A stretch of DNA of 62,286 nucleotides from the NCBI GenBank assembly GCA_031290625.1, contig JAITND010000001.1, positions 1 through 62,286 on the forward strand, in the 5' to 3' direction. The position numbers were made by a program, and so were the translations under genes. Positions 1 through 62,286 of the stretch are shown here, piece after piece. Within the stretch, counting starts at the first letter, position 1. Every line of letters starts with the position of its first letter. This DNA comes from Endomicrobium sp. Lineage in GTDB: Bacteria > Elusimicrobiota > Endomicrobiia > Endomicrobiales > Endomicrobiaceae. The notes beneath the pieces were generated by a model that did no database searches, was not told the DNA's origin, and saw only the letters and a list, made by a program, of their open reading frames with translations.

Positions 1-73
1 CGTTCTCTTTTTTAGAGCAACCAAAACAGACGACAACTGCGCACAAAACAACAAACAATCTTAAAACTTTCAT
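1..73 (-). CDS. Lipoprotein, N-terminal fragment (runs off left edge)
   Basis: The minus-strand reading frame starts with ATG at 73, behind a good ribosome binding site (AAGGAGATA). The 24 visible residues are Met-Lys, a hydrophobic stretch and a lipobox-like VCFGC followed by SKKEN. This is a type II (lipoprotein) signal peptide, so the mature protein would be lipidated on the Cys and anchored in a membrane. It lies downstream of dnaA on the same strand. The function cannot be read from this much sequence. Confidence 0.75.
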   Translation of the reverse strand, partial: MKVLRLFVVLCAVVVCFGCSKKEN

Positions 74-123
74 AAGTATCTCCTTTTCACATGAATTTAA
101 CGAATTTATCCAGCGCGTGCTAT

Positions 124-1476
124 TTATTCTTGATTTTGGACTTTTTTGATAATCTTATTAATTTTAGCGTTAAAATAAGGATCTGAATCTATTTTTTCTT
201 TGATTTTGTTGCAGGCATGCATAACTGTGGAATGGTCTCTTCCACCAAAAGCATCGCCTATGGCGTTTGTGGAAAACTCATCGCTAAGCGTTCTAGCAAG
301 ATACATTGCTATTTGTCTTGGGAAAGCTATGGCGTCAGTTCTGCGTTTAGATTTCATATCTCTTAAATCAATATTAAAATCGTCAGCGACAACTTTCTGA
401 ATGCCCTCTATTGTTATACGAATAGATTCATCTATCTTAATGATGTCTCTAAGCATTTTTTGTACAGAATCAACGGTTAAAGGCGTTCCTGTAAACAAAG
501 AAAACGCCGTTATTCTCAAAAGAGATCCCTCTAATTGCCTTATGTTAGACTTAACTTGGGCGGCTATATGCAAGACAACATCATCAGGTACATAAATTTT
601 CTCTTCTTCGGCTTTTTTACGCAAAATAGCAATTCTAGTTTCTAAATCCGGTTGTTGAATATCGGCTATAATTCCCCATTCAAATCTTGAAATAAGCCTG
701 TCTTCAACGCCTTTAAGCTCTTTTGGAGGGCGGTCGGAAGATATAACAAGCTGCTTTTTTGCGTTAAACAAATTGTTAAACATGTGGAAAAACTCTTCTT
801 GAGAGCTTTCTTTCCCCATCAAAAACTGAATGTCGTCAATCAACAAGCAGTCTAAGCTTTTGTATTTATTTTTAAAAGCCGAAACTTTATCAAAACGAAT
901 TGATTCAATAAATTCAGTAACAAATTTTTCACAAGTTACATAAAGAATTCTAAAATTTGGCAATGTTTGTTTAATGTAGTTTCCTATAGCATGAAGCAAA
1001 TGCGTTTTCCCAAGCCCCACGCCGCTGTAAAGGAAAAGAGGATTAAATTGTTTGCTGGGATTTTTTGCTACGGCTTCAGCGCAACCATGCGCAAACCTAT
1101 TAGATGCGCCTATAACAAATCCTGGAAATATATATTTAGGATTTATTTGATCTTTTTGCAAAGCTTGAATAGGAGCATCTATATGAATAGGCATGTCTTC
1201 AGTTTTTTTTATTATTGAGGATATATCTTGTTGCGGTTTTAGCTGTAAAACCATTTGCTGTCCGCAAGAATCTGACAAAATGCTTTCAATATTTTTTAAT
1301 TGATTGTTTTCTATCCACTGCGAGAAATAAACATTTGGAACTTCCAAAACAAATGTATTCTTTTCAAAAGACAAAGGTTTAAGCGGAGAAATCCACAAAT
1401 TGTAGGTTTCGGACGTAACACATGTTTTAAGATTATCCACAACTTTTTGCCATAAATCTGAAACTGAAAAACTCAT
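124..1476 (-). CDS. dnaA: Chromosomal replication initiator DnaA
   Basis: DnaA binds 9-mer boxes at oriC, melts the origin and loads the helicase; it is an AAA+ ATPase. At 450 residues it has normal length. Domain I covers about 1-90, followed by a short linker. The AAA+ domain shows Walker A GVGLGKTH near residue 152 and Walker B LLIDDIQF near 212. The C-terminal DNA-binding domain carries the DnaA signature GGRDHSTVMHACNKI. The ATG at 1476 follows rsmA after 78 bases holding DnaA-box-like sites, so autoregulation or an adjacent origin is likely. The reading frame is intact, in contrast with many neighbours. Nothing here suggests it is not functional. Confidence 0.98.
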   Translation of the reverse strand: MSFSVSDLWQKVVDNLKTCVTSETYNLWISPLKPLSFEKNTFVLEVPNVYFSQWIENNQLKNIESILSDSCGQQMVLQLKPQQDISSIIKKTEDMPIHIDAPIQALQKDQINPKYIFPGFVIGASNRFAHGCAEAVAKNPSKQFNPLFLYSGVGLGKTHLLHAIGNYIKQTLPNFRILYVTCEKFVTEFIESIRFDKVSAFKNKYKSLDCLLIDDIQFLMGKESSQEEFFHMFNNLFNAKKQLVISSDRPPKELKGVEDRLISRFEWGIIADIQQPDLETRIAILRKKAEEEKIYVPDDVVLHIAAQVKSNIRQLEGSLLRITAFSLFTGTPLTVDSVQKMLRDIIKIDESIRITIEGIQKVVADDFNIDLRDMKSKRRTDAIAFPRQIAMYLARTLSDEFSTNAIGDAFGGRDHSTVMHACNKIKEKIDSDPYFNAKINKIIKKVQNQE

Positions 1477-1508
1477 ATTATCCCCAAGTTATCCACATTC
1501 GCGGATAA
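1433..1508. promoter_or_regulatory. DnaA-box cluster upstream of dnaA (candidate oriC or autoregulatory site)
   Basis: Perfect TTATCCACA boxes lie at 1433-1441 (inside the dnaA start region) and 1489-1497. A one-mismatch box TTATCCCCA is at 1478-1486. A weaker inverted site (GCGGATAA) is at 1501-1508. A very AT-rich stretch follows to 1554. This arrangement is typical of a dnaA-proximal origin or of DnaA autoregulation. The non-coding space is only 78 bases, which is short for a complete oriC. Confidence 0.6.
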
Positions 1509-1554
1509 TTTAATTAACAAGTAAAAAAATCTAGATTTTTTTAAATGAGAAAAA

Positions 1555-2340
1555 TTAAAACCCTACTCGATAAATTCTATACTTTTTGATTTTCTTTGTC
1601 AACCTCAAGAAATCAAGAACAGACAGTTTATTCGATCTTAAAAGCGCATTTAATCCACAATCCTCTAAAATACTTGAAACTTCGTTCTTTGGCATGTTAC
1701 AAAAAGAGCTAATACAATTTAAAATTGTCTTTCTTCGCATGCTAAAAGCATGTTTTACAAAATCAAAAAAAACAGAATCTGGAGTTTCAGGCTTTTTGTT
1801 TGTAAGTTTTATAACAGAGGACGCCACTTTTGGCGGCGGATTAAAGCATTTTGGAGAAACGTCAAAAAGTATTTTGGTATCGGCATAGTAAGATGTAAAT
1901 ATTGAAATGTACCCGTAGTCTTTCCCTCCGGGTTTTGCAGCTAAACGTTCTATAACTTCTTTTTGAAGCATAAATACAGCCGTAGTCCAGTTTTGCAAAG
2001 GCAGAATCTTCTGAATAATAGCCGTACCGACATTATAAGGAAGATTAGAGATAACCTTACGCTTAATATCGGGAATATCGTATTTTAAAAAATCTTGATT
2101 TATCAATTCAACATTTTTAGTTTTGTGGAAAGAAAAATAATTGTTTAGTTGTTGAAACAAAATTTTATCTATCTCAACAGAAGTCAACAAATTAACCTTA
2201 GGCTGTATAAACTTTGTTAAAATTCCCTTTCCAGGACCAATTTCCAAAACATTGTCCATTAAGTCCAAGTCGGCGGCTTTTACAATATTAGCCGCTATAT
2301 TATTGTCAATTAAAAAATTCTGTCCATGTTTTTGTCGCAT
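1555..2340 (-). CDS. rsmA: 16S rRNA adenine(1518/1519)-N6-dimethyltransferase RsmA (KsgA)
   Basis: RsmA dimethylates two adjacent adenines in the 3' hairpin of 16S rRNA during small-subunit maturation. The 261 residues match the family length. Visible motifs are the N-terminal GQNFLID, the SAM-binding loop EIGPGKGILT near residue 37, and the catalytic NLPYNVGT near residue 100. The ATG at 2340 begins MRQKHGQNFLID, the expected start for the family. It sits between mnmE (81 bases upstream) and dnaA on the same strand, probably in one transcription unit. Confidence 0.97.
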   Translation of the reverse strand: MRQKHGQNFLIDNNIAANIVKAADLDLMDNVLEIGPGKGILTKFIQPKVNLLTSVEIDKILFQQLNNYFSFHKTKNVELINQDFLKYDIPDIKRKVISNLPYNVGTAIIQKILPLQNWTTAVFMLQKEVIERLAAKPGGKDYGYISIFTSYYADTKILFDVSPKCFNPPPKVASSVIKLTNKKPETPDSVFFDFVKHAFSMRRKTILNCISSFCNMPKNEVSSILEDCGLNALLRSNKLSVLDFLRLTKKIKKYRIYRVGF

Positions 2341-2421
2341 TTAGTTATGCCGTCTGTTTATAATTTTTAAGTGGAAATCTAAAGTTGTTCTCATAAATAT
2401 ATTATTATTTTCATGCAAATA

Positions 2422-3798
2422 TCATTTCCCTATGCAAAAAGTAGAGAAAATTGTGTCTAAAATATCTTGGTTGACATTTATGCCAAGGACTTCGTTAAGT
2501 GAATTTTGGGCATTTGCCGCTTCAAAACAAGCGATTTCATCGGCGTTTTTAGATTCTAGCGCCGTTTTTGTCTTTGTTAAAGCGTCTAAAGTGTTTTGCA
2601 GTAGCGCGTAATGGCGAGAGTTTATCATTAAGTAATCATTTTGAGTTTCGTTTGCGCCTGCCATTTTAGCTATTTTATCCAACAAATCAGAGATGCCTTT
2701 CTCAGTTTTTGCTGAAATATTTATAGTATCTTGAAAAACAATTCCGAGAGAATTTTTAGTTAAGGATAAATTAACAGGCAAATCAGATTTATTCAAAACG
2801 GCTATTGTAGGCGCATTGTCGCCGGATTTTTTTAAAAAATCGGCTATTTTTATATCATTTTTGTCTAAATTAGAAGAAGAATCGAAAATCCACAATAAAA
2901 TATCTGCTTTAGTTATGGTTTCTTTAGTACGCTCCTGCCCCATAAGTTCTATAGAGTTGTCTGCATGGTCTCTGATCCCTGCAGTGTCTATAATGGTAAG
3001 AGGAATACCTCTGCAATCTATGGTTTCTTCAATTGTATCTGTAGTTGTGCCAGCAATATCTGTAACAATTGCTCTATTTTTGCCAAGAATTGCGTTAAGC
3101 AGCGAAGATTTTCCAGCATTTGGCTTGCCTATGATTGCTGTTTTTATGCCGTTTTGCAAAAGTTTACCTATTTCATAAGAACTTAAAAGATTTTTAACGT
3201 CTTGCATATAAGAATCTAGCCTTGTAAGCTTTTCTTCTCTGGATAAAAACACAATGTCTTCTTCAGGGTGGTCTAAAGTTACTTCCATAAAAGCTATCAG
3301 ATTTGTAAGATTATCTTTAATAGCTTTAACTTTTGAAGAAAAAACGCCAGAAACGTTATTTAACGCGGCTTTAGTTGAAGTTGCAGTTCTGCTCGTTATC
3401 AAATTACAGACTGCTTCAGCTTCTGCAAGATCTTTTTTGCCATTTAAAAAGGCTTTATAAGTAAATTCCCCGCCTTCTGCATGACGCGCCCCGAACTTAT
3501 ATAAAAGATTTAAAACCTCGTCTATTATTACAGGATTGCCATGCATGGATATTTCTACTAAATTTTCGCCGGTATACGTATATGGCGCTTTAAAAAAAGT
3601 ACAAATAACTTCGTCTATATTTTTAGTTCCGTCAACAATATAACCATATTTTATTTGTTTCTCAACCGCTGATTTAGTTTTAAAAACTTTATTTATAATC
3701 TCAAAAGCATTTTCGCCTGATAAACGAACGACGGCAATAGCGGACTTGCCAGCTGCGGTTGATAAAGCTGCGATAGTGTCATTTTTTAGATAATTCAT
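2422..3798 (-). CDS. mnmE: tRNA uridine-5-carboxymethylaminomethyl modification GTPase MnmE (TrmE)
   Basis: MnmE with MnmG modifies wobble U34 of tRNAs. The 458 residues comprise an N-terminal formyl-THF-binding domain, a helical domain and an inserted G domain. The G domain shows G1 GKPNAGKSSLLN near 225, G3 DTAGIRD near 271 and G4 NKSD near 335. The C-terminal CIGK carries the essential cysteine motif. Its start overlaps the end of the upstream membrane-protein gene by four bases, implying translational coupling. Confidence 0.97.
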   Translation of the reverse strand: MNYLKNDTIAALSTAAGKSAIAVVRLSGENAFEIINKVFKTKSAVEKQIKYGYIVDGTKNIDEVICTFFKAPYTYTGENLVEISMHGNPVIIDEVLNLLYKFGARHAEGGEFTYKAFLNGKKDLAEAEAVCNLITSRTATSTKAALNNVSGVFSSKVKAIKDNLTNLIAFMEVTLDHPEEDIVFLSREEKLTRLDSYMQDVKNLLSSYEIGKLLQNGIKTAIIGKPNAGKSSLLNAILGKNRAIVTDIAGTTTDTIEETIDCRGIPLTIIDTAGIRDHADNSIELMGQERTKETITKADILLWIFDSSSNLDKNDIKIADFLKKSGDNAPTIAVLNKSDLPVNLSLTKNSLGIVFQDTINISAKTEKGISDLLDKIAKMAGANETQNDYLMINSRHYALLQNTLDALTKTKTALESKNADEIACFEAANAQNSLNEVLGINVNQDILDTIFSTFCIGK

Positions 3799-4154
3799 AT
3801 AAACAAAAAGATTGAAGCGACTGTAATAATTATATAGGGAAGCAATCTTAAGGATAAAGTTTTAAGATTTTTCCCCTTAGAAATCTCATATATTGCAAGC
3901 AAGACTAGCACTATAGCTAAATATAATGAAATTGCCAAGGCTACAAAATATAGTAAAGCGGATATAACAATAAAATATTTGTCCTGATTATGTTTAAGTC
4001 CCGACGTATCGCGCATTGTGTAAATAAAAATAGAAACTAGCGTTAGCGCTAAAGCCAGAGAAAGAGTTGCTGAAAACTTCGTCAAAAGTCCAAAAATAAG
4101 ACCCAAAAAGAAAACCAACAAAAACTGCAAGGTAGATTTGTGCACAATTCCCAT
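3795..4154 (-). CDS. Small integral membrane protein, unknown function
   Basis: The 119-residue protein is strongly hydrophobic, with about four predicted membrane segments (near residues 10-28, 31-47, 64-95 and 106-119) and a short charged loop around TMRDTSGLKHNQDK. I do not recognise the family. It is not YidC or RnpA, which flank mnmE in many genomes. Its stop overlaps the mnmE start by four bases, so it is probably co-translated with mnmE. The start ATG at 4154 has no clear Shine-Dalgarno sequence. Confidence 0.75.
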   Translation of the reverse strand: MGIVHKSTLQFLLVFFLGLIFGLLTKFSATLSLALALTLVSIFIYTMRDTSGLKHNQDKYFIVISALLYFVALAISLYLAIVLVLLAIYEISKGKNLKTLSLRLLPYIIITVASIFLFI

Positions 4155-4196
4155 CCGTTAAAGTTGTATTCCCGTATTAAGCACCGTTGTTTTGTC

Positions 4197-4435
4197 TTAA
4201 CTTAATGGCGGCAGTCTTCGCGCCCAGCATTTGCGTTTATGTTTTGCAGCTTTTGGACGCGAATCCGCCAAAGAGCGGCTTGCTGAAGAAGACGACGTTG
4301 CCGCAAAACTTGAAAACTGTTTCGTTATGTTTTTATCGCTGCATTTAAGACATTCAGCGCGTTGTGTTCTCCGCTAAGAAGCGACGTCTCAAACTTTTCG
4401 CCGCGTTCGCCGCAAAAAAATTCAAATATCGGCAT
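4197..4435 (-). pseudogene. FmdB-family zinc-ribbon protein, frameshifted
   Basis: Behind a GAGGGA ribosome binding site an ATG at 4435 starts MPIFEFFCGERGEKFET, which closely matches the FmdB-family start (MPIYEY.C..CG..FE). The frame stops early, but moving one base restores CLKCSDKNITKQFSSFAAT and then a basic tail ending at 4197. One deleted base near 4346 therefore breaks the gene before its second CxxC. The first zinc pair is also damaged: CGEC has become CGER. Two independent lesions make decay more likely than a sequencing slip. FmdB-type proteins are small regulators with one zinc ribbon; the exact role is unknown. Confidence 0.8.
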
Positions 4436-4489
4436 TGTTGTTCCCTCTTTATTATATTTATTGCAAAGCGTCTGTCGGCAAAAGTAAGA

Positions 4490-6160
4490 TTATCTTCTAA
4501 ATGTTCTGCGCTTCCCGTGGCTAGATCGCGCGTCGCTTTCAGTCTCAGAAGAGTTTCTTGCTTTTGCAAGCTCTACAGAAACCCTTTTCCCTTTTATATT
4601 GCTTGAATGTAAAGCGTTAATTACTGCGTCGGCATGTTCGCTTGGCACTTCGACAAAAGAGAACGATTCCAAAATCTTAATGTTGCCTATCGCATTTCCG
4701 CCAATTCCGGTTTCGCCAGCTATGGCGCCGACAAAATCTCCGGTCCGTACATTGTCTTTTTTGCCTATGTTTATAAAGAGCCTTGCCATTCCGCGTTCTC
4801 TTGCTCCCGTGTCTGCGTAACAGTTAACTGCATTTGCAAAAATATCCGCTTGTTGTTCTTGGGCTTTCTTTTCAGAAACAAACGTCATTTTCAAAAAAGC
4901 TGCCGCTACGTCTAAAGAAGTTGTTTCGTCAGAGATTAAAGATTCTATCATTTGCGAATATTTTTCTAAATCTTCTTCTTTTAGAATTTCTTTCACTTTA
5001 TCAAGCAGAACTGTTGTTTTGATATTCTCAACGTCAATAAGAGAAGGGACTTTTGTCCTCTTAATTGTTGCCTTTGTATATTTTTGAATATCTCTCAATT
5101 TGTAAATATCTTTACCAGAAACAAAACTGTAAGCTTTTCCGGTTCTGCCCGCTCTTCCTGTTCTTCCTATTCTATGGACATAATCTTCATCGTCTTTAGG
5201 CACGTCAAAGTTAAATACTATATCTACATTGTCAACGTCTATGCCTCTTGCCGCTACGTCTGTAGCCGTAAGTATTTCTATAGAGCCGCTTCTAAATTTA
5301 GCCATTACTCTGTCTCTTTGGGCTTGGTTCATGTCTCCATGAAGCGCGTCCGCGGAATATCCTCTTGCCTGCAGGGAAGAAGTAACTTCGTCAACTCTTC
5401 TTTTTGTGTTGCAAAAAACAATAGAAAGTTTTGGATTATACATGTCTAGACATCTTGTAAGAGCCTCAAGCTTTTGATGTTCTCTTAAATCAAAATAATA
5501 TTGTTCAATTAGAGGAACAGTCAACTTTTCGCTTACAACTTTTATTGTCTCGGGATTTTTCTGATATTTTTTTGTCAAAAACATAAAGTCTTTAGGCATA
5601 GTAGCCGAGAAAAAAACAGTCTGTCTTTCATGAGGCATGTTTTTTAATATCAGCTCAATGTCGTCTCTAAAGCCCATATCGAGCATTTCGTCGGCTTCGT
5701 CTAAAACGGCTATAATCGCGGACTCAAGTTTTAGAGTTTTACGTTCCAAATGGTCTATAACTCTTCCGGGAGTTCCTATAATGATTTGCGCTCCTTTGGA
5801 AAGAGCCGCCATTTGTCTTTGTATAGGCTGTCCGCCGTAAACAGGCACTATGTTAATGCCTCTTTTGTATTTTGAGAAAAGTTTCAATTCTTCTGAGACT
5901 TGTATTGCAAGCTCTCTGGTAGGGCATAATATTATTGCTTGGACATTTTTATTTTTTGTGTCAATTTTTTCCAAAACAGGTATGCCGAAAGCTGCGGTTT
6001 TGCCTGTGCCCGTCTGGGCTTGTCCTATTATGTCTAGTCCCGCCATTACTTTAGGAATGGCAAGGCTTTGGATAGGCGTAGCCTCTTCAAAACCCAAATC
6101 TGAAACGGCTTTAATTATCTCGTTAGATAAATTTAATTCTGTAAACTTTAATGTTGTCAT
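4490..6160 (-). CDS. deaD: DEAD-box ATP-dependent RNA helicase, DeaD/CsdA type
   Basis: This ATP-dependent RNA helicase unwinds structured RNA in ribosome assembly and cold adaptation. The 556 residues show AQTGTGKTAAFG (motif I), PTREL (Ia), GTPGR (Ib), DEAD (II), SAT (III) and HRIGRTGRAGR (VI). Near residues 453-530 there is a DbpA/CsdA-type RNA-binding domain (ARLFINIGKKD...GDFVGAI). The tail is basic and Ser/Arg-rich (SSHGKRRTFRR), as in DeaD. It is preceded by 347 bases without a convincing gene, which may hold a regulated leader. Confidence 0.95.
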   Translation of the reverse strand: MTTLKFTELNLSNEIIKAVSDLGFEEATPIQSLAIPKVMAGLDIIGQAQTGTGKTAAFGIPVLEKIDTKNKNVQAIILCPTRELAIQVSEELKLFSKYKRGINIVPVYGGQPIQRQMAALSKGAQIIIGTPGRVIDHLERKTLKLESAIIAVLDEADEMLDMGFRDDIELILKNMPHERQTVFFSATMPKDFMFLTKKYQKNPETIKVVSEKLTVPLIEQYYFDLREHQKLEALTRCLDMYNPKLSIVFCNTKRRVDEVTSSLQARGYSADALHGDMNQAQRDRVMAKFRSGSIEILTATDVAARGIDVDNVDIVFNFDVPKDDEDYVHRIGRTGRAGRTGKAYSFVSGKDIYKLRDIQKYTKATIKRTKVPSLIDVENIKTTVLLDKVKEILKEEDLEKYSQMIESLISDETTSLDVAAAFLKMTFVSEKKAQEQQADIFANAVNCYADTGARERGMARLFINIGKKDNVRTGDFVGAIAGETGIGGNAIGNIKILESFSFVEVPSEHADAVINALHSSNIKGKRVSVELAKARNSSETESDARSSHGKRRTFRR

Positions 6161-6507
6161 TTTCTACAAGTCCTTTTGGAGCAAAGCTCATGGTTTAATT
6201 CTAAAGCGCATTTTTTGTCTTAGCTTAATGTCTGTAAATCTTTTTAGTATGGCGTGTTATTGAATCTTTGCATTATTTTTCTTCATACAAATTAGGACGG
6301 CAAATAAGGCGATTTATACTGGTTGACGTTGTTTTCGGTCTGTAAAATCTACTCTTTTGTAGACTTCGCGCAGTTGCATAATCCGCATCTTTAGACCTTA
6401 GCATGTCGTTTGCTCAAAAATTTTAACAGGAAAATATGAATATGAAACAGACAAGATGAAAAGGCAGAGCCATGCAGTGATGGGGCGCGCGTTTGTTCGC
6501 AGGCGGT
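6161..6507. other. Intergenic region upstream of deaD
   Basis: No recognisable gene. A 43-codon minus-strand reading frame (6273-6404, starting MLRSKDADYATAR) has no good ribosome binding site and no recognised family. The deaD promoter and 5' leader must lie here; a weak AAGGA sits 13 bases before the deaD ATG. Confidence 0.4.
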
Positions 6508-6984
6508 TTAGTTAGTCTGTTTCAATACTTTTTCTACTTCCGCTAAATCTGTATCCGTAGCCGTACAACCGTCTTTTGTAAGCGGCGCAAATTGTACAGC
6601 CATATGCGCGTCTTTTAACAGCTTAAAAGCATGATTGCCCTCAAAAAAGCAAGCGATCCCGACAACCGCCTCGGGATTTTCTTCCTTTACAATCTTTTCT
6701 ATAGTTCTTCCGCCTTTAGCAATATACAAGGCTTTATAATTCAGTTGTTTTACAAGTTTGCTTATAGCATTTATTTTGCATCCGCCGCATTCCGCGCAAA
6801 TGTAATATCCGCCTTTGTCAGCGGCGGCGCAGACGGCAAGGTTTCTCATACAATGAGGAGCAAAAACTATGCGTTTATTAAACGGAACCAACGCGAACTT
6901 TCCAGCTTGAAGTTTGTTCTGCTTATCTGTAAGGGATTTATAGGCGCGATCTTTGCTTTTTGCAGGGAGCTTACACGCTTTCAT
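6508..6984 (-). CDS. DUF116 family protein
   Basis: The 158-residue protein matches the DUF116 family: PHCMRN near residue 43, a cysteine cluster CAECGGCKI near 68, YIAKGGRTIEKIVKEE near 87, VVGIACFFEG near 107, and KDGCTATDTD near 137. The conserved cysteines suggest a metal or Fe-S site, but the biochemical role of DUF116 is not known to me. Family members often have a longer N-terminal region, so this is a short version. A promoter placed immediately upstream suggests that the transcript is leaderless. Confidence 0.85.
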   Translation of the reverse strand: MKACKLPAKSKDRAYKSLTDKQNKLQAGKFALVPFNKRIVFAPHCMRNLAVCAAADKGGYYICAECGGCKINAISKLVKQLNYKALYIAKGGRTIEKIVKEENPEAVVGIACFFEGNHAFKLLKDAHMAVQFAPLTKDGCTATDTDLAEVEKVLKQTN

Positions 6985-6990
6985 AACTAC

Positions 6991-7020
6991 ATTTTAGCAT
7001 AAAATTGATAATAATATCAA
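6991..7020 (-). promoter_or_regulatory. Promoter for the DUF116 gene (probably leaderless transcript)
   Basis: On the minus strand a -35 TTGATA (7015-7020) and a -10 TAAAAT (6991-6996) are separated by 18 bases, with a TG upstream of the -10. The expected start of transcription falls at about 6984, the A of the ATG. No ribosome binding site precedes that ATG, which fits a leaderless message. Confidence 0.5.
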
Positions 7021-7056
7021 AAATTATAAAAGATTGAGGAGCAATATTTTTGTTGG

Positions 7057-7619
7057 TCATAGATATGTCAAAGGCGTGGCAATGACGCCTTCCATTAGCG
7101 GTATTGGCGTATCTATCAAACATATAACTGCGCCGCCTATATTTTCTTGAAAGATTTAAGAATGTTAAAATTTTTTACATCATTTTTCGTAGGATTGACC
7201 TCGCGCAGTCAAGCCCCGGTATTTTGAGATAGTCCTTGCAAGTTTAGTACCGCGATACGCCCTGCCAAACTTTCTGTAACATTTTTCATTAGATGAAACA
7301 TTTGCGATCCCGTTAACCAAAACAAACCGTTCTTTTTCTCTCTACCTATAATCATTTTGATATAAGGCGATAGTTCCGGCGCATATTGAATTTCATCTAT
7401 CAAAATAGGGTGCGTATATGTTTTAAAAAATAAAGCGGGATCTGTTTTTGCAATAGATCTAATACGCGGATCGTCAAGCGAAATATAAGTTCTTTCTTTA
7501 CTCATTGAATGTTCAAAAAGAGTTGTTTTTCCTACTTGACGAGGACCATTTATGATCGCAGCCGGGAATGCGTCAGATGCATTCTTAACAATTTTTGAGA
7601 GAGTTCTTTTATACTACAT
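7057..7619 (-). pseudogene. AAA_14/DUF4143 ATPase, heavily degraded
   Basis: After a GGAG ribosome binding site the ATG at 7619 is followed at once by TAG, then by an intact family sequence: YKRTLSKIVKNASDAF, Walker A GPRQVGKTTL, YISLDDPRIR, Walker B ILIDEIQYAPE and WLTGSQMFHLM, ending NLQGLSQNTGA. The normal middle (roughly 200 residues) is missing. Downstream the C-terminal motif resumes as EVNPTKNDVKNFNILKSF and, after a frameshift, GGAVICLIDTPIPL to a stop at 7057. So there are three lesions: a nonsense codon 2, an internal deletion and a frameshift. Intact relatives are about 400-residue ATPases, often of mobile or accessory type. A related ATPase is intact at 12247-13440. Confidence 0.85.
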
Positions 7620-7649
7620 TTATTCTCCGGCGCGGCATATATGCGGCGA

Positions 7650-7835
7650 CAATCAGGTTAGCCTAATAAAGTAATGCCTGAGTTTATTGATTAGGTTCCT
7701 CTCATAAAGTTATAACTCTGACGATAAGCCTAATTTAGCCAGTATAAAAAACTGCTGTTTTAGGCTAAATTAGCAAGAAAATTCAAAAAAGGGTTCCTTT
7801 TTCAATTCTTAAAAACTATCATTTTAATTTTCTTG
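7650..7835. repeat. Intergenic hairpin-rich element, copy A
   Basis: Holds a perfect 11-base inverted repeat, CTAATTTAGCC (7730-7740) and GGCTAAATTAG (7763-7773), an imperfect CCTAATAAA hairpin just upstream, and an A-run/T-run hairpin AAAAAAGGGTTCCTTTTT (about 7785-7802). The stretch from 7745 resembles 12129-12217, roughly two thirds identical by eye. The two copies bracket the toxin-antitoxin and glycosyltransferase block. It could be a terminator-like element or a small dispersed repeat. Confidence 0.45.
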
Positions 7836-7864
7836 CTTAATGGACTTGGCGGTATAAAAATTAT

Positions 7865-7870
7865 TATAAT
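7865..7870 (+). promoter_or_regulatory. -10 element for the HepT/MntA pair
   Basis: A perfect TATAAT lies 29 bases before the preferred start codon at 7899. No convincing -35 is seen at the usual spacing. Confidence 0.4.
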
Positions 7871-7898
7871 ATCCCCTTAGATGATAGGAGCCTTGAAA

Positions 7899-8315
7899 AT
7901 GCAAAACGATATTCGTTGGAAACAAAGATTTGATAACTATAAGAGAGCTCTTAACAATTTAGAAAAGGCAGAAATATTAGCTAAAGAGCGCAATCTTAGC
8001 AAACTTGAAAAACAGGGACTTATACAGGCTTTTGAATTTACGCACGAGCTGGCTTGGAATGTATTAAAAGATTATCTTGAAACTAAAGGGTTCATGGATA
8101 TACACGGATCGCGTGATTCTACGCGTGTTGCATTTAAAGAAGGGTATATACAAAATGGCGAAGTATGGATGGATATGATAAAAAGTAGAAATGAATCAAG
8201 CCATACTTATGATGAGACAACAGCTAATAAACTTGCTAAAGTTATACTAGAGTCATATTTACAGGAATTTAAAACTTTACGCAATACTATGCAGAAACTT
8301 ACGGATGATCTATGA
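7899..8315 (+). CDS. HepT-type HEPN toxin / nucleotidyltransferase substrate-binding protein
   Basis: This protein matches the HI0074-like nucleotidyltransferase substrate-binding family, the HEPN half of HepT-MntA toxin-antitoxin modules. The HEPN RNase signature R-x4-H is visible as RNESSH near residue 97. The ATG at 7899 (138 residues) is preferred over the one at 7881 because TAGGAG sits about 8 bases before it. The stop overlaps the downstream start as ATGA. In characterised pairs HepT is an RNase-like toxin that MntA silences by AMPylation; that role here is inferred from the family. Confidence 0.88.
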   Translation: MQNDIRWKQRFDNYKRALNNLEKAEILAKERNLSKLEKQGLIQAFEFTHELAWNVLKDYLETKGFMDIHGSRDSTRVAFKEGYIQNGEVWMDMIKSRNESSHTYDETTANKLAKVILESYLQEFKTLRNTMQKLTDDL

Positions 8316-8617
8316 AACATGGTTTGCCTGACTCTGCTGTGGATAAAATAAATTCAGTCTTTGCAAAGCATAAAAACATAAAACAAGCTATATTATACGG
8401 TTCTCGCGCGAAAGGAACCGATAAAACCGGTTCAGATATAGATTTAACATTAGATGGAAATATAGAATTTCAAGAGCTGTTGCAAGTAAGCTCAGAGCTT
8501 GATGATTTGCTTTTACCGTGGATGATAGATTTATCTATTTATTCTAACATAGGTAATGAAAACTTGAAAGACCATATAAAAAGAGTTGGAAAAGTTTTGT
8601 ACAAAAAAATATTATGA
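8312..8617 (+). CDS. MntA-type minimal nucleotidyltransferase antitoxin
   Basis: The 101-residue protein is a minimal nucleotidyltransferase. It has the GSRAKGTDKTGSDIDL motif (GSx10DxD) near residues 32-47, which supplies the metal-binding aspartates. A third acidic position is plausible at WMIDLSIY near residue 71. It overlaps the HEPN gene by four bases, the standard order for HepT-MntA pairs. In such pairs this protein modifies and neutralises the HEPN RNase. Both genes look intact, unlike most of the surrounding accessory region. Confidence 0.88.
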   Translation: MKHGLPDSAVDKINSVFAKHKNIKQAILYGSRAKGTDKTGSDIDLTLDGNIEFQELLQVSSELDDLLLPWMIDLSIYSNIGNENLKDHIKRVGKVLYKKIL

Positions 8618-8742
8618 GAAATATTGGGGCAAAAACAAAAAATAATCTTACTTGCTATCGCATCTAACGGAAAAGAAGTTAAATGCAAATGGAAGTTAAA
8701 AATATCAGTTAACCGCTAAAATTTGGAGTTAGCAAATTAGAT

Positions 8743-9675
8743 ATGCATATCTCGGTAGGTTTTTCGTGCGACAATAAATATATTCCTCATCTTGGAGTTT
8801 CCATAACGTCAATACTTAAAAACAAGAACGAACATGATAAGTTAATATTTTATGTATTAGACGGCGGTATTTCTAAGGAAAATAAAGAAAAGTTGTTAGC
8901 GTTAAAATCAATTGCTGATTTTGAAATAAAATTTGAAAAAGTTGAAAATGCAAGATTTTCCGAAATTAGAGTATATGGGAAAGATGAGATAACAAACGCT
9001 TCTTATTACAGACTAATATTGCCCGATATTTGTAATACGGAAGACAAAATAATTTATTTAGATTGCGATTTAGTTGTAAGAACAAGTTTGCGCGAAATGT
9101 TGGAAATAGATTTAATGGATTACTATATAGGAGCGGTCGTTGATACTGATTTTACAAGACAAAAAAAAAGATTAAGCTTAAAGCAATACGTTAACGCGGG
9201 CGTTTTGCTTATCAACGCGCTAGCATGGCGTCGCGATAATATAACGGCAAAAGTTTTTGATTGGGCAAAGAAGAACAAAGAAAGAGTTATATACCATGAT
9301 CAGGATATATTAAACGGCGCTTTAGAGCAAAAAATTAAGGTAATTGACAGCGCATGGAATACCCAAATATCAAAAATAGAGAAACGCGATAATACTTTTG
9401 ACCATACTCTTGCCGATGCTAAAATAATTCATTACGTCGCATATAAGCCATGGAAAGGACCTTTACGATATATCCCTATGTCAGATTTATACTTTGAATA
9501 TTTGGCTTTTACGCCATGGATAAATTTAAAATACAGATTTAAATTAAAAAATATGTTCGCTAATTTCAGGCGTTTTATAAAATGGTTATTTACTGTGCGC
9601 AACATTAGCAAGGAACTAAAGATAATTCAAATTTTTGGGAAATCTGTTATAAAATTGAAGCGGAAGAGTATATAA
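8743..9675 (+). CDS. Glycosyltransferase family 8 protein
   Basis: A GT8 enzyme of the lipopolysaccharide glucosyl/galactosyltransferase kind. The N-terminus HISVGFSCDNKYIPHLGVS binds the nucleotide sugar. The DxD metal motif is YLDCDLVV near residue 105. NAGVLLINALAWR near 147 and DQDILNGAL near 186 are characteristic of the family. The C-terminal 40 residues are basic and amphipathic and may contact the membrane. The 310 residues are a normal length and the frame is intact. It starts the surface-glycan block and is followed 15 bases later by a GT2 gene. Confidence 0.9.
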   Translation: MHISVGFSCDNKYIPHLGVSITSILKNKNEHDKLIFYVLDGGISKENKEKLLALKSIADFEIKFEKVENARFSEIRVYGKDEITNASYYRLILPDICNTEDKIIYLDCDLVVRTSLREMLEIDLMDYYIGAVVDTDFTRQKKRLSLKQYVNAGVLLINALAWRRDNITAKVFDWAKKNKERVIYHDQDILNGALEQKIKVIDSAWNTQISKIEKRDNTFDHTLADAKIIHYVAYKPWKGPLRYIPMSDLYFEYLAFTPWINLKYRFKLKNMFANFRRFIKWLFTVRNISKELKIIQIFGKSVIKLKRKSI

Positions 9676-9690
9676 TTAAAGGGTAAAGAG

Positions 9691-11049
9691 TTGGATATTT
9701 CTGTTATACTTACGGTTCACAAAGAGGGAGAGTTAGCGCAAAAAGCGCTTATAAGCGTTTTTCGCGCTATAAAATTTGCAAGGATAACATTAAAAGTAGA
9801 ATTATTAATAATTCTTGATAAGACGGATAATGAAACTAGAAGATATGTATATTCTTATCAAAAAGAACTTTTTTGCAGAATCTACGAAGTTGATTTTGGC
9901 AATCCAGGTTTAAGTAGAAACTTTGGCGTTTCAAAAGCTAACGGTCGCTACATCGCGGTTTTTGACGCGGATGATTTAATGTCGGAAAGTTGGTTAAGCC
10001 GAGCTTATAAAAGTTTGGAATCTTTTAATAAGCCGGCCGTCGCGCATGTTGACAAATGTTTTGTTTTTGGCGAAGAAGAAATTTTTTATAAGCAGTGTTC
10101 TTCTTTGGACAAAGATTTTGATATCGCTAAGTTTTTTTTAAATAACTATTGGAATGTTGTTTGCATGGCGACTAAAACTGTTTTTGAGAAGTATAAGTAT
10201 CAGACCTCAAGAATAAAAGAATTTTGTTTTCATGAAGATTGGGATTTTTACATGGAAACTTTAGCCAATGGCATAGAGCATATTGTGGCTGCTGGGAGTA
10301 GTGTTTTTATTAGAAGACGCTTAACATCCAAATCTCAAACAAAGAAAAAATACATGGTTAGAAGTTCCAAACTGTTTTCTAAAGATTCAGTGAAAGCGTA
10401 TAATAATAGTAGTAATTTAGAAAATTTTGAAGTGAAAAGTATTTTAGTAGATATAAGAGCTTTCTTACGTTATCCTGGTCTTTATATTCAAAATAGAGCA
10501 AAAGCTATAGAAAGATTGAGACGATATGTTATTAATGAACTAAATACAAAGTACGTTAGACAATATATAGATTCAAACTTAGTAAAAGAATTTGTAGAAA
10601 TTAATAAAATAGAACCTTCTTTTCCGGTTAGTTCATTTAAACATAAAAAAAAAGCTTTTGTACTTGGAACTTCTTCGGACATAAGACCTTTTTTGTGTTA
10701 CAAGGAATTAATAACTCAGTATGATACGGATACGGAATGTTTATTGCTTTTGTCGCGTTTTAATAAAGGAGAGGAAGAATGTATTAGAAATTTATCTAAA
10801 GACGGTAGAAAATATAGCGTATTTTTGACCAGAGAAAATGAAAGCGAGGATAATCATTTATTTGCAAGTATAAAAAATGTTAGATTTATTTTTTTAAATA
10901 GAATTTTAAGAGATCTAAGTCTTAGCGATAGAGAGAACGTATTGATACGTTCTCTTGAACAGATAAAGCCGCCGGCTGTTATTAGCGTTGGCAATAATTC
11001 ACAAGAAGTTAATTGTTTAACGCGCGATTTCTTCAAGCCTGTCGCTTAG
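9691..11049 (+). CDS. Glycosyltransferase family 2 protein, probably C-terminally truncated
   Basis: The frame starts with TTG at 9691 (MDISVILTVHKEGE), followed by a GT-A fold with the acidic motif VFDADDLMS near residue 92. After about residue 320 comes a second region (KAFVLGTSSDIRPFL...), not obviously part of a GT2 domain. The frame ends at a TAG at 11049, but the same frame stays open for another 29 codons with protein-like composition (FLKYCEKLLEVFCENF). That suggests a nonsense mutation or a deletion near the end of a once longer enzyme. It lies between the GT8 gene and broken glycan genes. Confidence 0.75.
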   Translation: MDISVILTVHKEGELAQKALISVFRAIKFARITLKVELLIILDKTDNETRRYVYSYQKELFCRIYEVDFGNPGLSRNFGVSKANGRYIAVFDADDLMSESWLSRAYKSLESFNKPAVAHVDKCFVFGEEEIFYKQCSSLDKDFDIAKFFLNNYWNVVCMATKTVFEKYKYQTSRIKEFCFHEDWDFYMETLANGIEHIVAAGSSVFIRRRLTSKSQTKKKYMVRSSKLFSKDSVKAYNNSSNLENFEVKSILVDIRAFLRYPGLYIQNRAKAIERLRRYVINELNTKYVRQYIDSNLVKEFVEINKIEPSFPVSSFKHKKKAFVLGTSSDIRPFLCYKELITQYDTDTECLLLLSRFNKGEEECIRNLSKDGRKYSVFLTRENESEDNHLFASIKNVRFIFLNRILRDLSLSDRENVLIRSLEQIKPPAVISVGNNSQEVNCLTRDFFKPVA

Positions 11050-11165
11050 TTTCTCAAGTATTGCGAAAAATTATTAGAAGTATTTTGTGAAAATTTTAAA
11101 GATAAGATGAAAGACGGAAAGTACAATAAGTCTTAAAAGTTCAAATGAGGAAGGATATATAATAC

Positions 11166-11703
11166 ATGACCAATCCTAAGATATCTGTAATAATCCCGGT
11201 TTACAACAGGAAAGCAATTATGTAAATGCTTAGATAGCGTATTAAACCAAACGGAGAAAGAAATAGAGATAGTTTGTGTTAATGATGGTTCAACTGATAA
11301 AAGTTTGAGTATATTAGAAAAGTATGCAAGCGAGGATAAACGAATAATAGTAATAAATCAGAAGAATGCAGGATGCGGCGCGGTGAGAAATACTGGGCTG
11401 AAAATTGCGCAAGGACAGTTTATATCATTTGTTGATTCCGATGATTGCCTTTTAAGTTTAGATGTTTATGAAAAAATTCTTAAAGTTTTCTCTAATTTTA
11501 ACGATTTAGATTTTATAGAATTTGGCGTTGAAACCTATGTAGAAGATACTACCGTCTTAGAATCAGAAGAAAAACGTTTAAAATATGACCAAGCGTATTT
11601 TAGTTTAAGATTAGGCGGTCTGTTCAATATTGCTGAAGACTTGTTTTCAAGAACGACAAGCACCGTTTGGAACAAAGTATGTTGGAACATTAAAGGCAAA
11701 TAG
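11166..11703 (+). pseudogene. Glycosyltransferase family 2, frameshifted and truncated
   Basis: ATG at 11166 starts MTNPKISVIIPVYN, a typical GT2 start. The frame then breaks near 11208. One base on, it continues as CLDSVLNQTEKEIEIVCVND with GSTD, the GT2 nucleotide-sugar motif, and later FVDSDD (the DxD). The protein ends abruptly after STVWNKVCWNIKGK at 11703, where the sequence turns into a different gene. Only about 175 of the usual 280-350 residues remain. Both a frameshift and a recombination junction inactivate it. Confidence 0.85.
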
Positions 11704-11893
11704 TATTGGTGCAATCAACATGTTAGATTTAGCAAAAAACAACGGATCAGAAAAATTTTTATTTATAAGTTCAGGAGAAGTTTACGGCACGCTTGATAAT
11801 ATTTTGTCAAAAGTTAGAAAAGATTACGCCGGAAATGTTGATATAACTAATGCGCGTTCTTGTTATGCGGAAAGCAAGCGAATCTTTTTTTAA
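11690..11893 (+). pseudogene. NAD-dependent sugar epimerase/dehydratase fragment
   Basis: In a second frame overlapping the end of the GT2 fragment, the sequence reads KANSIGAINMLDLAKNNG, then KFLFISSGEVYG and CYAESKR. These are the central NAD-dependent epimerase/dehydratase motifs: the S-S-x-E-V-Y-G strand and the YxxxK catalytic pair, seen as Y-A-E-S-K. Neither the N-terminal Rossmann GxxGxxG nor the C-terminal substrate domain is present. The fragment is therefore an internal piece joined to the GT2 pseudogene near 11690 and broken again after 11880. Confidence 0.75.
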
Positions 11894-12147
11894 CAGGTTT
11901 TATAATAAAAGTAAAAAAACCTTGTTTTTATGAATCTTTTATTAAAGAATTACAAAACAATGGCGATGATGTTATGGTTTTTATGCATAATAATATAAAT
12001 CAAGAGATTTTTTAAAAGGATTTTATTGATAAAAAACTTTAATGTTCGTACCTGCTTAGTTACTATGTATTCCAAAGAAATACTTTTTTAAATAATCTCT
12101 CAGACGACAATCTTAAAGTTACTTACATAAAAAAGCGCTCTTTTTAG
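11890..12147 (+). pseudogene. Remnant of a further glycan-biosynthesis-like gene
   Basis: Immediately after the epimerase fragment a third frame reads KPCFYESFIKELQNNGDDVM followed by VFMHNN. This resembles the N-terminal region of a glycosyltransferase with a nucleotide-binding start. It continues through two in-frame stops (KDFIDKKL, then LLSYYVFQRNTFLNNLSDDN) to 12147. The composition is protein-like, but no catalytic motif is visible, so the family is a guess. It marks the right-hand end of the decayed glycan block. Confidence 0.45.
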
Positions 12148-12217
12148 ACTAATTTTACTAAGATTTTTCAAAAAAGGTTCCCCTTTTGAGCTGGTTCGCT
12201 CATAAAAGTTACCATTT
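12129..12217. repeat. Intergenic hairpin-rich element, copy B
   Basis: Similar to 7745-7835: both share an ATAAAAAA start, a TTTTTAG(A/G)CTAA stretch, AAAAAAGG-TTCC-CTTTT as an A-run/T-run hairpin, and an AAA-CTATCATTTTA-like end. It precedes the stop of the minus-strand ATPase gene and may terminate it. Confidence 0.4.
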
Positions 12218-12246
12218 TACCTACCCGATAAACTCAAGAGAAAGAC

Positions 12247-13440
12247 TCAATTCTCAATAAGACCAAATGCAAAAAGCGGTTTCTTATCAACTGTATTATA
12301 TTCGTAAGAATCCGCTAGTATAATTTTTTTGCTGAATTTCATACCTTTGAATTGACTTCTTCCCTTTCCTTTGCCGCCAATTTCTAGTACTATGTTTGAG
12401 TCAGGAAGTATGTAATCTGGCGTTTTGGCTCCAATTGTAGATTTTAAGTATGAAATATCTTTGCCAAACATTTTGCAGGTTTGGACAAAAAAATCTTCCC
12501 TTAAACCACCCAAAGCGAAATCAAACTCTTGATAAAGTAAACGGTAAGGCAAACTTAATAATATTTTTGGCTCTTTTAAAACATTTAAACCTTCAGGCAT
12601 TATAACTTGTATTATAAAAGCTTGTTCTAAAAGAGAAACATATTGTTCTGCTTTGTACTTAGTTATTCCTAAATTTCTAGCAATACTTGAATAATTGATT
12701 CCATCAACTGATGATACCCCAATAAATTTAATAAGCTTATTGATGATATTGAGTTCTTCCATAGTAATATTTTTATTTATTCTAGGAATATCTTTGTACA
12801 CTACAGTAGTTAGGATATTATCTAAAAGAGCAAAAACATCAGTCTCATCTAAAGCAAACGGCATTAAGCCACCTTTGATATAATCATAAAAATATTCGCC
12901 TAAAAGCAAAATATTTTCATCTATCTCTTTATTTATAAAATCATCAAACGTTAATTTAGGTATATCATTTTTCCTTTTAAATTCAAGATATTCTCTAAAA
13001 GAAAAAGGGTACAAATATTTTAATAGTACCCTTCTTGACATATCATTTTTGTATTTTGACATAGAAAGAGCTGTAGAACTTGTGAAGAAAACTTTTATGT
13101 TTAAAAGCTCATAGACACTTTGAATTTCCTTGTCAAAATCATTATAGCTATGAACTTCATCTAGTAAAAATGTCTCTAGCTTAAGTTTTTCTTTTAATTT
13201 TTTTAATGTATCAAACATATTTCCATCAAAAGATTCCATTGATATATAAAAAGACTTTGGTATATTTACAGCGAGTTGTCTTAATGTTATGGTTTTTCCT
13301 ACACCTCTTGGACCAATAATACCAACAAAATGTTTCCCTTTATCTTGTAATAATTTAAAATAAAGCTTTCTATGACTAGTGTATTTTGTAACACCTTCTT
13401 TAGCCAACCTATCTAATTCTATAAGTTTATTAAACTCCAT
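12247..13440 (-). CDS. AAA_14/DUF4143-type ATPase
   Basis: A P-loop ATPase of the AAA_14 plus DUF4143 architecture. Walker A is GPRGVGKTIT near residue 42, Walker B FLLDEVHSY near 92, and the sensor-like FFTSSTAL near 121. The winged-helix region follows (GINYSSIARNLGITKYKAEQY). The C-terminal part (TPDYILPDSNIVLEIGGKGK) resembles a PD-(D/E)xK-like fold. ATG 13440 is chosen over GTG 13449 because AGGTGG sits 5-6 bases before it. Such ATPases are common in accessory regions and their cellular role is poorly defined. This copy is intact, while the related gene at 7057-7619 is dead. Confidence 0.85.
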   Translation of the reverse strand: MEFNKLIELDRLAKEGVTKYTSHRKLYFKLLQDKGKHFVGIIGPRGVGKTITLRQLAVNIPKSFYISMESFDGNMFDTLKKLKEKLKLETFLLDEVHSYNDFDKEIQSVYELLNIKVFFTSSTALSMSKYKNDMSRRVLLKYLYPFSFREYLEFKRKNDIPKLTFDDFINKEIDENILLLGEYFYDYIKGGLMPFALDETDVFALLDNILTTVVYKDIPRINKNITMEELNIINKLIKFIGVSSVDGINYSSIARNLGITKYKAEQYVSLLEQAFIIQVIMPEGLNVLKEPKILLSLPYRLLYQEFDFALGGLREDFFVQTCKMFGKDISYLKSTIGAKTPDYILPDSNIVLEIGGKGKGRSQFKGMKFSKKIILADSYEYNTVDKKPLFAFGLIEN

Positions 13441-13534
13441 TTTAACCACCTAGATGCTATTTCGTAGAACCATTGAACAAAATAATATATATTTTGTCAA
13501 ACTATTAAACGATTTTGCAATATGTAACGATTGT

Positions 13535-14620
13535 TTAATATTTATCGGTTCCGCCTTTAAGGCTATACATTTTCCCTTTGTATCCCGCCTCTTTTAGCAA
13601 CCGTATAGCGTAAATGCTTTTATATCCGTACTTGCAAACAAAAATAGTTTCTACATTTGTATTCAGCTTATCTTTTAAAAACACAATATTATTTAAAACT
13701 AGAGGCAAAGAGTCGGAAAAAACTAAATCTTGTTTTTCGTTTTCTTCGCATATAGTAATTATTTTTATATTCTTTTTCTTTTTAAGGTTTATTTTTAATT
13801 CGTCAGGAGTTATTTCGTTTTCAGCAAAATTGTTAATTTGGCAAAATTCATCATAATCTTGAAGTTCTGTTATTGACGGATTTTCGCCGCACAAAGAACA
13901 ACTTTTGTCTTTTGCAATTTTAAACTCTTTTGTTAGCATATTAAGCGTGTCAAAATATAATAAACGTCCAATTAATGGACTACCGGCCCCGGTTATAATT
14001 TTTAGAACTTCACAGGCTTGTATGGAGCCTAATATTCCTGTTAGTCCCCCTATCACGCCGCTTTCGCCGCATGACGGAACGCTTCCTGGTTTTGGCGCAA
14101 CAGGATGGAAACAGCGGTAACACGCTCCTTTTGTTGCGTCAAAAATGCTTACCTGTCCTTCAAACTTATATGCTGATGCCCAAACGTCAGGAATGCCGCT
14201 GAGAGCGCAAGCGTCGTTTACAAGATAACGCGTTTGAAAATTGTCAGCAGCATCCGCGACAATATCGTAATTTTTAAATATCTCTAAAGCGTTTGCGTTT
14301 GTAAGTTTTTCATTATAAGCGCTGACTTTTATTTCAGGGTTTAATTTTTCTATATGGTCTTTAGCAATTTCAACTTTGTTTTTACCTACGTCTTTATCTT
14401 TATAGAGAACCTGTCTTTGCAAGTTTGAAACATCAACGTTGTCAAAGTCAATAATGCCGATATTTCCTACGCCGGCTGCAGCAAGGTATAATGCTAGCGG
14501 TGAACCAAGCCCTCCCGCGCCAACAATAAGAACGCGCGAAGATTTTATGCGTTCCTGCCCCTTAACGCCTATCTCTTTGAGCAATATATGGCTTTTATAT
14601 CTTTCGTAAAAATTTTGCAT
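13535..14620 (-). CDS. thiF: ThiF/MoeB-family adenylyltransferase with rhodanese-like C-terminus
   Basis: ThiF adenylates the C-terminal glycine of ThiS so that it can accept sulfur. The nucleotide-binding GAGGLGSPLALYLAAAGVG is near residue 34, followed by the conserved NLQRQVLY near 66 and AADNF near 115. Zinc cysteines appear as CYRCF near 166 and CSLCGE near 240. Residues 265-361 form a rhodanese-like domain with CKYGYKS as the candidate active-site loop. It is the last gene of the thiazole operon, six bases after thiS. MoeB is the main alternative, but the context favours ThiF. Confidence 0.93.
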   Translation of the reverse strand: MQNFYERYKSHILLKEIGVKGQERIKSSRVLIVGAGGLGSPLALYLAAAGVGNIGIIDFDNVDVSNLQRQVLYKDKDVGKNKVEIAKDHIEKLNPEIKVSAYNEKLTNANALEIFKNYDIVADAADNFQTRYLVNDACALSGIPDVWASAYKFEGQVSIFDATKGACYRCFHPVAPKPGSVPSCGESGVIGGLTGILGSIQACEVLKIITGAGSPLIGRLLYFDTLNMLTKEFKIAKDKSCSLCGENPSITELQDYDEFCQINNFAENEITPDELKINLKKKKNIKIITICEENEKQDLVFSDSLPLVLNNIVFLKDKLNTNVETIFVCKYGYKSIYAIRLLKEAGYKGKMYSLKGGTDKY

Positions 14621-14626
14621 ACAAAG

Positions 14627-14830
14627 CTATCCGCCTGCCACAAATCTTAAAACTTCAACGCTGTCGCCGTCTAAAAGGAAGCTTTTATGCAAGTCAGTTT
14701 GATTTATAACATTCATGTTTAACGCTACGACAACGGTCTCGGGAACAATTTTTTTGTCTTCCAACAACTTAAGAAGAGAAAAATTTTCTTTTACCTTTTC
14801 ATCTTTTCCATTTAATTTAATTGTTATCAT
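14627..14830 (-). CDS. thiS: Sulfur carrier protein ThiS
   Basis: A 67-residue ubiquitin-like protein ending in the obligatory Gly-Gly (RFVAGG), where sulfur is carried as a thiocarboxylate for thiazole synthesis. It begins MITIKLNGKDEKV and contains VVALNMNVI, matching the family. It overlaps the end of thiE by 14 bases and is followed by thiF after six, so the three are tightly coupled. Confidence 0.95.
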   Translation of the reverse strand: MITIKLNGKDEKVKENFSLLKLLEDKKIVPETVVVALNMNVINQTDLHKSFLLDGDSVEVLRFVAGG

Positions 14831-15452
14831 TGATAGCCTCTAAAGCTTGCCTGACTGTATTTTTAATGTTTGGCGAAGCGGTAATTTCAGTTACCATGCA
14901 AATGCTGTCTGGGTAAAATTTACAGATTTGCTCGATATTAGAAAGTTTTATTCCGCCGACGGCTACTTTATGAACTTTAATGTTTTTTACGCAATATTTA
15001 AGATACTCAATGCCAACAGTCGCGCAAACATTATCTTTTGTGAAAGTTTTAAATATAGGTCCCACACCGATATAATCTACGCCTTGCTCTTGAGCTTCCA
15101 GCGCTTGAGCAGACGAATGCGTTGAAACGCCAATAGCCATATTGTCGCCGACTATACTTCTTGCTTTTACAATAGGCAAATCGTCTTGACCCAAATGCAA
15201 TCCATCGCTTTCAACGGCAAGAGCTATATCTATATCATCGTTTACCACAAAAAATACATTGTAATCCAACGTTAGTTTGCGTATTGTCTCGCACTGGTTA
15301 AATTTTTCCAATTTTGTTTTATATTTATCGCGGTATTGCAGCGTTTTTATACCCGCGTCAAGCATTTCTTTAACGACTGTTATATTGTCTCGTCCATTTG
15401 AAAAGTTCTCTGCAGTAATGGCATACAAACCTTTTGGCATTTGTTTTTTCAT
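14817..15452 (-). CDS. thiE: Thiamine-phosphate synthase ThiE
   Basis: ThiE joins HMP pyrophosphate and thiazole phosphate to make thiamine phosphate. The 211-residue TIM barrel shows GLYAITAE at the start, LQYRDK near 38 (pyrophosphate loop), VNDD near 72, GLHLGQDDLP near 84, IGVSTHS near 107, DYIGVGPIF near 125 and VAVGGI near 163. The start ATG at 15452 directly abuts the thiH stop. Its acceptors would come from ThiD2/ThiC and ThiG, all encoded in this window. Confidence 0.95.
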   Translation of the reverse strand: MKKQMPKGLYAITAENFSNGRDNITVVKEMLDAGIKTLQYRDKYKTKLEKFNQCETIRKLTLDYNVFFVVNDDIDIALAVESDGLHLGQDDLPIVKARSIVGDNMAIGVSTHSSAQALEAQEQGVDYIGVGPIFKTFTKDNVCATVGIEYLKYCVKNIKVHKVAVGGIKLSNIEQICKFYPDSICMVTEITASPNIKNTVRQALEAINDNN

Positions 15453-16565
15453 TTAGAACATGTCCTTCATAACGGGCTGATAGCCGGTTTTATAAATCAT
15501 CTCTTTAACGCTTGCCGCGCTTGCCGCGTCGTTTATTGTAAATTGCCCTTTTGATAGAACTTCGCTGTTTTTACTTCTTTTTACATATCCGCCTACTTCC
15601 GTACTTGACCCTGCGGACATTTTGGTAATGCCAAGCGGGATAAGGTTATTTCTTAACTCGGAACTTTCTCGCGTAGACACTGTAATATTTACTCTGTTTA
15701 TAAAAAGCCTCGCAGCGCATATGGCTTGAACCAACTGCGCGTCGGTTATGGTTGTTTTTGGCTGAAAACAACCTTCGGCGGGACGCAGTCTTGGGAAAGA
15801 CATTCCAACTTCCGCATGCGCAAAATTCTTCCTTAAATATTGAGCGTGGATACCTGCAAAAAAAACTTCGCTGATAAAATCTTTTAAGCCAAGCAACGCC
15901 CCGACGTTAAGATTCCTATAATTTGCTCTTCCGGATCTTTCGCATGTTTCAAGGCGGTATCTATAATCGGCTTTTGAGCCTTTTGCGTGCAGCGTTTTAT
16001 AAAGGTCTTCGTCGTACGTTTCTTGATATATTGTAAGTCCGTAGACGCCTGCGGAAAAAAGTTCTCTGTATTCGTCTTCTTCAAGAGGATAAACTTCCAA
16101 ATCAACGGCGTCAAAATAGTTTTTTAAAACTTTAACGGATTTTTTAAGATATTCCAAAGATGTTTTTACCCTGCTCTCGCCGCACACAAGAAGAATATGT
16201 CGTATGCCGTAGCCGGCGATTATTTTACAGTTCTCTTCTATTTCTTCAAAAGTTAAAACTTCTCTTTTAATATTATTGTTAGTGGAAAAACCGCAATACA
16301 AACAATTGTTGACGCAAAAATTTGAAACGTACAAAGGAGCGTACAACAGAATACTCTTGCCAAAATTATTTACGGCAATTTCGTTTGCTTTACGGGCAAG
16401 AGCTTCAATATTATTTAACGCTTTTGGAGAAAGCAAAACAAGAAAGTCTTGCTTGGATAAACTTTCCTTGTTAATAATATTTAGCACTTCATTGTCTGAA
16501 ACTTTATCTATAAAAGCGTTAAAATCAAAATTTTTATATTTTTGTATTTCGTTATAAAAGCTCAT
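15453..16565 (-). CDS. thiH: 2-iminoacetate synthase ThiH (radical SAM tyrosine lyase)
   Basis: ThiH cleaves tyrosine to dehydroglycine for the thiazole ring, the oxygen-independent route. The radical-SAM cluster motif CVNNCLYCGF (CxxxCxxC) is near residue 83. Further family motifs are ILLVCGESR near 124, LEVYPL near 154 and YQETYDEDLY near 175. The 370-residue length is normal. It lies nine bases after thiG and abuts thiE. Choosing ThiH over the flavoenzyme ThiO fits an anaerobic lifestyle. Confidence 0.96.
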   Translation of the reverse strand: MSFYNEIQKYKNFDFNAFIDKVSDNEVLNIINKESLSKQDFLVLLSPKALNNIEALARKANEIAVNNFGKSILLYAPLYVSNFCVNNCLYCGFSTNNNIKREVLTFEEIEENCKIIAGYGIRHILLVCGESRVKTSLEYLKKSVKVLKNYFDAVDLEVYPLEEDEYRELFSAGVYGLTIYQETYDEDLYKTLHAKGSKADYRYRLETCERSGRANYRNLNVGALLGLKDFISEVFFAGIHAQYLRKNFAHAEVGMSFPRLRPAEGCFQPKTTITDAQLVQAICAARLFINRVNITVSTRESSELRNNLIPLGITKMSAGSSTEVGGYVKRSKNSEVLSKGQFTINDAASAASVKEMIYKTGYQPVMKDMF

Positions 16566-16574
16566 ACAAACCTC

Positions 16575-17348
16575 TTAGTTCCTTAAAAATCCTGTTAAAG
16601 GAGACGACGCTCTTGCAACATCTGAAACCGTACCGTGCTTTGCAAGATAGGCTTTTCTGCCTGACGATATGGCTTCTTTAAATGCTTCAGCCATTAAAAC
16701 GGCGTTTGGGCTTGACGATATGGCTGTGTTTGCCATTACCGCAGCGCAGCCCATCTCCATGCACTTGCAAGCTTCAGCCGCTTTGCCAAGCCCGGCGTCA
16801 ACTATTATAGGCGCGTCTATTTCTTCAATTAAAATACGCACCATTTCTTCAGTTTTAAGTCCGCGGTTAGTCCCGATTGGCGACCCCAAAGGCATTATGG
16901 CTTTTGCTCCCGCATTTTGCATATCTCTTGCAGCGTATAAATCTGCGTTCATGTAAGCAAAAACATTAAAGCCTTCTTTTGAGAGCTTTTCGCATGCCTT
17001 TGCCGTTTGGTAATTGTCGGGCAATAAATATTTGTTATCGTTTATTATTTCTATTTTTACTAAGTTTGTTCCACAAGCGGCTTTGGCAATTCTTGCAATA
17101 TTAACCGCTTCATCGACGTTTCTGGCTCCCGACGTATTTGGCATTATATAAACGTCTTTAGGAATAAAATTTAAAATATTTTCAAGAGGATTTTCAAAAT
17201 CAAATCTTCTTACGGCAACCGTTATTATCTGCGCTCCGGAAGCTTTTAAAATATCTGGAATTAAACTATTGTTAGGGAATTTCCCGCTGCCAATAAACAA
17301 TCTGCTGTTAAGATTAAGCCCCGCGATGTTTAAAGCGTCTTTTTTCAT
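16575..17348 (-). CDS. thiG: Thiazole synthase ThiG
   Basis: ThiG assembles the thiazole phosphate ring from deoxyxylulose 5-phosphate, dehydroglycine and ThiS thiocarboxylate. Visible features are [12 protein letters not shown] near residue 14, the catalytic-lysine region [16 protein letters not shown] near 96, IMPLGSPIG near 150 and IVDAGLGKA near 181. The 257 residues are normal length. GGAGG sits six bases before the ATG. It is the first gene of the operon, under the TPP riboswitch. Confidence 0.97.
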
Positions 17349-17367
17349 TTTTTCCTCCGATGCAAAA

Positions 17368-17411
17368 ACAGAAAAATCCCTCCAAGAACCTGAAAAATTC
17401 TTAAAGGGATT
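17368..17411 (-). terminator. Riboswitch-controlled intrinsic terminator before thiG
   Basis: On the minus strand AATCCCT and AGGGATT (17405-17411 and 17375-17381) plus an inner AAGAA/TTCTT form a stem, followed by a run of U. It lies between the TPP aptamer and the thiG ribosome binding site, so it is the likely expression platform. The GGGAUC at the aptamer 3' end could compete for it. Confidence 0.8.
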
Positions 17412-17423
17412 GCATTTGTTTTA

Positions 17424-17540
17424 AAATCAAGATCCCTACGTCGGCATTACCCGTATCAGGTTCAGGATGCTGTAACCTCCGTCGGTTAAGGCGTTTTAAC
17501 GCTCTTCTCAGCCTTATAATATAAAGCGTCCGATTTTCGG
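17424..17540 (-). promoter_or_regulatory. TPP (thiamine pyrophosphate) riboswitch
   Basis: The minus strand carries GGCTGAGAAG, then CTGAACCTGAT, then GGGTAATGCCGACGTAGGGA, the conserved TPP-aptamer blocks. The P4/P5 arm is well preserved. The other arm is divergent: the usual GGGG/CCCC of P2 appears replaced by UCGG pairing with CCGA, and there are extra hairpins (GCGTTAAAACGC, and AACC paired with GGTT). It precedes a terminator and thiG, so thiamine pyrophosphate should repress the thiG-thiH-thiE-thiS-thiF operon. Confidence 0.92.
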
Positions 17541-17825
17541 ATTGTATCAATTTCATTTAGGCGTGTCTATTTTTGTTAAAAATAATGCTAACTAGACCAA
17601 AAGCATCGCCTGAACCTGTCATAAAAACAACGTTAACTTATTGCACTGCAACACCCGACGGAGATTAGCCTATGCCAAATATCTCTCGATGTAAAGACAA
17701 TCGGGTTATTTTGCTATAATTTCGTAGAGGTAGTTAATTTTACCGCTAATACGTTTTTAATTCTTTATCTACTGCTTTTTTGCTAAGTCTTTGCAGTAAA
17801 CAAATTACAATTTACGAGGTTGCCG
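17541..17825. other. Divergent intergenic region between the thi operon and the LysM gene
   Basis: No gene recognised. A perfect -10 TATAAT at 17715-17720 on the plus strand probably serves the LysM gene; its -35 is weak (AAGACA at 17694). The thi operon promoter should also lie here on the minus strand but is not obvious. Confidence 0.4.
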
Positions 17826-18134
17826 ATGAGTATAAAGAAAATACTCTTTTCAGTATGTCTATCTTGTTTAGTTATAATTTCTTATTCTCAAAACAACGAT
17901 GCCGCTATAAATATTGATCCGCCCGTGCAGACTGAGCGAGTAAAAGATTTAAATCCTTCGCCAGGATTTGTAAAACATAAAGTTGCAAAAGGCGAATGGC
18001 TTGAAAAAATAGCGGCAAAATATAAAACGAAGCCTAAAAAAATTTATAAAGATAACCCAAAGATGTTAAAGCAAAAATATTTGCGACCCGGACAAATTAT
18101 AGTAGTAAGACCTGGAAGAAAATATTTTGCTTAA
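17826..18134 (+). CDS. Exported LysM-domain protein
   Basis: A signal peptide (MSIKKILFSVCLSCLVIISYS) precedes a short linker and one LysM domain (HKVAKGEWLEKIAAKYKTKP, then LRPGQIIVV). LysM binds peptidoglycan or other GlcNAc polymers, so the protein should be periplasmic or wall-bound. ATG 17826 is preferred to the upstream TTG because ACGAGG lies about 7 bases before it. It has no enzymatic domain (102 residues). Confidence 0.88.
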   Translation: MSIKKILFSVCLSCLVIISYSQNNDAAINIDPPVQTERVKDLNPSPGFVKHKVAKGEWLEKIAAKYKTKPKKIYKDNPKMLKQKYLRPGQIIVVRPGRKYFA

Positions 18135-18286
18135 TAAAAAATACGAGCGGAAATAATGAAGATTTTTAAAAACAGAGATATTATTAGGAAAGACTAGACT
18201 GCGCGGCAAGGCGTATTTATTTTATATCAAATATAATTAACGTCTAGTTTTGTAACAAGCGTTTAGATAAAAATTATTAGATTTCC

Positions 18287-18292
18287 TATAAT
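18287..18292 (+). promoter_or_regulatory. -10 element for tRNA-Ala
   Basis: TATAAT lies 37 bases before the mature tRNA-Ala 5' end. A TTAGAT at 18263-18268 with 18-base spacing is a poor -35. Confidence 0.4.
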
Positions 18293-18328
18293 GGCGTCTC
18301 TATAAGCGACTCTCTTCTGATACGCAAA

Positions 18329-18399
18329 GGGGCCATAGTTAAACGGGAGAATGTATCGTTCGCAACGATAAGATGCGGGTTCAATTCCCGCTGGCTCCA
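18329..18399 (+). tRNA. tRNA-Ala, anticodon CGC
   Basis: The acceptor stem GGGGCCA/TGGCTCC contains the G3-U70 wobble pair that identifies tRNA-Ala. The anticodon loop TTCGCAA is closed by TATCG/CGATA and reads CGC. The T arm is CGGGT-TCAATTC-CCGCT and the discriminator is A. The 3' CCA is not fully encoded (A followed by CCT). Confidence 0.93.
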
Positions 18400-18493
18400 C
18401 CTGTTATTTTTTTTACAGCGGCGTAAAATTTGGGAAACAGAATATTTTTCTATAAATATTTTATAACTCGTAAAATTATTTCACAAATGTAGC

Positions 18494-18522
18494 TTGACAA
18501 ATTTAGTAAAAACCATTATTAT
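18494..18522 (+). promoter_or_regulatory. Strong orphan promoter
   Basis: A consensus -35 TTGACA (18494-18499), a 17-base spacer and a near-consensus -10 TATTAT (18517-18522). No intact plus-strand gene follows before 19253. Confidence 0.6.
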
Positions 18523-18812
18523 TTTGCTCACGGGTAAAAAAGATAATTGGTCTTGAGCTGGTAAAAGAATTCGCTTGCGATGATGGTCCTAAAGATTACA
18601 GGGTTTCCCGCAGATACGTGGTTCCCTATCGACGGCTGTAAAAACCAAAGTTTAAACGCTGAGGATGCAAATCGAGGCTTATAGAGAAGAAAATTAATTA
18701 ACGTAGCAGCGTTTCGTTTAACGAGTTGACTTATTGAGTTTGTATAGAGGTATATTTTAGTTTTGCTTCTCAAAGCCGTATTGACGTTTTGTGTGCAGTA
18801 TTTATCTAATCG
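18523..18812 (+). other. Untranslated or decayed transcript region behind the orphan promoter
   Basis: No intact gene. Short protein-like pieces occur in different frames (ELVKEFACDDGPKDYRV, then GFPADTWFPIDGCKNQSLN), which suggests a frameshifted gene remnant. Alternatively, the strong promoter and the lack of a coding frame would suit a small RNA: ATTACAG (about 18594) and CTGTAAA (about 18637) could pair across the segment. I cannot assign it to a known RNA family. Confidence 0.35.
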
Positions 18813-19194
18813 TTATTCAACACCCACGTATTCCTTAATCAACTCTACAATCTTTTTTTTGTATTTGACGGAATTGCTAACCCATCCCGCTTTGTCGTTT
18901 ATTCCTACAGCCTTGAGCGTCCTTTGGATAATTGCCTCTGTGTATTCTTATAGCCATACGGTTAGGAACGTCTAATAGCAACGGAAGTTCTCTATTGAAT
19001 TTATAACTGCAATTAATTATTACTTTGTATTTCCCTTTGCCTATAGCGTCTTTAGTCTCTAACGTATTGCAAAGAAAAGGAACGTTTTCTGCTACATTAT
19101 TCTGTTCGTCATAGCCGATATATCCCAAATTGCCTGTCGTATACTTTTCTTTAAACGCAATTCTCTTTAATAATAGTTCTAAGTCTTGTTTCAT
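18813..19194 (-). pseudogene. DUF5675 (phage-type) protein, frameshifted
   Basis: The 5' part reads FLCNTLETKD, then GKGKYKVII, ELPLLLDVPNRMAIRIHRGN and YPKDAQGC. This is the DUF5675 pattern seen in phage and prophage proteins (xTLED...P.G.Y.....RIH.GN...D..GC). The frame then stops early. One frame over it resumes GINDKAGWVSNSVKYKKKI and ends at 18813. The missing segment is consistent with a short deletion between small TGTA repeats, where ILVG-like residues are expected after GC. Function unknown; it indicates past phage DNA next to a tRNA. Confidence 0.75.
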
Positions 19195-19252
19195 AAGTCT
19201 CCTAAACTAATTAAATTTGACAAAGCAACTAAAAACGGTTAAGCTAAATGTT

Positions 19253-19804
19253 ATGGAAACTAAAAATTTACCTTTTATTAATGACGTAAAAGTACAAACT
19301 ATTTGCTATATTTTATCTAAACTCAACATTCCCTCTGTTGATAAAATCAAATTGATAAAACTTATATTTCTTGCCGATAAATATCATCTTTTGAATTACG
19401 CACGAACAATAACTGATGATACTTATTATGCTATGCCGTACGGTCCCGTTGGCGGCGATACGCTCAATCTTTTAAACAAATCTTTAGAAAACCCTTTCTT
19501 TTTCCTCAACGAGGAAAACCATAAAGTTATAAAAAGAGAGGATCTTTGTAATTTCAATATGTTGTCCGACACTGACAAAATTTCATTAGACATAATAATT
19601 GATAAATTTGCCAAATATGAAACTTGGGATTTAACTAACCTTTCGCATGAATATCCAGAATGGAAAAAACATAAAGATTATGTTTTGAAAAAGAAAGCGC
19701 GTGTCGCGCTAAAAACCGAAGAACTCATTAGCGTTATCCCTGAAGATGGTTTTAATATACCTGAAGAAAGACTTAAAATCCTACGCGAGATTATCAATCA
19801 ATGA
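19253..19804 (+). CDS. Panacea-domain (SocA-like/DUF4065) protein, probable antitoxin
   Basis: Residues 8-120 match the Panacea/DUF4065 domain: ICYILSKLN, KLIKLIFLADKYHLLNYART, YYAMPYGPVGGDTLN and WDLTNLSHEYPEW. Panacea domains are promiscuous antitoxin modules. The gene overlaps the next one by four bases (ATGA), the usual toxin-antitoxin geometry. ATG 19253 gives 183 residues; the TTG at 19217 is rejected because TTGACA there looks like a -35 and no ribosome binding site precedes it. Confidence 0.85.
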   Translation: METKNLPFINDVKVQTICYILSKLNIPSVDKIKLIKLIFLADKYHLLNYARTITDDTYYAMPYGPVGGDTLNLLNKSLENPFFFLNEENHKVIKREDLCNFNMLSDTDKISLDIIIDKFAKYETWDLTNLSHEYPEWKKHKDYVLKKKARVALKTEELISVIPEDGFNIPEERLKILREIINQ

Positions 19805-20252
19805 CTTCCGATAAGTTAAGTACTATTGTTGATAACTACAAAAACGACTGTTGGCAAATATGGTATTTTAAAGATATAACTCACAAAGAGCCAATTAAGC
19901 CTCATTATTATGTTGTGATACCGCTTATAGAAACTACTTCTTTGCTTGCCTGTTTAATCACGTCGCAAATTGAAAAGAGAGAACAATTTTATAGTGACAA
20001 TCCCAATCCGCCACTAAAAGAATACCTCATAAGAACAAACCAAAAAGAGTTGTCTTGCTTAACAAAAGATAGGTTAATAGATTGTAACAATCCTCTTTTA
20101 TATATAAAAACCAATTCAAAAAACGCATGGAAAGTTTAAAAATCGTGGAGGTAAACATACCCAAAACTTTAAAAAATAGAATAATATCAAAAATCCAAAA
20201 ATCGCCGGTTGTAAAACCAAAAATTAAAGATAGCATCAATAAATATTTATAA
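19801..20252 (+). pseudogene. Putative Panacea-associated toxin, frameshifted in a poly-A run
   Basis: The first frame (112 residues) reads CWQIWYFKDITHKEPIKPHY, then YVVIPLIETTSLLACLITSQ, and stops at 20139. Restoring one A in the AAAAAA run near 20118-20123 continues it as SKKRMESLKIVEVNIPKTLK through KDSINKYL to a stop at 20252, giving about 150 residues. It overlaps the Panacea antitoxin by four bases, so it is probably the cognate toxin; the fold is unrecognised. A slippery A run also leaves phase variation, transcriptional slippage or a sequencing slip as explanations. Confidence 0.65.
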
Positions 20253-20643
20253 CCAACTTAAAATATCCAAGATGTGCATATCGTCGCAACCGCTAACTAA
20301 TACCTGTTCCAATCCTGTATCTTCCTCAAAGCGCAATCTTGCCCCAACGCCAATATTGTATGTTATTTAGACGTCTCGCCGCTTTCTTAACCGTAATCAA
20401 AACGCCCATCCGCGTCAAGATTAAGGTTTTTATAAAAATTTTAGAAGAAGAGGTTGAAGAAATGAATCCTTGCCTACAAGGTCAACGTTATGGATGTTTT
20501 AAATTGCAGATAGAGCTTCTAAAAAGGATAAAAAGCAATAAAGATTTTGTATAATTTCAGAACGTAGAAGAAGAAATGAGTTTTTGATAATTTAGTAAGG
20601 CAATGCGTGTTAGTATAAATATAAATGTCTAAGGCTTTGGGAA
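20253..20643. other. Intergenic region with decayed coding fragments
   Basis: On the minus strand a frame ending at 20247 reads TYNIGVGARLRFEEDTGLEQ followed by VLVSGCDDMHILDILSWL. Upstream, in another frame, comes LDADGRFDYG. This is protein-like but unassigned. On the plus strand there is a weak frame EEEVEEMNPCLQGQRYG (20448-20500). No intact gene or clear promoter is seen before the methylase gene. Confidence 0.35.
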
Positions 20644-22629
20644 ATGACAAGAAAAGATAAAAATATAACGCCCAGCGTAACAGAAAAATTGCAAAGTTTG
20701 GGTTATAATGTTGCCGATTGGGACGATTCGGCTTCAAAAATTTCTGATGAAATAAGAAGCGCGCTATTGACGGCATCAAAGAAAGGAAATGGTAAACCGG
20801 GTTATCCTGACCGTATTTATGCCAACAATCATACAAAGTTACTTATATTAGTAGAGGAAAAACAATTTGTTAAAGACCACGATAATCCAGATAAAGAAAA
20901 AGGTGCTATTAGCGGTGTAAAATGGTATTTAGAAAGATTTATCAACTCAAATCTACAGCCGCAATTAAAAGGATATTTTAATGATTGGAAAATTTTAGGA
21001 ATAGCAGTTAGCGGAGATTTATTGTTAGAGTATCAGCATAAATTTAACTGCTACGTTCTTGATTGTAAAAATGAAAAAATAGTATCCTTAAATCAAGTTT
21101 CAAATTTTATGACAGAAGAACAGTTTTTGGCTTTATTTAATTCTATTGACGAGGAAAAAGCTGTAAGTTCTGTTAGTTTGTCAAGTTCAAAAATCAACAA
21201 CTTGCTTCGTTCTGTTGATGCGCAAAAAAGACCCGTTTTACTTTCCGCTTTGATGATTTGTTTACATAAAGTAAAAAAGAACAAAAATAATTATGTTAAT
21301 AATTTCTCCGACCATTATAAAACGTATAACCCAAAAGATATTGCTATCAATATTTTACATACAGTTAATAACGTATTAGAAATAGAAGGTATCCCTTCAG
21401 AAAAACTGAAAGCTTTATCAACGGAATTAGCATTTCTAAAAACAGACCAAATTTTGACTAGTCACAACATACTGAAAGATATTCTTATTGAGCTTGAAAC
21501 TTGCGTTATCCCGTTATTTAATAGACAGTTTGCCACAAATTCTAATTATGATATTCTTGGTAAATTTTATGAAGAGTTTTTAAAATATGCGGGCATATCT
21601 AATGTTAAAAAAGGCATAGTTTTAACGCCAAGACATGTCGCGACGCTGTTTACAAAACTTATTCCGTTAAAAGATGATGATAGAATTGTAGATTTATGTT
21701 GTGGAACAGGAGCTTTTTTGATTGCAGGGATGAACGCCTTAATTAAACAGATAAGCAAGAGCAATCGAACGGATAAAACAAAAGCTATTGAAAAAGTAAA
21801 GGAAAAGCAGCTATTGGGGTTTGAAGTCAATCCGACTATGTATATTTGCTCCGTATCCAATATGTTGTTTAGGGGAGACGGAAAATCGTCAATATATGAT
21901 TATGATTCAATCAAAAATCCAAAAACAAAAGAGATATTAGATGAGTTCAAACCCACTGTTGGATTTATAAACCCGCCTTACAGCGGTAAAGAAAACAAAT
22001 CTGACCCAACGCCAAAAGAAATAACATTTTTAACAAAATTACTTGATAATTGTTCAAGGTTCGGCGTAATTATTGCACCTCTTTCAACTTATTTTAAAGA
22101 TGATGATATTCGCGAAGCAATTTTGAGAAAGCATACTCTTAAATCTGTTATAAATATGCCTAAAGATTTGTTTCAACCTAATGCTTCAACTCATACCGCT
22201 ATTGCCGTGTTTGAAGCTAATAGAGCTTTTGATTACGATAATGACGAAGTGATTTTTTATGATTTAAGGGACGACGGTTTTATATTATCTAAAAACAAAG
22301 GTAGGACGGATGTTTATAACAGATGGGGAAAAATAGAGAAAGAATTGTTAGAAGCGTTAAAACCTACGTCTATCTCAAATGACACTACGTTGCTAAAAAC
22401 AAAAATCAAAAAAAACGACGAGTGGACTATTTATGCTCATTCAAAAACAGATTACTCTACGCTATCAGAAAATGATTTTATTAAATCAATATCCGATTAT
22501 ATGGTTTTTGAAGCCAAAAAAGATTTAGGGATTTTGTTTAACGACGATCTTACAGAAGCGGAGTTGCTGTCAGTGTTAAGTTCATACTTTGATAAAGACG
22601 CAACCAAGGACGTAGTAATAAATGAATGA
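20644..22629 (+). CDS. BcgI-like restriction-modification subunit (nuclease + N6-adenine methyltransferase)
   Basis: The N-terminal 160 residues contain a PD-(D/E)xK-like nuclease signature (GYPDRIY...LLILVEEKQ near 55-80), as in HsdR-N domains. The rest is a type I-like N6-adenine methyltransferase with SAM motif DLCCGTGAFLIAG near 350 and catalytic NPPY near 440. A single chain with cleavage and methylation, followed by a separate specificity subunit, is the architecture of BcgI-like type IIB/IIG systems. The 661 residues are intact. The next gene starts eight bases before this one ends. Confidence 0.9.
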   Translation: MTRKDKNITPSVTEKLQSLGYNVADWDDSASKISDEIRSALLTASKKGNGKPGYPDRIYANNHTKLLILVEEKQFVKDHDNPDKEKGAISGVKWYLERFINSNLQPQLKGYFNDWKILGIAVSGDLLLEYQHKFNCYVLDCKNEKIVSLNQVSNFMTEEQFLALFNSIDEEKAVSSVSLSSSKINNLLRSVDAQKRPVLLSALMICLHKVKKNKNNYVNNFSDHYKTYNPKDIAINILHTVNNVLEIEGIPSEKLKALSTELAFLKTDQILTSHNILKDILIELETCVIPLFNRQFATNSNYDILGKFYEEFLKYAGISNVKKGIVLTPRHVATLFTKLIPLKDDDRIVDLCCGTGAFLIAGMNALIKQISKSNRTDKTKAIEKVKEKQLLGFEVNPTMYICSVSNMLFRGDGKSSIYDYDSIKNPKTKEILDEFKPTVGFINPPYSGKENKSDPTPKEITFLTKLLDNCSRFGVIIAPLSTYFKDDDIREAILRKHTLKSVINMPKDLFQPNASTHTAIAVFEANRAFDYDNDEVIFYDLRDDGFILSKNKGRTDVYNRWGKIEKELLEALKPTSISNDTTLLKTKIKKNDEWTIYAHSKTDYSTLSENDFIKSISDYMVFEAKKDLGILFNDDLTEAELLSVLSSYFDKDATKDVVINE

Positions 22630-23617
22630 AAATTATAGATACTTTGATTTTAATAATGTTTTTGACTGCCAACGTGGTCGACGGTTAATCACACAAAATC
22701 AAATTCAAGGAAATGTTGCTTATATATCTTCATCTGCTGTGAATAATGGATTGGATAATTATATAACGCCTCCTGAATATATGCCTATTTATAAAAACAA
22801 ATTGACATTATCAAATAGTGGCAGTGTTGGTTGTTTGTTTTATCATAATTATGAATTTGTTGCTTCAGACCATGTGACTGTAATTTGGCTAAAGTATTAT
22901 GAGTTAAATAAATATATTGCCTTATTTTTAAAGCCAATCTTTGAAAAGATTAGATATAAATATAATTTTGGCAGAGAAATCAATGACAAGAGATTACAAA
23001 ATGAGAAACTATATTTGCCCACTGATAAAAGTGGTAATCCAAATTGGCAGTATATGGAAGACTATATTAAGTCACTAAGATGTAAAGTTAAATTTAAACC
23101 GATAAAAACAAATGTAGCTATTACAAAACAAAATAAAAAAATAGATACGAGTAATTGGACAGGATTTACAGTAAGTGACTTATTTGAGGTAATCGGGACA
23201 AAAACCACGTTAAAATATGATTTGGATACAATATATGGATATGGAGAGCATCCATACATAACGACGCGAGCGACTAATAACGGAGTGACGGGCTTTTATG
23301 ATTATAAAACAGAACAAGGGAATGTCTTAGTTGCCGATAGTGCAGTTACGGGTTTTGTTTCATTTCAAGATAAAGAATTTACAGCTTCCGATCATGTGGA
23401 GTTGTTGAAACCCAAATTTGCATTGAACAAGTATATTGCGATGTTTCTTACGACAATGTTTATGAAAGGAGCATATAAGTATGCTTATGGGAGAAAATTT
23501 AATCAGGATAGGATAAAGTCTACGATATTATTGTTACCTGTAGACGAACAAGGTAGTCCAGATTGGAAATATATGGAAGATTACATAAAATCATTGCCGT
23601 ACTCATCTAATATATAA
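22622..23617 (+). CDS. BcgI-like specificity (S) subunit
   Basis: The 331 residues form two tandem target-recognition domains with matching ends: YGREINDKRLQNEKLYLP...YMEDYIKSL near 115-155 and YGRKFNQDRIKSTILLLP...YMEDYIKSL near 285-325. Both domains also share an ASDHV motif. Two such domains would read the two halves of a split DNA target. Position and the 8-base overlap with the methylase/nuclease gene make it the partner subunit. The frame is intact, so the system may be active. Confidence 0.9.
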   Translation: MNENYRYFDFNNVFDCQRGRRLITQNQIQGNVAYISSSAVNNGLDNYITPPEYMPIYKNKLTLSNSGSVGCLFYHNYEFVASDHVTVIWLKYYELNKYIALFLKPIFEKIRYKYNFGREINDKRLQNEKLYLPTDKSGNPNWQYMEDYIKSLRCKVKFKPIKTNVAITKQNKKIDTSNWTGFTVSDLFEVIGTKTTLKYDLDTIYGYGEHPYITTRATNNGVTGFYDYKTEQGNVLVADSAVTGFVSFQDKEFTASDHVELLKPKFALNKYIAMFLTTMFMKGAYKYAYGRKFNQDRIKSTILLLPVDEQGSPDWKYMEDYIKSLPYSSNI

Positions 23618-23671
23618 GTATTTATAGCCTACAAGCTTTTGGTTAACCATATTTCTTTGCCGGAGGTTTTA

Positions 23672-26014
23672 ATGCAGGCAGTTATTATGGCGGGCGGATT
23701 TGGCACAAGATTAAGACCTATCACTTGCAACATTCCAAAACCTATGGCTCCAGTAGCTGGCAAACCAATTCTGCGTCATACGATAAATCTCCTTAAAAAA
23801 CACAAGTTTTTAGATTTAACGATGATGTTGTACTACCAACCCGAAATAATTACCGACTATTTTGGCGACGGTAAAAATTTTGGCGTTAATATAAAATATC
23901 TTCGCCCTGAGCTTGATTTAGGCACAGCCGGCAGCGTAAAATTTGCCGGTAAAAATATAAAAAGCGCTTTTCTTGCTATTTCCGGCGATGTTTTAATCGA
24001 TATAGATCTTTTAAAAGCTGTAGAATTCCACAAAAAGAAAAAAGCTTTAGCCGCTATAGTCCTTACAAGAGTAAAAAATCCCTTACAGTTTGGCGTTGTT
24101 ATAACAAACAAAACTGGAAAAATTGAAAGATTTTTAGAAAAACCGTCTTGGGGCGAAGTGTTTTCCGATACAATAAACACAGGAATATATATTTTGGAGC
24201 CGGAAATTTTTAAATATATTCCTGAAAACGAATTTTTTGATTTTTCTAAAGACTTGTATCCTCTTTTTCTTAGAGAAAAAAAAGAACTTTACGGCTGCAT
24301 CGCTGACGGATATTGGAAAGACGTTGGCAATCATGACGAATACAGAACCGTCCATTATGATATATTGGACGGGCAAGTTATACTTGGCGATAATGTTACT
24401 GTTGAAGACTGCGCTGTTATTTCCCGTTCAGTGATAGGTTCTGGGTCAAAAATTGGCGTCGGATAGGATCGGCTTCAAGAATAGGTTGCAGAGCGGTAGT
24501 TCAAGTAGGCACTGTTATATCTGACGAATGCATAATTGGAGCAGACGCAGTTGTAAGAACAAACTTAAAAATATGGCTTCATAAAATGATAGAGGCTGGG
24601 TCTGTTGTGTCAAGCAGTTTAGTGTGGGGCGAGAAATGGGAACAAGTCTTTATTTAATGCATACGGGATTAGCGGTCTAGGAAATATTGAAATCACTCCT
24701 GAATTTGCCGCAAAAATAGTCTCGGCATATGGAGCGTTTGCGGGAGAAGTCGCGCGTATTTTAACATCAAGAGACGAACACCACGCGGCAAAAATGATAG
24801 AGAGAGGTCTAATTTCGGGACTTCTGTCTGCGGGTATAAAAGTCGGCGATTTGAGAGGGCTTCCAATACCCGTAGTAAGGTATGAAATAGACAGCGAAGG
24901 CGAAGGCGAAGCCGGAGGAATATATATAAGACAATATCCTTGCGATGGTCGCGCCATTGATATAAAATTTTTTAATTCAAAAGTCGGCGATATATCCATA
25001 AAACAGGAAAAGGCGATAGAACAGCTGTTTTTCAGGGAAGATTTTGACAGAGCGTCTATGGACAAAGTCGGCGAGATTGTAGTTCCTCCAAACGCTTTAA
25101 AATATTATAAAACGGGATATTTGGGCGCGATTAAAGAAGAAATTATAAAGGCTTCAAAACAAAAGATTGTAATAGACTACGCTTATTCTTCCGCTTCAAT
25201 AATATTTCCTGCTATTTTAGGCGATATGGATATAGACGCGGTGTCTTTAAATGCGTTTACCAATGCTTCAAAAATCACAAAATCGTATGAAGAATTTAGA
25301 AATTCTTTAAGCAGACTGTCTGATATTGTAACAACCGTTAAGGCAAACGCGGGATTTTTGATTGATACGGGCGCCGAGAAATTGTTTTTAGTCGACGAGA
25401 ACGGCAAAATTGTCAGAGACGACGCGGCTATGATGATAGTGTCGTATCTTGTAATGAAGGAAAACAAAAAGAAAGACGCTGTAGTAGCAGTTCCGATAAA
25501 TGCGTCTTCAGTTATAAACGATATTGCAAAAAAGTTTGGCGTAAAGGTTAAGAGGACGGCTACAAGTTTTGGCAATAGAATGGCAGGCGAAAACGACAAA
25601 GACGTAATTTTGGTCTGCGACAGCATGGGCGGGGTTATCTTCCCTGAGTTTCAAAATGCGTTTGACGCAATGTATGCCATAGGCAAAATATTGGAGCGGA
25701 CCGGAGAAGAAAATGTAACAATAGGTAAAATAATAGGCGAAGAAATCCCGTATTTTGAGGTACTGCACAAGTCTGTTCCTTGTTCTTGGGACAAAAAAGG
25801 CCAAACTATGCGTAAAGCGTTGGAAGACGTTAGAAACAGAAAAGCAGATTTGGCGATAGGCGTAAAAATATATACCAGCGCAAACAGCTGGGTTCTTTTA
25901 ATGCCTGCGCCCGACGAAGTGTTATTTTATGTTTGGGCGGAAGCAAAAGACAAAGCGATTGCAGCGGGGCTTCTTGAAGAATACTCCGCAAAGATAAGAG
26001 AATGGCAAAAATAG
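23672..26014 (+). pseudogene. Mannose-1-phosphate guanylyltransferase / phosphomannomutase fusion, two frameshifts
   Basis: GGAGG precedes ATG 23672 (MQAVIMAGGFGTRLRPIT), a sugar-nucleotidyltransferase with the pyrophosphorylase loop and FLEKPSWGEVFSDTINTGIY. A left-handed beta-helix region follows (VIGSGSKIGV). The frame breaks near 24462, continues one frame over (GSASRIGCRAVVQVGTVISD, then SSLVWGEKWEQ), and breaks again near 24644 before NAYGISGLGNIEITPEFAAK. From there a phosphohexomutase-like part runs intact to 26014, about 780 residues in all. In the mutase part the phosphoserine loop reads SRDEHHAAKM, without the usual serine pair. The 406-codon 3' part could still be made separately. 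Confidence 0.85.
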
Positions 26015-26103
26015 ATTCTACTTATAATTTTTGATAACATATACGCGCGTATACGACAGGCAAAAGGTTGTCGCTAGAGTAGGTTGCCCAAGGATAAAAA
26101 ACT

Positions 26104-27522
26104 ATGATTAAATTTGGCACGTCAGGCTGGAGAGGCGTTATTGCCGATGATTTTACTTACGCTAACGTGGCTGTTGTAACTCAAGCCATAGCTAATTTGT
26201 TAAAAGAACAAAATGGCAAAGCTGCGGTAATTATAGGCTACGACACCAGATTTATGTCTGAAGATTTTGCAAAGTCCGCAGCGGAAATCTTGGCAGGAAA
26301 TGGAATAAAAGCTTTATTTTGCAAAAGAAACACCCCCACGCCCGTCATAGCTTACGACATAATACGCTCCAATCTTGCAGGCGGCATAAACTTTACGGCA
26401 AGCCATAATCCTTATAAATACAATGGATTAAAGTATTCTCCCGACGGGGGCGGTCATGCTCTTCCCGAAACTACGCAAAAAATAGAAAAATATTGCTCTT
26501 TAATTCAACCCAAAGACATAAAGTCCATGCCTTTTGACGAAGGCTTAAAAAATAAACTTATAGAGATGCATAATCCTCAAAGCGCATATATTAAAAAGAT
26601 AAAAGATCTTGTAAACTTTAAAGCATTAAAAAAGTCTAAAATAAAAGTGGCGACGGACGTGCTGCACGGTACGGGAGCAGGCTATCTTGACGTTTTGCTT
26701 GACGACGCTGGCGTGCGCAACGCAACCATCAACAAAAACAGAGACGCTATGTTTGACGGCGGAGCGCCGGAGCCAAATGAAAGAAATCTTTCCGAGCTTA
26801 CAAACTTGGTAAAGAAAGAGTCTTATAAGTTGGGCTTTTCTACCGACGGCGACGCCGACAGATTTGGCGTTATAGATTCTGACGGAACTTTTATAACCCC
26901 TAATCATGTTATACCGGTGTTGTTGTATCACCTAAACAAAACTAGAGGCTGGACGGGAATAGCCGCAAGAAGCGTTATGACTACGCATCTTATAGATAAA
27001 CTTGCTGCAAAAATAGGCGTAGAAGTGGAAGAAACTCCAGTAGGTTTTAAATATATTGGCGACGTTATGGTAAACAACCCCGACAAATTTATAATTGGCG
27101 GGGAAGAGTCCGGAGGTCTTACCATAAGAGGACATGTTCCTGAAAAAGACGGTATTTTAGCGTCTCTTCTAACGGCGGAAGCCGTAGCAATGAGCAAGAA
27201 GTCGGTAAAAGAGCTGCTAAAAGATATTAAGAAGCTTACAGGCGAGGTTTTGACATCAAGGCTTAATTTTCATCTTCAGCGTGAAGAAATAGACAATTTT
27301 GGAGAAACTTTAAAAACAAAAACGCCAAACGGCATAGCGGGAATGAAAATTCAAAAAGATGTTACAATTGACGGACATAAATTTATTCTTGACAATAACA
27401 ATTGGATAGGTTTCAGACTTTCAGGAACGGAGCCTGTGGTTAGAGTATACGCGGAGTCTGATTCGCAGACAAAACTTAACAAACTTTTAAAAGCCGGGAG
27501 AGCGTTTGTCTATGGAAAATGA
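26104..27522 (+). CDS. Phosphomannomutase/phosphoglucomutase (alpha-D-phosphohexomutase)
   Basis: Interconverts hexose 1- and 6-phosphates for surface-glycan precursors. The 472 residues show KFGTSGWRGVIADDFT at the start, the catalytic phosphoserine TASHNP near 99, metal-binding DGDADRFG near 246, the sugar-specificity loop GGEESGGL near 332 and the phosphate site SGTEPVVRVY near 438. All active-site loops are intact, unlike the mutase half of the upstream fusion. Which hexose it prefers cannot be told from sequence. The next gene overlaps its 3' end by 11 bases. Confidence 0.93.
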   Translation: MIKFGTSGWRGVIADDFTYANVAVVTQAIANLLKEQNGKAAVIIGYDTRFMSEDFAKSAAEILAGNGIKALFCKRNTPTPVIAYDIIRSNLAGGINFTASHNPYKYNGLKYSPDGGGHALPETTQKIEKYCSLIQPKDIKSMPFDEGLKNKLIEMHNPQSAYIKKIKDLVNFKALKKSKIKVATDVLHGTGAGYLDVLLDDAGVRNATINKNRDAMFDGGAPEPNERNLSELTNLVKKESYKLGFSTDGDADRFGVIDSDGTFITPNHVIPVLLYHLNKTRGWTGIAARSVMTTHLIDKLAAKIGVEVEETPVGFKYIGDVMVNNPDKFIIGGEESGGLTIRGHVPEKDGILASLLTAEAVAMSKKSVKELLKDIKKLTGEVLTSRLNFHLQREEIDNFGETLKTKTPNGIAGMKIQKDVTIDGHKFILDNNNWIGFRLSGTEPVVRVYAESDSQTKLNKLLKAGRAFVYGK

Positions 27523-28195
27523 AGAAAATAGCATCAAAGGAAAATTAAGAGCGTCAATTAAGAAATATATGATAACGGGGTTGATAGTTATAATCCCGTT
27601 GTGGTTAATGTATTTTGTAATAGCGATACTTTTTAAATGGACGAGCGGTTTTACTTTGCCCGTCATAAAGTATTTTTTGGTTGACAAGTACTGGATACAG
27701 GTGGTAGGTAAAATCTCAAGTTTCTGTTTGTCTTTGATAAGCATAGTAATTCTTGGATTTATTGCAAACAGGGCTTTCGGCAAGAAAACTTTGATATCAA
27801 TAGAAAAACTTATAGAAAAGCTTCCTATATTTGGGACGGTTCATTCTGCGGCAAAACAGTTTGTAAATTTTATATTTGGCAAAAACGGCAAAAAAAGTTT
27901 TAAGCAAGTTGTTTTTGTCCCTTATCCTACAAAAGACGTTTATTGCGTTGCTTTTTTAACGGGAGACCAAAAAGTTAATAACGAAAAACGCATTTGCGTA
28001 TTTATGCCGACAACGCCAAACCCTACTACGGGTTTTTTGTTTTTAATAAAAGAGGAAGATATTATATATACCAATTATAACGTTGAGCAGGCTTTCCAGT
28101 TTATTATTTCAGTCGGCGTAATAGAAATGGACAAGAACAATAAGAAAATACAGTTGAAGGAAGAAATACAAGAGATAAAGGACTTAAAGAGATGA
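27512..28195 (+). CDS. DUF502 family membrane protein
   Basis: Two N-terminal membrane segments (near residues 20-45 and 70-92) precede a soluble region, in the DUF502 pattern: YMITGLIVIIPLWLMYFVI, then IPIFGTVHSAAKQ-like LPIFGTVHSAAKQFV, and TPNPTTGFLFLI near 168. The function of DUF502 is not established. ATG 27512 is preferred to the upstream TTG; GGGAG lies about 12 bases before it. It overlaps the mutase by 11 bases and hisS by four, so it is in the same transcript. Confidence 0.85.
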   Translation: MENEENSIKGKLRASIKKYMITGLIVIIPLWLMYFVIAILFKWTSGFTLPVIKYFLVDKYWIQVVGKISSFCLSLISIVILGFIANRAFGKKTLISIEKLIEKLPIFGTVHSAAKQFVNFIFGKNGKKSFKQVVFVPYPTKDVYCVAFLTGDQKVNNEKRICVFMPTTPNPTTGFLFLIKEEDIIYTNYNVEQAFQFIISVGVIEMDKNNKKIQLKEEIQEIKDLKR

Positions 28196-29436
28196 AGTAT
28201 AAGTCTCCGAGAGGAACCCGCGATATTTTTGGGGAAACGGCATTAGGGCTAAGTTTGTTGGAACAAAAAGCAAAAGAAATTTTTATAAGACATGGTTTTG
28301 AAGAAGTCAGAACGCCGATATTTGAAGACGCTGCTCTTTTTACAAGATCAATAGGACAAACTACGGATATTGTTGAAAAAGAAATGTACGTTTTTGAAGA
28401 CAGAAAGGGCAGAAAGCTTGCTCTTCGTCCAGAAGGGACGGTTTCGCTTGCCAGAGCTTTTATTGAGCATAGAATGGATATTTCAAGCCCTGCGGGTAAG
28501 TTTTTTTATTCAGGCGAAATGTTTCGCTATGAAAGACCTCAAGCCGGAAGATACAGGCAGTTTAGGCAAATAGGCGCCGAAATTTATGCAAACTCTTCCC
28601 CCGCGGCTGATGCGGAAATTATAATTTTAGCGCAAGATGTTCTTTCTTCTTTTGGCATAGATAAAATAAATATTCATATAAATTCTTTAGGCTGCGAAAA
28701 ATGCAGACCTCTTTTTAGGGAAGCGTTAGTTAACTATTTTAGCTCTGTTGAAGATTTATGCCAAGACTGCGTAAGAAGGCTTGAAAGGAATCCTTTGAGG
28801 CTTCTTGATTGTAAAGTCGATTCTTGTAAATTTACCGATTTCCCTAAGATATCAAATTATCGGTGTTCCGACTGTAAAGATAATTTTGATACAGTTCGGC
28901 TTTTACTAAAAAAAGCAAATTGCAATTTTACGGTAAACGACAAACTAGTAAGAGGATTGGATTATTATACAAGAACAGTTTTTGAAGTCCGCTCGGACGC
29001 GGTAGTCTCGCAAGATGCTCTTGCAGCCGGCGGCAGATACGATAATCTTGTTAAAGAAATCGGCGGTCAAAACACTCCCGCCGTAGGCTTTGCTCTTGGA
29101 GCAGAAAGAGTTTTTCTTGCGGCTCAAAGCGCGGGTTTTTTTGAGAATTTCAAAAGTCCTGAAAATTTTTTTGTGGCTATTGCCGATCAAGAACTGTTTG
29201 GCGAAGCGTTTGCTTTTGCCGTAAAGGCGACAAGAGATGGAATTAACGGCAACAAAGACATATCTGTTTTTGGTCCGATAAACGGCAAGAGCTTAACAAA
29301 CCAGCTTAAGTTTGCAGATAAGATACAAGCGGCAAAAACTATCGTTTTTGCAAAAACTGAGTTTGAAAACGGCAAGGTTTTAGTAAAGAATATGAAAGAC
29401 AAAACTCAAATTGAAGTCGAGCTAAATAATTTATAA
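28192..29436 (+). CDS. hisS: Histidyl-tRNA synthetase
   Basis: Class II aminoacyl-tRNA synthetase charging tRNA-His. The 414 residues show PRGTRDIFG at the start, motif 2 FRYERPQAGRYRQFRQIGAE near 108, the histidine-A loop LVRGLDYYTRTVFE near 250, and AGGRYDNLV near 280, followed by an anticodon-binding domain. There is a cysteine-rich stretch (CEKCRPL, CQDCVRRLE, CKVDSCKF, CSDCKD) near 165-225 in the insertion domain, possibly a zinc site. It overlaps the DUF502 gene by four bases and is followed by a terminator. Confidence 0.97.
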   Translation: MKYKSPRGTRDIFGETALGLSLLEQKAKEIFIRHGFEEVRTPIFEDAALFTRSIGQTTDIVEKEMYVFEDRKGRKLALRPEGTVSLARAFIEHRMDISSPAGKFFYSGEMFRYERPQAGRYRQFRQIGAEIYANSSPAADAEIIILAQDVLSSFGIDKINIHINSLGCEKCRPLFREALVNYFSSVEDLCQDCVRRLERNPLRLLDCKVDSCKFTDFPKISNYRCSDCKDNFDTVRLLLKKANCNFTVNDKLVRGLDYYTRTVFEVRSDAVVSQDALAAGGRYDNLVKEIGGQNTPAVGFALGAERVFLAAQSAGFFENFKSPENFFVAIADQELFGEAFAFAVKATRDGINGNKDISVFGPINGKSLTNQLKFADKIQAAKTIVFAKTEFENGKVLVKNMKDKTQIEVELNNL

Positions 29437-29443
29437 AAGTTGC

Positions 29444-29490
29444 AAATAACCAAAAGCGATGAGATTAAAGCTTGGTTATTTGTTTTTTAA
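29444..29490 (+). terminator. Intrinsic terminator after hisS
   Basis: AAATAACCAA (29444-29453) pairs with TTGGTTATTT (29472-29481), followed by GTTTTTTAATTT. It ends the manC/PMM-pgm-DUF502-hisS unit. Confidence 0.85.
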
Positions 29491-29630
29491 TTTAGATTCA
29501 ATTTAAATTGTTTCTTAAATTCTTCCATGTCTTTTTCTTGCCCTTCAATGCGTCGTTTCTCAAGCATGGTCTGGTTGCGAAGCCGCAAAACCGGCAAACA
29601 AAAATAAAAAGCTCGCGCGCTTCGCGCATT
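29487..29630 (-). pseudogene. Remnant of a small exported protein
   Basis: On the minus strand one frame reads ASFLFLFAGFAASQPDHA, which looks like a signal peptide. A second frame continues EKRRIEGQEKDMEEFKKQFK to NLN and a stop at 29487. Together they look like a small charged exported or lipoprotein-type gene broken by a frameshift, with its start lost. The family is unknown. Confidence 0.45.
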
Positions 29631-29659
29631 GCCTACCTGATTTTTTCTCACGACTGTTT

Positions 29660-30153
29660 TTACTCAAACTTGAATCCGGCGCATATGGCGATTGTTGAGT
29701 AATCCGCGTCTTTATTGTCGTTATTAGATAAGAAAGAAAGATTTGTTCTCGGGTATACGGCTTCAAGCGAAAGAACGTTTATGTTTACCCCAAAGCCAAC
29801 GCCCCAATAAAGACCGCCTTCAGTATTATCAAAGGCTTTTGTTATTGGTACGCCGTTAGCCCTATTGTCCCTGAAATAAAAGGATAAGTATCGTCTAGTC
29901 CATGTAACGGCGCGCGGATCTTTGCTCCAAAGTAAATCGGCATTATTGATAAAGATTCGCTTTTTTCTAAATTTTTAATTTTTCTTGAAATATCTACAGT
30001 TGTTCCTGCGCCAAGAGCGAGAACATTCCCAAAGTATTGAAAAATTCCAATCCGCCGGAAAGCCCTAAATCCATATCGCGGGTTTTGTTATCATAGTTGA
30101 GTTTTGTTGAAGGTTATTATAAAAACTAAAGTAAAAGCAGCTATAAATTTTTT
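29660..30153 (-). pseudogene. Outer-membrane beta-barrel protein, multiply frameshifted
   Basis: After AAAAGGAG the expected ATG is missing, but KFIAAFTLVFII (signal-peptide-like) follows. Further on, in shifted frames, come DLGLSGGLEFFN, LALGAGTTVDISRKIKNLEK, then IMPIYFGAKIRAPLHGLDDT, and finally GLYWGVGFGVNINVLSLEAV through STIAICAGFKFE, with a stop at 29660. Alternating hydrophobic strands and a terminal aromatic (FKFE) are typical of small outer-membrane barrels. At least three lesions plus the lost start codon make it a pseudogene. Confidence 0.75.
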
Positions 30154-30266
30154 CTCCTTTTAAGACGGCTGAAAACTCAAAAATCTTGAGTTTGTAAATC
30201 CAAACATTTATTGTATAATTGCTATGTTTATACTACGACAAAACGAAAAAAATAAAAGAGGCTTCT

Positions 30267-31787
30267 TTGCTTTCTCTTAGTTACTCGGCTGCGATTAATG
30301 GCATAGACGCCAATATTGTTGAAGTTGAAACGTATATTTCTTCTGGCATGCCTGTTTTTTCAATTGTTGGTCTTGCAGACATTGCCGTCAAAGAGTCCCG
30401 CGATAGAGTGGCTGCGGCTATTAAAAATTCAGGTTTTGATTTTCCCACAAAAAAGATAACGGTAAATTTAGCTCCCGCCGATATAAAAAAAGAAGGCGGG
30501 ACTTTTGATTTGCCCATAGCTCTCGGCATACTTGCGGCAAGCGGTAAAATAAAAAAAGATAATTTGAAAGATTTTTGCGCTGTGGGCGAACTATCTTTGG
30601 ATGGCAAAATAAGAAAAGTCAAAGGCGTTCTTCCTATTTCTTTGGCGTTAAAGAAAAATCAAATAGAAAATTTTATAGTTCCTTTTGCAAATAGGCAAGA
30701 AGCTTCTGCGGCTGGAAAAATAAACGTTTTTCCATTCAAAACTCTTACGGAAGTCGTTAAATTTATTAACGGCGAGATCAGCTGCAAACAGTACGTGCAT
30801 GATGAAAAAGATTTGGATTCTTTACTGGAATGCGAGTACGATTTTGCTGACGTTAAGGGGCAGAAAAATGCAAAAAGAGCATCCGAAATTGCCGCGGCTG
30901 GCGGTCATAATATGTTGATGTCTGGACCTCCGGGATCGGGCAAAACCATGATAGCAAAACGTATCCCAAGCATACTTCCCCCTATGACTTTTGACGAGGC
31001 TGTTGAGACTACAAAAATATGGTCTGTCGCAGGACGCTCTTTTAACGGCGGTTTGATAAATCGCCGAACGTTTAGAAGTCCGCATCATACTTCTTCAGCT
31101 ACGGCGTTGGCAGGCGGCGGGGTTTGTCCAAAACCGGGAGAGGTTAGCTTGTCTCATAATGGAGTTTTGTTTTTAGATGAATTTGCAGAATTTAGAAGAG
31201 ACGCGTTAGAAGCGTTGCGTCAACCTTTGGAAGATAAAGTGATAACTGTTTCCAGAGCAAAATGCAGTTTTACATTCCCTGCATCGTTTATGCTTGTAGC
31301 GGCAATGAATCCTTGCCCTTGCGGCAACTTGGGGCATAGAGAAAAAGAATGCGTTTGCAATCCAAATCAAATAAGAAAGTATCAGAGCAAAGTTTCGGGA
31401 CCCTTAATAGACAGAATAGATATCCACATTGAAGTTCCCGCTTTAAAATTTTCTGAATTATCAAGTTTAACTTCAGATTCAGAAACTTCATCAAGTATAA
31501 GAAATCGCGTTATTAAAGCAAGAGAAATACAAAACTTAAGATTTGCAAACGCAAAAATACACTGTAATGCTCAAATGCAATCAAAAGAAGTAAAAGAGTA
31601 TTGTTGTTTAGATAGCGCGGCGTACGAGATGTTAAAAGCTGCAATAGATAAACTAAATTTTTCAGCAAGGTCTTACGATAAAATTTTAAAAGTTTCAAGG
31701 ACAATAGCAGATTTGGACATAAGCGGCTTAATTAGAGCAAATCATGTAGCGGAAGCAATACGTTATAGGTTTTTTGACAGATATTAA
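30267..31787 (+). CDS. comM: YifB/ComM family Mg-chelatase-like AAA+ ATPase
   Basis: ComM-type ATPases are branch-migration helicases linked to integration of transformed DNA. The N-terminal ChlI-like domain reads YSAAINGIDANIVEVE and GLADIAVKESRDRV. Walker A is GPPGSGKTMIAKR near residue 228, Walker B VLFLDEFAEF near 305, and a zinc-like cluster NPCPCGNLGH...CVC lies near 350. TTG 30267 is preferred (AGAGG just upstream, and the family start LSLSYSAAING); the longer TTG start at 30219 overlaps a TATAAT. That gives 506 residues, the normal length. Confidence 0.93.
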   Translation: MLSLSYSAAINGIDANIVEVETYISSGMPVFSIVGLADIAVKESRDRVAAAIKNSGFDFPTKKITVNLAPADIKKEGGTFDLPIALGILAASGKIKKDNLKDFCAVGELSLDGKIRKVKGVLPISLALKKNQIENFIVPFANRQEASAAGKINVFPFKTLTEVVKFINGEISCKQYVHDEKDLDSLLECEYDFADVKGQKNAKRASEIAAAGGHNMLMSGPPGSGKTMIAKRIPSILPPMTFDEAVETTKIWSVAGRSFNGGLINRRTFRSPHHTSSATALAGGGVCPKPGEVSLSHNGVLFLDEFAEFRRDALEALRQPLEDKVITVSRAKCSFTFPASFMLVAAMNPCPCGNLGHREKECVCNPNQIRKYQSKVSGPLIDRIDIHIEVPALKFSELSSLTSDSETSSSIRNRVIKAREIQNLRFANAKIHCNAQMQSKEVKEYCCLDSAAYEMLKAAIDKLNFSARSYDKILKVSRTIADLDISGLIRANHVAEAIRYRFFDRY

Positions 31788-31811
31788 GCGATTTGCATAT
31801 AAGCGCACATA

Positions 31812-31841
31812 TTGAAGAACTAGCAAAAGAAATGGTATAAT
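31812..31841 (+). promoter_or_regulatory. Promoter for mazG-hppA
   Basis: -35 TTGAAG (31812-31817), 18-base spacer, consensus -10 TATAAT (31836-31841), 34 bases before the mazG start. Confidence 0.6.
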
Positions 31842-31875
31842 TCTGCGCAATGAGTAAATTGTTTTCAAGGGCGTT

Positions 31876-32304
31876 ATGAAAAAGTATTTAAGGGAATTTG
31901 ATAAACTTATAGGCATCTTTTCAACCTTGCGTTCCAAAAATGGTTGTATGTGGGATAAAGGACAGACCCACGAGTCCCTCGTGAAACGCCTCTTTTCAGA
32001 AGCCGAAGAAGTTAAACAAGCCGTTAAAAACAAAGATAAACAAAACCTTGAAGAAGAACTTGGCGATATTTTTTTGCAGGTTGTTTTTCATGCTCAAATT
32101 GCTAAAGAAAATAAAGATTTTGATATAACGGGCGTGATAGAAAAGTTAAACAAAAAGCTTGTCCGCAGACACCCGCATGTTTTTGGCAAATATAAGGTGA
32201 AAAACGCAAAAGATATAGAAGTTATGTGGGAAAGGCTTAAAGAAAAAGAAAAAAACTTGAAAGCAAAGAAACAAAATAGAAGACGTAAGCCTGTAATAAA
32301 ATAG
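31876..32304 (+). CDS. mazG: MazG-family nucleotide pyrophosphohydrolase (single domain)
   Basis: Hydrolyses NTPs to NMPs and pyrophosphate. The all-alpha MazG domain shows CMWDKGQTHESL near residue 22, EAEEVKQAV near 45, the metal site EEELGDIFLQVVFHA near 61 (ExxE...D pattern) and RRHPHVFG near 95. At 142 residues it is about half of E. coli MazG, with one domain rather than two, as in many bacteria. It lies 14 bases before the membrane pyrophosphatase gene, which could use the pyrophosphate it releases. Confidence 0.9.
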   Translation: MKKYLREFDKLIGIFSTLRSKNGCMWDKGQTHESLVKRLFSEAEEVKQAVKNKDKQNLEEELGDIFLQVVFHAQIAKENKDFDITGVIEKLNKKLVRRHPHVFGKYKVKNAKDIEVMWERLKEKEKNLKAKKQNRRRKPVIK

Positions 32305-32318
32305 AATAGAGGATAGGT

Positions 32319-34715
32319 ATGGTATCATTAAAAATTTTTACCGCAGTTTTTGTATTTTTAGCTGCTTTTATCGGGAAGGCGTTAGCAAGCGAAGCAAACT
32401 TGGTTGTGCCTGATTTGTCTTTAGTTAGCTTTTTCGGTAATACCGTCAACGGCAAATCTCTTTTGATGTTTGGTTTTATTGTTTGTGTTTTTGGAGCGTT
32501 GTTTGGTATTTGCCACTTCGTAAGCATTAAAAAGCTTCCCGTTCATGCTTCAATGAAAGCTATTTCTGAACTTATATATGAAACTTGCAAAACCTATCTT
32601 GTAACGCAAGGCAAATTTATAATCATTCTTGAATTGTCGCTTGCCCTTATCATAGTTGTATATTTCGGCTTGTTGGAGCATTTTGCCGCAGTAAAAGTGG
32701 CGACAATTGTTCTATGTAGCGTTATAGGAATTCTCGGAAGCTATGCCGTCGCGTGGTTTGGCATGAGAATCAACACTTTTGCCAATTCAAGAACTGCCTT
32801 TGCAAGTTTGAAAGGAAAGCCGTATCCTTTGTGCGCAATTCCCCTCCGCGCGGGCATGAGCATTGGAATGCTTCTTATAAGCGTTGAACTTTTGATAATG
32901 CTCGCGATTCTTTTGTTTATTCCTTCAGATTTTGCAGGAGCTTGTTTTATAGGCTTTGCAATAGGAGAGTCGCTAGGAGCTTCTGTTCTTAGAATAGCTG
33001 GCGGAATTTTTACAAAGATCGCCGACATTGGTTCTGACTTGATGAAAATTGTATTCAACATTAAAGAAGACGACGCAAGAAACCCTGGCGTTATTGCAGA
33101 CTGCGTAGGCGACAACGCCGGCGACTCGGTCGGACCTACCGCCGACGGATTTGAAACCTACGGCGTTACTGGCGTGGCTTTGGTAACGTTTATAATTTTG
33201 GCGGTAAGCGACCCTGTTTTACAAGTTAAGCTTTTGGTTTGGATTTTTGTAATGCGGTTGATAATGCTTATCTCAAGCGCGGTTTCTTATTGGATAAATT
33301 CGGCAATATCAAAAATTAAGTTTGCTCTTGCAGACAAAATGAACTTTGAATCTCCGTTAACGTCTCTTGTATGGATAACTTCAATAGTTTCAATATTTTT
33401 GACTTTTGTCGTTTCAAAGGTTATTATAGGCGATTTAGGCGACGGAACTCTTTGGCGGAAACTTTCGCTCATCATAAGCTGCGGAACGATAGCCGGCGCG
33501 GTTATACCTGAAATTGTAAAAGTATTTACTTCAGTAAAAAGCGCTTTTGTTCAGAATGTTGTTAATTCTTCAAGACACGGCGGAGCTTCTCTTAATGTTC
33601 TTTCAGGTCTTACAGCGGGAAATTTTAGCGCATACTGGATGGGCATTACAATTATAATTCTCATGGGCGCGGCTTACGCAATAAGCTCTTTAGGGCTTGG
33701 AACAATTATGATTGCTCCCGCAGTGTTCGCTTTTGGTCTTGTTGCTTTCGGATTTTTAGGTATGGGACCTGTTACAATCGCAGTTGATTCTTACGGACCT
33801 GTTACAGACAACGCTCAGTCGGTTTACGAATTGTCTTTGATTGAAAATATCCCTAACATAGACAAAGAAATAGAGAAAGATTTCGGATTTAAGCCTGTTT
33901 TTGATAAGTCAAAATTATTGCTTGAAGAAAACGACGGAGCCGGAAACACATTTAAAGCTACGGCAAAACCTGTTCTTATAGGAACTGCAGTTGTCGGAGC
34001 AACAACGATGATATTCTCCACAATCGTTATGCTTACAGATGGTCTTACTAAAGGACTAGCAAATCTTTCGTTGCTGCATGCTCCTTTCTTGCTTGGGTTG
34101 ATAGCCGGAGGATCAATAATTTATTGGTTTACCGGAGCTTCAAACCATGCGGTAACTAGCGGAGCTTACAAAGCTGTCGAGTTTATCAAAGGAAATATTA
34201 AACTTGACGGAAATTCTGAAAAAGCTTCAACTGAAGATTCTAAGAAAGTTGTTGAAATATGCACGATATATGCTCAAAAAGGCATGATAAACTTGTTTAT
34301 GGTTGTGTTCTTTACGACGCTTGCTTTTGCATTTATTGAGCCTTACTTCTTTATCGGCTACCTTATTTCTATAGCGTTGTTTGGTCTTTTTCAGGCAATA
34401 TTTATGGCAAATGCAGGCGGAGCTTGGGACAATGCGAAAAAATATGTTGAAGTTGACTTGCGTGAAAAAGGCACGGAACTTCACAAAGCTACTGTCGTAG
34501 GCGATACTGTCGGAGATCCGTTTAAAGATACGTCTTCAGTCGCAATGAACCCTATAATTAAATTTACAACGCTTTTCGGACTTTTGGCGTTAGAGCTTGC
34601 TTTGTCTCTTACCTCAAAAGGACAATTGAATACTATTCTTGCCGCGGCGTCTTTTGTAGTTGCCGTTATATTTGTAGTTAAATCTTTTACAGATATGAAA
34701 ACAAAAATAGATTAG
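32319..34715 (+). CDS. hppA: Membrane-bound ion-pumping pyrophosphatase (K+-independent type)
   Basis: Couples pyrophosphate hydrolysis to H+ or Na+ pumping, saving energy in a low-yield fermenter. The 798-residue polytopic protein shows the substrate motifs EDDARNPGVIADCVGDNAGD near 246, DNAQSVYEL near 502 and GDTVGDPFKDTSSVAMNP near 728. The sequence GNTFKATAK near 548 has lysine where K+-dependent enzymes have alanine, so K+-independence is expected. Which ion is pumped cannot be read here. AGGATAGGT precedes the ATG; an intrinsic terminator follows. Confidence 0.96.
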   Translation: MVSLKIFTAVFVFLAAFIGKALASEANLVVPDLSLVSFFGNTVNGKSLLMFGFIVCVFGALFGICHFVSIKKLPVHASMKAISELIYETCKTYLVTQGKFIIILELSLALIIVVYFGLLEHFAAVKVATIVLCSVIGILGSYAVAWFGMRINTFANSRTAFASLKGKPYPLCAIPLRAGMSIGMLLISVELLIMLAILLFIPSDFAGACFIGFAIGESLGASVLRIAGGIFTKIADIGSDLMKIVFNIKEDDARNPGVIADCVGDNAGDSVGPTADGFETYGVTGVALVTFIILAVSDPVLQVKLLVWIFVMRLIMLISSAVSYWINSAISKIKFALADKMNFESPLTSLVWITSIVSIFLTFVVSKVIIGDLGDGTLWRKLSLIISCGTIAGAVIPEIVKVFTSVKSAFVQNVVNSSRHGGASLNVLSGLTAGNFSAYWMGITIIILMGAAYAISSLGLGTIMIAPAVFAFGLVAFGFLGMGPVTIAVDSYGPVTDNAQSVYELSLIENIPNIDKEIEKDFGFKPVFDKSKLLLEENDGAGNTFKATAKPVLIGTAVVGATTMIFSTIVMLTDGLTKGLANLSLLHAPFLLGLIAGGSIIYWFTGASNHAVTSGAYKAVEFIKGNIKLDGNSEKASTEDSKKVVEICTIYAQKGMINLFMVVFFTTLAFAFIEPYFFIGYLISIALFGLFQAIFMANAGGAWDNAKKYVEVDLREKGTELHKATVVGDTVGDPFKDTSSVAMNPIIKFTTLFGLLALELALSLTSKGQLNTILAAASFVVAVIFVVKSFTDMKTKID

Positions 34716-34787
34716 GTTTCAACTTACGCGCATAAGAGCAAGAAGAAAGAGCGTTTCAGTATCTAAAAGGCAAGTCAAAAAATAATT

Positions 34788-34834
34788 CGTTCAGGATGAC
34801 GGCTAGGTTTAATTTATCGTCCTGAACGCTTTTT
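34788..34834 (+). terminator. Intrinsic terminator after hppA
   Basis: CGTTCAGGA...ACG (34788-34801) pairs with CGTCCTGAACG (34818-34828), followed by CTTTTT. Confidence 0.85.
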
Positions 34835-34844
34835 AAGGCAATCA

Positions 34845-35534
34845 ATGAGATTTTTAAGAAATATTCTCGCTTTTATCGCAATGCCTGCGGTTTTTGCCGC
34901 AGGATATGCTCTTGCTGAAAGTTTCTTGTTTTTTTCTATCTCATCAGGCGGTAAGCGCATACCTTTTTGGATAGGAGCGTTTAGCTATATAACCTTTCAA
35001 GCGATTCTTTATAAACCCATGAAAACTTATATCTTTGGTCACGAACTTTCCCATGCAATAGCAGGTCTTTTAAGCTGCGCGAAAATAAAAAAATTCAATG
35101 TCGGCGAGATCTCTGGAAGCGTTGTTCTAACCAAAGACAATATTTGGATAACCCTTGCTCCATATTTTTTCCCTATATATACAATTGCTATTATGATAAT
35201 TTATGTTTGTTTGGGTTGGTTTATGGATATAAAGCAAATATATGGATATTATCTTTTTCTAATAGGCTTTTCCATATCTTTCCATATTGCCTTGACAGTT
35301 TATATTCTTTCTATACAACAGCCTGATTTGAAGATCTACGGAGCATTTTTTTCTTATGTTATAATTCTAGCTGGTAACGTTATAGTGTTTACATTGCTTG
35401 CTCCTCTTGCTTTTGAAGATGCGATAAGCGTCAAAAATGTTTTTTTTCGGGCGTATCATAATATAATTAGTATTTATAAATTTATATATAATGGAGTAAC
35501 GGAAATATGGCTGGCATTCCAAAAGACGAAATAA
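34845..35534 (+). CDS. Multi-pass membrane protein with HExxH (M50-like) motif
   Basis: The 229-residue hydrophobic protein has five or six membrane segments. Near residue 65 there is HELSHAIAGLL, an HExxH zinc-protease signature placed in a membrane helix as in site-2 proteases. Loop residues KKFNVGEISGSV and a later LAPYFFPIY are also reminiscent of M50 enzymes, where a Pro near the cleft and a third ligand are expected. The second zinc-ligand motif (LDG or NxxPxxxxDG) is not obvious, so activity is uncertain. The next gene starts 28 bases before its end. Confidence 0.65.
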   Translation: MRFLRNILAFIAMPAVFAAGYALAESFLFFSISSGGKRIPFWIGAFSYITFQAILYKPMKTYIFGHELSHAIAGLLSCAKIKKFNVGEISGSVVLTKDNIWITLAPYFFPIYTIAIMIIYVCLGWFMDIKQIYGYYLFLIGFSISFHIALTVYILSIQQPDLKIYGAFFSYVIILAGNVIVFTLLAPLAFEDAISVKNVFFRAYHNIISIYKFIYNGVTEIWLAFQKTK

Positions 35535-36100
35535 AAAGGAAAGCTTTTCATTTATTATCGCTGATTTATGTTTTTGTATATTGGCATTTGCCTAAGAGCA
35601 TTGTTGTCTTGGGGCTTGGGATAACAATAGCTGTCGTCGCTTTGCTGGAATATATAAGATTTAAGTTCCCTATGGTTAACGATTTTTTTAAGAGCAATTT
35701 TAAAGGGTTTTACAGGTCCGATGAAGCCGCCAAAATAAGCGGTTTAATTTGGACTTTGTCAGGCGCGTTTATAGCAATAGTATTTTTCCCTAATAAAAGC
35801 ATGGTATTTACAAGTCTTTTGTATCTTGCATTTGGCGATACAGCAGCTGCTTTAGTCGGCAGAACTATAGGCAGGCATAAAATTTTTACTGGCAAAAGTC
35901 TAGAAGGAAGTTTCGCTTGCTTTATAGTGTGTTTTATAATCGGATTGTTTCTTTTCAATATACAGTTTGCTTTAATCGGGGCGGTAGCCGCCGCTTTAAT
36001 TGAAGCAATTCCTTGGAAGTTGAACGACAATTTTTGGATGCAGATAATTAATGCTGGGATTTTAACTGCAATTTCAAGCGTAATGGCGTGGGCAAAATGA
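35507..36100 (+). CDS. Dolichol kinase/DGK1-type CTP-dependent lipid kinase
   Basis: The 197-residue membrane protein matches the SEC59/DGK1/VTE5 family of CTP-dependent lipid kinases: DEIKRKAFHLLSLIYVF at the start, then FGDTAAALVGRTIGRHKIFT near 104 and GKSLEGSFACF near 125, with EAIPWKLNDN near 163. Substrates in the family include dolichol, phytol and diacylglycerol; which one applies here is unknown. It lies between a membrane-protease-like gene and a polysaccharide deacetylase with overlapping ends, so an envelope role is likely. Confidence 0.82.
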   Translation: MAGIPKDEIKRKAFHLLSLIYVFVYWHLPKSIVVLGLGITIAVVALLEYIRFKFPMVNDFFKSNFKGFYRSDEAAKISGLIWTLSGAFIAIVFFPNKSMVFTSLLYLAFGDTAAALVGRTIGRHKIFTGKSLEGSFACFIVCFIIGLFLFNIQFALIGAVAAALIEAIPWKLNDNFWMQIINAGILTAISSVMAWAK

Positions 36101-36771
36101 AAAAAGTTACTATTATTTTCGCTTTAATTTGTTTGTTTGTTTGTTTTTCTAACGCAAAGATTTTTTATGCGAACGGGTCTCCCGACATAAAGAAAGTAGC
36201 GTTGACTTTTGACGATGGTCCGGGCAAAGCCACAAAAAGAATTTTGGAAATACTTAAAGAAAAAAATGTTAAAGCGACGTTTTTTATGCTCGGCGTTAGA
36301 GTGGAAAACGATACTGAAACGGCAAAAGATGTTATTGCCGCTGGTCATGAAATAGGCAGCCATACATATGGGCATGTCAATTTTTACGCTTACAAAAGCG
36401 CCGATAAGATAAACAAGATGGAAATAGAAATTTTACAAGCAAAAAAAATAATAAAAGATAAGTTGGGTATTGACGCCTATTTGATGAGATTTCCATACGG
36501 ATATTCAAAACCTGAAGGACTGGAAGTCGCGCGAAAACAAGGTTATTATGTTATAAACTGGAGCTTCGGTATGGATTGGGAAAATGTATCGGCCCGAGAA
36601 ATGCGTAAAAGATATAAACAAGCCGTCAAGAATGGAGCAATTTTTTTAATGCACGACTTGCCTAAAAATGATAAAATTTTGTCGTTTCTTGGAGATTTTA
36701 TAGAAGAAATCAGAGCGGAAGGATACGAGATTGTTACTGTAAGCGAGCTTTTAGATCTAAAACAAAAATAG
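36097..36771 (+). CDS. Exported polysaccharide deacetylase (NodB/CE4)
   Basis: A signal peptide (MKKVTIIFALICLFVCFSNA) precedes a NodB domain. TFDDGPG near residue 37 holds the catalytic and metal-binding aspartates, SHTYGHV near 88 the metal histidines, RFPYGYSKPEG near 131 motif 3, and MHD near 187 the last motif. It should deacetylate peptidoglycan or another GlcNAc polymer outside the cytoplasm. ATG 36097 overlaps the previous stop (ATGA) and is preferred to the upstream GTG. 224 residues. Confidence 0.92.
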   Translation: MKKVTIIFALICLFVCFSNAKIFYANGSPDIKKVALTFDDGPGKATKRILEILKEKNVKATFFMLGVRVENDTETAKDVIAAGHEIGSHTYGHVNFYAYKSADKINKMEIEILQAKKIIKDKLGIDAYLMRFPYGYSKPEGLEVARKQGYYVINWSFGMDWENVSAREMRKRYKQAVKNGAIFLMHDLPKNDKILSFLGDFIEEIRAEGYEIVTVSELLDLKQK

Positions 36772-36775
36772 TCGA

Positions 36776-37021
36776 ATGGCAAATATCTTAATTTTGTCGG
36801 TAGAAAAAAGAAACTCTTGCGCTGTAAAGATTCAAGAAGCTTTAACAAGTTCTGGTTGCGAAATAAGAACAAGTCTCGGCATTCATGATAGTTGTTCAGA
36901 TTCTTGTTGTGACAAAGGACTTATAATTTTAGAGACGCTATCCGAAGAAAATTTAATAAAGTCGCTGTTTGCAAAACTTGAAACTCTAGACGGCGTAAAA
37001 GCCAAATTTGTAATAATTTAG
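36776..37021 (+). CDS. Small ACT-like protein resembling TM1266-type regulators
   Basis: The 81-residue protein (ILILSVEKRNSCAVKIQEAL...GIHD...KGLIILETLSEENLIKSLFA...GVKAKFVII) has the beta-alpha-beta spacing and the closing LxxLDGVKAKF pattern of the TM1266-like 'iron-only hydrogenase system regulator' family. It differs by a cysteine-rich insertion (DSCSDSCCDKG). Assignment is tentative. It starts five bases after the deacetylase stop. Its own stop overlaps the stop of the convergent cardiolipin synthase by four bases. Confidence 0.5.
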   Translation: MANILILSVEKRNSCAVKIQEALTSSGCEIRTSLGIHDSCSDSCCDKGLIILETLSEENLIKSLFAKLETLDGVKAKFVII

Positions 37022-38475
37022 CCGTAAGGCGTAAGAAGTCTATAAGCGTTGTTTCTAATACGTTTTAAGAATTGTAGCTGTTTGCATTCATAAGCGGTTG
37101 TAAGTTTAGCGTTTTTCTTTTTCTCTTCCGCAATCGCAGTAAGTTTTTTTGCTAAGTTTTTACTGAATATTTCCATGTTGGACTCAAAATTAAGCTTAAA
37201 ACTTCTCTCGTCCCAATTTGCTGAACCGACAAACACCCATTCGTTGTCGACCACAAAAATCTTGCTGTGGTCAAAAGGTCTGGACGTGCGGTATATTTTT
37301 ACCCCGCTTTCTATCAACCGCAAGAAATTTGACTCTACCGCATAATTTAAAATTTTATGGTCGCTCTTTTCAGGTATTATTATTTCTACGTCGACATCTT
37401 TCATCGCGGACATTTCAATTGCGGTTAAAATATTATTTTCGGGAAGGAAATACGGAGTTACTATAAGAATTTTTCTTACCGCGGCGTTTATTGCCCCTGT
37501 AACAATAAGCTCTATTATGCCGCTCTTATTATCAGGTCCGTCAGGAATAATTCTCGCAGGGGACATTCCCTCTTTCGCATGAGAAACGGTCCTTGCAAAA
37601 GACTGAATTTTTACCCCTGTGGCAAATTCCCAATCATCTTCAAAAGTTTCTACCATTTGCTCTATAACCGAACCTTTAACTTCAAATGTTATATCTAAGA
37701 TCCCGTCTTTTAATTTATGCGTAAAAATATTTTTTTTTGAAAGGTTCATGCCTCCAAAAAATGCGGCTTTTCCGTCAATTATCATCATTTTTCTATGATT
37801 TCTTAAGTTTACAAAAGGCATAGATATAGGAATATGCGGTGGCAAGAATACTCCGCATTCAACGCCATGGATCTCGGATAATCTTTTCTCTATAGAACGG
37901 TGGAAAAATTTTAAAGTTCCAATACCGTCTACTAAAACTTTTACAGAAGCTCCGTTTTTAACGGCAGTTTTAAAAGCGTCAAGAAATTTAATCGTTTCAC
38001 TGTCGTAATCAAATATATAGCTTGAAATTAAAACCTCTTTCTTTGCATTCTTTATGGCTTTTAACATTTTAGGATAAGCCTCAACGCCATTTTGTAAAGG
38101 TTCAATGGAATTTTCAAAAGCAAAAGTTTGAGGGTATACGTTATGTCCAAAGGTTATAAATTGTTTGTAATTTATAGGTAGGCTTCCAAAAATATTGTTT
38201 ATTATCTCATAGGAGTATTTTTCCGACAAGGTTATCTTTTTTCTTAAACGGCTGCCTTTTCTTTTTACTCTATTGATTCCAAGAAAAATATAAAATATAG
38301 TTCCAATAAACGGCGATAAAAAAACTAACGCTATCCAACCTATTGCGCTTCTAACTTCGTTTTTGTGCAGTAGTATGTGAGCGCTCGTTCCAAAAGCCAA
38401 TGCGATATAAATTCCGACTGCTATGGCGGTGTGAAAGTTGTAATTGAAAAGATTTGAAAGGAATCCCATAATCAT
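37018..38475 (-). CDS. cls: Cardiolipin synthase (phospholipase D family)
   Basis: Transfers phosphatidyl groups to make cardiolipin. Two N-terminal membrane helices (about residues 10-60) are followed by two PLD catalytic motifs: HRKMMIIDGKAAFFGG near 223 and HSKIFVVDNEWVFVGSANWD near 402. ATG 38475 is preferred, with AGGA about 10 bases upstream; TTG 38484 lies too close to it. About 485 residues, the normal length. It converges tail-to-tail on the small regulator-like gene with no room for a terminator. Confidence 0.93.
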   Translation of the reverse strand: MIMGFLSNLFNYNFHTAIAVGIYIALAFGTSAHILLHKNEVRSAIGWIALVFLSPFIGTIFYIFLGINRVKRKGSRLRKKITLSEKYSYEIINNIFGSLPINYKQFITFGHNVYPQTFAFENSIEPLQNGVEAYPKMLKAIKNAKKEVLISSYIFDYDSETIKFLDAFKTAVKNGASVKVLVDGIGTLKFFHRSIEKRLSEIHGVECGVFLPPHIPISMPFVNLRNHRKMMIIDGKAAFFGGMNLSKKNIFTHKLKDGILDITFEVKGSVIEQMVETFEDDWEFATGVKIQSFARTVSHAKEGMSPARIIPDGPDNKSGIIELIVTGAINAAVRKILIVTPYFLPENNILTAIEMSAMKDVDVEIIIPEKSDHKILNYAVESNFLRLIESGVKIYRTSRPFDHSKIFVVDNEWVFVGSANWDERSFKLNFESNMEIFSKNLAKKLTAIAEEKKKNAKLTTAYECKQLQFLKRIRNNAYRLLTPYG

Positions 38476-38587
38476 TTCGCGCAAATCCTGTTTAAACTTT
38501 GTTATCGTCGCGGCAATCTTAAATTTTCGCTAAAAGAATGCTAGCATAGTTTAATTTGTTTTATCAAGAAAAAAAGGCTGAAATATA

Positions 38588-38913
38588 GAATTACTGGTCA
38601 AAGATGATTATACTGATATAAGGATTTTGCGGGAAAAATCTGTTAAAGCAACGCGGTTATTTTCAAAATACAAGCATATTTCTTTTGACTCGTCAGATTT
38701 ACGTTTTTCAGCAAAAAATGATCCTGACGCATTTTAAGGATATATCGGCGTATTGAGAGATTATAGAGCGACAAGAGCAAGATAGGATAAGCGACTTTTG
38801 CTTCCAAAGTCACATTACTAAAACCGATAACCTCAGGAAACTTTTCTCAAATTTGCGTACTTGTCGTATAGGGATATCAAAATTATTATGAGTTCATGGA
38901 GGAGAACCAACGG
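38588..38913 (+). pseudogene. Unidentified decayed coding sequence
   Basis: A frame without stops reads ELLVKDDYTDIRILREKSVK, then ATRLFSKYKHISFDSSDLRF, to a stop at 38737. It continues in frame as GYIGVLRDYRATRAR before another stop. The composition is protein-like, but there is no start codon and no recognised family. It occupies the 480-base gap between cls and the next gene. Confidence 0.4.
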
Positions 38914-38955
38914 ATACTAGGGAAAAGAGTTGATATGAACTAATAAGGAGTGTTT

Positions 38956-40116
38956 ATGAGAAAGAAAATAGTTGCTATGACGTTAGTTTTTACATTTATG
39001 GTTTCGCAAATGGTGACCGTGCAGGCTACGAGCGTCATGGAAGTTATTGAAACGCTGCGCTTTTTAGCAATGCCGATATGTCAGGATACCGATATAGCGG
39101 TTTTAGAGGAACTGCGTCAGGTTTCCCCAGCGTTTTTTCCAATAACGTCGTCAGAAAGGAATCGTCGCGAAAGAGAAGTTTTAGAAGACTTTCACAAACG
39201 GCAGAAAGAATATCACACAAAGCATTTTAATGCGGATACGGAACAAGAACCTGTTTCTTCACCGCAACCTCAAACAGTTTGGCAGAGAATTAAAGCAAAA
39301 ACAAAGGACACTAGGGGAACATAAAAAGAAGTGCATATTGGCGGTTGTGTGCGTTGTGGGAGCGATTGTAGCGTGGTATAAGCGGGAAGCTATCGCGGAA
39401 TTTGCAAACACATGGATAGCGAGGATAAACGGGCGAGAAGTACCGCAAACGGCGCTCCCCGCGGTGCAGATGGGGCTAACCAGTCGCGAGCGGGAAGATT
39501 TTGCCCGCATCAAGACGCTTTATTATCTCAGTTTGGAAGAACAAGTGCGTATGAATGAGTTGTGGTCTAGACAACGGGGCGTCCGTCCCACGGTGACGAT
39601 GGACGATGTTTACAAGCTAAATAGCCTATTAAGAAAAGAGACGTTGACTCAGACAGAAGATGCGGCGCGCCGCGCGCTGCTCGGTAGGTTTAGGGGAGCG
39701 AGGGAGCGGTGCGGGGGAAAAAGTATAAGTATAAGCCGTAACGAAGAGATGGAGCTTGATCTATTTAGGAGAAGAAAGGATGATCCCTCTTTGGAACGAC
39801 AAGTGCGTATGAATGAGTTGTGGTCTAGACAACATGGCGTCCCGCCCACGCTGACGGCGGGCGATAGGGACGAGATGATTTCTTTGCGCAGAGGTCAGAA
39901 CGCCTTGCGCTACCAAGAGCTGAGAGATAAGTTCAGTCAAGCTCTGGATAAGTTTAGGAGAGGGTTAATTTGAGAGGACAATATAACAATCAACAGCGTC
40001 ATGCCCGCCCGAGACCAGCACTGCCATCCCATCAGCTGCAAAGAGAACTTGATGATTTAAGGGTGCAGTTGGAAGTCTTAATGAAGGCAGCTGCACCGTC
40101 GCCCAAGTATGGATGA
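38956..40116 (+). pseudogene. Exported protein with internal duplicated segment, frameshifted
   Basis: AAGGAG precedes ATG 38956 and a signal peptide (MRKKIVAMTLVFTFMVSQMV). The first frame ends at 39324 after KAKTKDTRGT. A one-base shift near 39305 opens a second frame with a membrane segment (CILAVVCVVGAIVAWYKREA) and a charged helical region to 39973. That region has two copies of QVRMNELWSRQ (39541 and 39799), 36 identical bases each. A third frame continues from 39970 (GQYNNQQRHARPRPALPSHQ) to 40116. It looks like a membrane-anchored coiled-coil-like protein broken twice; no family recognised. Confidence 0.6.
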
Positions 40117-40371
40117 TGACTTCAGCAATATTTGTTTGGTTAAAAAAGCCGCGACTGTATTTTACTTTGCAAAAGGCATATATATAAGTGTATTGCGGCT
40201 GTGTAAAAGATGTTGACAAGGGTATTAACAAAAGAAAAAAATCGGCAATCCTTTCTCATAAAAATATCAAAAAACTCAAGTTATTGTTGTAGCGAAGTTT
40301 CCCAATGTTAATAAGAATACAAAATGATATAATATCTTAAGTTGCAAAATCCAAAAAAAATAGGTATTTTT
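40117..40371. other. Intergenic region with the dnaE promoter
   Basis: A long imperfect hairpin (AGCCGC near 40149 with GCGGCT near 40195) may end the upstream unit. A perfect TATAAT at 40328-40333 is the likely -10 for dnaE; no clear -35 is visible. Confidence 0.45.
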
Positions 40372-43300
40372 ATGGCTGCAGAATTTGTGCATTTGCACAA
40401 TCATACCGAGTATTCTCTTCTTGACGGCGCGTGTAGACTGACTGACGACAACGGTAATCCCGGCGAACTTTTTAATTTAATTGCCAAAGAATATAAAATG
40501 CCAGCTTTTGCTATTACCGACCACGGCAATATGTACGGAGCGATGGAATTTTATTGGGCAGCCAAACAGGTCGGCGTCAAGCCTATACTTGGCTGCGAGG
40601 CGTACGTAGCTCCAAAATCCCGTTTTGATAAAAATATAGACAAAAATGCCGAAGACGGTGGAAATTACAACCACTTAACGCTCCTTGCCAAAGATTTTAA
40701 AGGTTATCAAAATCTTATGCGTATAGTAAGCATTGGGTTTACCGAAGGGTTTTATTATAAGCCTCGCGTAGATAAAGAAGTTTTAAGAAAGTACAGTAAT
40801 GGAATCGTTGCTATGTCAGGTTGTTTGGCGGGAGAAGTCGCCTCTTATTTGCTTAAAGGGAATTTTGAAAAAGCGGAAAAAATAGCGATAGAGTACCGCG
40901 ATATTTTTGGTCTTGATAATTTCTATTTAGAAATTATGGATAATGGTCTTGAAAAACAGAAAAAAATAATTCCCGGACTTATTGAACTTTCCCAAAAAAC
41001 AGGCATTCCGCTGGTCGCTACCAACGACTGCCATTTTTTAAAGAAAGAAGACGCTCAAATACATGACATTTTGCTTTGCGTCGGCACTGGGAAAATGTTG
41101 AGCGATCCCAAAAGATTGAAATTTGATTCAGACTTGTTTTATTACCGCAGCGCTGAAGATATGGCAAAGACGTTTAACTACGTTCCGCAAGCTTTAAAGG
41201 CTACTTTGGAAATCGCCGAAAAATGCAATATTGAAATAAATACGGATAAACTGCTTTTGCCGCGGTTTCCCGTTCCGCAGGAATATAAATCTGACGCAGA
41301 GTATCTTGAAACTTTATGTAGACAAGGTCTAATAAAAAGATATGGGAACGTTAAATCCGAACAGGGAAACAGATTAAAGCACGAGCTTTCCGTTATTAAC
41401 AGAATGGGTTTTGCCTCTTACTTTTTAATAGTTTCGGACTTCATAAAATATGCAAAAGACAACGGTATTCCCGTGGGTCCGGGTAGAGGTTCAGGCGCAG
41501 GCTCTATGGTCGCTTACGCTTTGGGGATTACTGATATTTGTCCTTTAAAATATGATTTGCTGTTTGAAAGATTTCTAAATCCCGACAGACGCTCAATGCC
41601 TGATTTGGATATAGATTTTGCAGATTCAGGTAGAGAACAAGTTATAGAATACGTTCGCCATAAATACGGCGAAGAAAAATGCGCGCAGATTATAACATTT
41701 GGATCAATGCAATCCAGACTTGTTATAAAAGACGTGGCGAGAGTCATGGGCTTTACGCCGACAGAGTCGAACAATATAGCCAAACTTATTCCGCTAAATG
41801 CAAGCATTGCCGAAGCTTTGGAATCTTCTCTAGATTTAACAAAACTTGTAAAAGTCGACGAGCGCATTGCAAAGCTTATAGCGGCGTCGCAAAAACTGGA
41901 AGGACTTAAGAGACATACGGGCGTGCATGCCGCCGGTATGGTTATAGCCAATGAAGAAATAACCAACTATTCGCCCCTTTCAAAAGGTTCAAAAAATATT
42001 ATTACTACGCAGTACGACGGCGTAGCGTTGCCGCGGCTTGGTCTTTTAAAAGTTGACTTTTTAGGTCTTAGAACGCTTACCGTCATTGACGAATGCGTAA
42101 AATTTATCCGCAAGAAAAACCCGGAGTTTGACTTAGACAACGCGCCCTTAGATGATGAGAAATCTTATCGGCTTCTTGCCGAAGCAAAAACTATGGGTGT
42201 GTTTCAGCTTGAAAGCAAAGGCATGAGAGAATTGATAAGAAAACTAAAACCGAGCAACATTGATGATGTCGTGGCTTTGATAGCTTTGTACAGACCAGGT
42301 CCTATGGGGTCGGGAATGTTGGACGATTTTGTAAACAGAAAACACGGCAAAACGCCAATTATTTACGACCACCATTTGCAAGAACCTATATTAAAAAATA
42401 CTTACGGCGTTATTTTGTATCAGGAACAAGTTATGAAGATGTCCGTCGCTATGGCTGGTTTTACGCCCGGTGAAGCGGACAGTCTTCGCAAAGCGATGAG
42501 CAAAAAAATTCCTGAAGGTATTGAGAAACAAAGAGAAAAATTTATAAACGGCGCCAAAGAAAAAGGCATAGTCAAAAAAATTTCTGAAAAAATCTTTAAC
42601 AATATAGTAGCTTTTGCAGGATACGGATTTAACAAGTCCCACTCTGCGGCTTACGGCGTGGTGTCTTACAGAACTGCGTATTTAAAAGCAAATTATCCGT
42701 TGGAATACTTAACGGCCTTGCTTAACGGCGAAATCGGTCGTTCGGCTGTAAAAGATAATGAAGAAAGTAAACTTGTAATGTATTTGGACGACGCCGCGTT
42801 GTTTGGCGTTAAAACGTTGCCGCCCGATATTCAACGTTCCAACGGCAAATTTAAAATAGAAGGTTCGGATATACGCTTTGGACTTCTTGCTATTAAAAAC
42901 GTCGGAGAAGGTCTAACGCAGTCTATAGAGCAGGCAAGATCGGTTAATGGCAAAGAAACCAAGTTTAAAGATTGGGGCGATTTTTTACGGAGAATAGATT
43001 TAAAATCAACCAACAAAAAAGCTTTTGAATGTCTTGCAAAAGCCGGAGTATTTGATTCTTTCGGCGGTGAAAAACTTGAAACAAGAGCAAGTTTGATGCA
43101 AAGCATAGATTCGTCGGTTGATAAAGCCGTAAAGATAAAACAAGACAAAGAATCGTCTCAAGGTTTTTTATTTGACAGCGCTGAAACTATGGTTGGCGCG
43201 TCGTCATTGCAAAAAGCAAAACCTTTAGATAGTTTTAAATCGTTGGAATACGAAAAGGAAGTTTTGGGTTTTTATCTTTCAGGGCATCCTCTCGCTCCAA

Positions 43301-43899
43301 GAAAAAGAGAGATAATAGCCTACTCCAATTACAGATTGGACAAACTTCCCGATCCCAAAGAAAATGTTGATTTTAAAACGGCTCGGATTGTGCGCATCGC
43401 AGGCATGATAGTTTCAATAAAAAAGCTTATCTCAAAAGCTAAAAAAGAGCCGTATGCGAGAATTAAAATAGAAGATTTGTACGGCAGCGTGGACGCGGTT
43501 TTGTTCCCTAAAGCTTTTGAAAGATTTGAAACCTACTTAACGCAAAACAATGTGGTTGTAGTAAAAGGCGGTATTATGGGGACTCAAGGCCAGCCTGAAA
43601 TAATAGTTGAAGACATTATGACTATAGACGAAGCAAAAAAGAAAATTCCGCCTAATTCCGGCGAAGTTCACGTAAAATTTTCAACCGCAAGGTACGACGA
43701 TGTTTTAAGCGAAGAGTTAAAAGAAATTTTTAGCGCTAATAAAGGCAAAGCAAAAATTTATATTGACTTGGAAGATGCTCTGCACGGAAACTTTTCAATA
43801 GAGACTGAGTATCTTGCGGAATGTTCGGATGATTTCATAAACGATATAGAGGCGGCAATAGGCATAAAAGATTCCGTTGAATTACGGTACGCGAATTAA
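40372..43899 (+). CDS. dnaE: DNA polymerase III alpha subunit DnaE
   Basis: The replicative polymerase. The PHP domain opens with FVHLHNHTEYSLLDGA and ITDHGNMYG. The polymerase active-site aspartates are in MPDLDIDFAD near residue 405. LYRPGPMGSG near 642 and YQEQVMKMSVAMAGFTPGEA near 682 are typical, followed by helix-hairpin-helix and an OB fold (RIAGMIVSIKKLISK...GSVDAVLFPKAFE) near 1015-1065. ATG 40372 gives 1175 residues; the upstream TTG is rejected. A frame this long and intact argues against general sequencing error in the window. Confidence 0.98.
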   Translation: MAAEFVHLHNHTEYSLLDGACRLTDDNGNPGELFNLIAKEYKMPAFAITDHGNMYGAMEFYWAAKQVGVKPILGCEAYVAPKSRFDKNIDKNAEDGGNYNHLTLLAKDFKGYQNLMRIVSIGFTEGFYYKPRVDKEVLRKYSNGIVAMSGCLAGEVASYLLKGNFEKAEKIAIEYRDIFGLDNFYLEIMDNGLEKQKKIIPGLIELSQKTGIPLVATNDCHFLKKEDAQIHDILLCVGTGKMLSDPKRLKFDSDLFYYRSAEDMAKTFNYVPQALKATLEIAEKCNIEINTDKLLLPRFPVPQEYKSDAEYLETLCRQGLIKRYGNVKSEQGNRLKHELSVINRMGFASYFLIVSDFIKYAKDNGIPVGPGRGSGAGSMVAYALGITDICPLKYDLLFERFLNPDRRSMPDLDIDFADSGREQVIEYVRHKYGEEKCAQIITFGSMQSRLVIKDVARVMGFTPTESNNIAKLIPLNASIAEALESSLDLTKLVKVDERIAKLIAASQKLEGLKRHTGVHAAGMVIANEEITNYSPLSKGSKNIITTQYDGVALPRLGLLKVDFLGLRTLTVIDECVKFIRKKNPEFDLDNAPLDDEKSYRLLAEAKTMGVFQLESKGMRELIRKLKPSNIDDVVALIALYRPGPMGSGMLDDFVNRKHGKTPIIYDHHLQEPILKNTYGVILYQEQVMKMSVAMAGFTPGEADSLRKAMSKKIPEGIEKQREKFINGAKEKGIVKKISEKIFNNIVAFAGYGFNKSHSAAYGVVSYRTAYLKANYPLEYLTALLNGEIGRSAVKDNEESKLVMYLDDAALFGVKTLPPDIQRSNGKFKIEGSDIRFGLLAIKNVGEGLTQSIEQARSVNGKETKFKDWGDFLRRIDLKSTNKKAFECLAKAGVFDSFGGEKLETRASLMQSIDSSVDKAVKIKQDKESSQGFLFDSAETMVGASSLQKAKPLDSFKSLEYEKEVLGFYLSGHPLAPRKREIIAYSNYRLDKLPDPKENVDFKTARIVRIAGMIVSIKKLISKAKKEPYARIKIEDLYGSVDAVLFPKAFERFETYLTQNNVVVVKGGIMGTQGQPEIIVEDIMTIDEAKKKIPPNSGEVHVKFSTARYDDVLSEELKEIFSANKGKAKIYIDLEDALHGNFSIETEYLAECSDDFINDIEAAIGIKDSVELRYAN

Positions 43900-43917
43900 G
43901 ATATATGGAGAAAAAGA

Positions 43918-45189
43918 ATGTTAGACGTCAAAGTTATTAGAGAAAATCCCAAAGCCGTAAAACAAGCTATGTTAAATAGGAACAAAGAAATAGATTTTAC
44001 GCAGCTTTTAAAGTGGGACGACGAAAGAAAGTTCGTCATAAGCGAGATCGAAAAATTAAGATTAAAAAGAAATAAAGTTTCCGAAGAAGTCGGCAAGCTT
44101 AAAAGAGGAGGAAAAGAGTCTTCTCCTGAAGTTCTTGAAGAAATGAACGAAACAAGAGGTTTAATTCAAGAGCGGGAAAAACGACTTTTGTCTTTGGAAA
44201 ACCGTATAGAAGACTTTCTATCGGGTCTCCCAAATATTCACGACGCAAGCGTGCCTGTGGGAAAAGACGAAAAAGACAACAAAATTATAAGATATATCGG
44301 CGAACCTAAAAGAACTTCTTTCAAATCAAAATACCATTGGGAAATAGGCGAAAAGCTGGGAATTCTTGATTTTGCAACAGCTTCCAAAATTTCAGGTTCA
44401 AGATTTGCTATGTTGAAAAATGAAGGCTGCGCTTTGGAAAGAGCCATAATTTCTTTCTTTTTAGATGCGCACAAAGCGAAAGGTTATAATGAAGTAATAA
44501 CGCCGTACCTTGTAAACAGGGCGTCAATGTTTGGAGCCGGACAATTGCCTAAATTTGCCGAAGAAGCATTTAAATGCGCAAACGATGATTTATATTTAAT
44601 ATCAACGGCGGAAATCCCCGTCGCGAATATTTATAGGGGCGAAATTTTGGACGAGGATAATCTTCCGCAAAAACTTGTTTCTTATTCCGCATGTTTTAGA
44701 AGGGAAGCGGGCGCTTACGGTAAAGACGCAAAAGGGCTTATAAGAAACCGCCAGTTTAATAAAGTAGAGCTTGTAAAATTCGTAAAACCGGAAAATTCCG
44801 ACATGGAACTTGAGTCGCTTGTTTTAGATGCGGGAAATGTTTTGGAGTTATTGGGTCTTCCTTATAGAGTTGTGTTGTTGTCAACAGGCGATACTGGTTT
44901 CTCGTCGTCAAAAACTTATGACTTGGAAGTCTGGCTTGCAGGCGACGGGGTATACAGAGAAATTTCTTCATGTTCAAACTTTAAAGATTTTCAAGCAAGA
45001 AGAATGAACATAAAAGTGAAATATAAAGATAAGAAAAAGGAGCTTCTTCACACATTAAACGGCTCGGGCGTCGCCGTCGGCAGAACTTTTGCCGCGATAC
45101 TTGAATACTATCAACAGGAAGACGGTTCTGTCGTAATCCCTGAAGTTCTTCGCAAGTACGCGGGTTTTGACATGATAAAAAGCAAGTGA
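43918..45189 (+). CDS. serS: Seryl-tRNA synthetase
   Basis: Class II synthetase that charges tRNA-Ser; a tRNA-Ser gene is at 47624. The N-terminal coiled-coil arm (about 28-100, rich in [17 protein letters not shown]) binds the long variable arm. Motif 2 is [21 protein letters not shown] near 260. Motif 3 is [18 protein letters not shown] near 382. 423 residues, normal length. It follows dnaE by 18 bases with GGAG before the ATG. Confidence 0.97.
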
Positions 45190-45329
45190 CAAATAATAAG
45201 GGTTCACGGAAAAAAGAGATAAAAATTTAGATAAAACTAACTTGATAAAAATTATAACACCGGCGACAAATTGCATTTTTATAGAAAATAGAATTACTAA
45301 AAAACATCAAAATAACATACCTAGTCGCT

Positions 45330-45470
45330 ATGTTTTTCAAAAACCTAAAACCGATAAACTCGGGCGAAGAGATTGGCATGACAGGATTTGCTTATCCAGA
45401 CTCAGACGGCGAAATATCTATTGATGGGCGGTGGAAACGCGGTTATATAGGCGGACTGATATTTTTATAG
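45330..45470 (+). pseudogene. Short coding remnant, possibly NfeD-like C-terminus
   Basis: A 46-codon frame reads FKNLKPINSGEEIGMTGFAY, then DSDGEISIDGRWKRGY. The LKP..G.xGxT..xP.G.I.IDG pattern is reminiscent of the OB-fold tail of NfeD proteins, but no membrane part is present. It lies between serS and a strong terminator. Low-confidence assignment. Confidence 0.3.
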
Positions 45471-45481
45471 TTTTTGTTTTT

Positions 45482-45524
45482 AAAAGAATATTCGGCTTCG
45501 TTACACGAAGCCGAATATTCTTTT
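45482..45524. terminator. Bidirectional intrinsic terminator
   Basis: AAAAGAATATTCGGCTTCG pairs perfectly over 19 bases with CGAAGCCGAATATTCTTTT around a 5-base loop. It separates the plus-strand dnaE-serS unit from convergent minus-strand genes and has T runs on both sides. Confidence 0.9.
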
Positions 45525-45536
45525 AGTTGAGCGATC

Positions 45537-45638
45537 TTATTTTTTCTTTTTTTTGGTCGCAGTTTTTTCCTTTGTACCCTGTTTCTTTACTATCTTTTTC
45601 TTAGGCGCAACTTTTTTCGTCTTGCATCCACAAGCCAT
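45537..45638 (-). CDS. 33-residue lysine-rich small protein
   Basis: ATG at 45638 is preceded by AAAAGGAGCC at good spacing. The protein starts MACGCKTKKVAPKKKIVKKQ and ends in a poly-lysine tail (TKKKKK); about half the residues are Lys. The CGC near the N-terminus could bind metal or be modified. The strong ribosome binding site and the terminator immediately after the stop support a real gene. A nucleic-acid-binding role is a guess from charge. Confidence 0.65.
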   Translation of the reverse strand: MACGCKTKKVAPKKKIVKKQGTKEKTATKKKKK

Positions 45639-45672
45639 TCTTGGCTCCTTTTGGGAAATTAATCCCTTGTTT

Positions 45673-46526
45673 TTATTTCCGCGCGCTAAACGCGGAAAGG
45701 GTTAGAGGTATTTTAATAAAAAATAAATCTTGTTTCAAGTCTTTTGGAGTGTTCCGCGGCGGAAGTTTTATACTCTTCATTTCAAAAAACCCCGCCGCCA
45801 GCGAGACCAGAAAATAGATAACCCATATGTGCATATAGTAAGCGCCAAAAAGCGCGGTCAATCCAGCGACGATGAACGATCCTGCGAAAATAAGAAGGCT
45901 TGCTTCAATGTATCTCCATTTCGTCGGTATTAAGTTATAAATATTTGCAAGCTGATAACTATGCCGTCTATGTCTTACATATGCCGCTGCAAGAAGCAAG
46001 AATCCTACGGGAGAAACAAACTGGCATATCAAATGTATCAATATAAGTTGTATCGGCGGGTTTGCTGACTGAAACCATACGGGATCGTAGAGCGTTATAA
46101 AACCCCATGTTGACAAAACCTTAGAACCCGTTACCGCCAAAGTGTTTAACAAAATAAAATAATTCCCATCAACGTTCCTCCTACTGTGTAAGCGGCAAAT
46201 TTTGACGAGCGAGGAGCGCCGCTTGGCGTTGGCGTCCAGTGGAAAATAGCGACAAGAATAGAAGGGGCTATTACAGCCATCAAAAAAAATTGTCGGAGAC
46301 AATTTACAATCAAAGTCGCCGGGTACGGACCTAAAATATTTTGGAGAGGTCTTGTTATAAAATAAATTCCAAATAATATAAAAGCCGCTTCAATTTTTTT
46401 AAACCCTATATCGCCAAACATAATTGAACGGAACTTGCTTGTACGCCTTACTTCCGCAGCCATAGCAAAATACATTAGCCCCGCCAAGATGGGCAAAAGA
46501 AAGGCTACCAAAAAATTGAAATTCAT
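45673..46526 (-). pseudogene. Multi-pass membrane protein, frameshifted
   Basis: The 5' frame (from 46526) starts MNFNFLVAFLLPILAGLMYF and reads through AAYTVGGTLMGIILFC to a stop at 46146. One frame over, ILLNTLAVTGSKVLSTWGFI continues with several more hydrophobic segments to 45673. A single-base change near 46160 explains the break. The joined protein would be about 285 residues with seven or so membrane helices. The pattern vaguely recalls N-terminal sensor regions, but I cannot name the family. Confidence 0.65.
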
Positions 46527-46594
46527 TTTATATCCGAAAAAGTAATATTGTTTAATTATTTCATAAACGTCTAGCTTGGATTCTTAAAAGGCGG

Positions 46595-47461
46595 TCAAAC
46601 TCTGTTTTTAAATGCTTTGAGAGTGTTTTCAAGCAACATTGCTATCGTCATTGGACCTACGCCGCCAGGCGTCGGCGTTATAGTTATATCGGCGTTTTTA
46701 ACCGACTCAAAATCAATATCGCCGCAAAGTCCTTCGTCGATTCTGTTTATTCCTACGTCAATTACAACCGCTCCGTCTTTTATGAAATCCGTATTTAAAA
46801 ATTTAGGTTTGCCAATCGCTGCGACGACAATGTCGGCGTTTTTGCACAATTTTTTTAAGTTTTTTGTTTTGGAATGAGCCATTATTACCGTAGCGTTATT
46901 TGCAAGCAGCAACATTGAAAGAGGTTTCCCAACTAAGTTAGATCTTCCAATAACAATTGCCGTTTTTCCTTCAATTGATATGTTTGATTTATTAAGAAGA
47001 GATATAACTCCAAGAGGAGTGCAAGAAACCAAAATATTTTTTTTGATAATTTCGTCCCAACTTTTTGACAAATTCAAAAGACCGGCGTTAAAAGGGTGAA
47101 GACCGTCCACGTCTTTTAAAGGGCTTATTGCATTTATGCAATCTTGCGCATGCTCATTATTTGGAAGAGGCAGCTGAAGTAAAATTCCGTCGACTTCGGA
47201 GGTTTTGTTTAATTCATTTATTAAGGCGATAATATCTTCTTTTGAAGAATTCGCATCGAGATTGCGATGGAAAGATTGAATATCCGCGTCTTGGCAAGCC
47301 TTAATTTTTGATTTTATATATACTTGGCTTGCCGGATTTTGACCTACTAAAATTGTTGCAAGACCGGGAGTTTTTCCCGTTTCTTGTTTGATTTTTTTGA
47401 CATTTTCTTTAATTTCTAATCTTAAGTCGTTTGATATTTTTTTACCGTCAATCGGGTTCAT
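46595..47461 (-). CDS. folD: Methylenetetrahydrofolate dehydrogenase/cyclohydrolase FolD
   Basis: Bifunctional one-carbon enzyme interconverting methylene-, methenyl- and formyl-THF. Motifs: VGQNPASQVYIKSKIKAC near 41-58 (catalytic YxxxK), ILLQLPLPNNEHA near 94, DVDGLHPFNAG near 118, the NADP loop GRSNLVGKPLSMLLL near 162 and TPTPGGVGPMTIAMLLENT near 260. ATG 47461 (second of two adjacent ATGs) is better spaced from AGAGGA. 288 residues. Formyl groups would serve fMet and purine synthesis. Confidence 0.96.
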   Translation of the reverse strand: MNPIDGKKISNDLRLEIKENVKKIKQETGKTPGLATILVGQNPASQVYIKSKIKACQDADIQSFHRNLDANSSKEDIIALINELNKTSEVDGILLQLPLPNNEHAQDCINAISPLKDVDGLHPFNAGLLNLSKSWDEIIKKNILVSCTPLGVISLLNKSNISIEGKTAIVIGRSNLVGKPLSMLLLANNATVIMAHSKTKNLKKLCKNADIVVAAIGKPKFLNTDFIKDGAVVIDVGINRIDEGLCGDIDFESVKNADITITPTPGGVGPMTIAMLLENTLKAFKNRV

Positions 47462-47524
47462 CATATCCTCTTAAAATAGCTTGCCGTAATCTAAAATGGA
47501 ATTATATCAACTAATGAATACTCA

Positions 47525-47553
47525 TTGCAAGGAACAAGAAATTTTTGTACAAT
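47525..47553 (+). promoter_or_regulatory. Promoter for tRNA-Ser
   Basis: -35 TTGCAA (47525-47530), 17-base spacer, -10 TACAAT (47548-47553), about 70 bases before the tRNA. Confidence 0.55.
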
Positions 47554-47623
47554 CGTCAATTGTTGAACGGTTGTTTTTGCGAACGCAGTGAAATCAAAAA
47601 AGATAAAGCTAAAGCTAAAGAGT

Positions 47624-47715
47624 GGAGGGGTCGCATAGCTGGCTTAGTGCGCTGGTTTGCTAAACCGGTATACGGATGAATGTCCGTATCGAGAGTTCGA
47701 ATCTCTCCCCCTCCG
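47624..47715 (+). tRNA. tRNA-Ser, anticodon GCT
   Basis: Acceptor GGAGGGG/CCCCTCC, anticodon stem-loop CTGGT-TTGCTAA-ACCGG with anticodon GCT, and the long variable arm (TACGGATGAATGTCCGTA) typical of serine tRNAs. The T arm is GAGAG-TTCGAAT-CTCTC and the discriminator is G. CCA is not encoded. Confidence 0.95.
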
Positions 47716-47842
47716 TTCGTTTCTATAGCAAAGCGACAATCGCGTCTTATTTTCTTTTTGAAATTTTGAGGGAGGTTAGGTTGTTTTATCTATAGACGAG
47801 ACTTTTTTGTTTGTATGTGTAAATAAACTAAGGAGATAAAAG

Positions 47843-48562
47843 ATGAGTCGCAACAAAGAAAAATGCGCTTACGAATGTTCTCGCGAAGTACAGCAAATGA
47901 CATGCGTAGCTAAGGGCGCCAAACACGGTCCTGCTCCTATCCCTGAGGAAGGGAAATGGGTAAAAGCCGCGCAAATTACCGATATAAGCGGTTTGACGCA
48001 CGGAATAGGTTGGTGCGCTCCCCAGCAAGGCGCTTGCAAATTGACGTTAAATGTTAAGAAAGGCGTTATAGAAGAAGCCTTGATTGAAACCATAGGCTGT
48101 AGCGGTATGACGCACTCAGCCGCTATGGCGGCGGAAGTTTTAAGCGGTAAGACTATTTTGGAGGCGTTAAATTCCGACTTGGTTTGCGACGCTATAAACA
48201 CTGCAATGAGAGAGCTTTTCCTTCAGATAGTATATGGAAGGACTCAAACGGCATTTTCCGAAGGCGGTCTTCCGATAGGCGCGGGAATGGAAGATTTGGG
48301 AAAAGGTCTTCGTTCGCAGGTTGGCACCATGTACGGCACAAACAACAAGGGCGTTCGCTATTTAGAAATGGCGGAAGGCTATATTCTTGAAATAGGATTG
48401 GACGCGAATAATGAAGTTATTGGATACAAGTTTGTTCACCTCGGTAAGATGATGGACGCCATAAAGAAAGGAATATCCCATAAAGAGGCGTTTGATAAGA
48501 ATGTGAACGCATATGGTCGCTTTGACGAAGCTGTTAAGAAAATTGATCCGAGAAAAGAATAA
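47843..48562 (+). CDS. Iron-sulfur cluster assembly scaffold-like protein (GGGtGRT partner)
   Basis: The 239-residue protein contains a NifU/IscU-like core (LTLNVKKGVIEEALIETIGC, then SGMTHSAAMAAEVLSGKTIL) with conserved cysteines, plus an N-terminal CAYECSREVQQMTC cluster. This long variant is found next to GGGtGRT-protein genes in anaerobes. AAGGAG sits before the ATG. The next gene begins 10 bases after its stop. The pair probably handles Fe-S or a related metal-sulfur process; the exact role of this variant is unknown. Confidence 0.85.
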   Translation: MSRNKEKCAYECSREVQQMTCVAKGAKHGPAPIPEEGKWVKAAQITDISGLTHGIGWCAPQQGACKLTLNVKKGVIEEALIETIGCSGMTHSAAMAAEVLSGKTILEALNSDLVCDAINTAMRELFLQIVYGRTQTAFSEGGLPIGAGMEDLGKGLRSQVGTMYGTNNKGVRYLEMAEGYILEIGLDANNEVIGYKFVHLGKMMDAIKKGISHKEAFDKNVNAYGRFDEAVKKIDPRKE

Positions 48563-48572
48563 GGAGACGGCT

Positions 48573-49574
48573 ATGGCAATCGCATTTGAAAGTTACGAAA
48601 GAAGAATAAAACAAATAGAAGCAGCTCTTAAAGAATACGGAATTAAAGATTTAGAAGAATCTCGGAAGCTGTGTCTTGATAAAGGCATAGATGTAGAAAA
48701 AATAGTTAAAGGCATTCAGCCTATAGCTTTTGACAACGCTGTTTGGGCTTATACAGTTGGAGCGGCAATCGCTTTAAAGAAAGGCGTAAAAACTGCGGCT
48801 GAAGCTGCCGAAGCCATAGGCGTAGGCTTGCAGTCTTTTTGTATACCGGGGTCCGTTGCCGACCAACGTTTGGTGGGTCTCGGACATGGAAATTTGGCGG
48901 CGATGCTTCTCAGAGAACAGACAAAATGTTTCTGTTTCTTGGCGGGACACGAAAGTTTTGCCGCGGCTGAAGGCGCAATCGGCATTGCAAGAACTGCAAA
49001 CAAAGTGCGCAAAGAACCTTTGAAAGTTATTTTGAACGGTTTGGGGAAAGATGCGGCTTATGTTATAAGCCGCGTCAATGGTTTCACTCATGTTGAAACC
49101 GAGTACGACTATAACTCCGGAAATTTAAACGTTATAAAAGAAACGCCTTTTTCAAGCGGCGACAAGTCAAAAGTAAGAGTTTATGGAGCTGACGATGTAA
49201 GCGAAGGCGTGGCGATTATGATAAAAGAAGGCGTAGATGTTTCTATAACCGGAAACTCCACAAATCCTACGCGTTTCCAACACCCTGTTGCTGGAACATA
49301 CAAGAAGTGGTCTGTTGAAAATGGAAAGAAGTATTTCTCCGTAGCCTCAGGCGGGGGAACCGGAAGAACTTTGCATCCTGACAATATGGCGGCAGGTCCT
49401 GCTTCTTACGGTATGACCGACACCATGGGACGTATGCACGGCGACGCTCAGTTCGCGGGATCTTCTTCAGTTCCTGCGCACGTTGAGATGATGGGACTTA
49501 TAGGTATGGGCAACAATCCAATGGTTGGAGCGTCTGTCGCTGCGGCTGTTGCCATAGAAGAGTCTTATAAATAG
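48573..49574 (+). CDS. GGGtGRT protein
   Basis: Named for the conserved GGGTGRT, seen here as SVASGGGTGRTLHPDNMAAG near residue 255. Other glycine-rich blocks are GLGHGNLAAML near 94 and SVPAHVEMMGLIGMGNNPMV near 298. 333 residues from ATG 48573, which has AAGGAG at good spacing. Function is not established. The constant pairing with an Fe-S scaffold gene suggests a joint role in metal-sulfur chemistry in anaerobes. Confidence 0.9.
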   Translation: MAIAFESYERRIKQIEAALKEYGIKDLEESRKLCLDKGIDVEKIVKGIQPIAFDNAVWAYTVGAAIALKKGVKTAAEAAEAIGVGLQSFCIPGSVADQRLVGLGHGNLAAMLLREQTKCFCFLAGHESFAAAEGAIGIARTANKVRKEPLKVILNGLGKDAAYVISRVNGFTHVETEYDYNSGNLNVIKETPFSSGDKSKVRVYGADDVSEGVAIMIKEGVDVSITGNSTNPTRFQHPVAGTYKKWSVENGKKYFSVASGGGTGRTLHPDNMAAGPASYGMTDTMGRMHGDAQFAGSSSVPAHVEMMGLIGMGNNPMVGASVAAAVAIEESYK

Positions 49575-49584
49575 AGATTTTAGT

Positions 49585-49613
49585 TTGACAAAGACTAACT
49601 GATTTGTAATAAT
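49585..49613 (+). promoter_or_regulatory. Promoter for the rpsP-trmD-rplS operon
   Basis: -35 TTGACA (49585-49590), 17-base spacer, -10 AATAAT (49608-49613), about 60 bases before rpsP. Confidence 0.6.
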
Positions 49614-49680
49614 CTACGCTCTAAATCCGTCTTTTAGTCTAGGAGTTAGTTATTGCGTTAAGCGCTATGGAGGTATAGAG

Positions 49681-49932
49681 ATGGCGGTGCGACTACGTTT
49701 GCAAAGAACAGGCAAACCAAAAAGACCTTACTATAGAGTTGTTGCAGTTGAGCAGAAATCAAAAAGAGATGGACAGCCTATTGAAATTTTAGGGCAGTAT
49801 GATCCTATAGCTGTAGATAACAAGCTCAATGTCAACATGGACAGAGTTAACTATTGGTTAAGTATAGGCGCAAAAGCTACTGAAACTTTGGCTGTATTGA
49901 TAAAAAAGAGCCAAACATCCGACAACAAATAA
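49681..49932 (+). CDS. rpsP: 30S ribosomal protein S16
   Basis: 83-residue S16: AVRLRLQRTGKPKRPYYRVV at the start, then KSKRDGQPIEILGQYDP, and VNYWLSIGAKATETLAVLIK. GGAGG precedes the ATG. It is the first gene of the conserved rpsP-khpA-rimM-trmD-rplS operon. Confidence 0.97.
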   Translation: MAVRLRLQRTGKPKRPYYRVVAVEQKSKRDGQPIEILGQYDPIAVDNKLNVNMDRVNYWLSIGAKATETLAVLIKKSQTSDNK

Positions 49933-49971
49933 CGTTCGACTCTTAATCAAATAACGGAGGGACGACTTATT

Positions 49972-50202
49972 ATGAAAGAACTAGTGCTTTTGATTGCGAA
50001 GGTTTTGGTTGACAAGTCGGATCAGGTAGAAGTCAAAGAAATTGCTGGAGAAAAAGCAACAGTTTTAGAATTAAAAGTCGCTGATGGAGACAGAGGAAAG
50101 ATTATTGGCAAGGAAGGAAGAATAATTAAGGCAATAAGAGTTATTGTTAATTCCGCCTCCGCAAAACTTGATAAGAGGGCGACGGTAGAAGTAATAGAGT
50201 GA
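49972..50202 (+). CDS. khpA: KH-domain RNA-binding protein KhpA
   Basis: 76-residue single-KH protein with the RNA-binding GxxG loop in GKIIGKEGRIIKAIRVIVNS near 42-62. KhpA (with KhpB) binds many cellular RNAs. Its place between rpsP and rimM is conserved in many phyla. GGAGGG lies upstream of the ATG. Confidence 0.94.
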   Translation: MKELVLLIAKVLVDKSDQVEVKEIAGEKATVLELKVADGDRGKIIGKEGRIIKAIRVIVNSASAKLDKRATVEVIE

Positions 50203-50206
50203 GCGA

Positions 50207-50518
50207 ATGGATCATAAAAACAACGATTTAAGATGGAAAGTCTCCGATATATTGGGTTTTGAAGTATTTGACCAACGCGGAAACCGTATAGGAGTCCTTT
50301 CAGATGTTATATTAACAGGCAGCAATGACGTTTGGGTTGTAAAGTATTGCAACGAAGAAGTTTTGATACCCGCGTTAAAAAGCGTGGTAAAGGAAGTTAA
50401 TTCTGCAAGAAAAAAAATTTTCGTCGTTTTGCCTAAAGAGTATGATGACATTTATGGTCAAGTAAAATCGGCTGACGATGTTCTTGAGTACAATGGTTGC
50501 TACATATATGAGGATTGA
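50207..50518 (+). CDS. rimM: RimM, PRC-barrel domain only
   Basis: RimM helps 16S rRNA processing and 30S head assembly. This 103-residue version matches only the C-terminal PRC-barrel half (LGFEVFDQRGNRIGVLSDVI, then TGSNDVWVV and VLIPALKSVVKEVN). The usual N-terminal RimM domain of about 80-90 residues is absent, and khpA ends only four bases upstream, leaving no room for it. Position before trmD confirms identity. Whether the half protein still works in 30S assembly is open. Confidence 0.85.
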   Translation: MDHKNNDLRWKVSDILGFEVFDQRGNRIGVLSDVILTGSNDVWVVKYCNEEVLIPALKSVVKEVNSARKKIFVVLPKEYDDIYGQVKSADDVLEYNGCYIYED

Positions 50519-51209
50519 TATTCTTACAATATTTCCGGCAATGCTACAAGGAGCGTTGACGGAAAGCTTGATAGGAAAAGCGTTGCAAAATAAAATTCTT
50601 GATATTAACTTAGTAAATATAAGATCTTTTTCTAAAGATAAACATAAAAAAGTTGACGACAAACCCTTTGGCGGCGGCGCAGGCATGGTTATGAAGCCTG
50701 AGCCTCTTTACGACGCGATAAAAGGCGTCGGCGTTAAGAAAAAGAACAGGTATTATAAGAAACCTTATGCCAAACCGTGCGTAATTTATATGTCGCCCCA
50801 AGGCAAGCCGTTAAATAACGAGATTGTAAAAAGTCTTGCGAGGTTTAAACATTTGGTTATTGTGTGCGGTCATTACGAAGGCATTGACGAGCGCGTTATG
50901 AACTATGTTGACGAAGAAATTTCCATAGGGGATTATGTTCTTACCGGAGGGGAAATCCCCGCGATGGTTTTAATTGACAGCGTGGCGAGAATGCTGCCAG
51001 GAGTTGTTAAAGAAGAATCTTCGGTAACTAACGACTCCTTTTATAATGGGTTGTTGGATTATCCTCATTATACAAGACCTGCGGTTTTCAAAGGCCATAA
51101 AGTTCCCGATATTCTTTTGTCGGGAGAACATAGGAAGATTGAAGAATGGCGACGCAAAGAAGCTTACAAGCGTACAAAAGAAAGGCGTCCAGATTTGCTG
51201 AAAAGATAA
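50508..51209 (+). CDS. trmD: tRNA (guanine37-N1)-methyltransferase TrmD
   Basis: Methylates G37 of tRNAs to prevent frameshifting. MRIDILTIFPAML is the family start at ATG 50508. The catalytic and knot motifs are DDKPFGGGAGMVMKPEP near 50, YMSPQGKPLN near 88, CGHYEGIDERV near 113 and GDYVLTGGEIPAMVLID near 138. 233 residues. It overlaps rimM by 11 bases. The upstream in-frame starts are rejected. Confidence 0.97.
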   Translation: MRIDILTIFPAMLQGALTESLIGKALQNKILDINLVNIRSFSKDKHKKVDDKPFGGGAGMVMKPEPLYDAIKGVGVKKKNRYYKKPYAKPCVIYMSPQGKPLNNEIVKSLARFKHLVIVCGHYEGIDERVMNYVDEEISIGDYVLTGGEIPAMVLIDSVARMLPGVVKEESSVTNDSFYNGLLDYPHYTRPAVFKGHKVPDILLSGEHRKIEEWRRKEAYKRTKERRPDLLKR

Positions 51210-51275
51210 AATTGGAAATATTAGAATGCGAAGTTAATGCCGTTTCGCGTTTGTTATTATAAAGGAGCGGGTAAA

Positions 51276-51668
51276 ATGTCATTATTAGAGTATGTTCAAT
51301 CGTTGCAGAAGAGAGATTTGGGCGTATCTTTTAAGCCGGGCGATCAGGTGAAAGTATATTTTAAAGTAGTTGAAGGCGAAAACGAAAGAATTCAGGTTTT
51401 TGAAGGAGTTGTTATCCGCATGAAAGGAAGCGGTCTTTCAGAAACATTCACAGTAAGAAAAATTTCTTTTGGCGTTGGCATAGAGAGAATTTTTCCTATA
51501 AATTCTCCTCGCATAGACAAGGTTGAGGTTGTCAGATACGGAAAAGTACGCAGAGCAAAACTTTACTATTTGAGAAATCTTTCAGGTAAAGCTGCAAGAA
51601 TTAGCGAAGATTCTTCAAAGAGATTTGTTAAAAAAGAAATAGCCCGGCAGACTCCTGCGGCTAACTAA
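51276..51668 (+). CDS. rplS: 50S ribosomal protein L19
   Basis: 130-residue L19 from ATG 51276 behind [67 protein letters not shown] and [13 protein letters not shown]. It follows trmD in the conserved operon order. Confidence 0.97.
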
Positions 51669-51685
51669 GCGATTTGTTAAAACGA

Positions 51686-52312
51686 ATGGATCCGTTCTTG
51701 TTTGATAAAAAAATTTATGATAAAGGACTCCGATTTATTGCCGGCGTTGACGAGGCGGGACGGGGACCTTTAGCTGGTCCGGTAGCGGCCGCCGCGGTAA
51801 TCCTTCCTAAAGACCTAATAATTCCCGACTTAAACGATTCCAAACGATTGTCCGAGAAAAAAAGAGAAAAGCTTTTTGACATAATAAAAGAAAAAGCTTT
51901 AGCTTATGCTGTTGAAATAGTTGACAATACAATTATTGATCAAATAAATATACTCCAGGCTGCGTTCCTTGCAATGTCTAAGGCTGTTTCTAAATTGCAA
52001 TATAAACCGGAATTATGTTTAGTTGACGGCAATCGCAAAATTCCAGCTCTTAAGCTTAATCAAGAAGCGCTTATAGGAGGCGACGCAAAAAGCGCGTGCG
52101 TTGCCGCAGCTTCAATACTTGCCAAAGTTACAAGAGATAGGTTGATGTTGGAATATGCAAAACAGTATGCTGTTTATGAGTTTGAAAAACACAAAGGATA
52201 CGGTACTAAAAAGCATATAGAAGCCTTAAAAAAACACGGGGCTTGCCCTATACATAGAGTAACTTTTGCTCCAATAAGCGAAATGCTTTCTCAGAGAAAG
52301 TTGGATATATAG
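51686..52312 (+). CDS. rnhB: Ribonuclease HII
   Basis: Removes RNA primers and misincorporated ribonucleotides from DNA. Active-site motifs are IAGVDEAGRGPLAGPV near residue 19 (Asp-Glu), LVDGN near 113 and DAKSACVAAASILAKVTRD near 131, with the C-terminal HKGYGTKKH. ATG 51686 (208 residues) is preferred to the TTG at 51674. It sits after rplS as in many genomes. Confidence 0.96.
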   Translation: MDPFLFDKKIYDKGLRFIAGVDEAGRGPLAGPVAAAAVILPKDLIIPDLNDSKRLSEKKREKLFDIIKEKALAYAVEIVDNTIIDQINILQAAFLAMSKAVSKLQYKPELCLVDGNRKIPALKLNQEALIGGDAKSACVAAASILAKVTRDRLMLEYAKQYAVYEFEKHKGYGTKKHIEALKKHGACPIHRVTFAPISEMLSQRKLDI

Positions 52313-52348
52313 TTTAGTTGTTTGCCGACGTTTAAGAGAGGCTAATCC

Positions 52349-52714
52349 ATGAAAACTGCAAGGGATATAGGCTTTGAAAAAGAAAAGGAAGTCGCGGCAT
52401 ATCTTAAAAAACTGAAATACAAAATTCTTGATACAAACTTCAGAACTCGTTTTGGCGAAATAGACATAATAGCAAAGCAAGACGGTACGATAGTTTTTAT
52501 AGAAGTGAAATACAGAAAATCGTCTTTTAGCGGAACTCCCCAAGAATTAGTTACGCATAGTAAACAAAAGAAAATCATAAAATCTGCGATAGTCTACATA
52601 AAACTACATGATATTAAAGATAACGTTCGTTTTGACGTTATAGCTGTTAATGATAATAATATTGAGATAATAAATTCAGCGTTTTCAATTCCTGAAAGTC
52701 TGTATTATTTTTAA
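52349..52714 (+). CDS. yraN: UPF0102 family endonuclease-like protein YraN
   Basis: 121-residue UPF0102 protein with a PD-(D/E)xK-like core: GFEKEKEVAAYLKKLKYKIL, then RTRFGEIDIIAKQDGTIVFI and EVKYRKS. It follows rnhB, the usual order. The family is thought to act on Holliday junctions or recombination intermediates, but evidence is thin. Confidence 0.92.
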   Translation: MKTARDIGFEKEKEVAAYLKKLKYKILDTNFRTRFGEIDIIAKQDGTIVFIEVKYRKSSFSGTPQELVTHSKQKKIIKSAIVYIKLHDIKDNVRFDVIAVNDNNIEIINSAFSIPESLYYF

Positions 52715-53016
52715 TCATTTTAATGCTAATAGGATTGAAAGACCGTCGTTTGCCCGTTGCGTTAACTATTTAAATTTCAGCAGGAAGGGGAAACGTAAAA
52801 TAATAGTTAGATACTCTAAGAATTTCTATCAAAAAAATCCTAAGTATAAACTCATATAATCATAGCGACAAACCGCGGATGCTAATTTGTGGATTATCTT
52901 ACTCTAAAAATATATTTTTTGCGAGGCAAAATGTAAAAAATATATGAAATTTTATAAATTTAGCTTTATTGACCGACGTCTGAAGTCTTTGTTATAATCT
53001 TACCGGAGAGTAAACA
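52715..53016. other. Intergenic region upstream of the PHP gene
   Basis: No gene seen. The last 50 bases hold a good promoter (listed separately). A lone near-match to a DnaA box (TGTGGATTA, about 52891) is the only other feature noticed. Confidence 0.4.
52969..52998 (+). promoter_or_regulatory. Promoter for the PHP-TPR-OMP genes
   Basis: -35 TTGACC (52969-52974), 18-base spacer, consensus -10 TATAAT (52993-52998), 19 bases before the start codon at 53017. Confidence 0.65.
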
Positions 53017-53667
53017 ATGATAGACTTGCATACGCATACGTTTTTTTCAGACGGGGTTTTGAGTCCGTCTGAACTTGTTTATAGAGCTAGAAAGCAAGGG
53101 TATATGGCTATAGCTATTACGGATCATGTTGATCGCTCAAATATGGACTTTGTTATCCCCAGAATCGCAAAATTAGCAAAGATTTTAACTGAAAGCTACG
53201 GTATATTGGTTTTGCCGGGAGCAGAACTTACGTATGTTCCCCCCAATCTCATTAAAGAAGCCTCTTATGAGTGTAGAAAGCTTGGCGCTAAGGTTGTGGT
53301 TGCGCATGGAGAAACTATTGAAGAAGTCGTTCCTGAAGGGACAAACTTGGCCGCTGTTGAAGCAAAGGTAGATATACTAGCCCACCCCGGTCATTTGTCC
53401 GACGAAACGGCTGTTCTTGCAGCCAAAAACAATGTAAAAATAGAGATTACTACAAAAGAAACGCACAGCGTTACAAACAAAGAAGTCGCTAAAGTCGCTT
53501 TGAAAAATAAAGCGAAACTTGTTATAAATACCGACGCTCACGAGCCTGAACATTTTTTAACAAAAAAACTTATAATAGAAGTTCTTTCGGACGCTGGGCT
53601 TTCTGCGGATTTTTTTGGCGAGATGCAAAAAAATTCTTTGGAAATAGTTAACAAAGGAGATTTATAA
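53017..53667 (+). CDS. PHP-domain phosphoesterase (histidinol-phosphatase-like)
   Basis: A PHP-fold metallo-phosphoesterase with MIDLHTHTFFSDGVLSP at the start (metal HxH), ITDHVD near 34, PGAELTY near 68, VVAHGETIE near 94, DILAHPGH near 121 and INTDAHEP near 173. All expected metal ligands are present. 216 residues, shorter than canonical histidinol phosphatase, so the substrate is uncertain. CCGGAG precedes the ATG, and a strong promoter lies just upstream. Confidence 0.85.
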   Translation: MIDLHTHTFFSDGVLSPSELVYRARKQGYMAIAITDHVDRSNMDFVIPRIAKLAKILTESYGILVLPGAELTYVPPNLIKEASYECRKLGAKVVVAHGETIEEVVPEGTNLAAVEAKVDILAHPGHLSDETAVLAAKNNVKIEITTKETHSVTNKEVAKVALKNKAKLVINTDAHEPEHFLTKKLIIEVLSDAGLSADFFGEMQKNSLEIVNKGDL

Positions 53668-53669
53668 GA

Positions 53670-54284
53670 ATGCAAAAAAATGTTTTGAAGAAATTCCCCG
53701 CCAAAGCGACGATAAAAGTTTTAACAATTATAATTGCCGTAGGTTTGCTTGTTGTTGCTTTAGCGCTTATCTATTGCTCAAGAGTTCATAAGATTGATAA
53801 TTTATCTTCGCTAGGCTTAGCAAAAGCTTACTCGGCTTTTGCAAGCGGATACCAACAAGCGGGCATAGCTTTGCTGGATGAAGTTATAGCAAAGTATCCA
53901 AAAACGTCTGCGGCATACCAAGCGAAATTATCAAGAGCCGATATCTTTGCGGAACTTCAATCTTATGACGAAGCTTTGAATATTTTAAAAGAAACCGAAA
54001 GTAAAGCAAAACCAGAAGCTATAAGAGCTTTGGCTTTGTCAAGAATCATTTACGTTTATGATTCTAAAAAAGATTATTTCAATGCTATAATGGCGTCAAA
54101 AGAGTTTATAGACAAATATCCCGATCACTTTTTGATCAGAGATATTTATTTAAATTTGGCTGAGTATTATCTTGCCGCAGGTTCAAAAGACGAGGCTGTA
54201 AAAACGTTTAACGAAGCGTTGATTAGTTTCCCCGCAACGCAAGAAGCGGAAAAAGCGCAAAAAAGAATTAACGATATAAAATAA
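53670..54284 (+). CDS. Membrane-anchored TPR-repeat protein
   Basis: One N-terminal membrane segment (near residues 14-34) precedes a periplasmic-type helical-repeat region. Repeats include SAFASGYQQAGIALLDEVIA, SAAYQAKLSRADIFAELQSY and DIYLNLAEYYLAAGSKDEAV, matching TPR/YfgM-CpoB-like spacing. Such proteins scaffold envelope complexes; no partner can be named. It begins two bases after the PHP gene stop, in the same transcript. Confidence 0.8.
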   Translation: MQKNVLKKFPAKATIKVLTIIIAVGLLVVALALIYCSRVHKIDNLSSLGLAKAYSAFASGYQQAGIALLDEVIAKYPKTSAAYQAKLSRADIFAELQSYDEALNILKETESKAKPEAIRALALSRIIYVYDSKKDYFNAIMASKEFIDKYPDHFLIRDIYLNLAEYYLAAGSKDEAVKTFNEALISFPATQEAEKAQKRINDIK

Positions 54285-54300
54285 CGGGAGTATAGAACAA

Positions 54301-54801
54301 ATGAAAAAGATAACATTGGCGCTGTTGTGCGTTTGTACGTTAGCTTCCATTGCTTTTGCCGGCTCAAAAAATGCAGCCGCGGGAAGATCTCTTTCGGAAA
54401 AGTTTGGCGTTGGTTTTAACTCTTCTGTACAAGATTTGCCTGCGCTTGCCGTAAGATATTGGCTAATTGACGTTGCGGGGATTGAAGGTTTTTTAGGATT
54501 TAAAATAGATGACAATCATGCTAACAAAAACAGATATGTCGTCGGTGGAAAGTTTTTATATGTAATAAAGTCTTATAAAAAATTGAATGTATTTTCTATT
54601 GCAAGTTTGGCTTTGCATAGAGAAAACAAAACATTCGGTATTATTTCTGGAGGGCTTGGCATTGAGTGGTTTGTGCTGGACGATTTATCTCTTTGTACCG
54701 AAGCAGGGCTATCTTTTAGCGCGGGCGGCGCGGGAGGAACAACCTCTCTTAAAACAAATGTAGAAAATATTCCAAAAATTAGCGTAAAGTATTATCTATA
54801 A
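54301..54801 (+). CDS. Small outer-membrane beta-barrel-like protein
   Basis: A cleavable signal peptide (MKKITLALLCVCTLASIAFA) is followed by alternating amphipathic strands (EGFLGFKIDDN, RYVVGGKFLYVI, GLGIEWFVLDDLSLCTEAGL), ending in ISVKYYL, an aromatic-rich C-terminus as in OmpA/OmpW-like barrels. 166 residues. It is the last gene of the PHP-TPR unit. Its broken relative in style is at 29660-30153. Confidence 0.7.
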   Translation: MKKITLALLCVCTLASIAFAGSKNAAAGRSLSEKFGVGFNSSVQDLPALAVRYWLIDVAGIEGFLGFKIDDNHANKNRYVVGGKFLYVIKSYKKLNVFSIASLALHRENKTFGIISGGLGIEWFVLDDLSLCTEAGLSFSAGGAGGTTSLKTNVENIPKISVKYYL

Positions 54802-55059
54802 ACTGAAAAAGGGGCGGCGCGGCGAACGTTCCGCATTATGAACAAAGAATTAAGCGATTTGTTGAAAGTCGATTTAAAGCGGCGGTAAAGCGTTATTGAC
54901 GGTCTTTACCGTTGTCGTCACACTGGACTTGATTTGCCGTCTCAAACAACAGACTGCGGAGCAAGTCCGCAAAGACAAACCCGCGTCTGTCATTGCGCGC
55001 GAAGTCGCAGGAACCATGCGTTAATAATATTATTCTAAAGTTTAAGCGGAGAGGAAGCA
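54802..55059. other. Intergenic region, GC-richer than its surroundings
   Basis: Holds an 8-base inverted repeat CGGTAAAG/CTTTACCG (54883-54890 and 54904-54911). It also has a TGTCATTGCGCGCGAAGTCG stretch that resembles the common intergenic TCATTGCGAGCGAAGC repeat of many bacteria. No gene seen. Confidence 0.4.
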
Positions 55060-55548
55060 ATGAAAGCTTTAAAATCTTTGGATAGAGCTTTAACAAGAAA
55101 AGAAATGAAATCAGAAGTTGCAAAACTTCAAAAAGCGGGCAAAAAAGTAGTTTTTACAAACGGCTGTTTTGATTTATTGCACTTAGGGCATATAAGCCTA
55201 TTCAAAAAAGCCAAAAGTATGGGCGATGTTTTGATAGTCGCCATAAATTCCGACAAATCCTTAAGTCGTCTTAAAGGACCTAAAAGACCATTGGTCGGCG
55301 AGAAAGACAGAGCTAAATTTATCCTTTCGTTAAAACCCGTAGATTATGCGGTTGTGTTTAACGAACATACTCCAAAAGAAATTTTAAGCGAGCTTCATCC
55401 GGATGTTTTGGTAAAAGGCGGAGATTATAAGCCGTCAGAAATAGTTGGAAGAGAATATGTAAAGAAAGTTTATAGATTTCCTTTTGTAAAAGGAAAGTCA
55501 GCGACAAATTTAATAAATTTAATAGTGGAAAGATATGGCTCAAAGTAA
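55060..55548 (+). CDS. rfaE2: D-glycero-beta-D-manno-heptose 1-phosphate adenylyltransferase (RfaE2 / HldE C-domain)
   Basis: Activates heptose 1-phosphate with ATP for lipopolysaccharide core synthesis. The nucleotidyltransferase motif TNGCFDLLHLGHISLF near 28-43 and the partner loop FVKGKSATNLI near 146 are present, as are INSDKSLSRLKGPKRPL and VLVKGGDYKP. 162 residues, the stand-alone C-domain form without the kinase half. Start at 55060 behind GAGAGGAAG. Its end overlaps thiD2 by 14 bases. Confidence 0.92.
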   Translation: MKALKSLDRALTRKEMKSEVAKLQKAGKKVVFTNGCFDLLHLGHISLFKKAKSMGDVLIVAINSDKSLSRLKGPKRPLVGEKDRAKFILSLKPVDYAVVFNEHTPKEILSELHPDVLVKGGDYKPSEIVGREYVKKVYRFPFVKGKSATNLINLIVERYGSK

Positions 55549-55975
55549 GTCTAATACAAAATCAGTTTTAAGAATTGTCGACGCAAATTTAAACCGTTGC
55601 CGTGAAGGTTTGAGAGTTGTTGAAGATAGCTTGCGTTTCATTCTTGGCGATAAGATACTTTATAAAAATATTCGCGCCATACGTCATAGCGTTGATAAAA
55701 TTTTAAGAGCAGAATATGGCGAACTTATACAAGAAAGAGATTCTGTTGAAGATTTAGGCAGACAAATGCCCGAAACAAAAAAAAAAAAATTGTCTGAAGT
55801 AATAACTGCCAATTTTAAACGAGCGGAAGAATCTTTAAGAGTTTTAGAAGAATACTCAAAAATCTTTGCTCCTAAATCTTGTGCAGATTTCAAAAAACAA
55901 AGATATTTAACTTACGCAACGGAAAAAACTGTCTATTTAAAATATAAAAAATTTCTTGATAAAAATAATGAATGA
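55535..55975 (+). CDS. thiD2: ThiD2-family HMP-phosphate kinase
   Basis: 146 residues matching the ThiD2 domain, which is also found fused in front of some ThiE proteins: RIVDANLNRCREGLRVVEDS near 14, IRAIRHSVDKIL near 46, RDSVEDLGRQMPE near 67 and NFKRAEESLRVLEEYSK near 91. The family is reported to phosphorylate HMP phosphate without salvaging HMP. With thiC at 57673 it would supply HMP pyrophosphate to ThiE. It overlaps rfaE2 by 14 bases and the next gene by 8. Confidence 0.85.
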   Translation: MAQSKSNTKSVLRIVDANLNRCREGLRVVEDSLRFILGDKILYKNIRAIRHSVDKILRAEYGELIQERDSVEDLGRQMPETKKKKLSEVITANFKRAEESLRVLEEYSKIFAPKSCADFKKQRYLTYATEKTVYLKYKKFLDKNNE

Positions 55976-57662
55976 ACAAATAAAATCGCTACTTTCTCAA
56001 GGAGAAGGGATATCCGTAGAGTTTAAAGAATGTTCAAAAGGTATCGGCAACAGCGTCTATGAAACCGTTTGCGCTTTTTTAAACGCTAAAGGCGGCGACA
56101 TACTTCTTGGAGTAAACGACAACGGCGAAGTTGTCGGAATTTCCAAAGAAAAAGCCGAGTCTTTAAAGCAGAATTTTGTTAATTCAGTAAATAATACTTC
56201 AAAACTGGCTCCGACTTTTTGTCTAAATGTTGACAAAGCGGTTGTAAACGGCAAATCTATTTTGCATATTTTTGTACCTGAAAGTTCTCAAGTTCACAGA
56301 TGCAATTCAAGAATATTTATACGCAACAACTCGGGCGATTTTGACATTACCGATAAAAATCAAGAAGTTTCAAATTTGTATTTAAGAAAGCAAAGTTCTT
56401 ATTCGGAAAATAAAATATTCCCGTACGCGGATATTTCGGATTTGCGTATTGACTTAATAGATAGAGTCAGACAAATGGCTGTTAATCATAGCAAAGACCA
56501 CCCATGGCAAAATATGTCCGATATGGATATTTTGAAAACAACAAGTTTGCGCCAACGAGACCTTCAGACAGATCAAGAAGGATTAACTTTAGCAGGAATT
56601 CTTTTGTTTGGGAAAGATGTTGTTATTTCTGCGGCAGTTCCTGCATTTAGAATAGATTTGATAAAAAGAGTTGACAATGTTGACCGATATGATGACAGAC
56701 TTGATTTAAGGACAAATCTTATAGAAGCTTATGAAAAGACTATAGAGTTTGTAAACAAGCATTTGCCTGATCCGTTTTATCTTGATGAAAAATATCACAG
56801 AGTAAGTTTAAGAGATGCTATTTTTCGCGAAGTTGTGGCAAACATGATTGTTCATAAGGAATACTTGGGCGGTGAGCCGACAAAACTTGTTATAGAGCAA
56901 GATAAGGTTTTTACGGAGAACAGCAACAGACCTTACATCCACGGCATAGTTAGTCTTTCAAATTTGAAGTCGCACCCTAAAAATCCTAATATTGCTAAAA
57001 TTTTCAGACAAATAGGCAGAGTTGAAGAACTTGGCTCGGGAGTTAGAAAGCTGTACAAATTTTGCAAATTATATTGCGGATATAATCCTATAATTTCTGA
57101 TAATGATTTGTTTAAATTTGAGCTTAAGATAAACTTTTTTAGCAAACTTACCCCGCAAGATACCATGCATGTTGGCATGCAAGTCGCCCCGCAAGATACC
57201 ATGCATGTTGGCATGCAAGATGAAAACAGAGAAAGACGTATTTTGTTTTTCTGCAAAACGCCAAAAACAAGAAATGAAATACAGCAGTATGTTAAGATTA
57301 AGAATAGGGATTATTTTAGACGACATATTTTAAATCCTCTCATTGTTGAGGGTAAGTTAGAGTTGACAATGCCGGATAAACCTAAGAGCAGAAATCAAAG
57401 ATATATTTCAAAACCAAATACCATGCATGTTGGCATGCAAGTCGCTCCGCAAGATATTGTGAGGGAAATAGACAAGGAAAAAGCAATTTTGTCGTTTTGC
57501 GCAATAGCAAGAACGAGAAATGAAATACAAAATTATGTTAAAATTAAAAACAGGGAGTACTTTAGACGCGATATTTTAAACTCTCTAATTGTCGCGGGTA
57601 AGTTGAAACTAACAATACCGGACAAGCCTAAGAGTAAAAATCAAAAATATATTTCAAAATGA
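55968..57662 (+). CDS. AlbA_2/Schlafen-type regulator with RecG-like C-terminus and duplicated winged helix
   Basis: The N-terminal 130 residues are an AlbA_2 (Schlafen) domain: GEGISVEFKECSKGI, NAKGGDILLGVNDNGEVVGI. The middle (about 150-380) is the ATP-binding, RecG-like region of this family (REVVANMIVHKEYLG, RQIGRVEELGSGVRKLY). The C-terminus holds two near-identical winged-helix units, about 419-482 and 500-564, separated by linkers built from the repeat TMHVGMQ (three copies). ATG 55968 is the best start (564 residues). It overlaps thiD2 by 8 bases and ends 10 bases before thiC, so it sits inside a thiamine operon. Role unknown. Confidence 0.8.
   Translation: MNEQIKSLLSQGEGISVEFKECSKGIGNSVYETVCAFLNAKGGDILLGVNDNGEVVGISKEKAESLKQNFVNSVNNTSKLAPTFCLNVDKAVVNGKSILHIFVPESSQVHRCNSRIFIRNNSGDFDITDKNQEVSNLYLRKQSSYSENKIFPYADISDLRIDLIDRVRQMAVNHSKDHPWQNMSDMDILKTTSLRQRDLQTDQEGLTLAGILLFGKDVVISAAVPAFRIDLIKRVDNVDRYDDRLDLRTNLIEAYEKTIEFVNKHLPDPFYLDEKYHRVSLRDAIFREVVANMIVHKEYLGGEPTKLVIEQDKVFTENSNRPYIHGIVSLSNLKSHPKNPNIAKIFRQIGRVEELGSGVRKLYKFCKLYCGYNPIISDNDLFKFELKINFFSKLTPQDTMHVGMQVAPQDTMHVGMQDENRERRILFFCKTPKTRNEIQQYVKIKNRDYFRRHILNPLIVEGKLELTMPDKPKSRNQRYISKPNTMHVGMQVAPQDIVREIDKEKAILSFCAIARTRNEIQNYVKIKNREYFRRDILNSLIVAGKLKLTIPDKPKSKNQKYISK
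57151..57450 (+). repeat. Short coding repeats with palindromic core in the AlbA_2 gene
   Basis: A 36-base unit beginning CCCCGCAAGATACCATGCAT occurs at 57151 and 57187, with a third partial copy at about 57420. Each carries TGCATG-TTGG-CATGCA, an inverted repeat. It encodes the TMHVGMQ linker. Confidence 0.8.
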
Positions 57663-57672
57663 GGAAAACAAA

Positions 57673-58938
57673 ATGACGCTTATGCAAGACGCGAAAAATA
57701 AAAAAACAAACGACTTAATAGAAGCTGCGGCTCAAGCGGAAAATCTAAGCGAAGATTTCATTAGAGAAGGCGTTGCGGCGGGGACTATAGTTATCCCTAA
57801 AAATATTAACAGAACTCTTAAAAAAATCGCGGCTGTCGGCGCAGGGCTTAAAACCAAAGTAAATGCCAATATCGGAACCTCTCCCGAACGCGTAGATTTA
57901 GCTGAAGAATTGCAAAAACTTGACGCTGCTGTCAAAGCGGGAGCTGATGCCGTTATGGATTTGTCTACTGGCGGCAATTTAACGCAAATAAGAAAAGAAA
58001 TACTTGCTGCATCTCCCGTTCAAGTAGGCGCCGTGCCTATTTATGAAGCGGCTTGTAGGACTGTAGCGAGGGGTAAAAAAATATCGCAAATTGACGGCGA
58101 ACTCTTGTTTGATATTATAGAGGAGCAAGCTGAACAGGGCGTTGATTTTATTACAGTCCACTGCGGTATAAATAAAAAAACTGTTGGGATATTAAATCGT
58201 CAAAATCGTCTTGCCGGCGCCGTAAGCAGAGGCGGATCTTTTTTGGTCAAAGCCGTAAATGCCACAGGAAAAGAAAATCCTTTGTACGAGCAGTACGACA
58301 GACTTTTGGAAATAGCAAAAAAATATGACGTAACGTTAAGTCTTGGCGATGGATTTAGACCCGGCTGTCTTTTTGACGCTTCGGATGGTCCTCAAATTGC
58401 GGAACTTTTAGTTTTAGGAGAACTTGTTTTAAGAGCAAGAGCGGCGGGAGTGCAGGCTATGATAGAAGGACCTGGACATATTCCGCTGGACCAGGTGGAA
58501 GCCAATGTAACCCTTGCCAAAAAATTAGGACACAATGCTCCTCTTTACTTTTTGGGACCTCTTGTAACTGATATAGCGCCTGGATATGACCATATAACTT
58601 CTGCGATAGGCGGAGCTTTAGCGGCGGCCAAAGGGGTAGATTTTATTTGTTATGTTACTCCAGCGGAACATTTAAGGCTTCCCGATGTCCAAGATGTCCA
58701 TGAAGGCGTAATCGCCGCAAGAATTGCGGCCCACGCGGCCGATATTGTAAAAGGCGTTCGCGGCGCAAGAGAACGCGACGACGAGATATCTAAATGGCGG
58801 AAAGCGAGAAATTGGGAAAAGCAAAAAGAGTTTTGTATTGATCCCATTAAGTTTGCAAAAGAAAGAGCTAAACTTCCGCCTCGTCAAGAAGATGTTTGCA
58901 CAATGTGCGGCGAGTTTTGTTCTATGAAAGATGAATAA
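57673..58938 (+). CDS. thiC: Phosphomethylpyrimidine synthase ThiC
   Basis: Radical-SAM rearrangement of AIR to HMP phosphate. 421 residues, the short form. Motifs: GTIVIPKNINR near 36, KVNANIGTSP near 60, GADAVMDLSTGG near 93, VPIYEA near 121, IEGPGHIPLDQVEANV near 263, LGPLVTDIAPGYDHI near 296 and C-terminal CTMCGEFC, which binds the [4Fe-4S] cluster with the spacing of the short subfamily. GAGGA lies before the ATG. No TPP riboswitch is visible upstream, unlike the thiG operon. Confidence 0.97.
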   Translation: MTLMQDAKNKKTNDLIEAAAQAENLSEDFIREGVAAGTIVIPKNINRTLKKIAAVGAGLKTKVNANIGTSPERVDLAEELQKLDAAVKAGADAVMDLSTGGNLTQIRKEILAASPVQVGAVPIYEAACRTVARGKKISQIDGELLFDIIEEQAEQGVDFITVHCGINKKTVGILNRQNRLAGAVSRGGSFLVKAVNATGKENPLYEQYDRLLEIAKKYDVTLSLGDGFRPGCLFDASDGPQIAELLVLGELVLRARAAGVQAMIEGPGHIPLDQVEANVTLAKKLGHNAPLYFLGPLVTDIAPGYDHITSAIGGALAAAKGVDFICYVTPAEHLRLPDVQDVHEGVIAARIAAHAADIVKGVRGARERDDEISKWRKARNWEKQKEFCIDPIKFAKERAKLPPRQEDVCTMCGEFCSMKDE

Positions 58939-58960
58939 CAATCTATATCAAATAAACAAA

Positions 58961-59000
58961 ATACCGGCTGGAAGTTTTAATTCAGCCGGTATTTGTTTTT
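58961..59000 (+). terminator. Intrinsic terminator after thiC
   Basis: ATACCGGCTG (58961-58970) pairs with CAGCCGGTAT (58983-58992), with GAA/TTC extending the stem, followed by TTGTTTTT. Confidence 0.9.
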
Positions 59001-59152
59001 CTTCAACTCTTAACAACTATGTTTCTGTTATTGCGCGTCGTTTATCTACCGGTAAGGCTGCGATTGCCGCGAACTCGTTAGCAAACGCCGCGCGCAAAAC
59101 TTTTGATACGTTGCTTCTGTAAGAGATTGTTATGAAAGAAGGCGGAAGTTAT

Positions 59153-59632
59153 TTAGCTTTCTTCCCTTGATTTATTTAGTCGTTGTTCTTTCTTGAAGTT
59201 TTTCCGTTCTTTCTTTAAAAATGCCATGTAATCAGGAAATGGAACTATGGTTTTCATTTTGCCAAGCCATACGTACGCGGCGAGATTTTCATTGAATTTG
59301 ATTTTTATTGGATTTGCGGGATCTGTAACGTTTGCTCTCCATGCCGAGCCGATAATGTTTTTATAGAGCGTTTCTTTTTTTTCTGCGCGTATAACTTTAT
59401 TGCTTGCTATAAGTTTATCGCCGTATAGTTTTAAGTTTTGTTTAACTATTTTTTCAGCTTCGGCAGGTTCTGGAACGACTTCCGTAAAATTGACGCGGAG
59501 CGTTGCCGCCATTTCAGGCGATTTTTCATGAAAATCAACAGTATAGTCGGTTCCTTCAATAAAATCTCTTACGCCGAACGCTGCAATTGTAAAAGAAAAT
59601 ATAAACATTAAAGTAATAAAAAGTTTTTTCAT
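59153..59632 (-). CDS. Exported protein of unknown function
   Basis: A signal peptide (MKKLFITLMFIFSFTIAAFG) precedes a 140-residue soluble domain: VRDFIEGTDYTVDFHEKSPE, KIVKQNLKLYGDKLIASNKV, AAYVWLGKMKTIVPFPDYMA. The tail is basic. ATG 59632 is chosen because AAGGA lies 8 bases before it. I do not recognise the family. The 150 bases between the thiC terminator and its stop hold only weak coding-like sequence. Confidence 0.75.
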   Translation of the reverse strand: MKKLFITLMFIFSFTIAAFGVRDFIEGTDYTVDFHEKSPEMAATLRVNFTEVVPEPAEAEKIVKQNLKLYGDKLIASNKVIRAEKKETLYKNIIGSAWRANVTDPANPIKIKFNENLAAYVWLGKMKTIVPFPDYMAFLKKERKNFKKEQRLNKSREES

Positions 59633-59803
59633 TGGAAATCCTTGCCGCAATATTGTTACGTAATATAAATTTACCTCTATACCTTATGCAATTTATATCG
59701 GAAAATCTTTGCTAAAACCATTTGGCGTAGCGTAATGATTTTACAAATTTAAGCTTTTGTAGTAAACTCATTGCGTACTCACAACAATTTAAAGAGGAAA
59801 AAG

Positions 59804-60331
59804 ATGGGTGCTATAGGAGAGCCTAAACAGGCAAAGTTATTTTATGGAATAATTTCTTCAAACGAAGAGATAAAGCAAAAATCTTTTGATATTTTAAAAG
59901 AGAAGTTTGGCGAAATTGATTTAACAAGCGATGCGATGCCTTTTGATTTTTCAGGTTATTACAATTCTGAAATGGGCGCTAATTTAAAACGTTTTTGGAT
60001 TTCTTTTAGAAAGTTAATTTCCGCCGCGGATTTAGCTGAGATAAAAGTCTTTACAAATTCCATTGAAGATAGCTTTGCCGTAGACAATAAAAGAAAAATA
60101 AATATTGATCCTGGATATATAACTCCAGCGAACGTAATACTTGCCACAACTAAAGATTACAGCCACAGAATCTATTTAAAAAAAGGAATATACGGCGAAG
60201 TTACCGCCATATATCAAAAAAACGGTTATATAAAACTTCCGTGGTCATATCCTGATTATTTGTCGCCTGTAGCTGTTGAGTTTCTTTTAAAAGCAAGAAC
60301 CGCTCTTATGTATGAATTAAGGAGAAAGTAG
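59804..60331 (+). CDS. DUF4416 family protein
   Basis: Matches DUF4416: [18 protein letters not shown] at the start, [20 protein letters not shown] near 48, then [20 protein letters not shown] near 103 and [19 protein letters not shown] near 123. Function unknown; it is common in anaerobic Deltaproteobacteria and related phyla. ATG 59804 (175 residues) behind AGAGGA is preferred to the upstream in-frame start. Its stop directly adjoins the next reading frame. Confidence 0.88.
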
Positions 60332-61419
60332 CGTTTGTTTTAATAGCATTACTTTATTTATTCGGATATATCTATATCTCTTGGCGTATAACTTCAGGCT
60401 TGGACATTCGGCGTCCTTACAGCGTTTATTTATATGCAATATTTTTTGTTTTCGGTATTATAAGCGTTTTGTCGTTTATATGCAATCGTCATAAGCTTTC
60501 CATTGCGTCAATTATAGGACCGTTCGGCTACATTTGTATGGGAGTTTGGAGCATATTTCTTTCTTTTATTTTGATAAACGATGTTATCAATTTAGTTAAC
60601 CGCATCATATTTAAAATCAAAAAATTTAGATATTATTCAACTCTTGCGACAATAATTCTAAGCATAGTTGCATTGCTTTGGTCTTCGTTAAACTTTGCGT
60701 TTATTCTAACCGTTAAAGAAGCGAAATTGAAAGTTCCAAATCTGCCGATAAACTCTTTAAGAATTGCGCATCTTTCAGATATACACATTAATCAATTTTC
60801 TTCGGCAAAAGTTATAAACAAGATTTTTGATAAAGTTATGGCTTTAAAACCAGATATGATAGTTATTACGGGCGATGTTATAGATATGGACATAAGCAAA
60901 AATGACGAGTATCTTAATTATGGGTTTGGGAAATTAAAAGCTAAGTACGGCGTTTTTGCGGTTACTGGCAATCACGAGTACTATATAGGAACAGATAAAT
61001 TTTTCCCAATGTTGGAAAAGTTGGGATTTAAATCTTTAAGAAACGAAAATATACTGGTTGGCAATATTATAAATGTCGCTGGCATAGACGACATTTATTA
61101 CAAAAGCAATGAAGACGTCTCAAAAGCCTTGTCAAATGTCGATAAAAATTATCCGGTATTATTTTTAAGCCATCGTCCAGAATCTTTTGACATTTCTTCA
61201 AATCAAGGAATTAGCATAATACAACTTTCAGGGCATACTCATGCTGGACAAATTCCTCCGGTTGAAATAGCGCGTAAGTTTTTTATGAAGTATAACTATG
61301 GATTGTACAAGAATAATGATTCTAGCCTGTATGTAACTTCTGGGACTCGTCTTTGGGGTCCGCCTATGAGATTGTTTAATACAAGCGAAATAGCAGTTAT
61401 AACTTTACAACGGTATTAA
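60331..61419 (+). CDS. Membrane-anchored metallophosphoesterase, start codon apparently lost
   Basis: C-terminal calcineurin-like phosphoesterase: [27 protein letters not shown] and [11 protein letters not shown] give the metal ligands, after four or five membrane helices. The coding-type sequence ([19 protein letters not shown]) extends upstream of the first standard start (TTG 60400). At ideal spacing from AAGGAG (60319-60324) the codon is GCG at 60331, one base from GTG. The start codon therefore seems mutated, or a rare start is used; a shortened protein from TTG 60400 (339 residues) is possible. The enzyme part is intact. Confidence 0.8.
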
Positions 61420-61442
61420 AATTTAGGTTGTTGCCGCGTTAA

Positions 61443-61595
61443 TTAACAGCTATAGTTCTTTCGTTTAAAATAGCGTACGCAGCGTTTCTTACTAAGTTCA
61501 TCTCGCATATTTCATTGGCGCAAGACCATTTTATTAAAGGTATTCTTGCAGTAATAGACAAACAAGCTGAAATAATAAAAGAGACCGACGGGTAA
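61443..61595 (+). pseudogene. Unidentified coding remnant
   Basis: A 50-codon frame without a start reads AIVLSFKIAYAAFLTKFISH, then ISLAQDHFIKGILAVIDKQA, ending ETDG. The composition is protein-like, with no family recognised. It fills the gap before the glycine-zipper gene. Confidence 0.3.
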
Positions 61596-61645
61596 AAGTT
61601 CGCATAATTTTTGAATGAAATAATTAAAAGCGATGAAAGATAAAG

Positions 61646-61651
61646 TATAAT
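61646..61651 (+). promoter_or_regulatory. -10 element for the glycine-zipper gene
   Basis: Perfect TATAAT, 35 bases before the ATG at 61686. The -35 is not clear. Confidence 0.4.
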
Positions 61652-61685
61652 TTATATTAAAGACAGTTTTTATAAGGATATTTAT

Positions 61686-62045
61686 ATGAAAAAGATTTTA
61701 AGTTTAGCAGTTGTTTTAATGTCGCTATTTACGCCGATGAAGGGGTTTTGCGAAGATAGCGACCCGCAAACGCGGATAGGAAGAGCAATAATGGGAACAT
61801 TATTAGGAGGAGTCGCAGGATTTTTCTCAGGACTTGCATTAGGATATTTTTTAAACGGATCTTATGATGTTGACAAGGCGGATAATGTATCGTCAAAGTT
61901 AGGGTCATTAATTGGATTTGTGTCGGGAGCATATGCAGGGAGCGGAATTAAAGGTATGCTTATGGGCGCAGTCGCAGGTCTAGCTTCATCTGTAATTGAA
62001 AACCGCATTAGGATTAGGGCGATTGTATTTTCCATTTTTCGCTAA
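61686..62045 (+). CDS. Exported glycine-zipper membrane protein
   Basis: A signal peptide (MKKILSLAVVLMSLFTPMKG) is followed by glycine-rich hydrophobic helices: GRAIMGTLLGGVAGFFSGLA near 32 and GSLIGFVSGAYAGSGIKGML near 73, the GxxxG pattern of glycine-zipper outer-membrane or pore-like proteins. 119 residues. AAGGA sits 8 bases before the ATG. No specific function can be assigned. Confidence 0.7.
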   Translation: MKKILSLAVVLMSLFTPMKGFCEDSDPQTRIGRAIMGTLLGGVAGFFSGLALGYFLNGSYDVDKADNVSSKLGSLIGFVSGAYAGSGIKGMLMGAVAGLASSVIENRIRIRAIVFSIFR

Positions 62046-62074
62046 CTTCTATCAGGCGCTCTATTAAAATCTAT

Positions 62075-62286
62075 TTACGCGCCAGCATCAATATTGTTTT
62101 CGTAAATAGAACAAAAATACTTTAAAAATCCTCTTTTATTAAAACTTGGCAAATCTTCATCCATCGCATTTGCTATGTCAAGAACTAACTCTTCCAACAT
62201 CTCATTTTGTCTATTATTAAATAAACATAGTTTAGGAATAAAGTTAATAGAAGCTTTAAAAATGCATCCTAACGATCCCATATCAA
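62075..62286 (-). CDS. Unknown protein, C-terminal part (runs off right edge)
   Basis: A minus-strand frame open to the window end: FKASINFIPKLCLFNNRQNE, then LEELVLDIANAMDEDLPSFN and KRGFLKYFCSIYE, stop at 62075. The frame has a codon before the ATG at 62281, so it probably continues beyond the window. No family recognised. Confidence 0.5.
   Translation of the reverse strand, partial: DMGSLGCIFKASINFIPKLCLFNNRQNEMLEELVLDIANAMDEDLPSFNKRGFLKYFCSIYENNIDAGA

Follow-up and report, generated by a model that had tools for sequence, protein, structure and literature searches.

The C-terminal winged helix (wH) of an AlbA_2/Schlafen-like protein of Endomicrobium very probably binds an array of short tandem repeats within its own gene, as the lambda O protein binds its iterons. 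This self-binding is considered so probable because the array is conserved as DNA and its bases covary with the wH encoded by the same gene. In the arrangement proposed here, head-to-tail 12-bp sites, about one helical turn apart, would lie in the gene of their own binder. The wH would recognise each unit, with the start of its recognition helix reading bases b4, b6 and b7 and its wing reading b11, and the translated array would form a flexible linker joining the ATPase core to the wH.

If this is correct, in a very widespread family of uncharacterised function a single stretch of DNA is at once a protein linker and the binding site of that protein. The target sequences of hundreds of uncharacterised wH proteins could then be taken from their own genes, and protein-DNA recognition could be tested on a legible code linking helix and base, of which nature supplies many variants. 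The arrangement would also point to cis-acting self-control of toxin-like genes and of genes linked to restriction-modification (R-M), and would explain both the repetitive linkers and the duplication of the wH.

The gene and its product

The window, that is the whole 62,286-nucleotide stretch of DNA analysed, contains an intact open reading frame on the forward strand (55968..57662, with a possible TTG start at 55956). It encodes an AlbA_2/Schlafen-ATPase protein of Endomicrobium, and the closest named loci are Endomicrobium metagenome-assembled genomes (MAGs). A Pfam scan places PF04326 (SLFN_AlbA_2) above its curated cut-off (65.5 bits vs 25.3, E=8e-18), gives a weak match to PF13749 (RecG-C/HATPase_c_4; 23.3 bits, cut-off 26) and identifies two C-terminal stretches of PF21247 ('Fic-like_C'), each exceeding the curated cut-off. 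In an AlphaFold model of mean pLDDT 85, winged helices occupy residues 415-481 and 494-563, with low-confidence, disordered linkers at residues 395-417 and 487-498. Both PF21247 domains are predicted to have the H-H-H-E-E order of a winged-helix fold.

Winged helix 1 (wH1; 57228..57410, forward strand) carries the DNA-contact residues predicted from the covariation columns, N446 (57303-57305), R447, D448 and R475 of the wing. In winged helix 2 (wH2; 57465..57659, forward strand) the first recognition-helix position, p1, is N528 (57549-57551), followed by R529 and E530. The domain and structure predictions agree with an earlier note on this DNA that the winged helices are duplicated; its description of them as nearly identical was mistaken, as their DNA identity is 77-78%.

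The top solved-structure match to the core fold is PDB 3lmm (DIP2311), followed by Schlafen domains. These proteins resemble the present one in core fold and in the AlbA_2 domain, and the structural matches are silent on an array of sites within the gene. PADLOC returned no whole-protein match to known anti-phage defence models, the only hit being a partial one (E 4e-7) of residues 163-365 to the 876-position model Aga_SIR2-PNTD1-PNTD2.

Repeats and palindrome in the window

Two arrays of 12-nt units, both on the forward strand, encode the linkers. Array 1 (57150..57221) contains six units, ACCCCGCAAGAT ACCATGCATGTT GGCATGCAAGTC GCCCCGCAAGAT ACCATGCATGTT GGCATGCAAGAT, which are the predicted wH binding sites and which specify linker 1 (residues 395-418) as TPQD TMHV GMQV APQD TMHV GMQD. 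Array 2 (57420..57455) comprises the three units ACCATGCATGTT GGCATGCAAGTC GCTCCGCAAGAT and encodes the linker between the two wHs (residues 485-496) as TMHV GMQV APQD.

The earlier note had drawn attention to a palindrome, TGCATG-TTGG-CATGCA, within three TMHVGMQ linkers. Motif searches locate its core at 57164..57181, 57200..57217 and 57422..57439, in each case as an inverted repeat formed from two adjacent units, and all three copies are coding and in frame within ORF 55956/55968-57662; by chance, 0.01 occurrences would be expected in the window. These linkers do not all separate the two DNA-binding units, as had been proposed, since two of the motifs precede wH1 and solely the third lies between the wHs. 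The 36-base coding repeats are likewise present, copies 1 and 2 forming a perfect 36-nt tandem (57151-57219) and a third copy (57418-57456) having 97% identity. This 36-mer is, however, a higher-order repeat built on the basic 12-nt/4-aa unit, of which there are nine in all.

Given the peptide MHVGMQ, the palindrome requires only two favourable synonymous codons, CAT and GGC, and with the codon usage of the window its probability is ~0.25, compared with 0.02 for random seven-codon stretches. A search for the 18-nt core with up to three mismatches found no further copy anywhere in the 1.18-Mb genome. The palindrome arises incidentally where two units containing ATGCA adjoin, and follows largely from the peptide; as a functional element it was rejected on these grounds, namely its probability given the peptide and its restriction to this gene.

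Conservation of the array as DNA

The window gene was compared with 80 loci from bacteria and archaea, giving a set of 81 genes. Most of these, from many phyla, have a tandem-repeat linker at the equivalent position, with 4-aa units that include TPQA, TEQV, TMQA, SDQV and TPHD. A period of 4 aa prevails, with a mean best-segment score of 10.1 vs ~1.2 for periods 1-3 and 5-7. Codon choice within the arrays departs from that outside them: ACC makes up 95% of Thr codons in arrays vs 29% elsewhere in these genes, CAA 92% vs 52% of Gln codons, GCT 75% vs 26% of Ala codons and GAG 65% vs 31% of Glu codons. This preference holds across GC contents, even at a GC3 of 0.15-0.25, and neighbouring units have 94% of their codons in common vs 43% expected. 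In other members (L061, L072, L089, L102, L129, L131, L134, L136 and others) the unit is 11 nt long, so that the array passes through all three frames and yields an 11-aa peptide repeat. The constancy of codons such as ACC, the near-identity of units as DNA and the existence of 11-nt arrays together indicate that what these genes share is an array at the DNA level, each unit spanning roughly one helical turn, rather than a peptide.

Not every PF21247 wH is accompanied by an array, and in the window, as in L040, the units are mixed. A scan with codon-degenerate patterns was dominated by chance repeats. The strict array pattern occurs in only five of 341 Elusimicrobiota genomes, at family genes or their fragments.

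Arrays with the DNA core CAAGHTACC and a 12-nt period were also observed on viral contigs (L291, L343, L284, L282, L289 and L313), inside unrelated phage genes for primase-like proteins, lysozyme and uncharacterised proteins, and at times out of frame. There are 79 such stretches; the counts for a pair of control patterns are 44 and 16, in view of which only a modest excess is claimed. On a Legionella adelaidensis plasmid, a relative that directly precedes an integrase gene (L144:1489-3024) has another wH type and another 12-nt array, AAGGCATGAGTC (RHES x7), which is possibly a further recognition dialect.

Covariation between the winged helix and the array

Each unit was written as ACC-b4-b5-b6-CAAG-b11-T and its bases were compared with all protein columns, 405 of which lie outside the linker. 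Residue 446 (p1), at the start of the recognition helix, is paired with b4 (Asp-C 26/27, His-G 21/21, Asn-A 10/13, Ser-G 5/5), and residue 448 (p3) with b6, which is G in all 42 genes with Glu or Asp and otherwise mostly C (Lys/Arg-C). Residue 447 corresponds to b7 (Arg-C 55/55, Glu/Asp/Gly-G 4/5) and residue 475, in the wing, to b11 (Pro-C 42/48, Ser-T 8/8, Lys/Arg-A 7/10). Residues 446, 448, 447 and 475 rank first of the 405 columns for b4, b6, b7 and b11, respectively, although for b7 the margin is small and the signal weak. For 446 and b4 the excess mutual information is 1.12, with the next column at 0.37. The observed pairings match the usual preferences of amino acids for bases.

On a tree built from the core only, the number of independent pairs in the expected direction is 14.2 of 15 for D/C, 13.2 of 14 for H/G, 6.9 of 10 for N/A and 7.6 of 8 for E,D/G, with none in the opposite direction, and swapped controls on this tree gave no association. 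On a tree of the wH only, just two pairs fall on supported branches; this tree is too weakly supported, so the independence of branches depends on the core tree. A test limited to synonymous change, in which the middle codon is Pro and b6 is silent, associates Glu or Asp with CCG in 15 of 15 cases and other residues in one of 10 (p=5e-6).

Closely related pairs illustrate the switch. The cores of L055 and L048 are 97% identical, the former having Asp with CAG and the latter His with GAG. Similarly, L062 (Methanosarcina) and L081 (a euryarchaeal MAG) have cores 95% identical, with His-Glu and GCG in the first and Asp-Lys and CCC in the second; their arrays are ACCGCGCAAGTC and ACCCCCCAAGCT, respectively. 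L310, a viral contig, encodes a Fic protein with Asp and a CCC array not far from an AlbA_2 protein with Asn and an array that is mostly ACC, each gene having an array of its own.

Outside the discovery set the rule holds in 29 of 35 rows, or in ~24 of 28 when each gene is counted once, and the misses or ties all occur where p1 is Asn (L128, L406, L310 and L122). In a subfamily with NRTK-motif wHs (L128, L130 and L406), b4 is G and not A, and the Asn rule fails. In the window, Asn occupies p1 of both wHs, with Asp (wH1) or Glu (wH2) at p3, and b4 is A in six of the nine units and C in three, with G at b6 in all nine; the majority A at b4 and the G at b6 thus agree with the helix-base rule.

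Alternative explanations

An ordinary low-complexity peptide linker, whose tetrapeptide expands by slippage without any role as DNA, would account for the location of the arrays in a flexible, low-confidence interdomain region of the AlphaFold model and for the free variation of their copy number. It is nevertheless very improbable, as the codons are the same across phyla, contrary to the usage of each gene, and as 11-nt arrays shift the frame, which is not predicted at the peptide level. Furthermore, residue 448 covaries with third codon positions that are synonymous, and the residues linked to one base are chemically unlike (Pro/Gln, Glu/Ala/Asp, Met/Thr/Asn). Co-inheritance of array and wH as a module, in which the letters would correlate without binding, is equally improbable. 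The array does adjoin the wH, and near-identical cores do have differing modules of array and wH. However, co-inheritance should correlate many wH columns about equally, whereas the only prominent columns are those where the recognition helix begins and a single one in the wing; the pairs also obey a known stereochemical code, and even on the wH tree p1 and b4 change 22 times each.

A more substantial, though still unlikely, alternative is that the arrays are replication iterons and the protein a mobile-element initiator whose gene contains the origin. The anatomy is the same as that of lambda O and its origin (PMC7466680), the protein combines an ATPase with a wH, and some members are found on viral contigs or next to an integrase. 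Against this, many members reside in chromosomal operons, with thiD2-thiC in the window and with type I R-M genes elsewhere, and Fic enzymes possess the same module (L310). Least credible of all is a binding site formed by the 16-bp palindrome: the palindrome is real, present in three copies and confined to this gene, but ~25% of the codings of the peptide would produce it, and the other listed arrays are head-to-tail, not inverted, repeats of one unit. The more general idea in the earlier note, that DNA within the gene may be bound by the protein it encodes, gains strong support from the covariation, with the site relocated from the palindrome to the direct-repeat unit of 12 bp, or 11 bp in certain relatives. 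Binding of the direct-repeat units by the wH of the same gene accordingly remains the preferred reading.

Variation in the number of units and winged helices

Because the units are in tandem, they would be expected to gain and lose copies through slippage, and recombination between arrays may add or delete an entire wH. Both kinds of change had been anticipated in the earlier note, and the comparison bears this out. Copy number is not constant among relatives, arrays in the genes scored having ~2-9 units, and sequence comparison supports variation in unit number among them. Over 3.78 kb, two viral contigs (L150 and L154) are identical apart from a single SNP and one 12-nt unit (3 vs 2). The sample that yielded L150 (3300020025) also contains a third contig, L159, which starts within an array of four or more units; this suggests that unit number may be polymorphic within one sample. 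In that sample, L150 and L159 end or begin at the array with differing numbers of units. A search for copy-number variation within species found no match in E. coli and, for L149, none in plasmids or phages.

Tandem wHs with arrays are also present in L035, L138 (at least three wHs) and L047. In contrast to the window gene, L027, from the same genus, has a single wH, which shares 93% DNA identity with wH2 of the window and 76% with wH1. The left flank of its array is that of array 1 and the right flank that of array 2. The duplication of the wH therefore appears to predate the split, and recombination between the arrays would then have removed wH1 from L027. As the L027 gene is otherwise broken, this loss may date from its decay.

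Relation to known systems

A 12-nt/4-aa coding tandem repeat is also found in the TAEL repeats of HsdS in type I R-M systems, where copy number alters the spacing of the DNA-binding parts. There the repeats are a protein spacer, whereas in the present genes the bound site appears to be the repeat DNA. Phage lambda has until now provided the main known case of a binder with sites in its own gene. The middle of its replication gene contains the direct repeats to which the O protein binds (PMC7466680, PMC3985674). In Stx phages, two extra iterons add 13 aa to the O protein (PMC7466680, PMC3985674). Both systems have tandem direct repeats within the gene that encode an interdomain linker, binding in the present case being predicted by covariation. 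The lambda iterons, however, are 19 bp long and serve replication, and the units described here are 11-12 bp. The proteins also differ in fold, being AlbA_2-ATPase or Fic proteins whose hosts are bacteria, archaea and phages, and their helix-base code switches between relatives. The Pfam scan of the gene product named the domains listed above, and the likeness to lambda O drawn here is one of anatomy.

The sites of RptR, a repressor of type I R-M islands, are short direct repeats within its own locus (PMC12255303). It resembles the present family in its association with type I R-M genes and in its use of such repeats, but differs in being a small dimeric repressor, a different protein that acts at promoter sites and has no coding array. 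No equivalent was found in the literature searched (AlbA_2, linkers, own-gene binding sites and array peptides), an absence that does not prove novelty.

Possible purpose and genomic context

The wH and an upstream coding array of its own sites probably constitute a portable 'self-address' module, common to unrelated effectors (AlbA_2/Schlafen-like ATPases and Fic enzymes) of bacteria, archaea and phages. Each effector would dock on its own gene, and specificity would evolve as three or four residues of the helix or wing change together with their corresponding bases. The likeliest purpose of docking, put forward tentatively, is cis-acting autoregulation, in which a complex on the 3' part of the gene would limit transcription of that gene and the downstream operon; a replication or mobile-element function like that of lambda O appears doubtful. 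Within 250 bp on either side of the genes, matches to a gene's own unit equal those to shuffled units, revealing no site beside the gene, so a classical promoter operator is unsupported. An operator near the promoter or downstream was rejected on the same basis. Taken with the uniqueness of the core in the genome and the restriction of the strict pattern to family genes, the lack of a flanking site makes an effect in cis, on the gene or its operon, the most likely. Several same-genus relatives are pseudogenes, with stops or large deletions, and the function is thus dispensable in those genomes.

The family often adjoins type I R-M genes: among 114 neighbouring ORFs (L034-L113), N6_Mtase occurs 10 times, Methylase_S 9, ResIII 9 and HSDR_N 8. 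In G094/G088 (L369:1848-5731), a shortened family copy lies between genes that, by sequence recognition, are presumably hsdS-like and hsdR-like. At both ends of 1-4540 of L369, on the minus strand, two array-bearing fragments of a family gene, ~3.9 kb apart, flank an hsdR-like gene and have in common a 154-bp duplication of 99% identity. In Endomicrobium the gene lies within a thiamine operon (window 55535-58938; L034 and L038). ThiD2 matches two upstream neighbours, that of L038 being thiD2, and the next gene in the window resembles thiC, as judged by sequence recognition.
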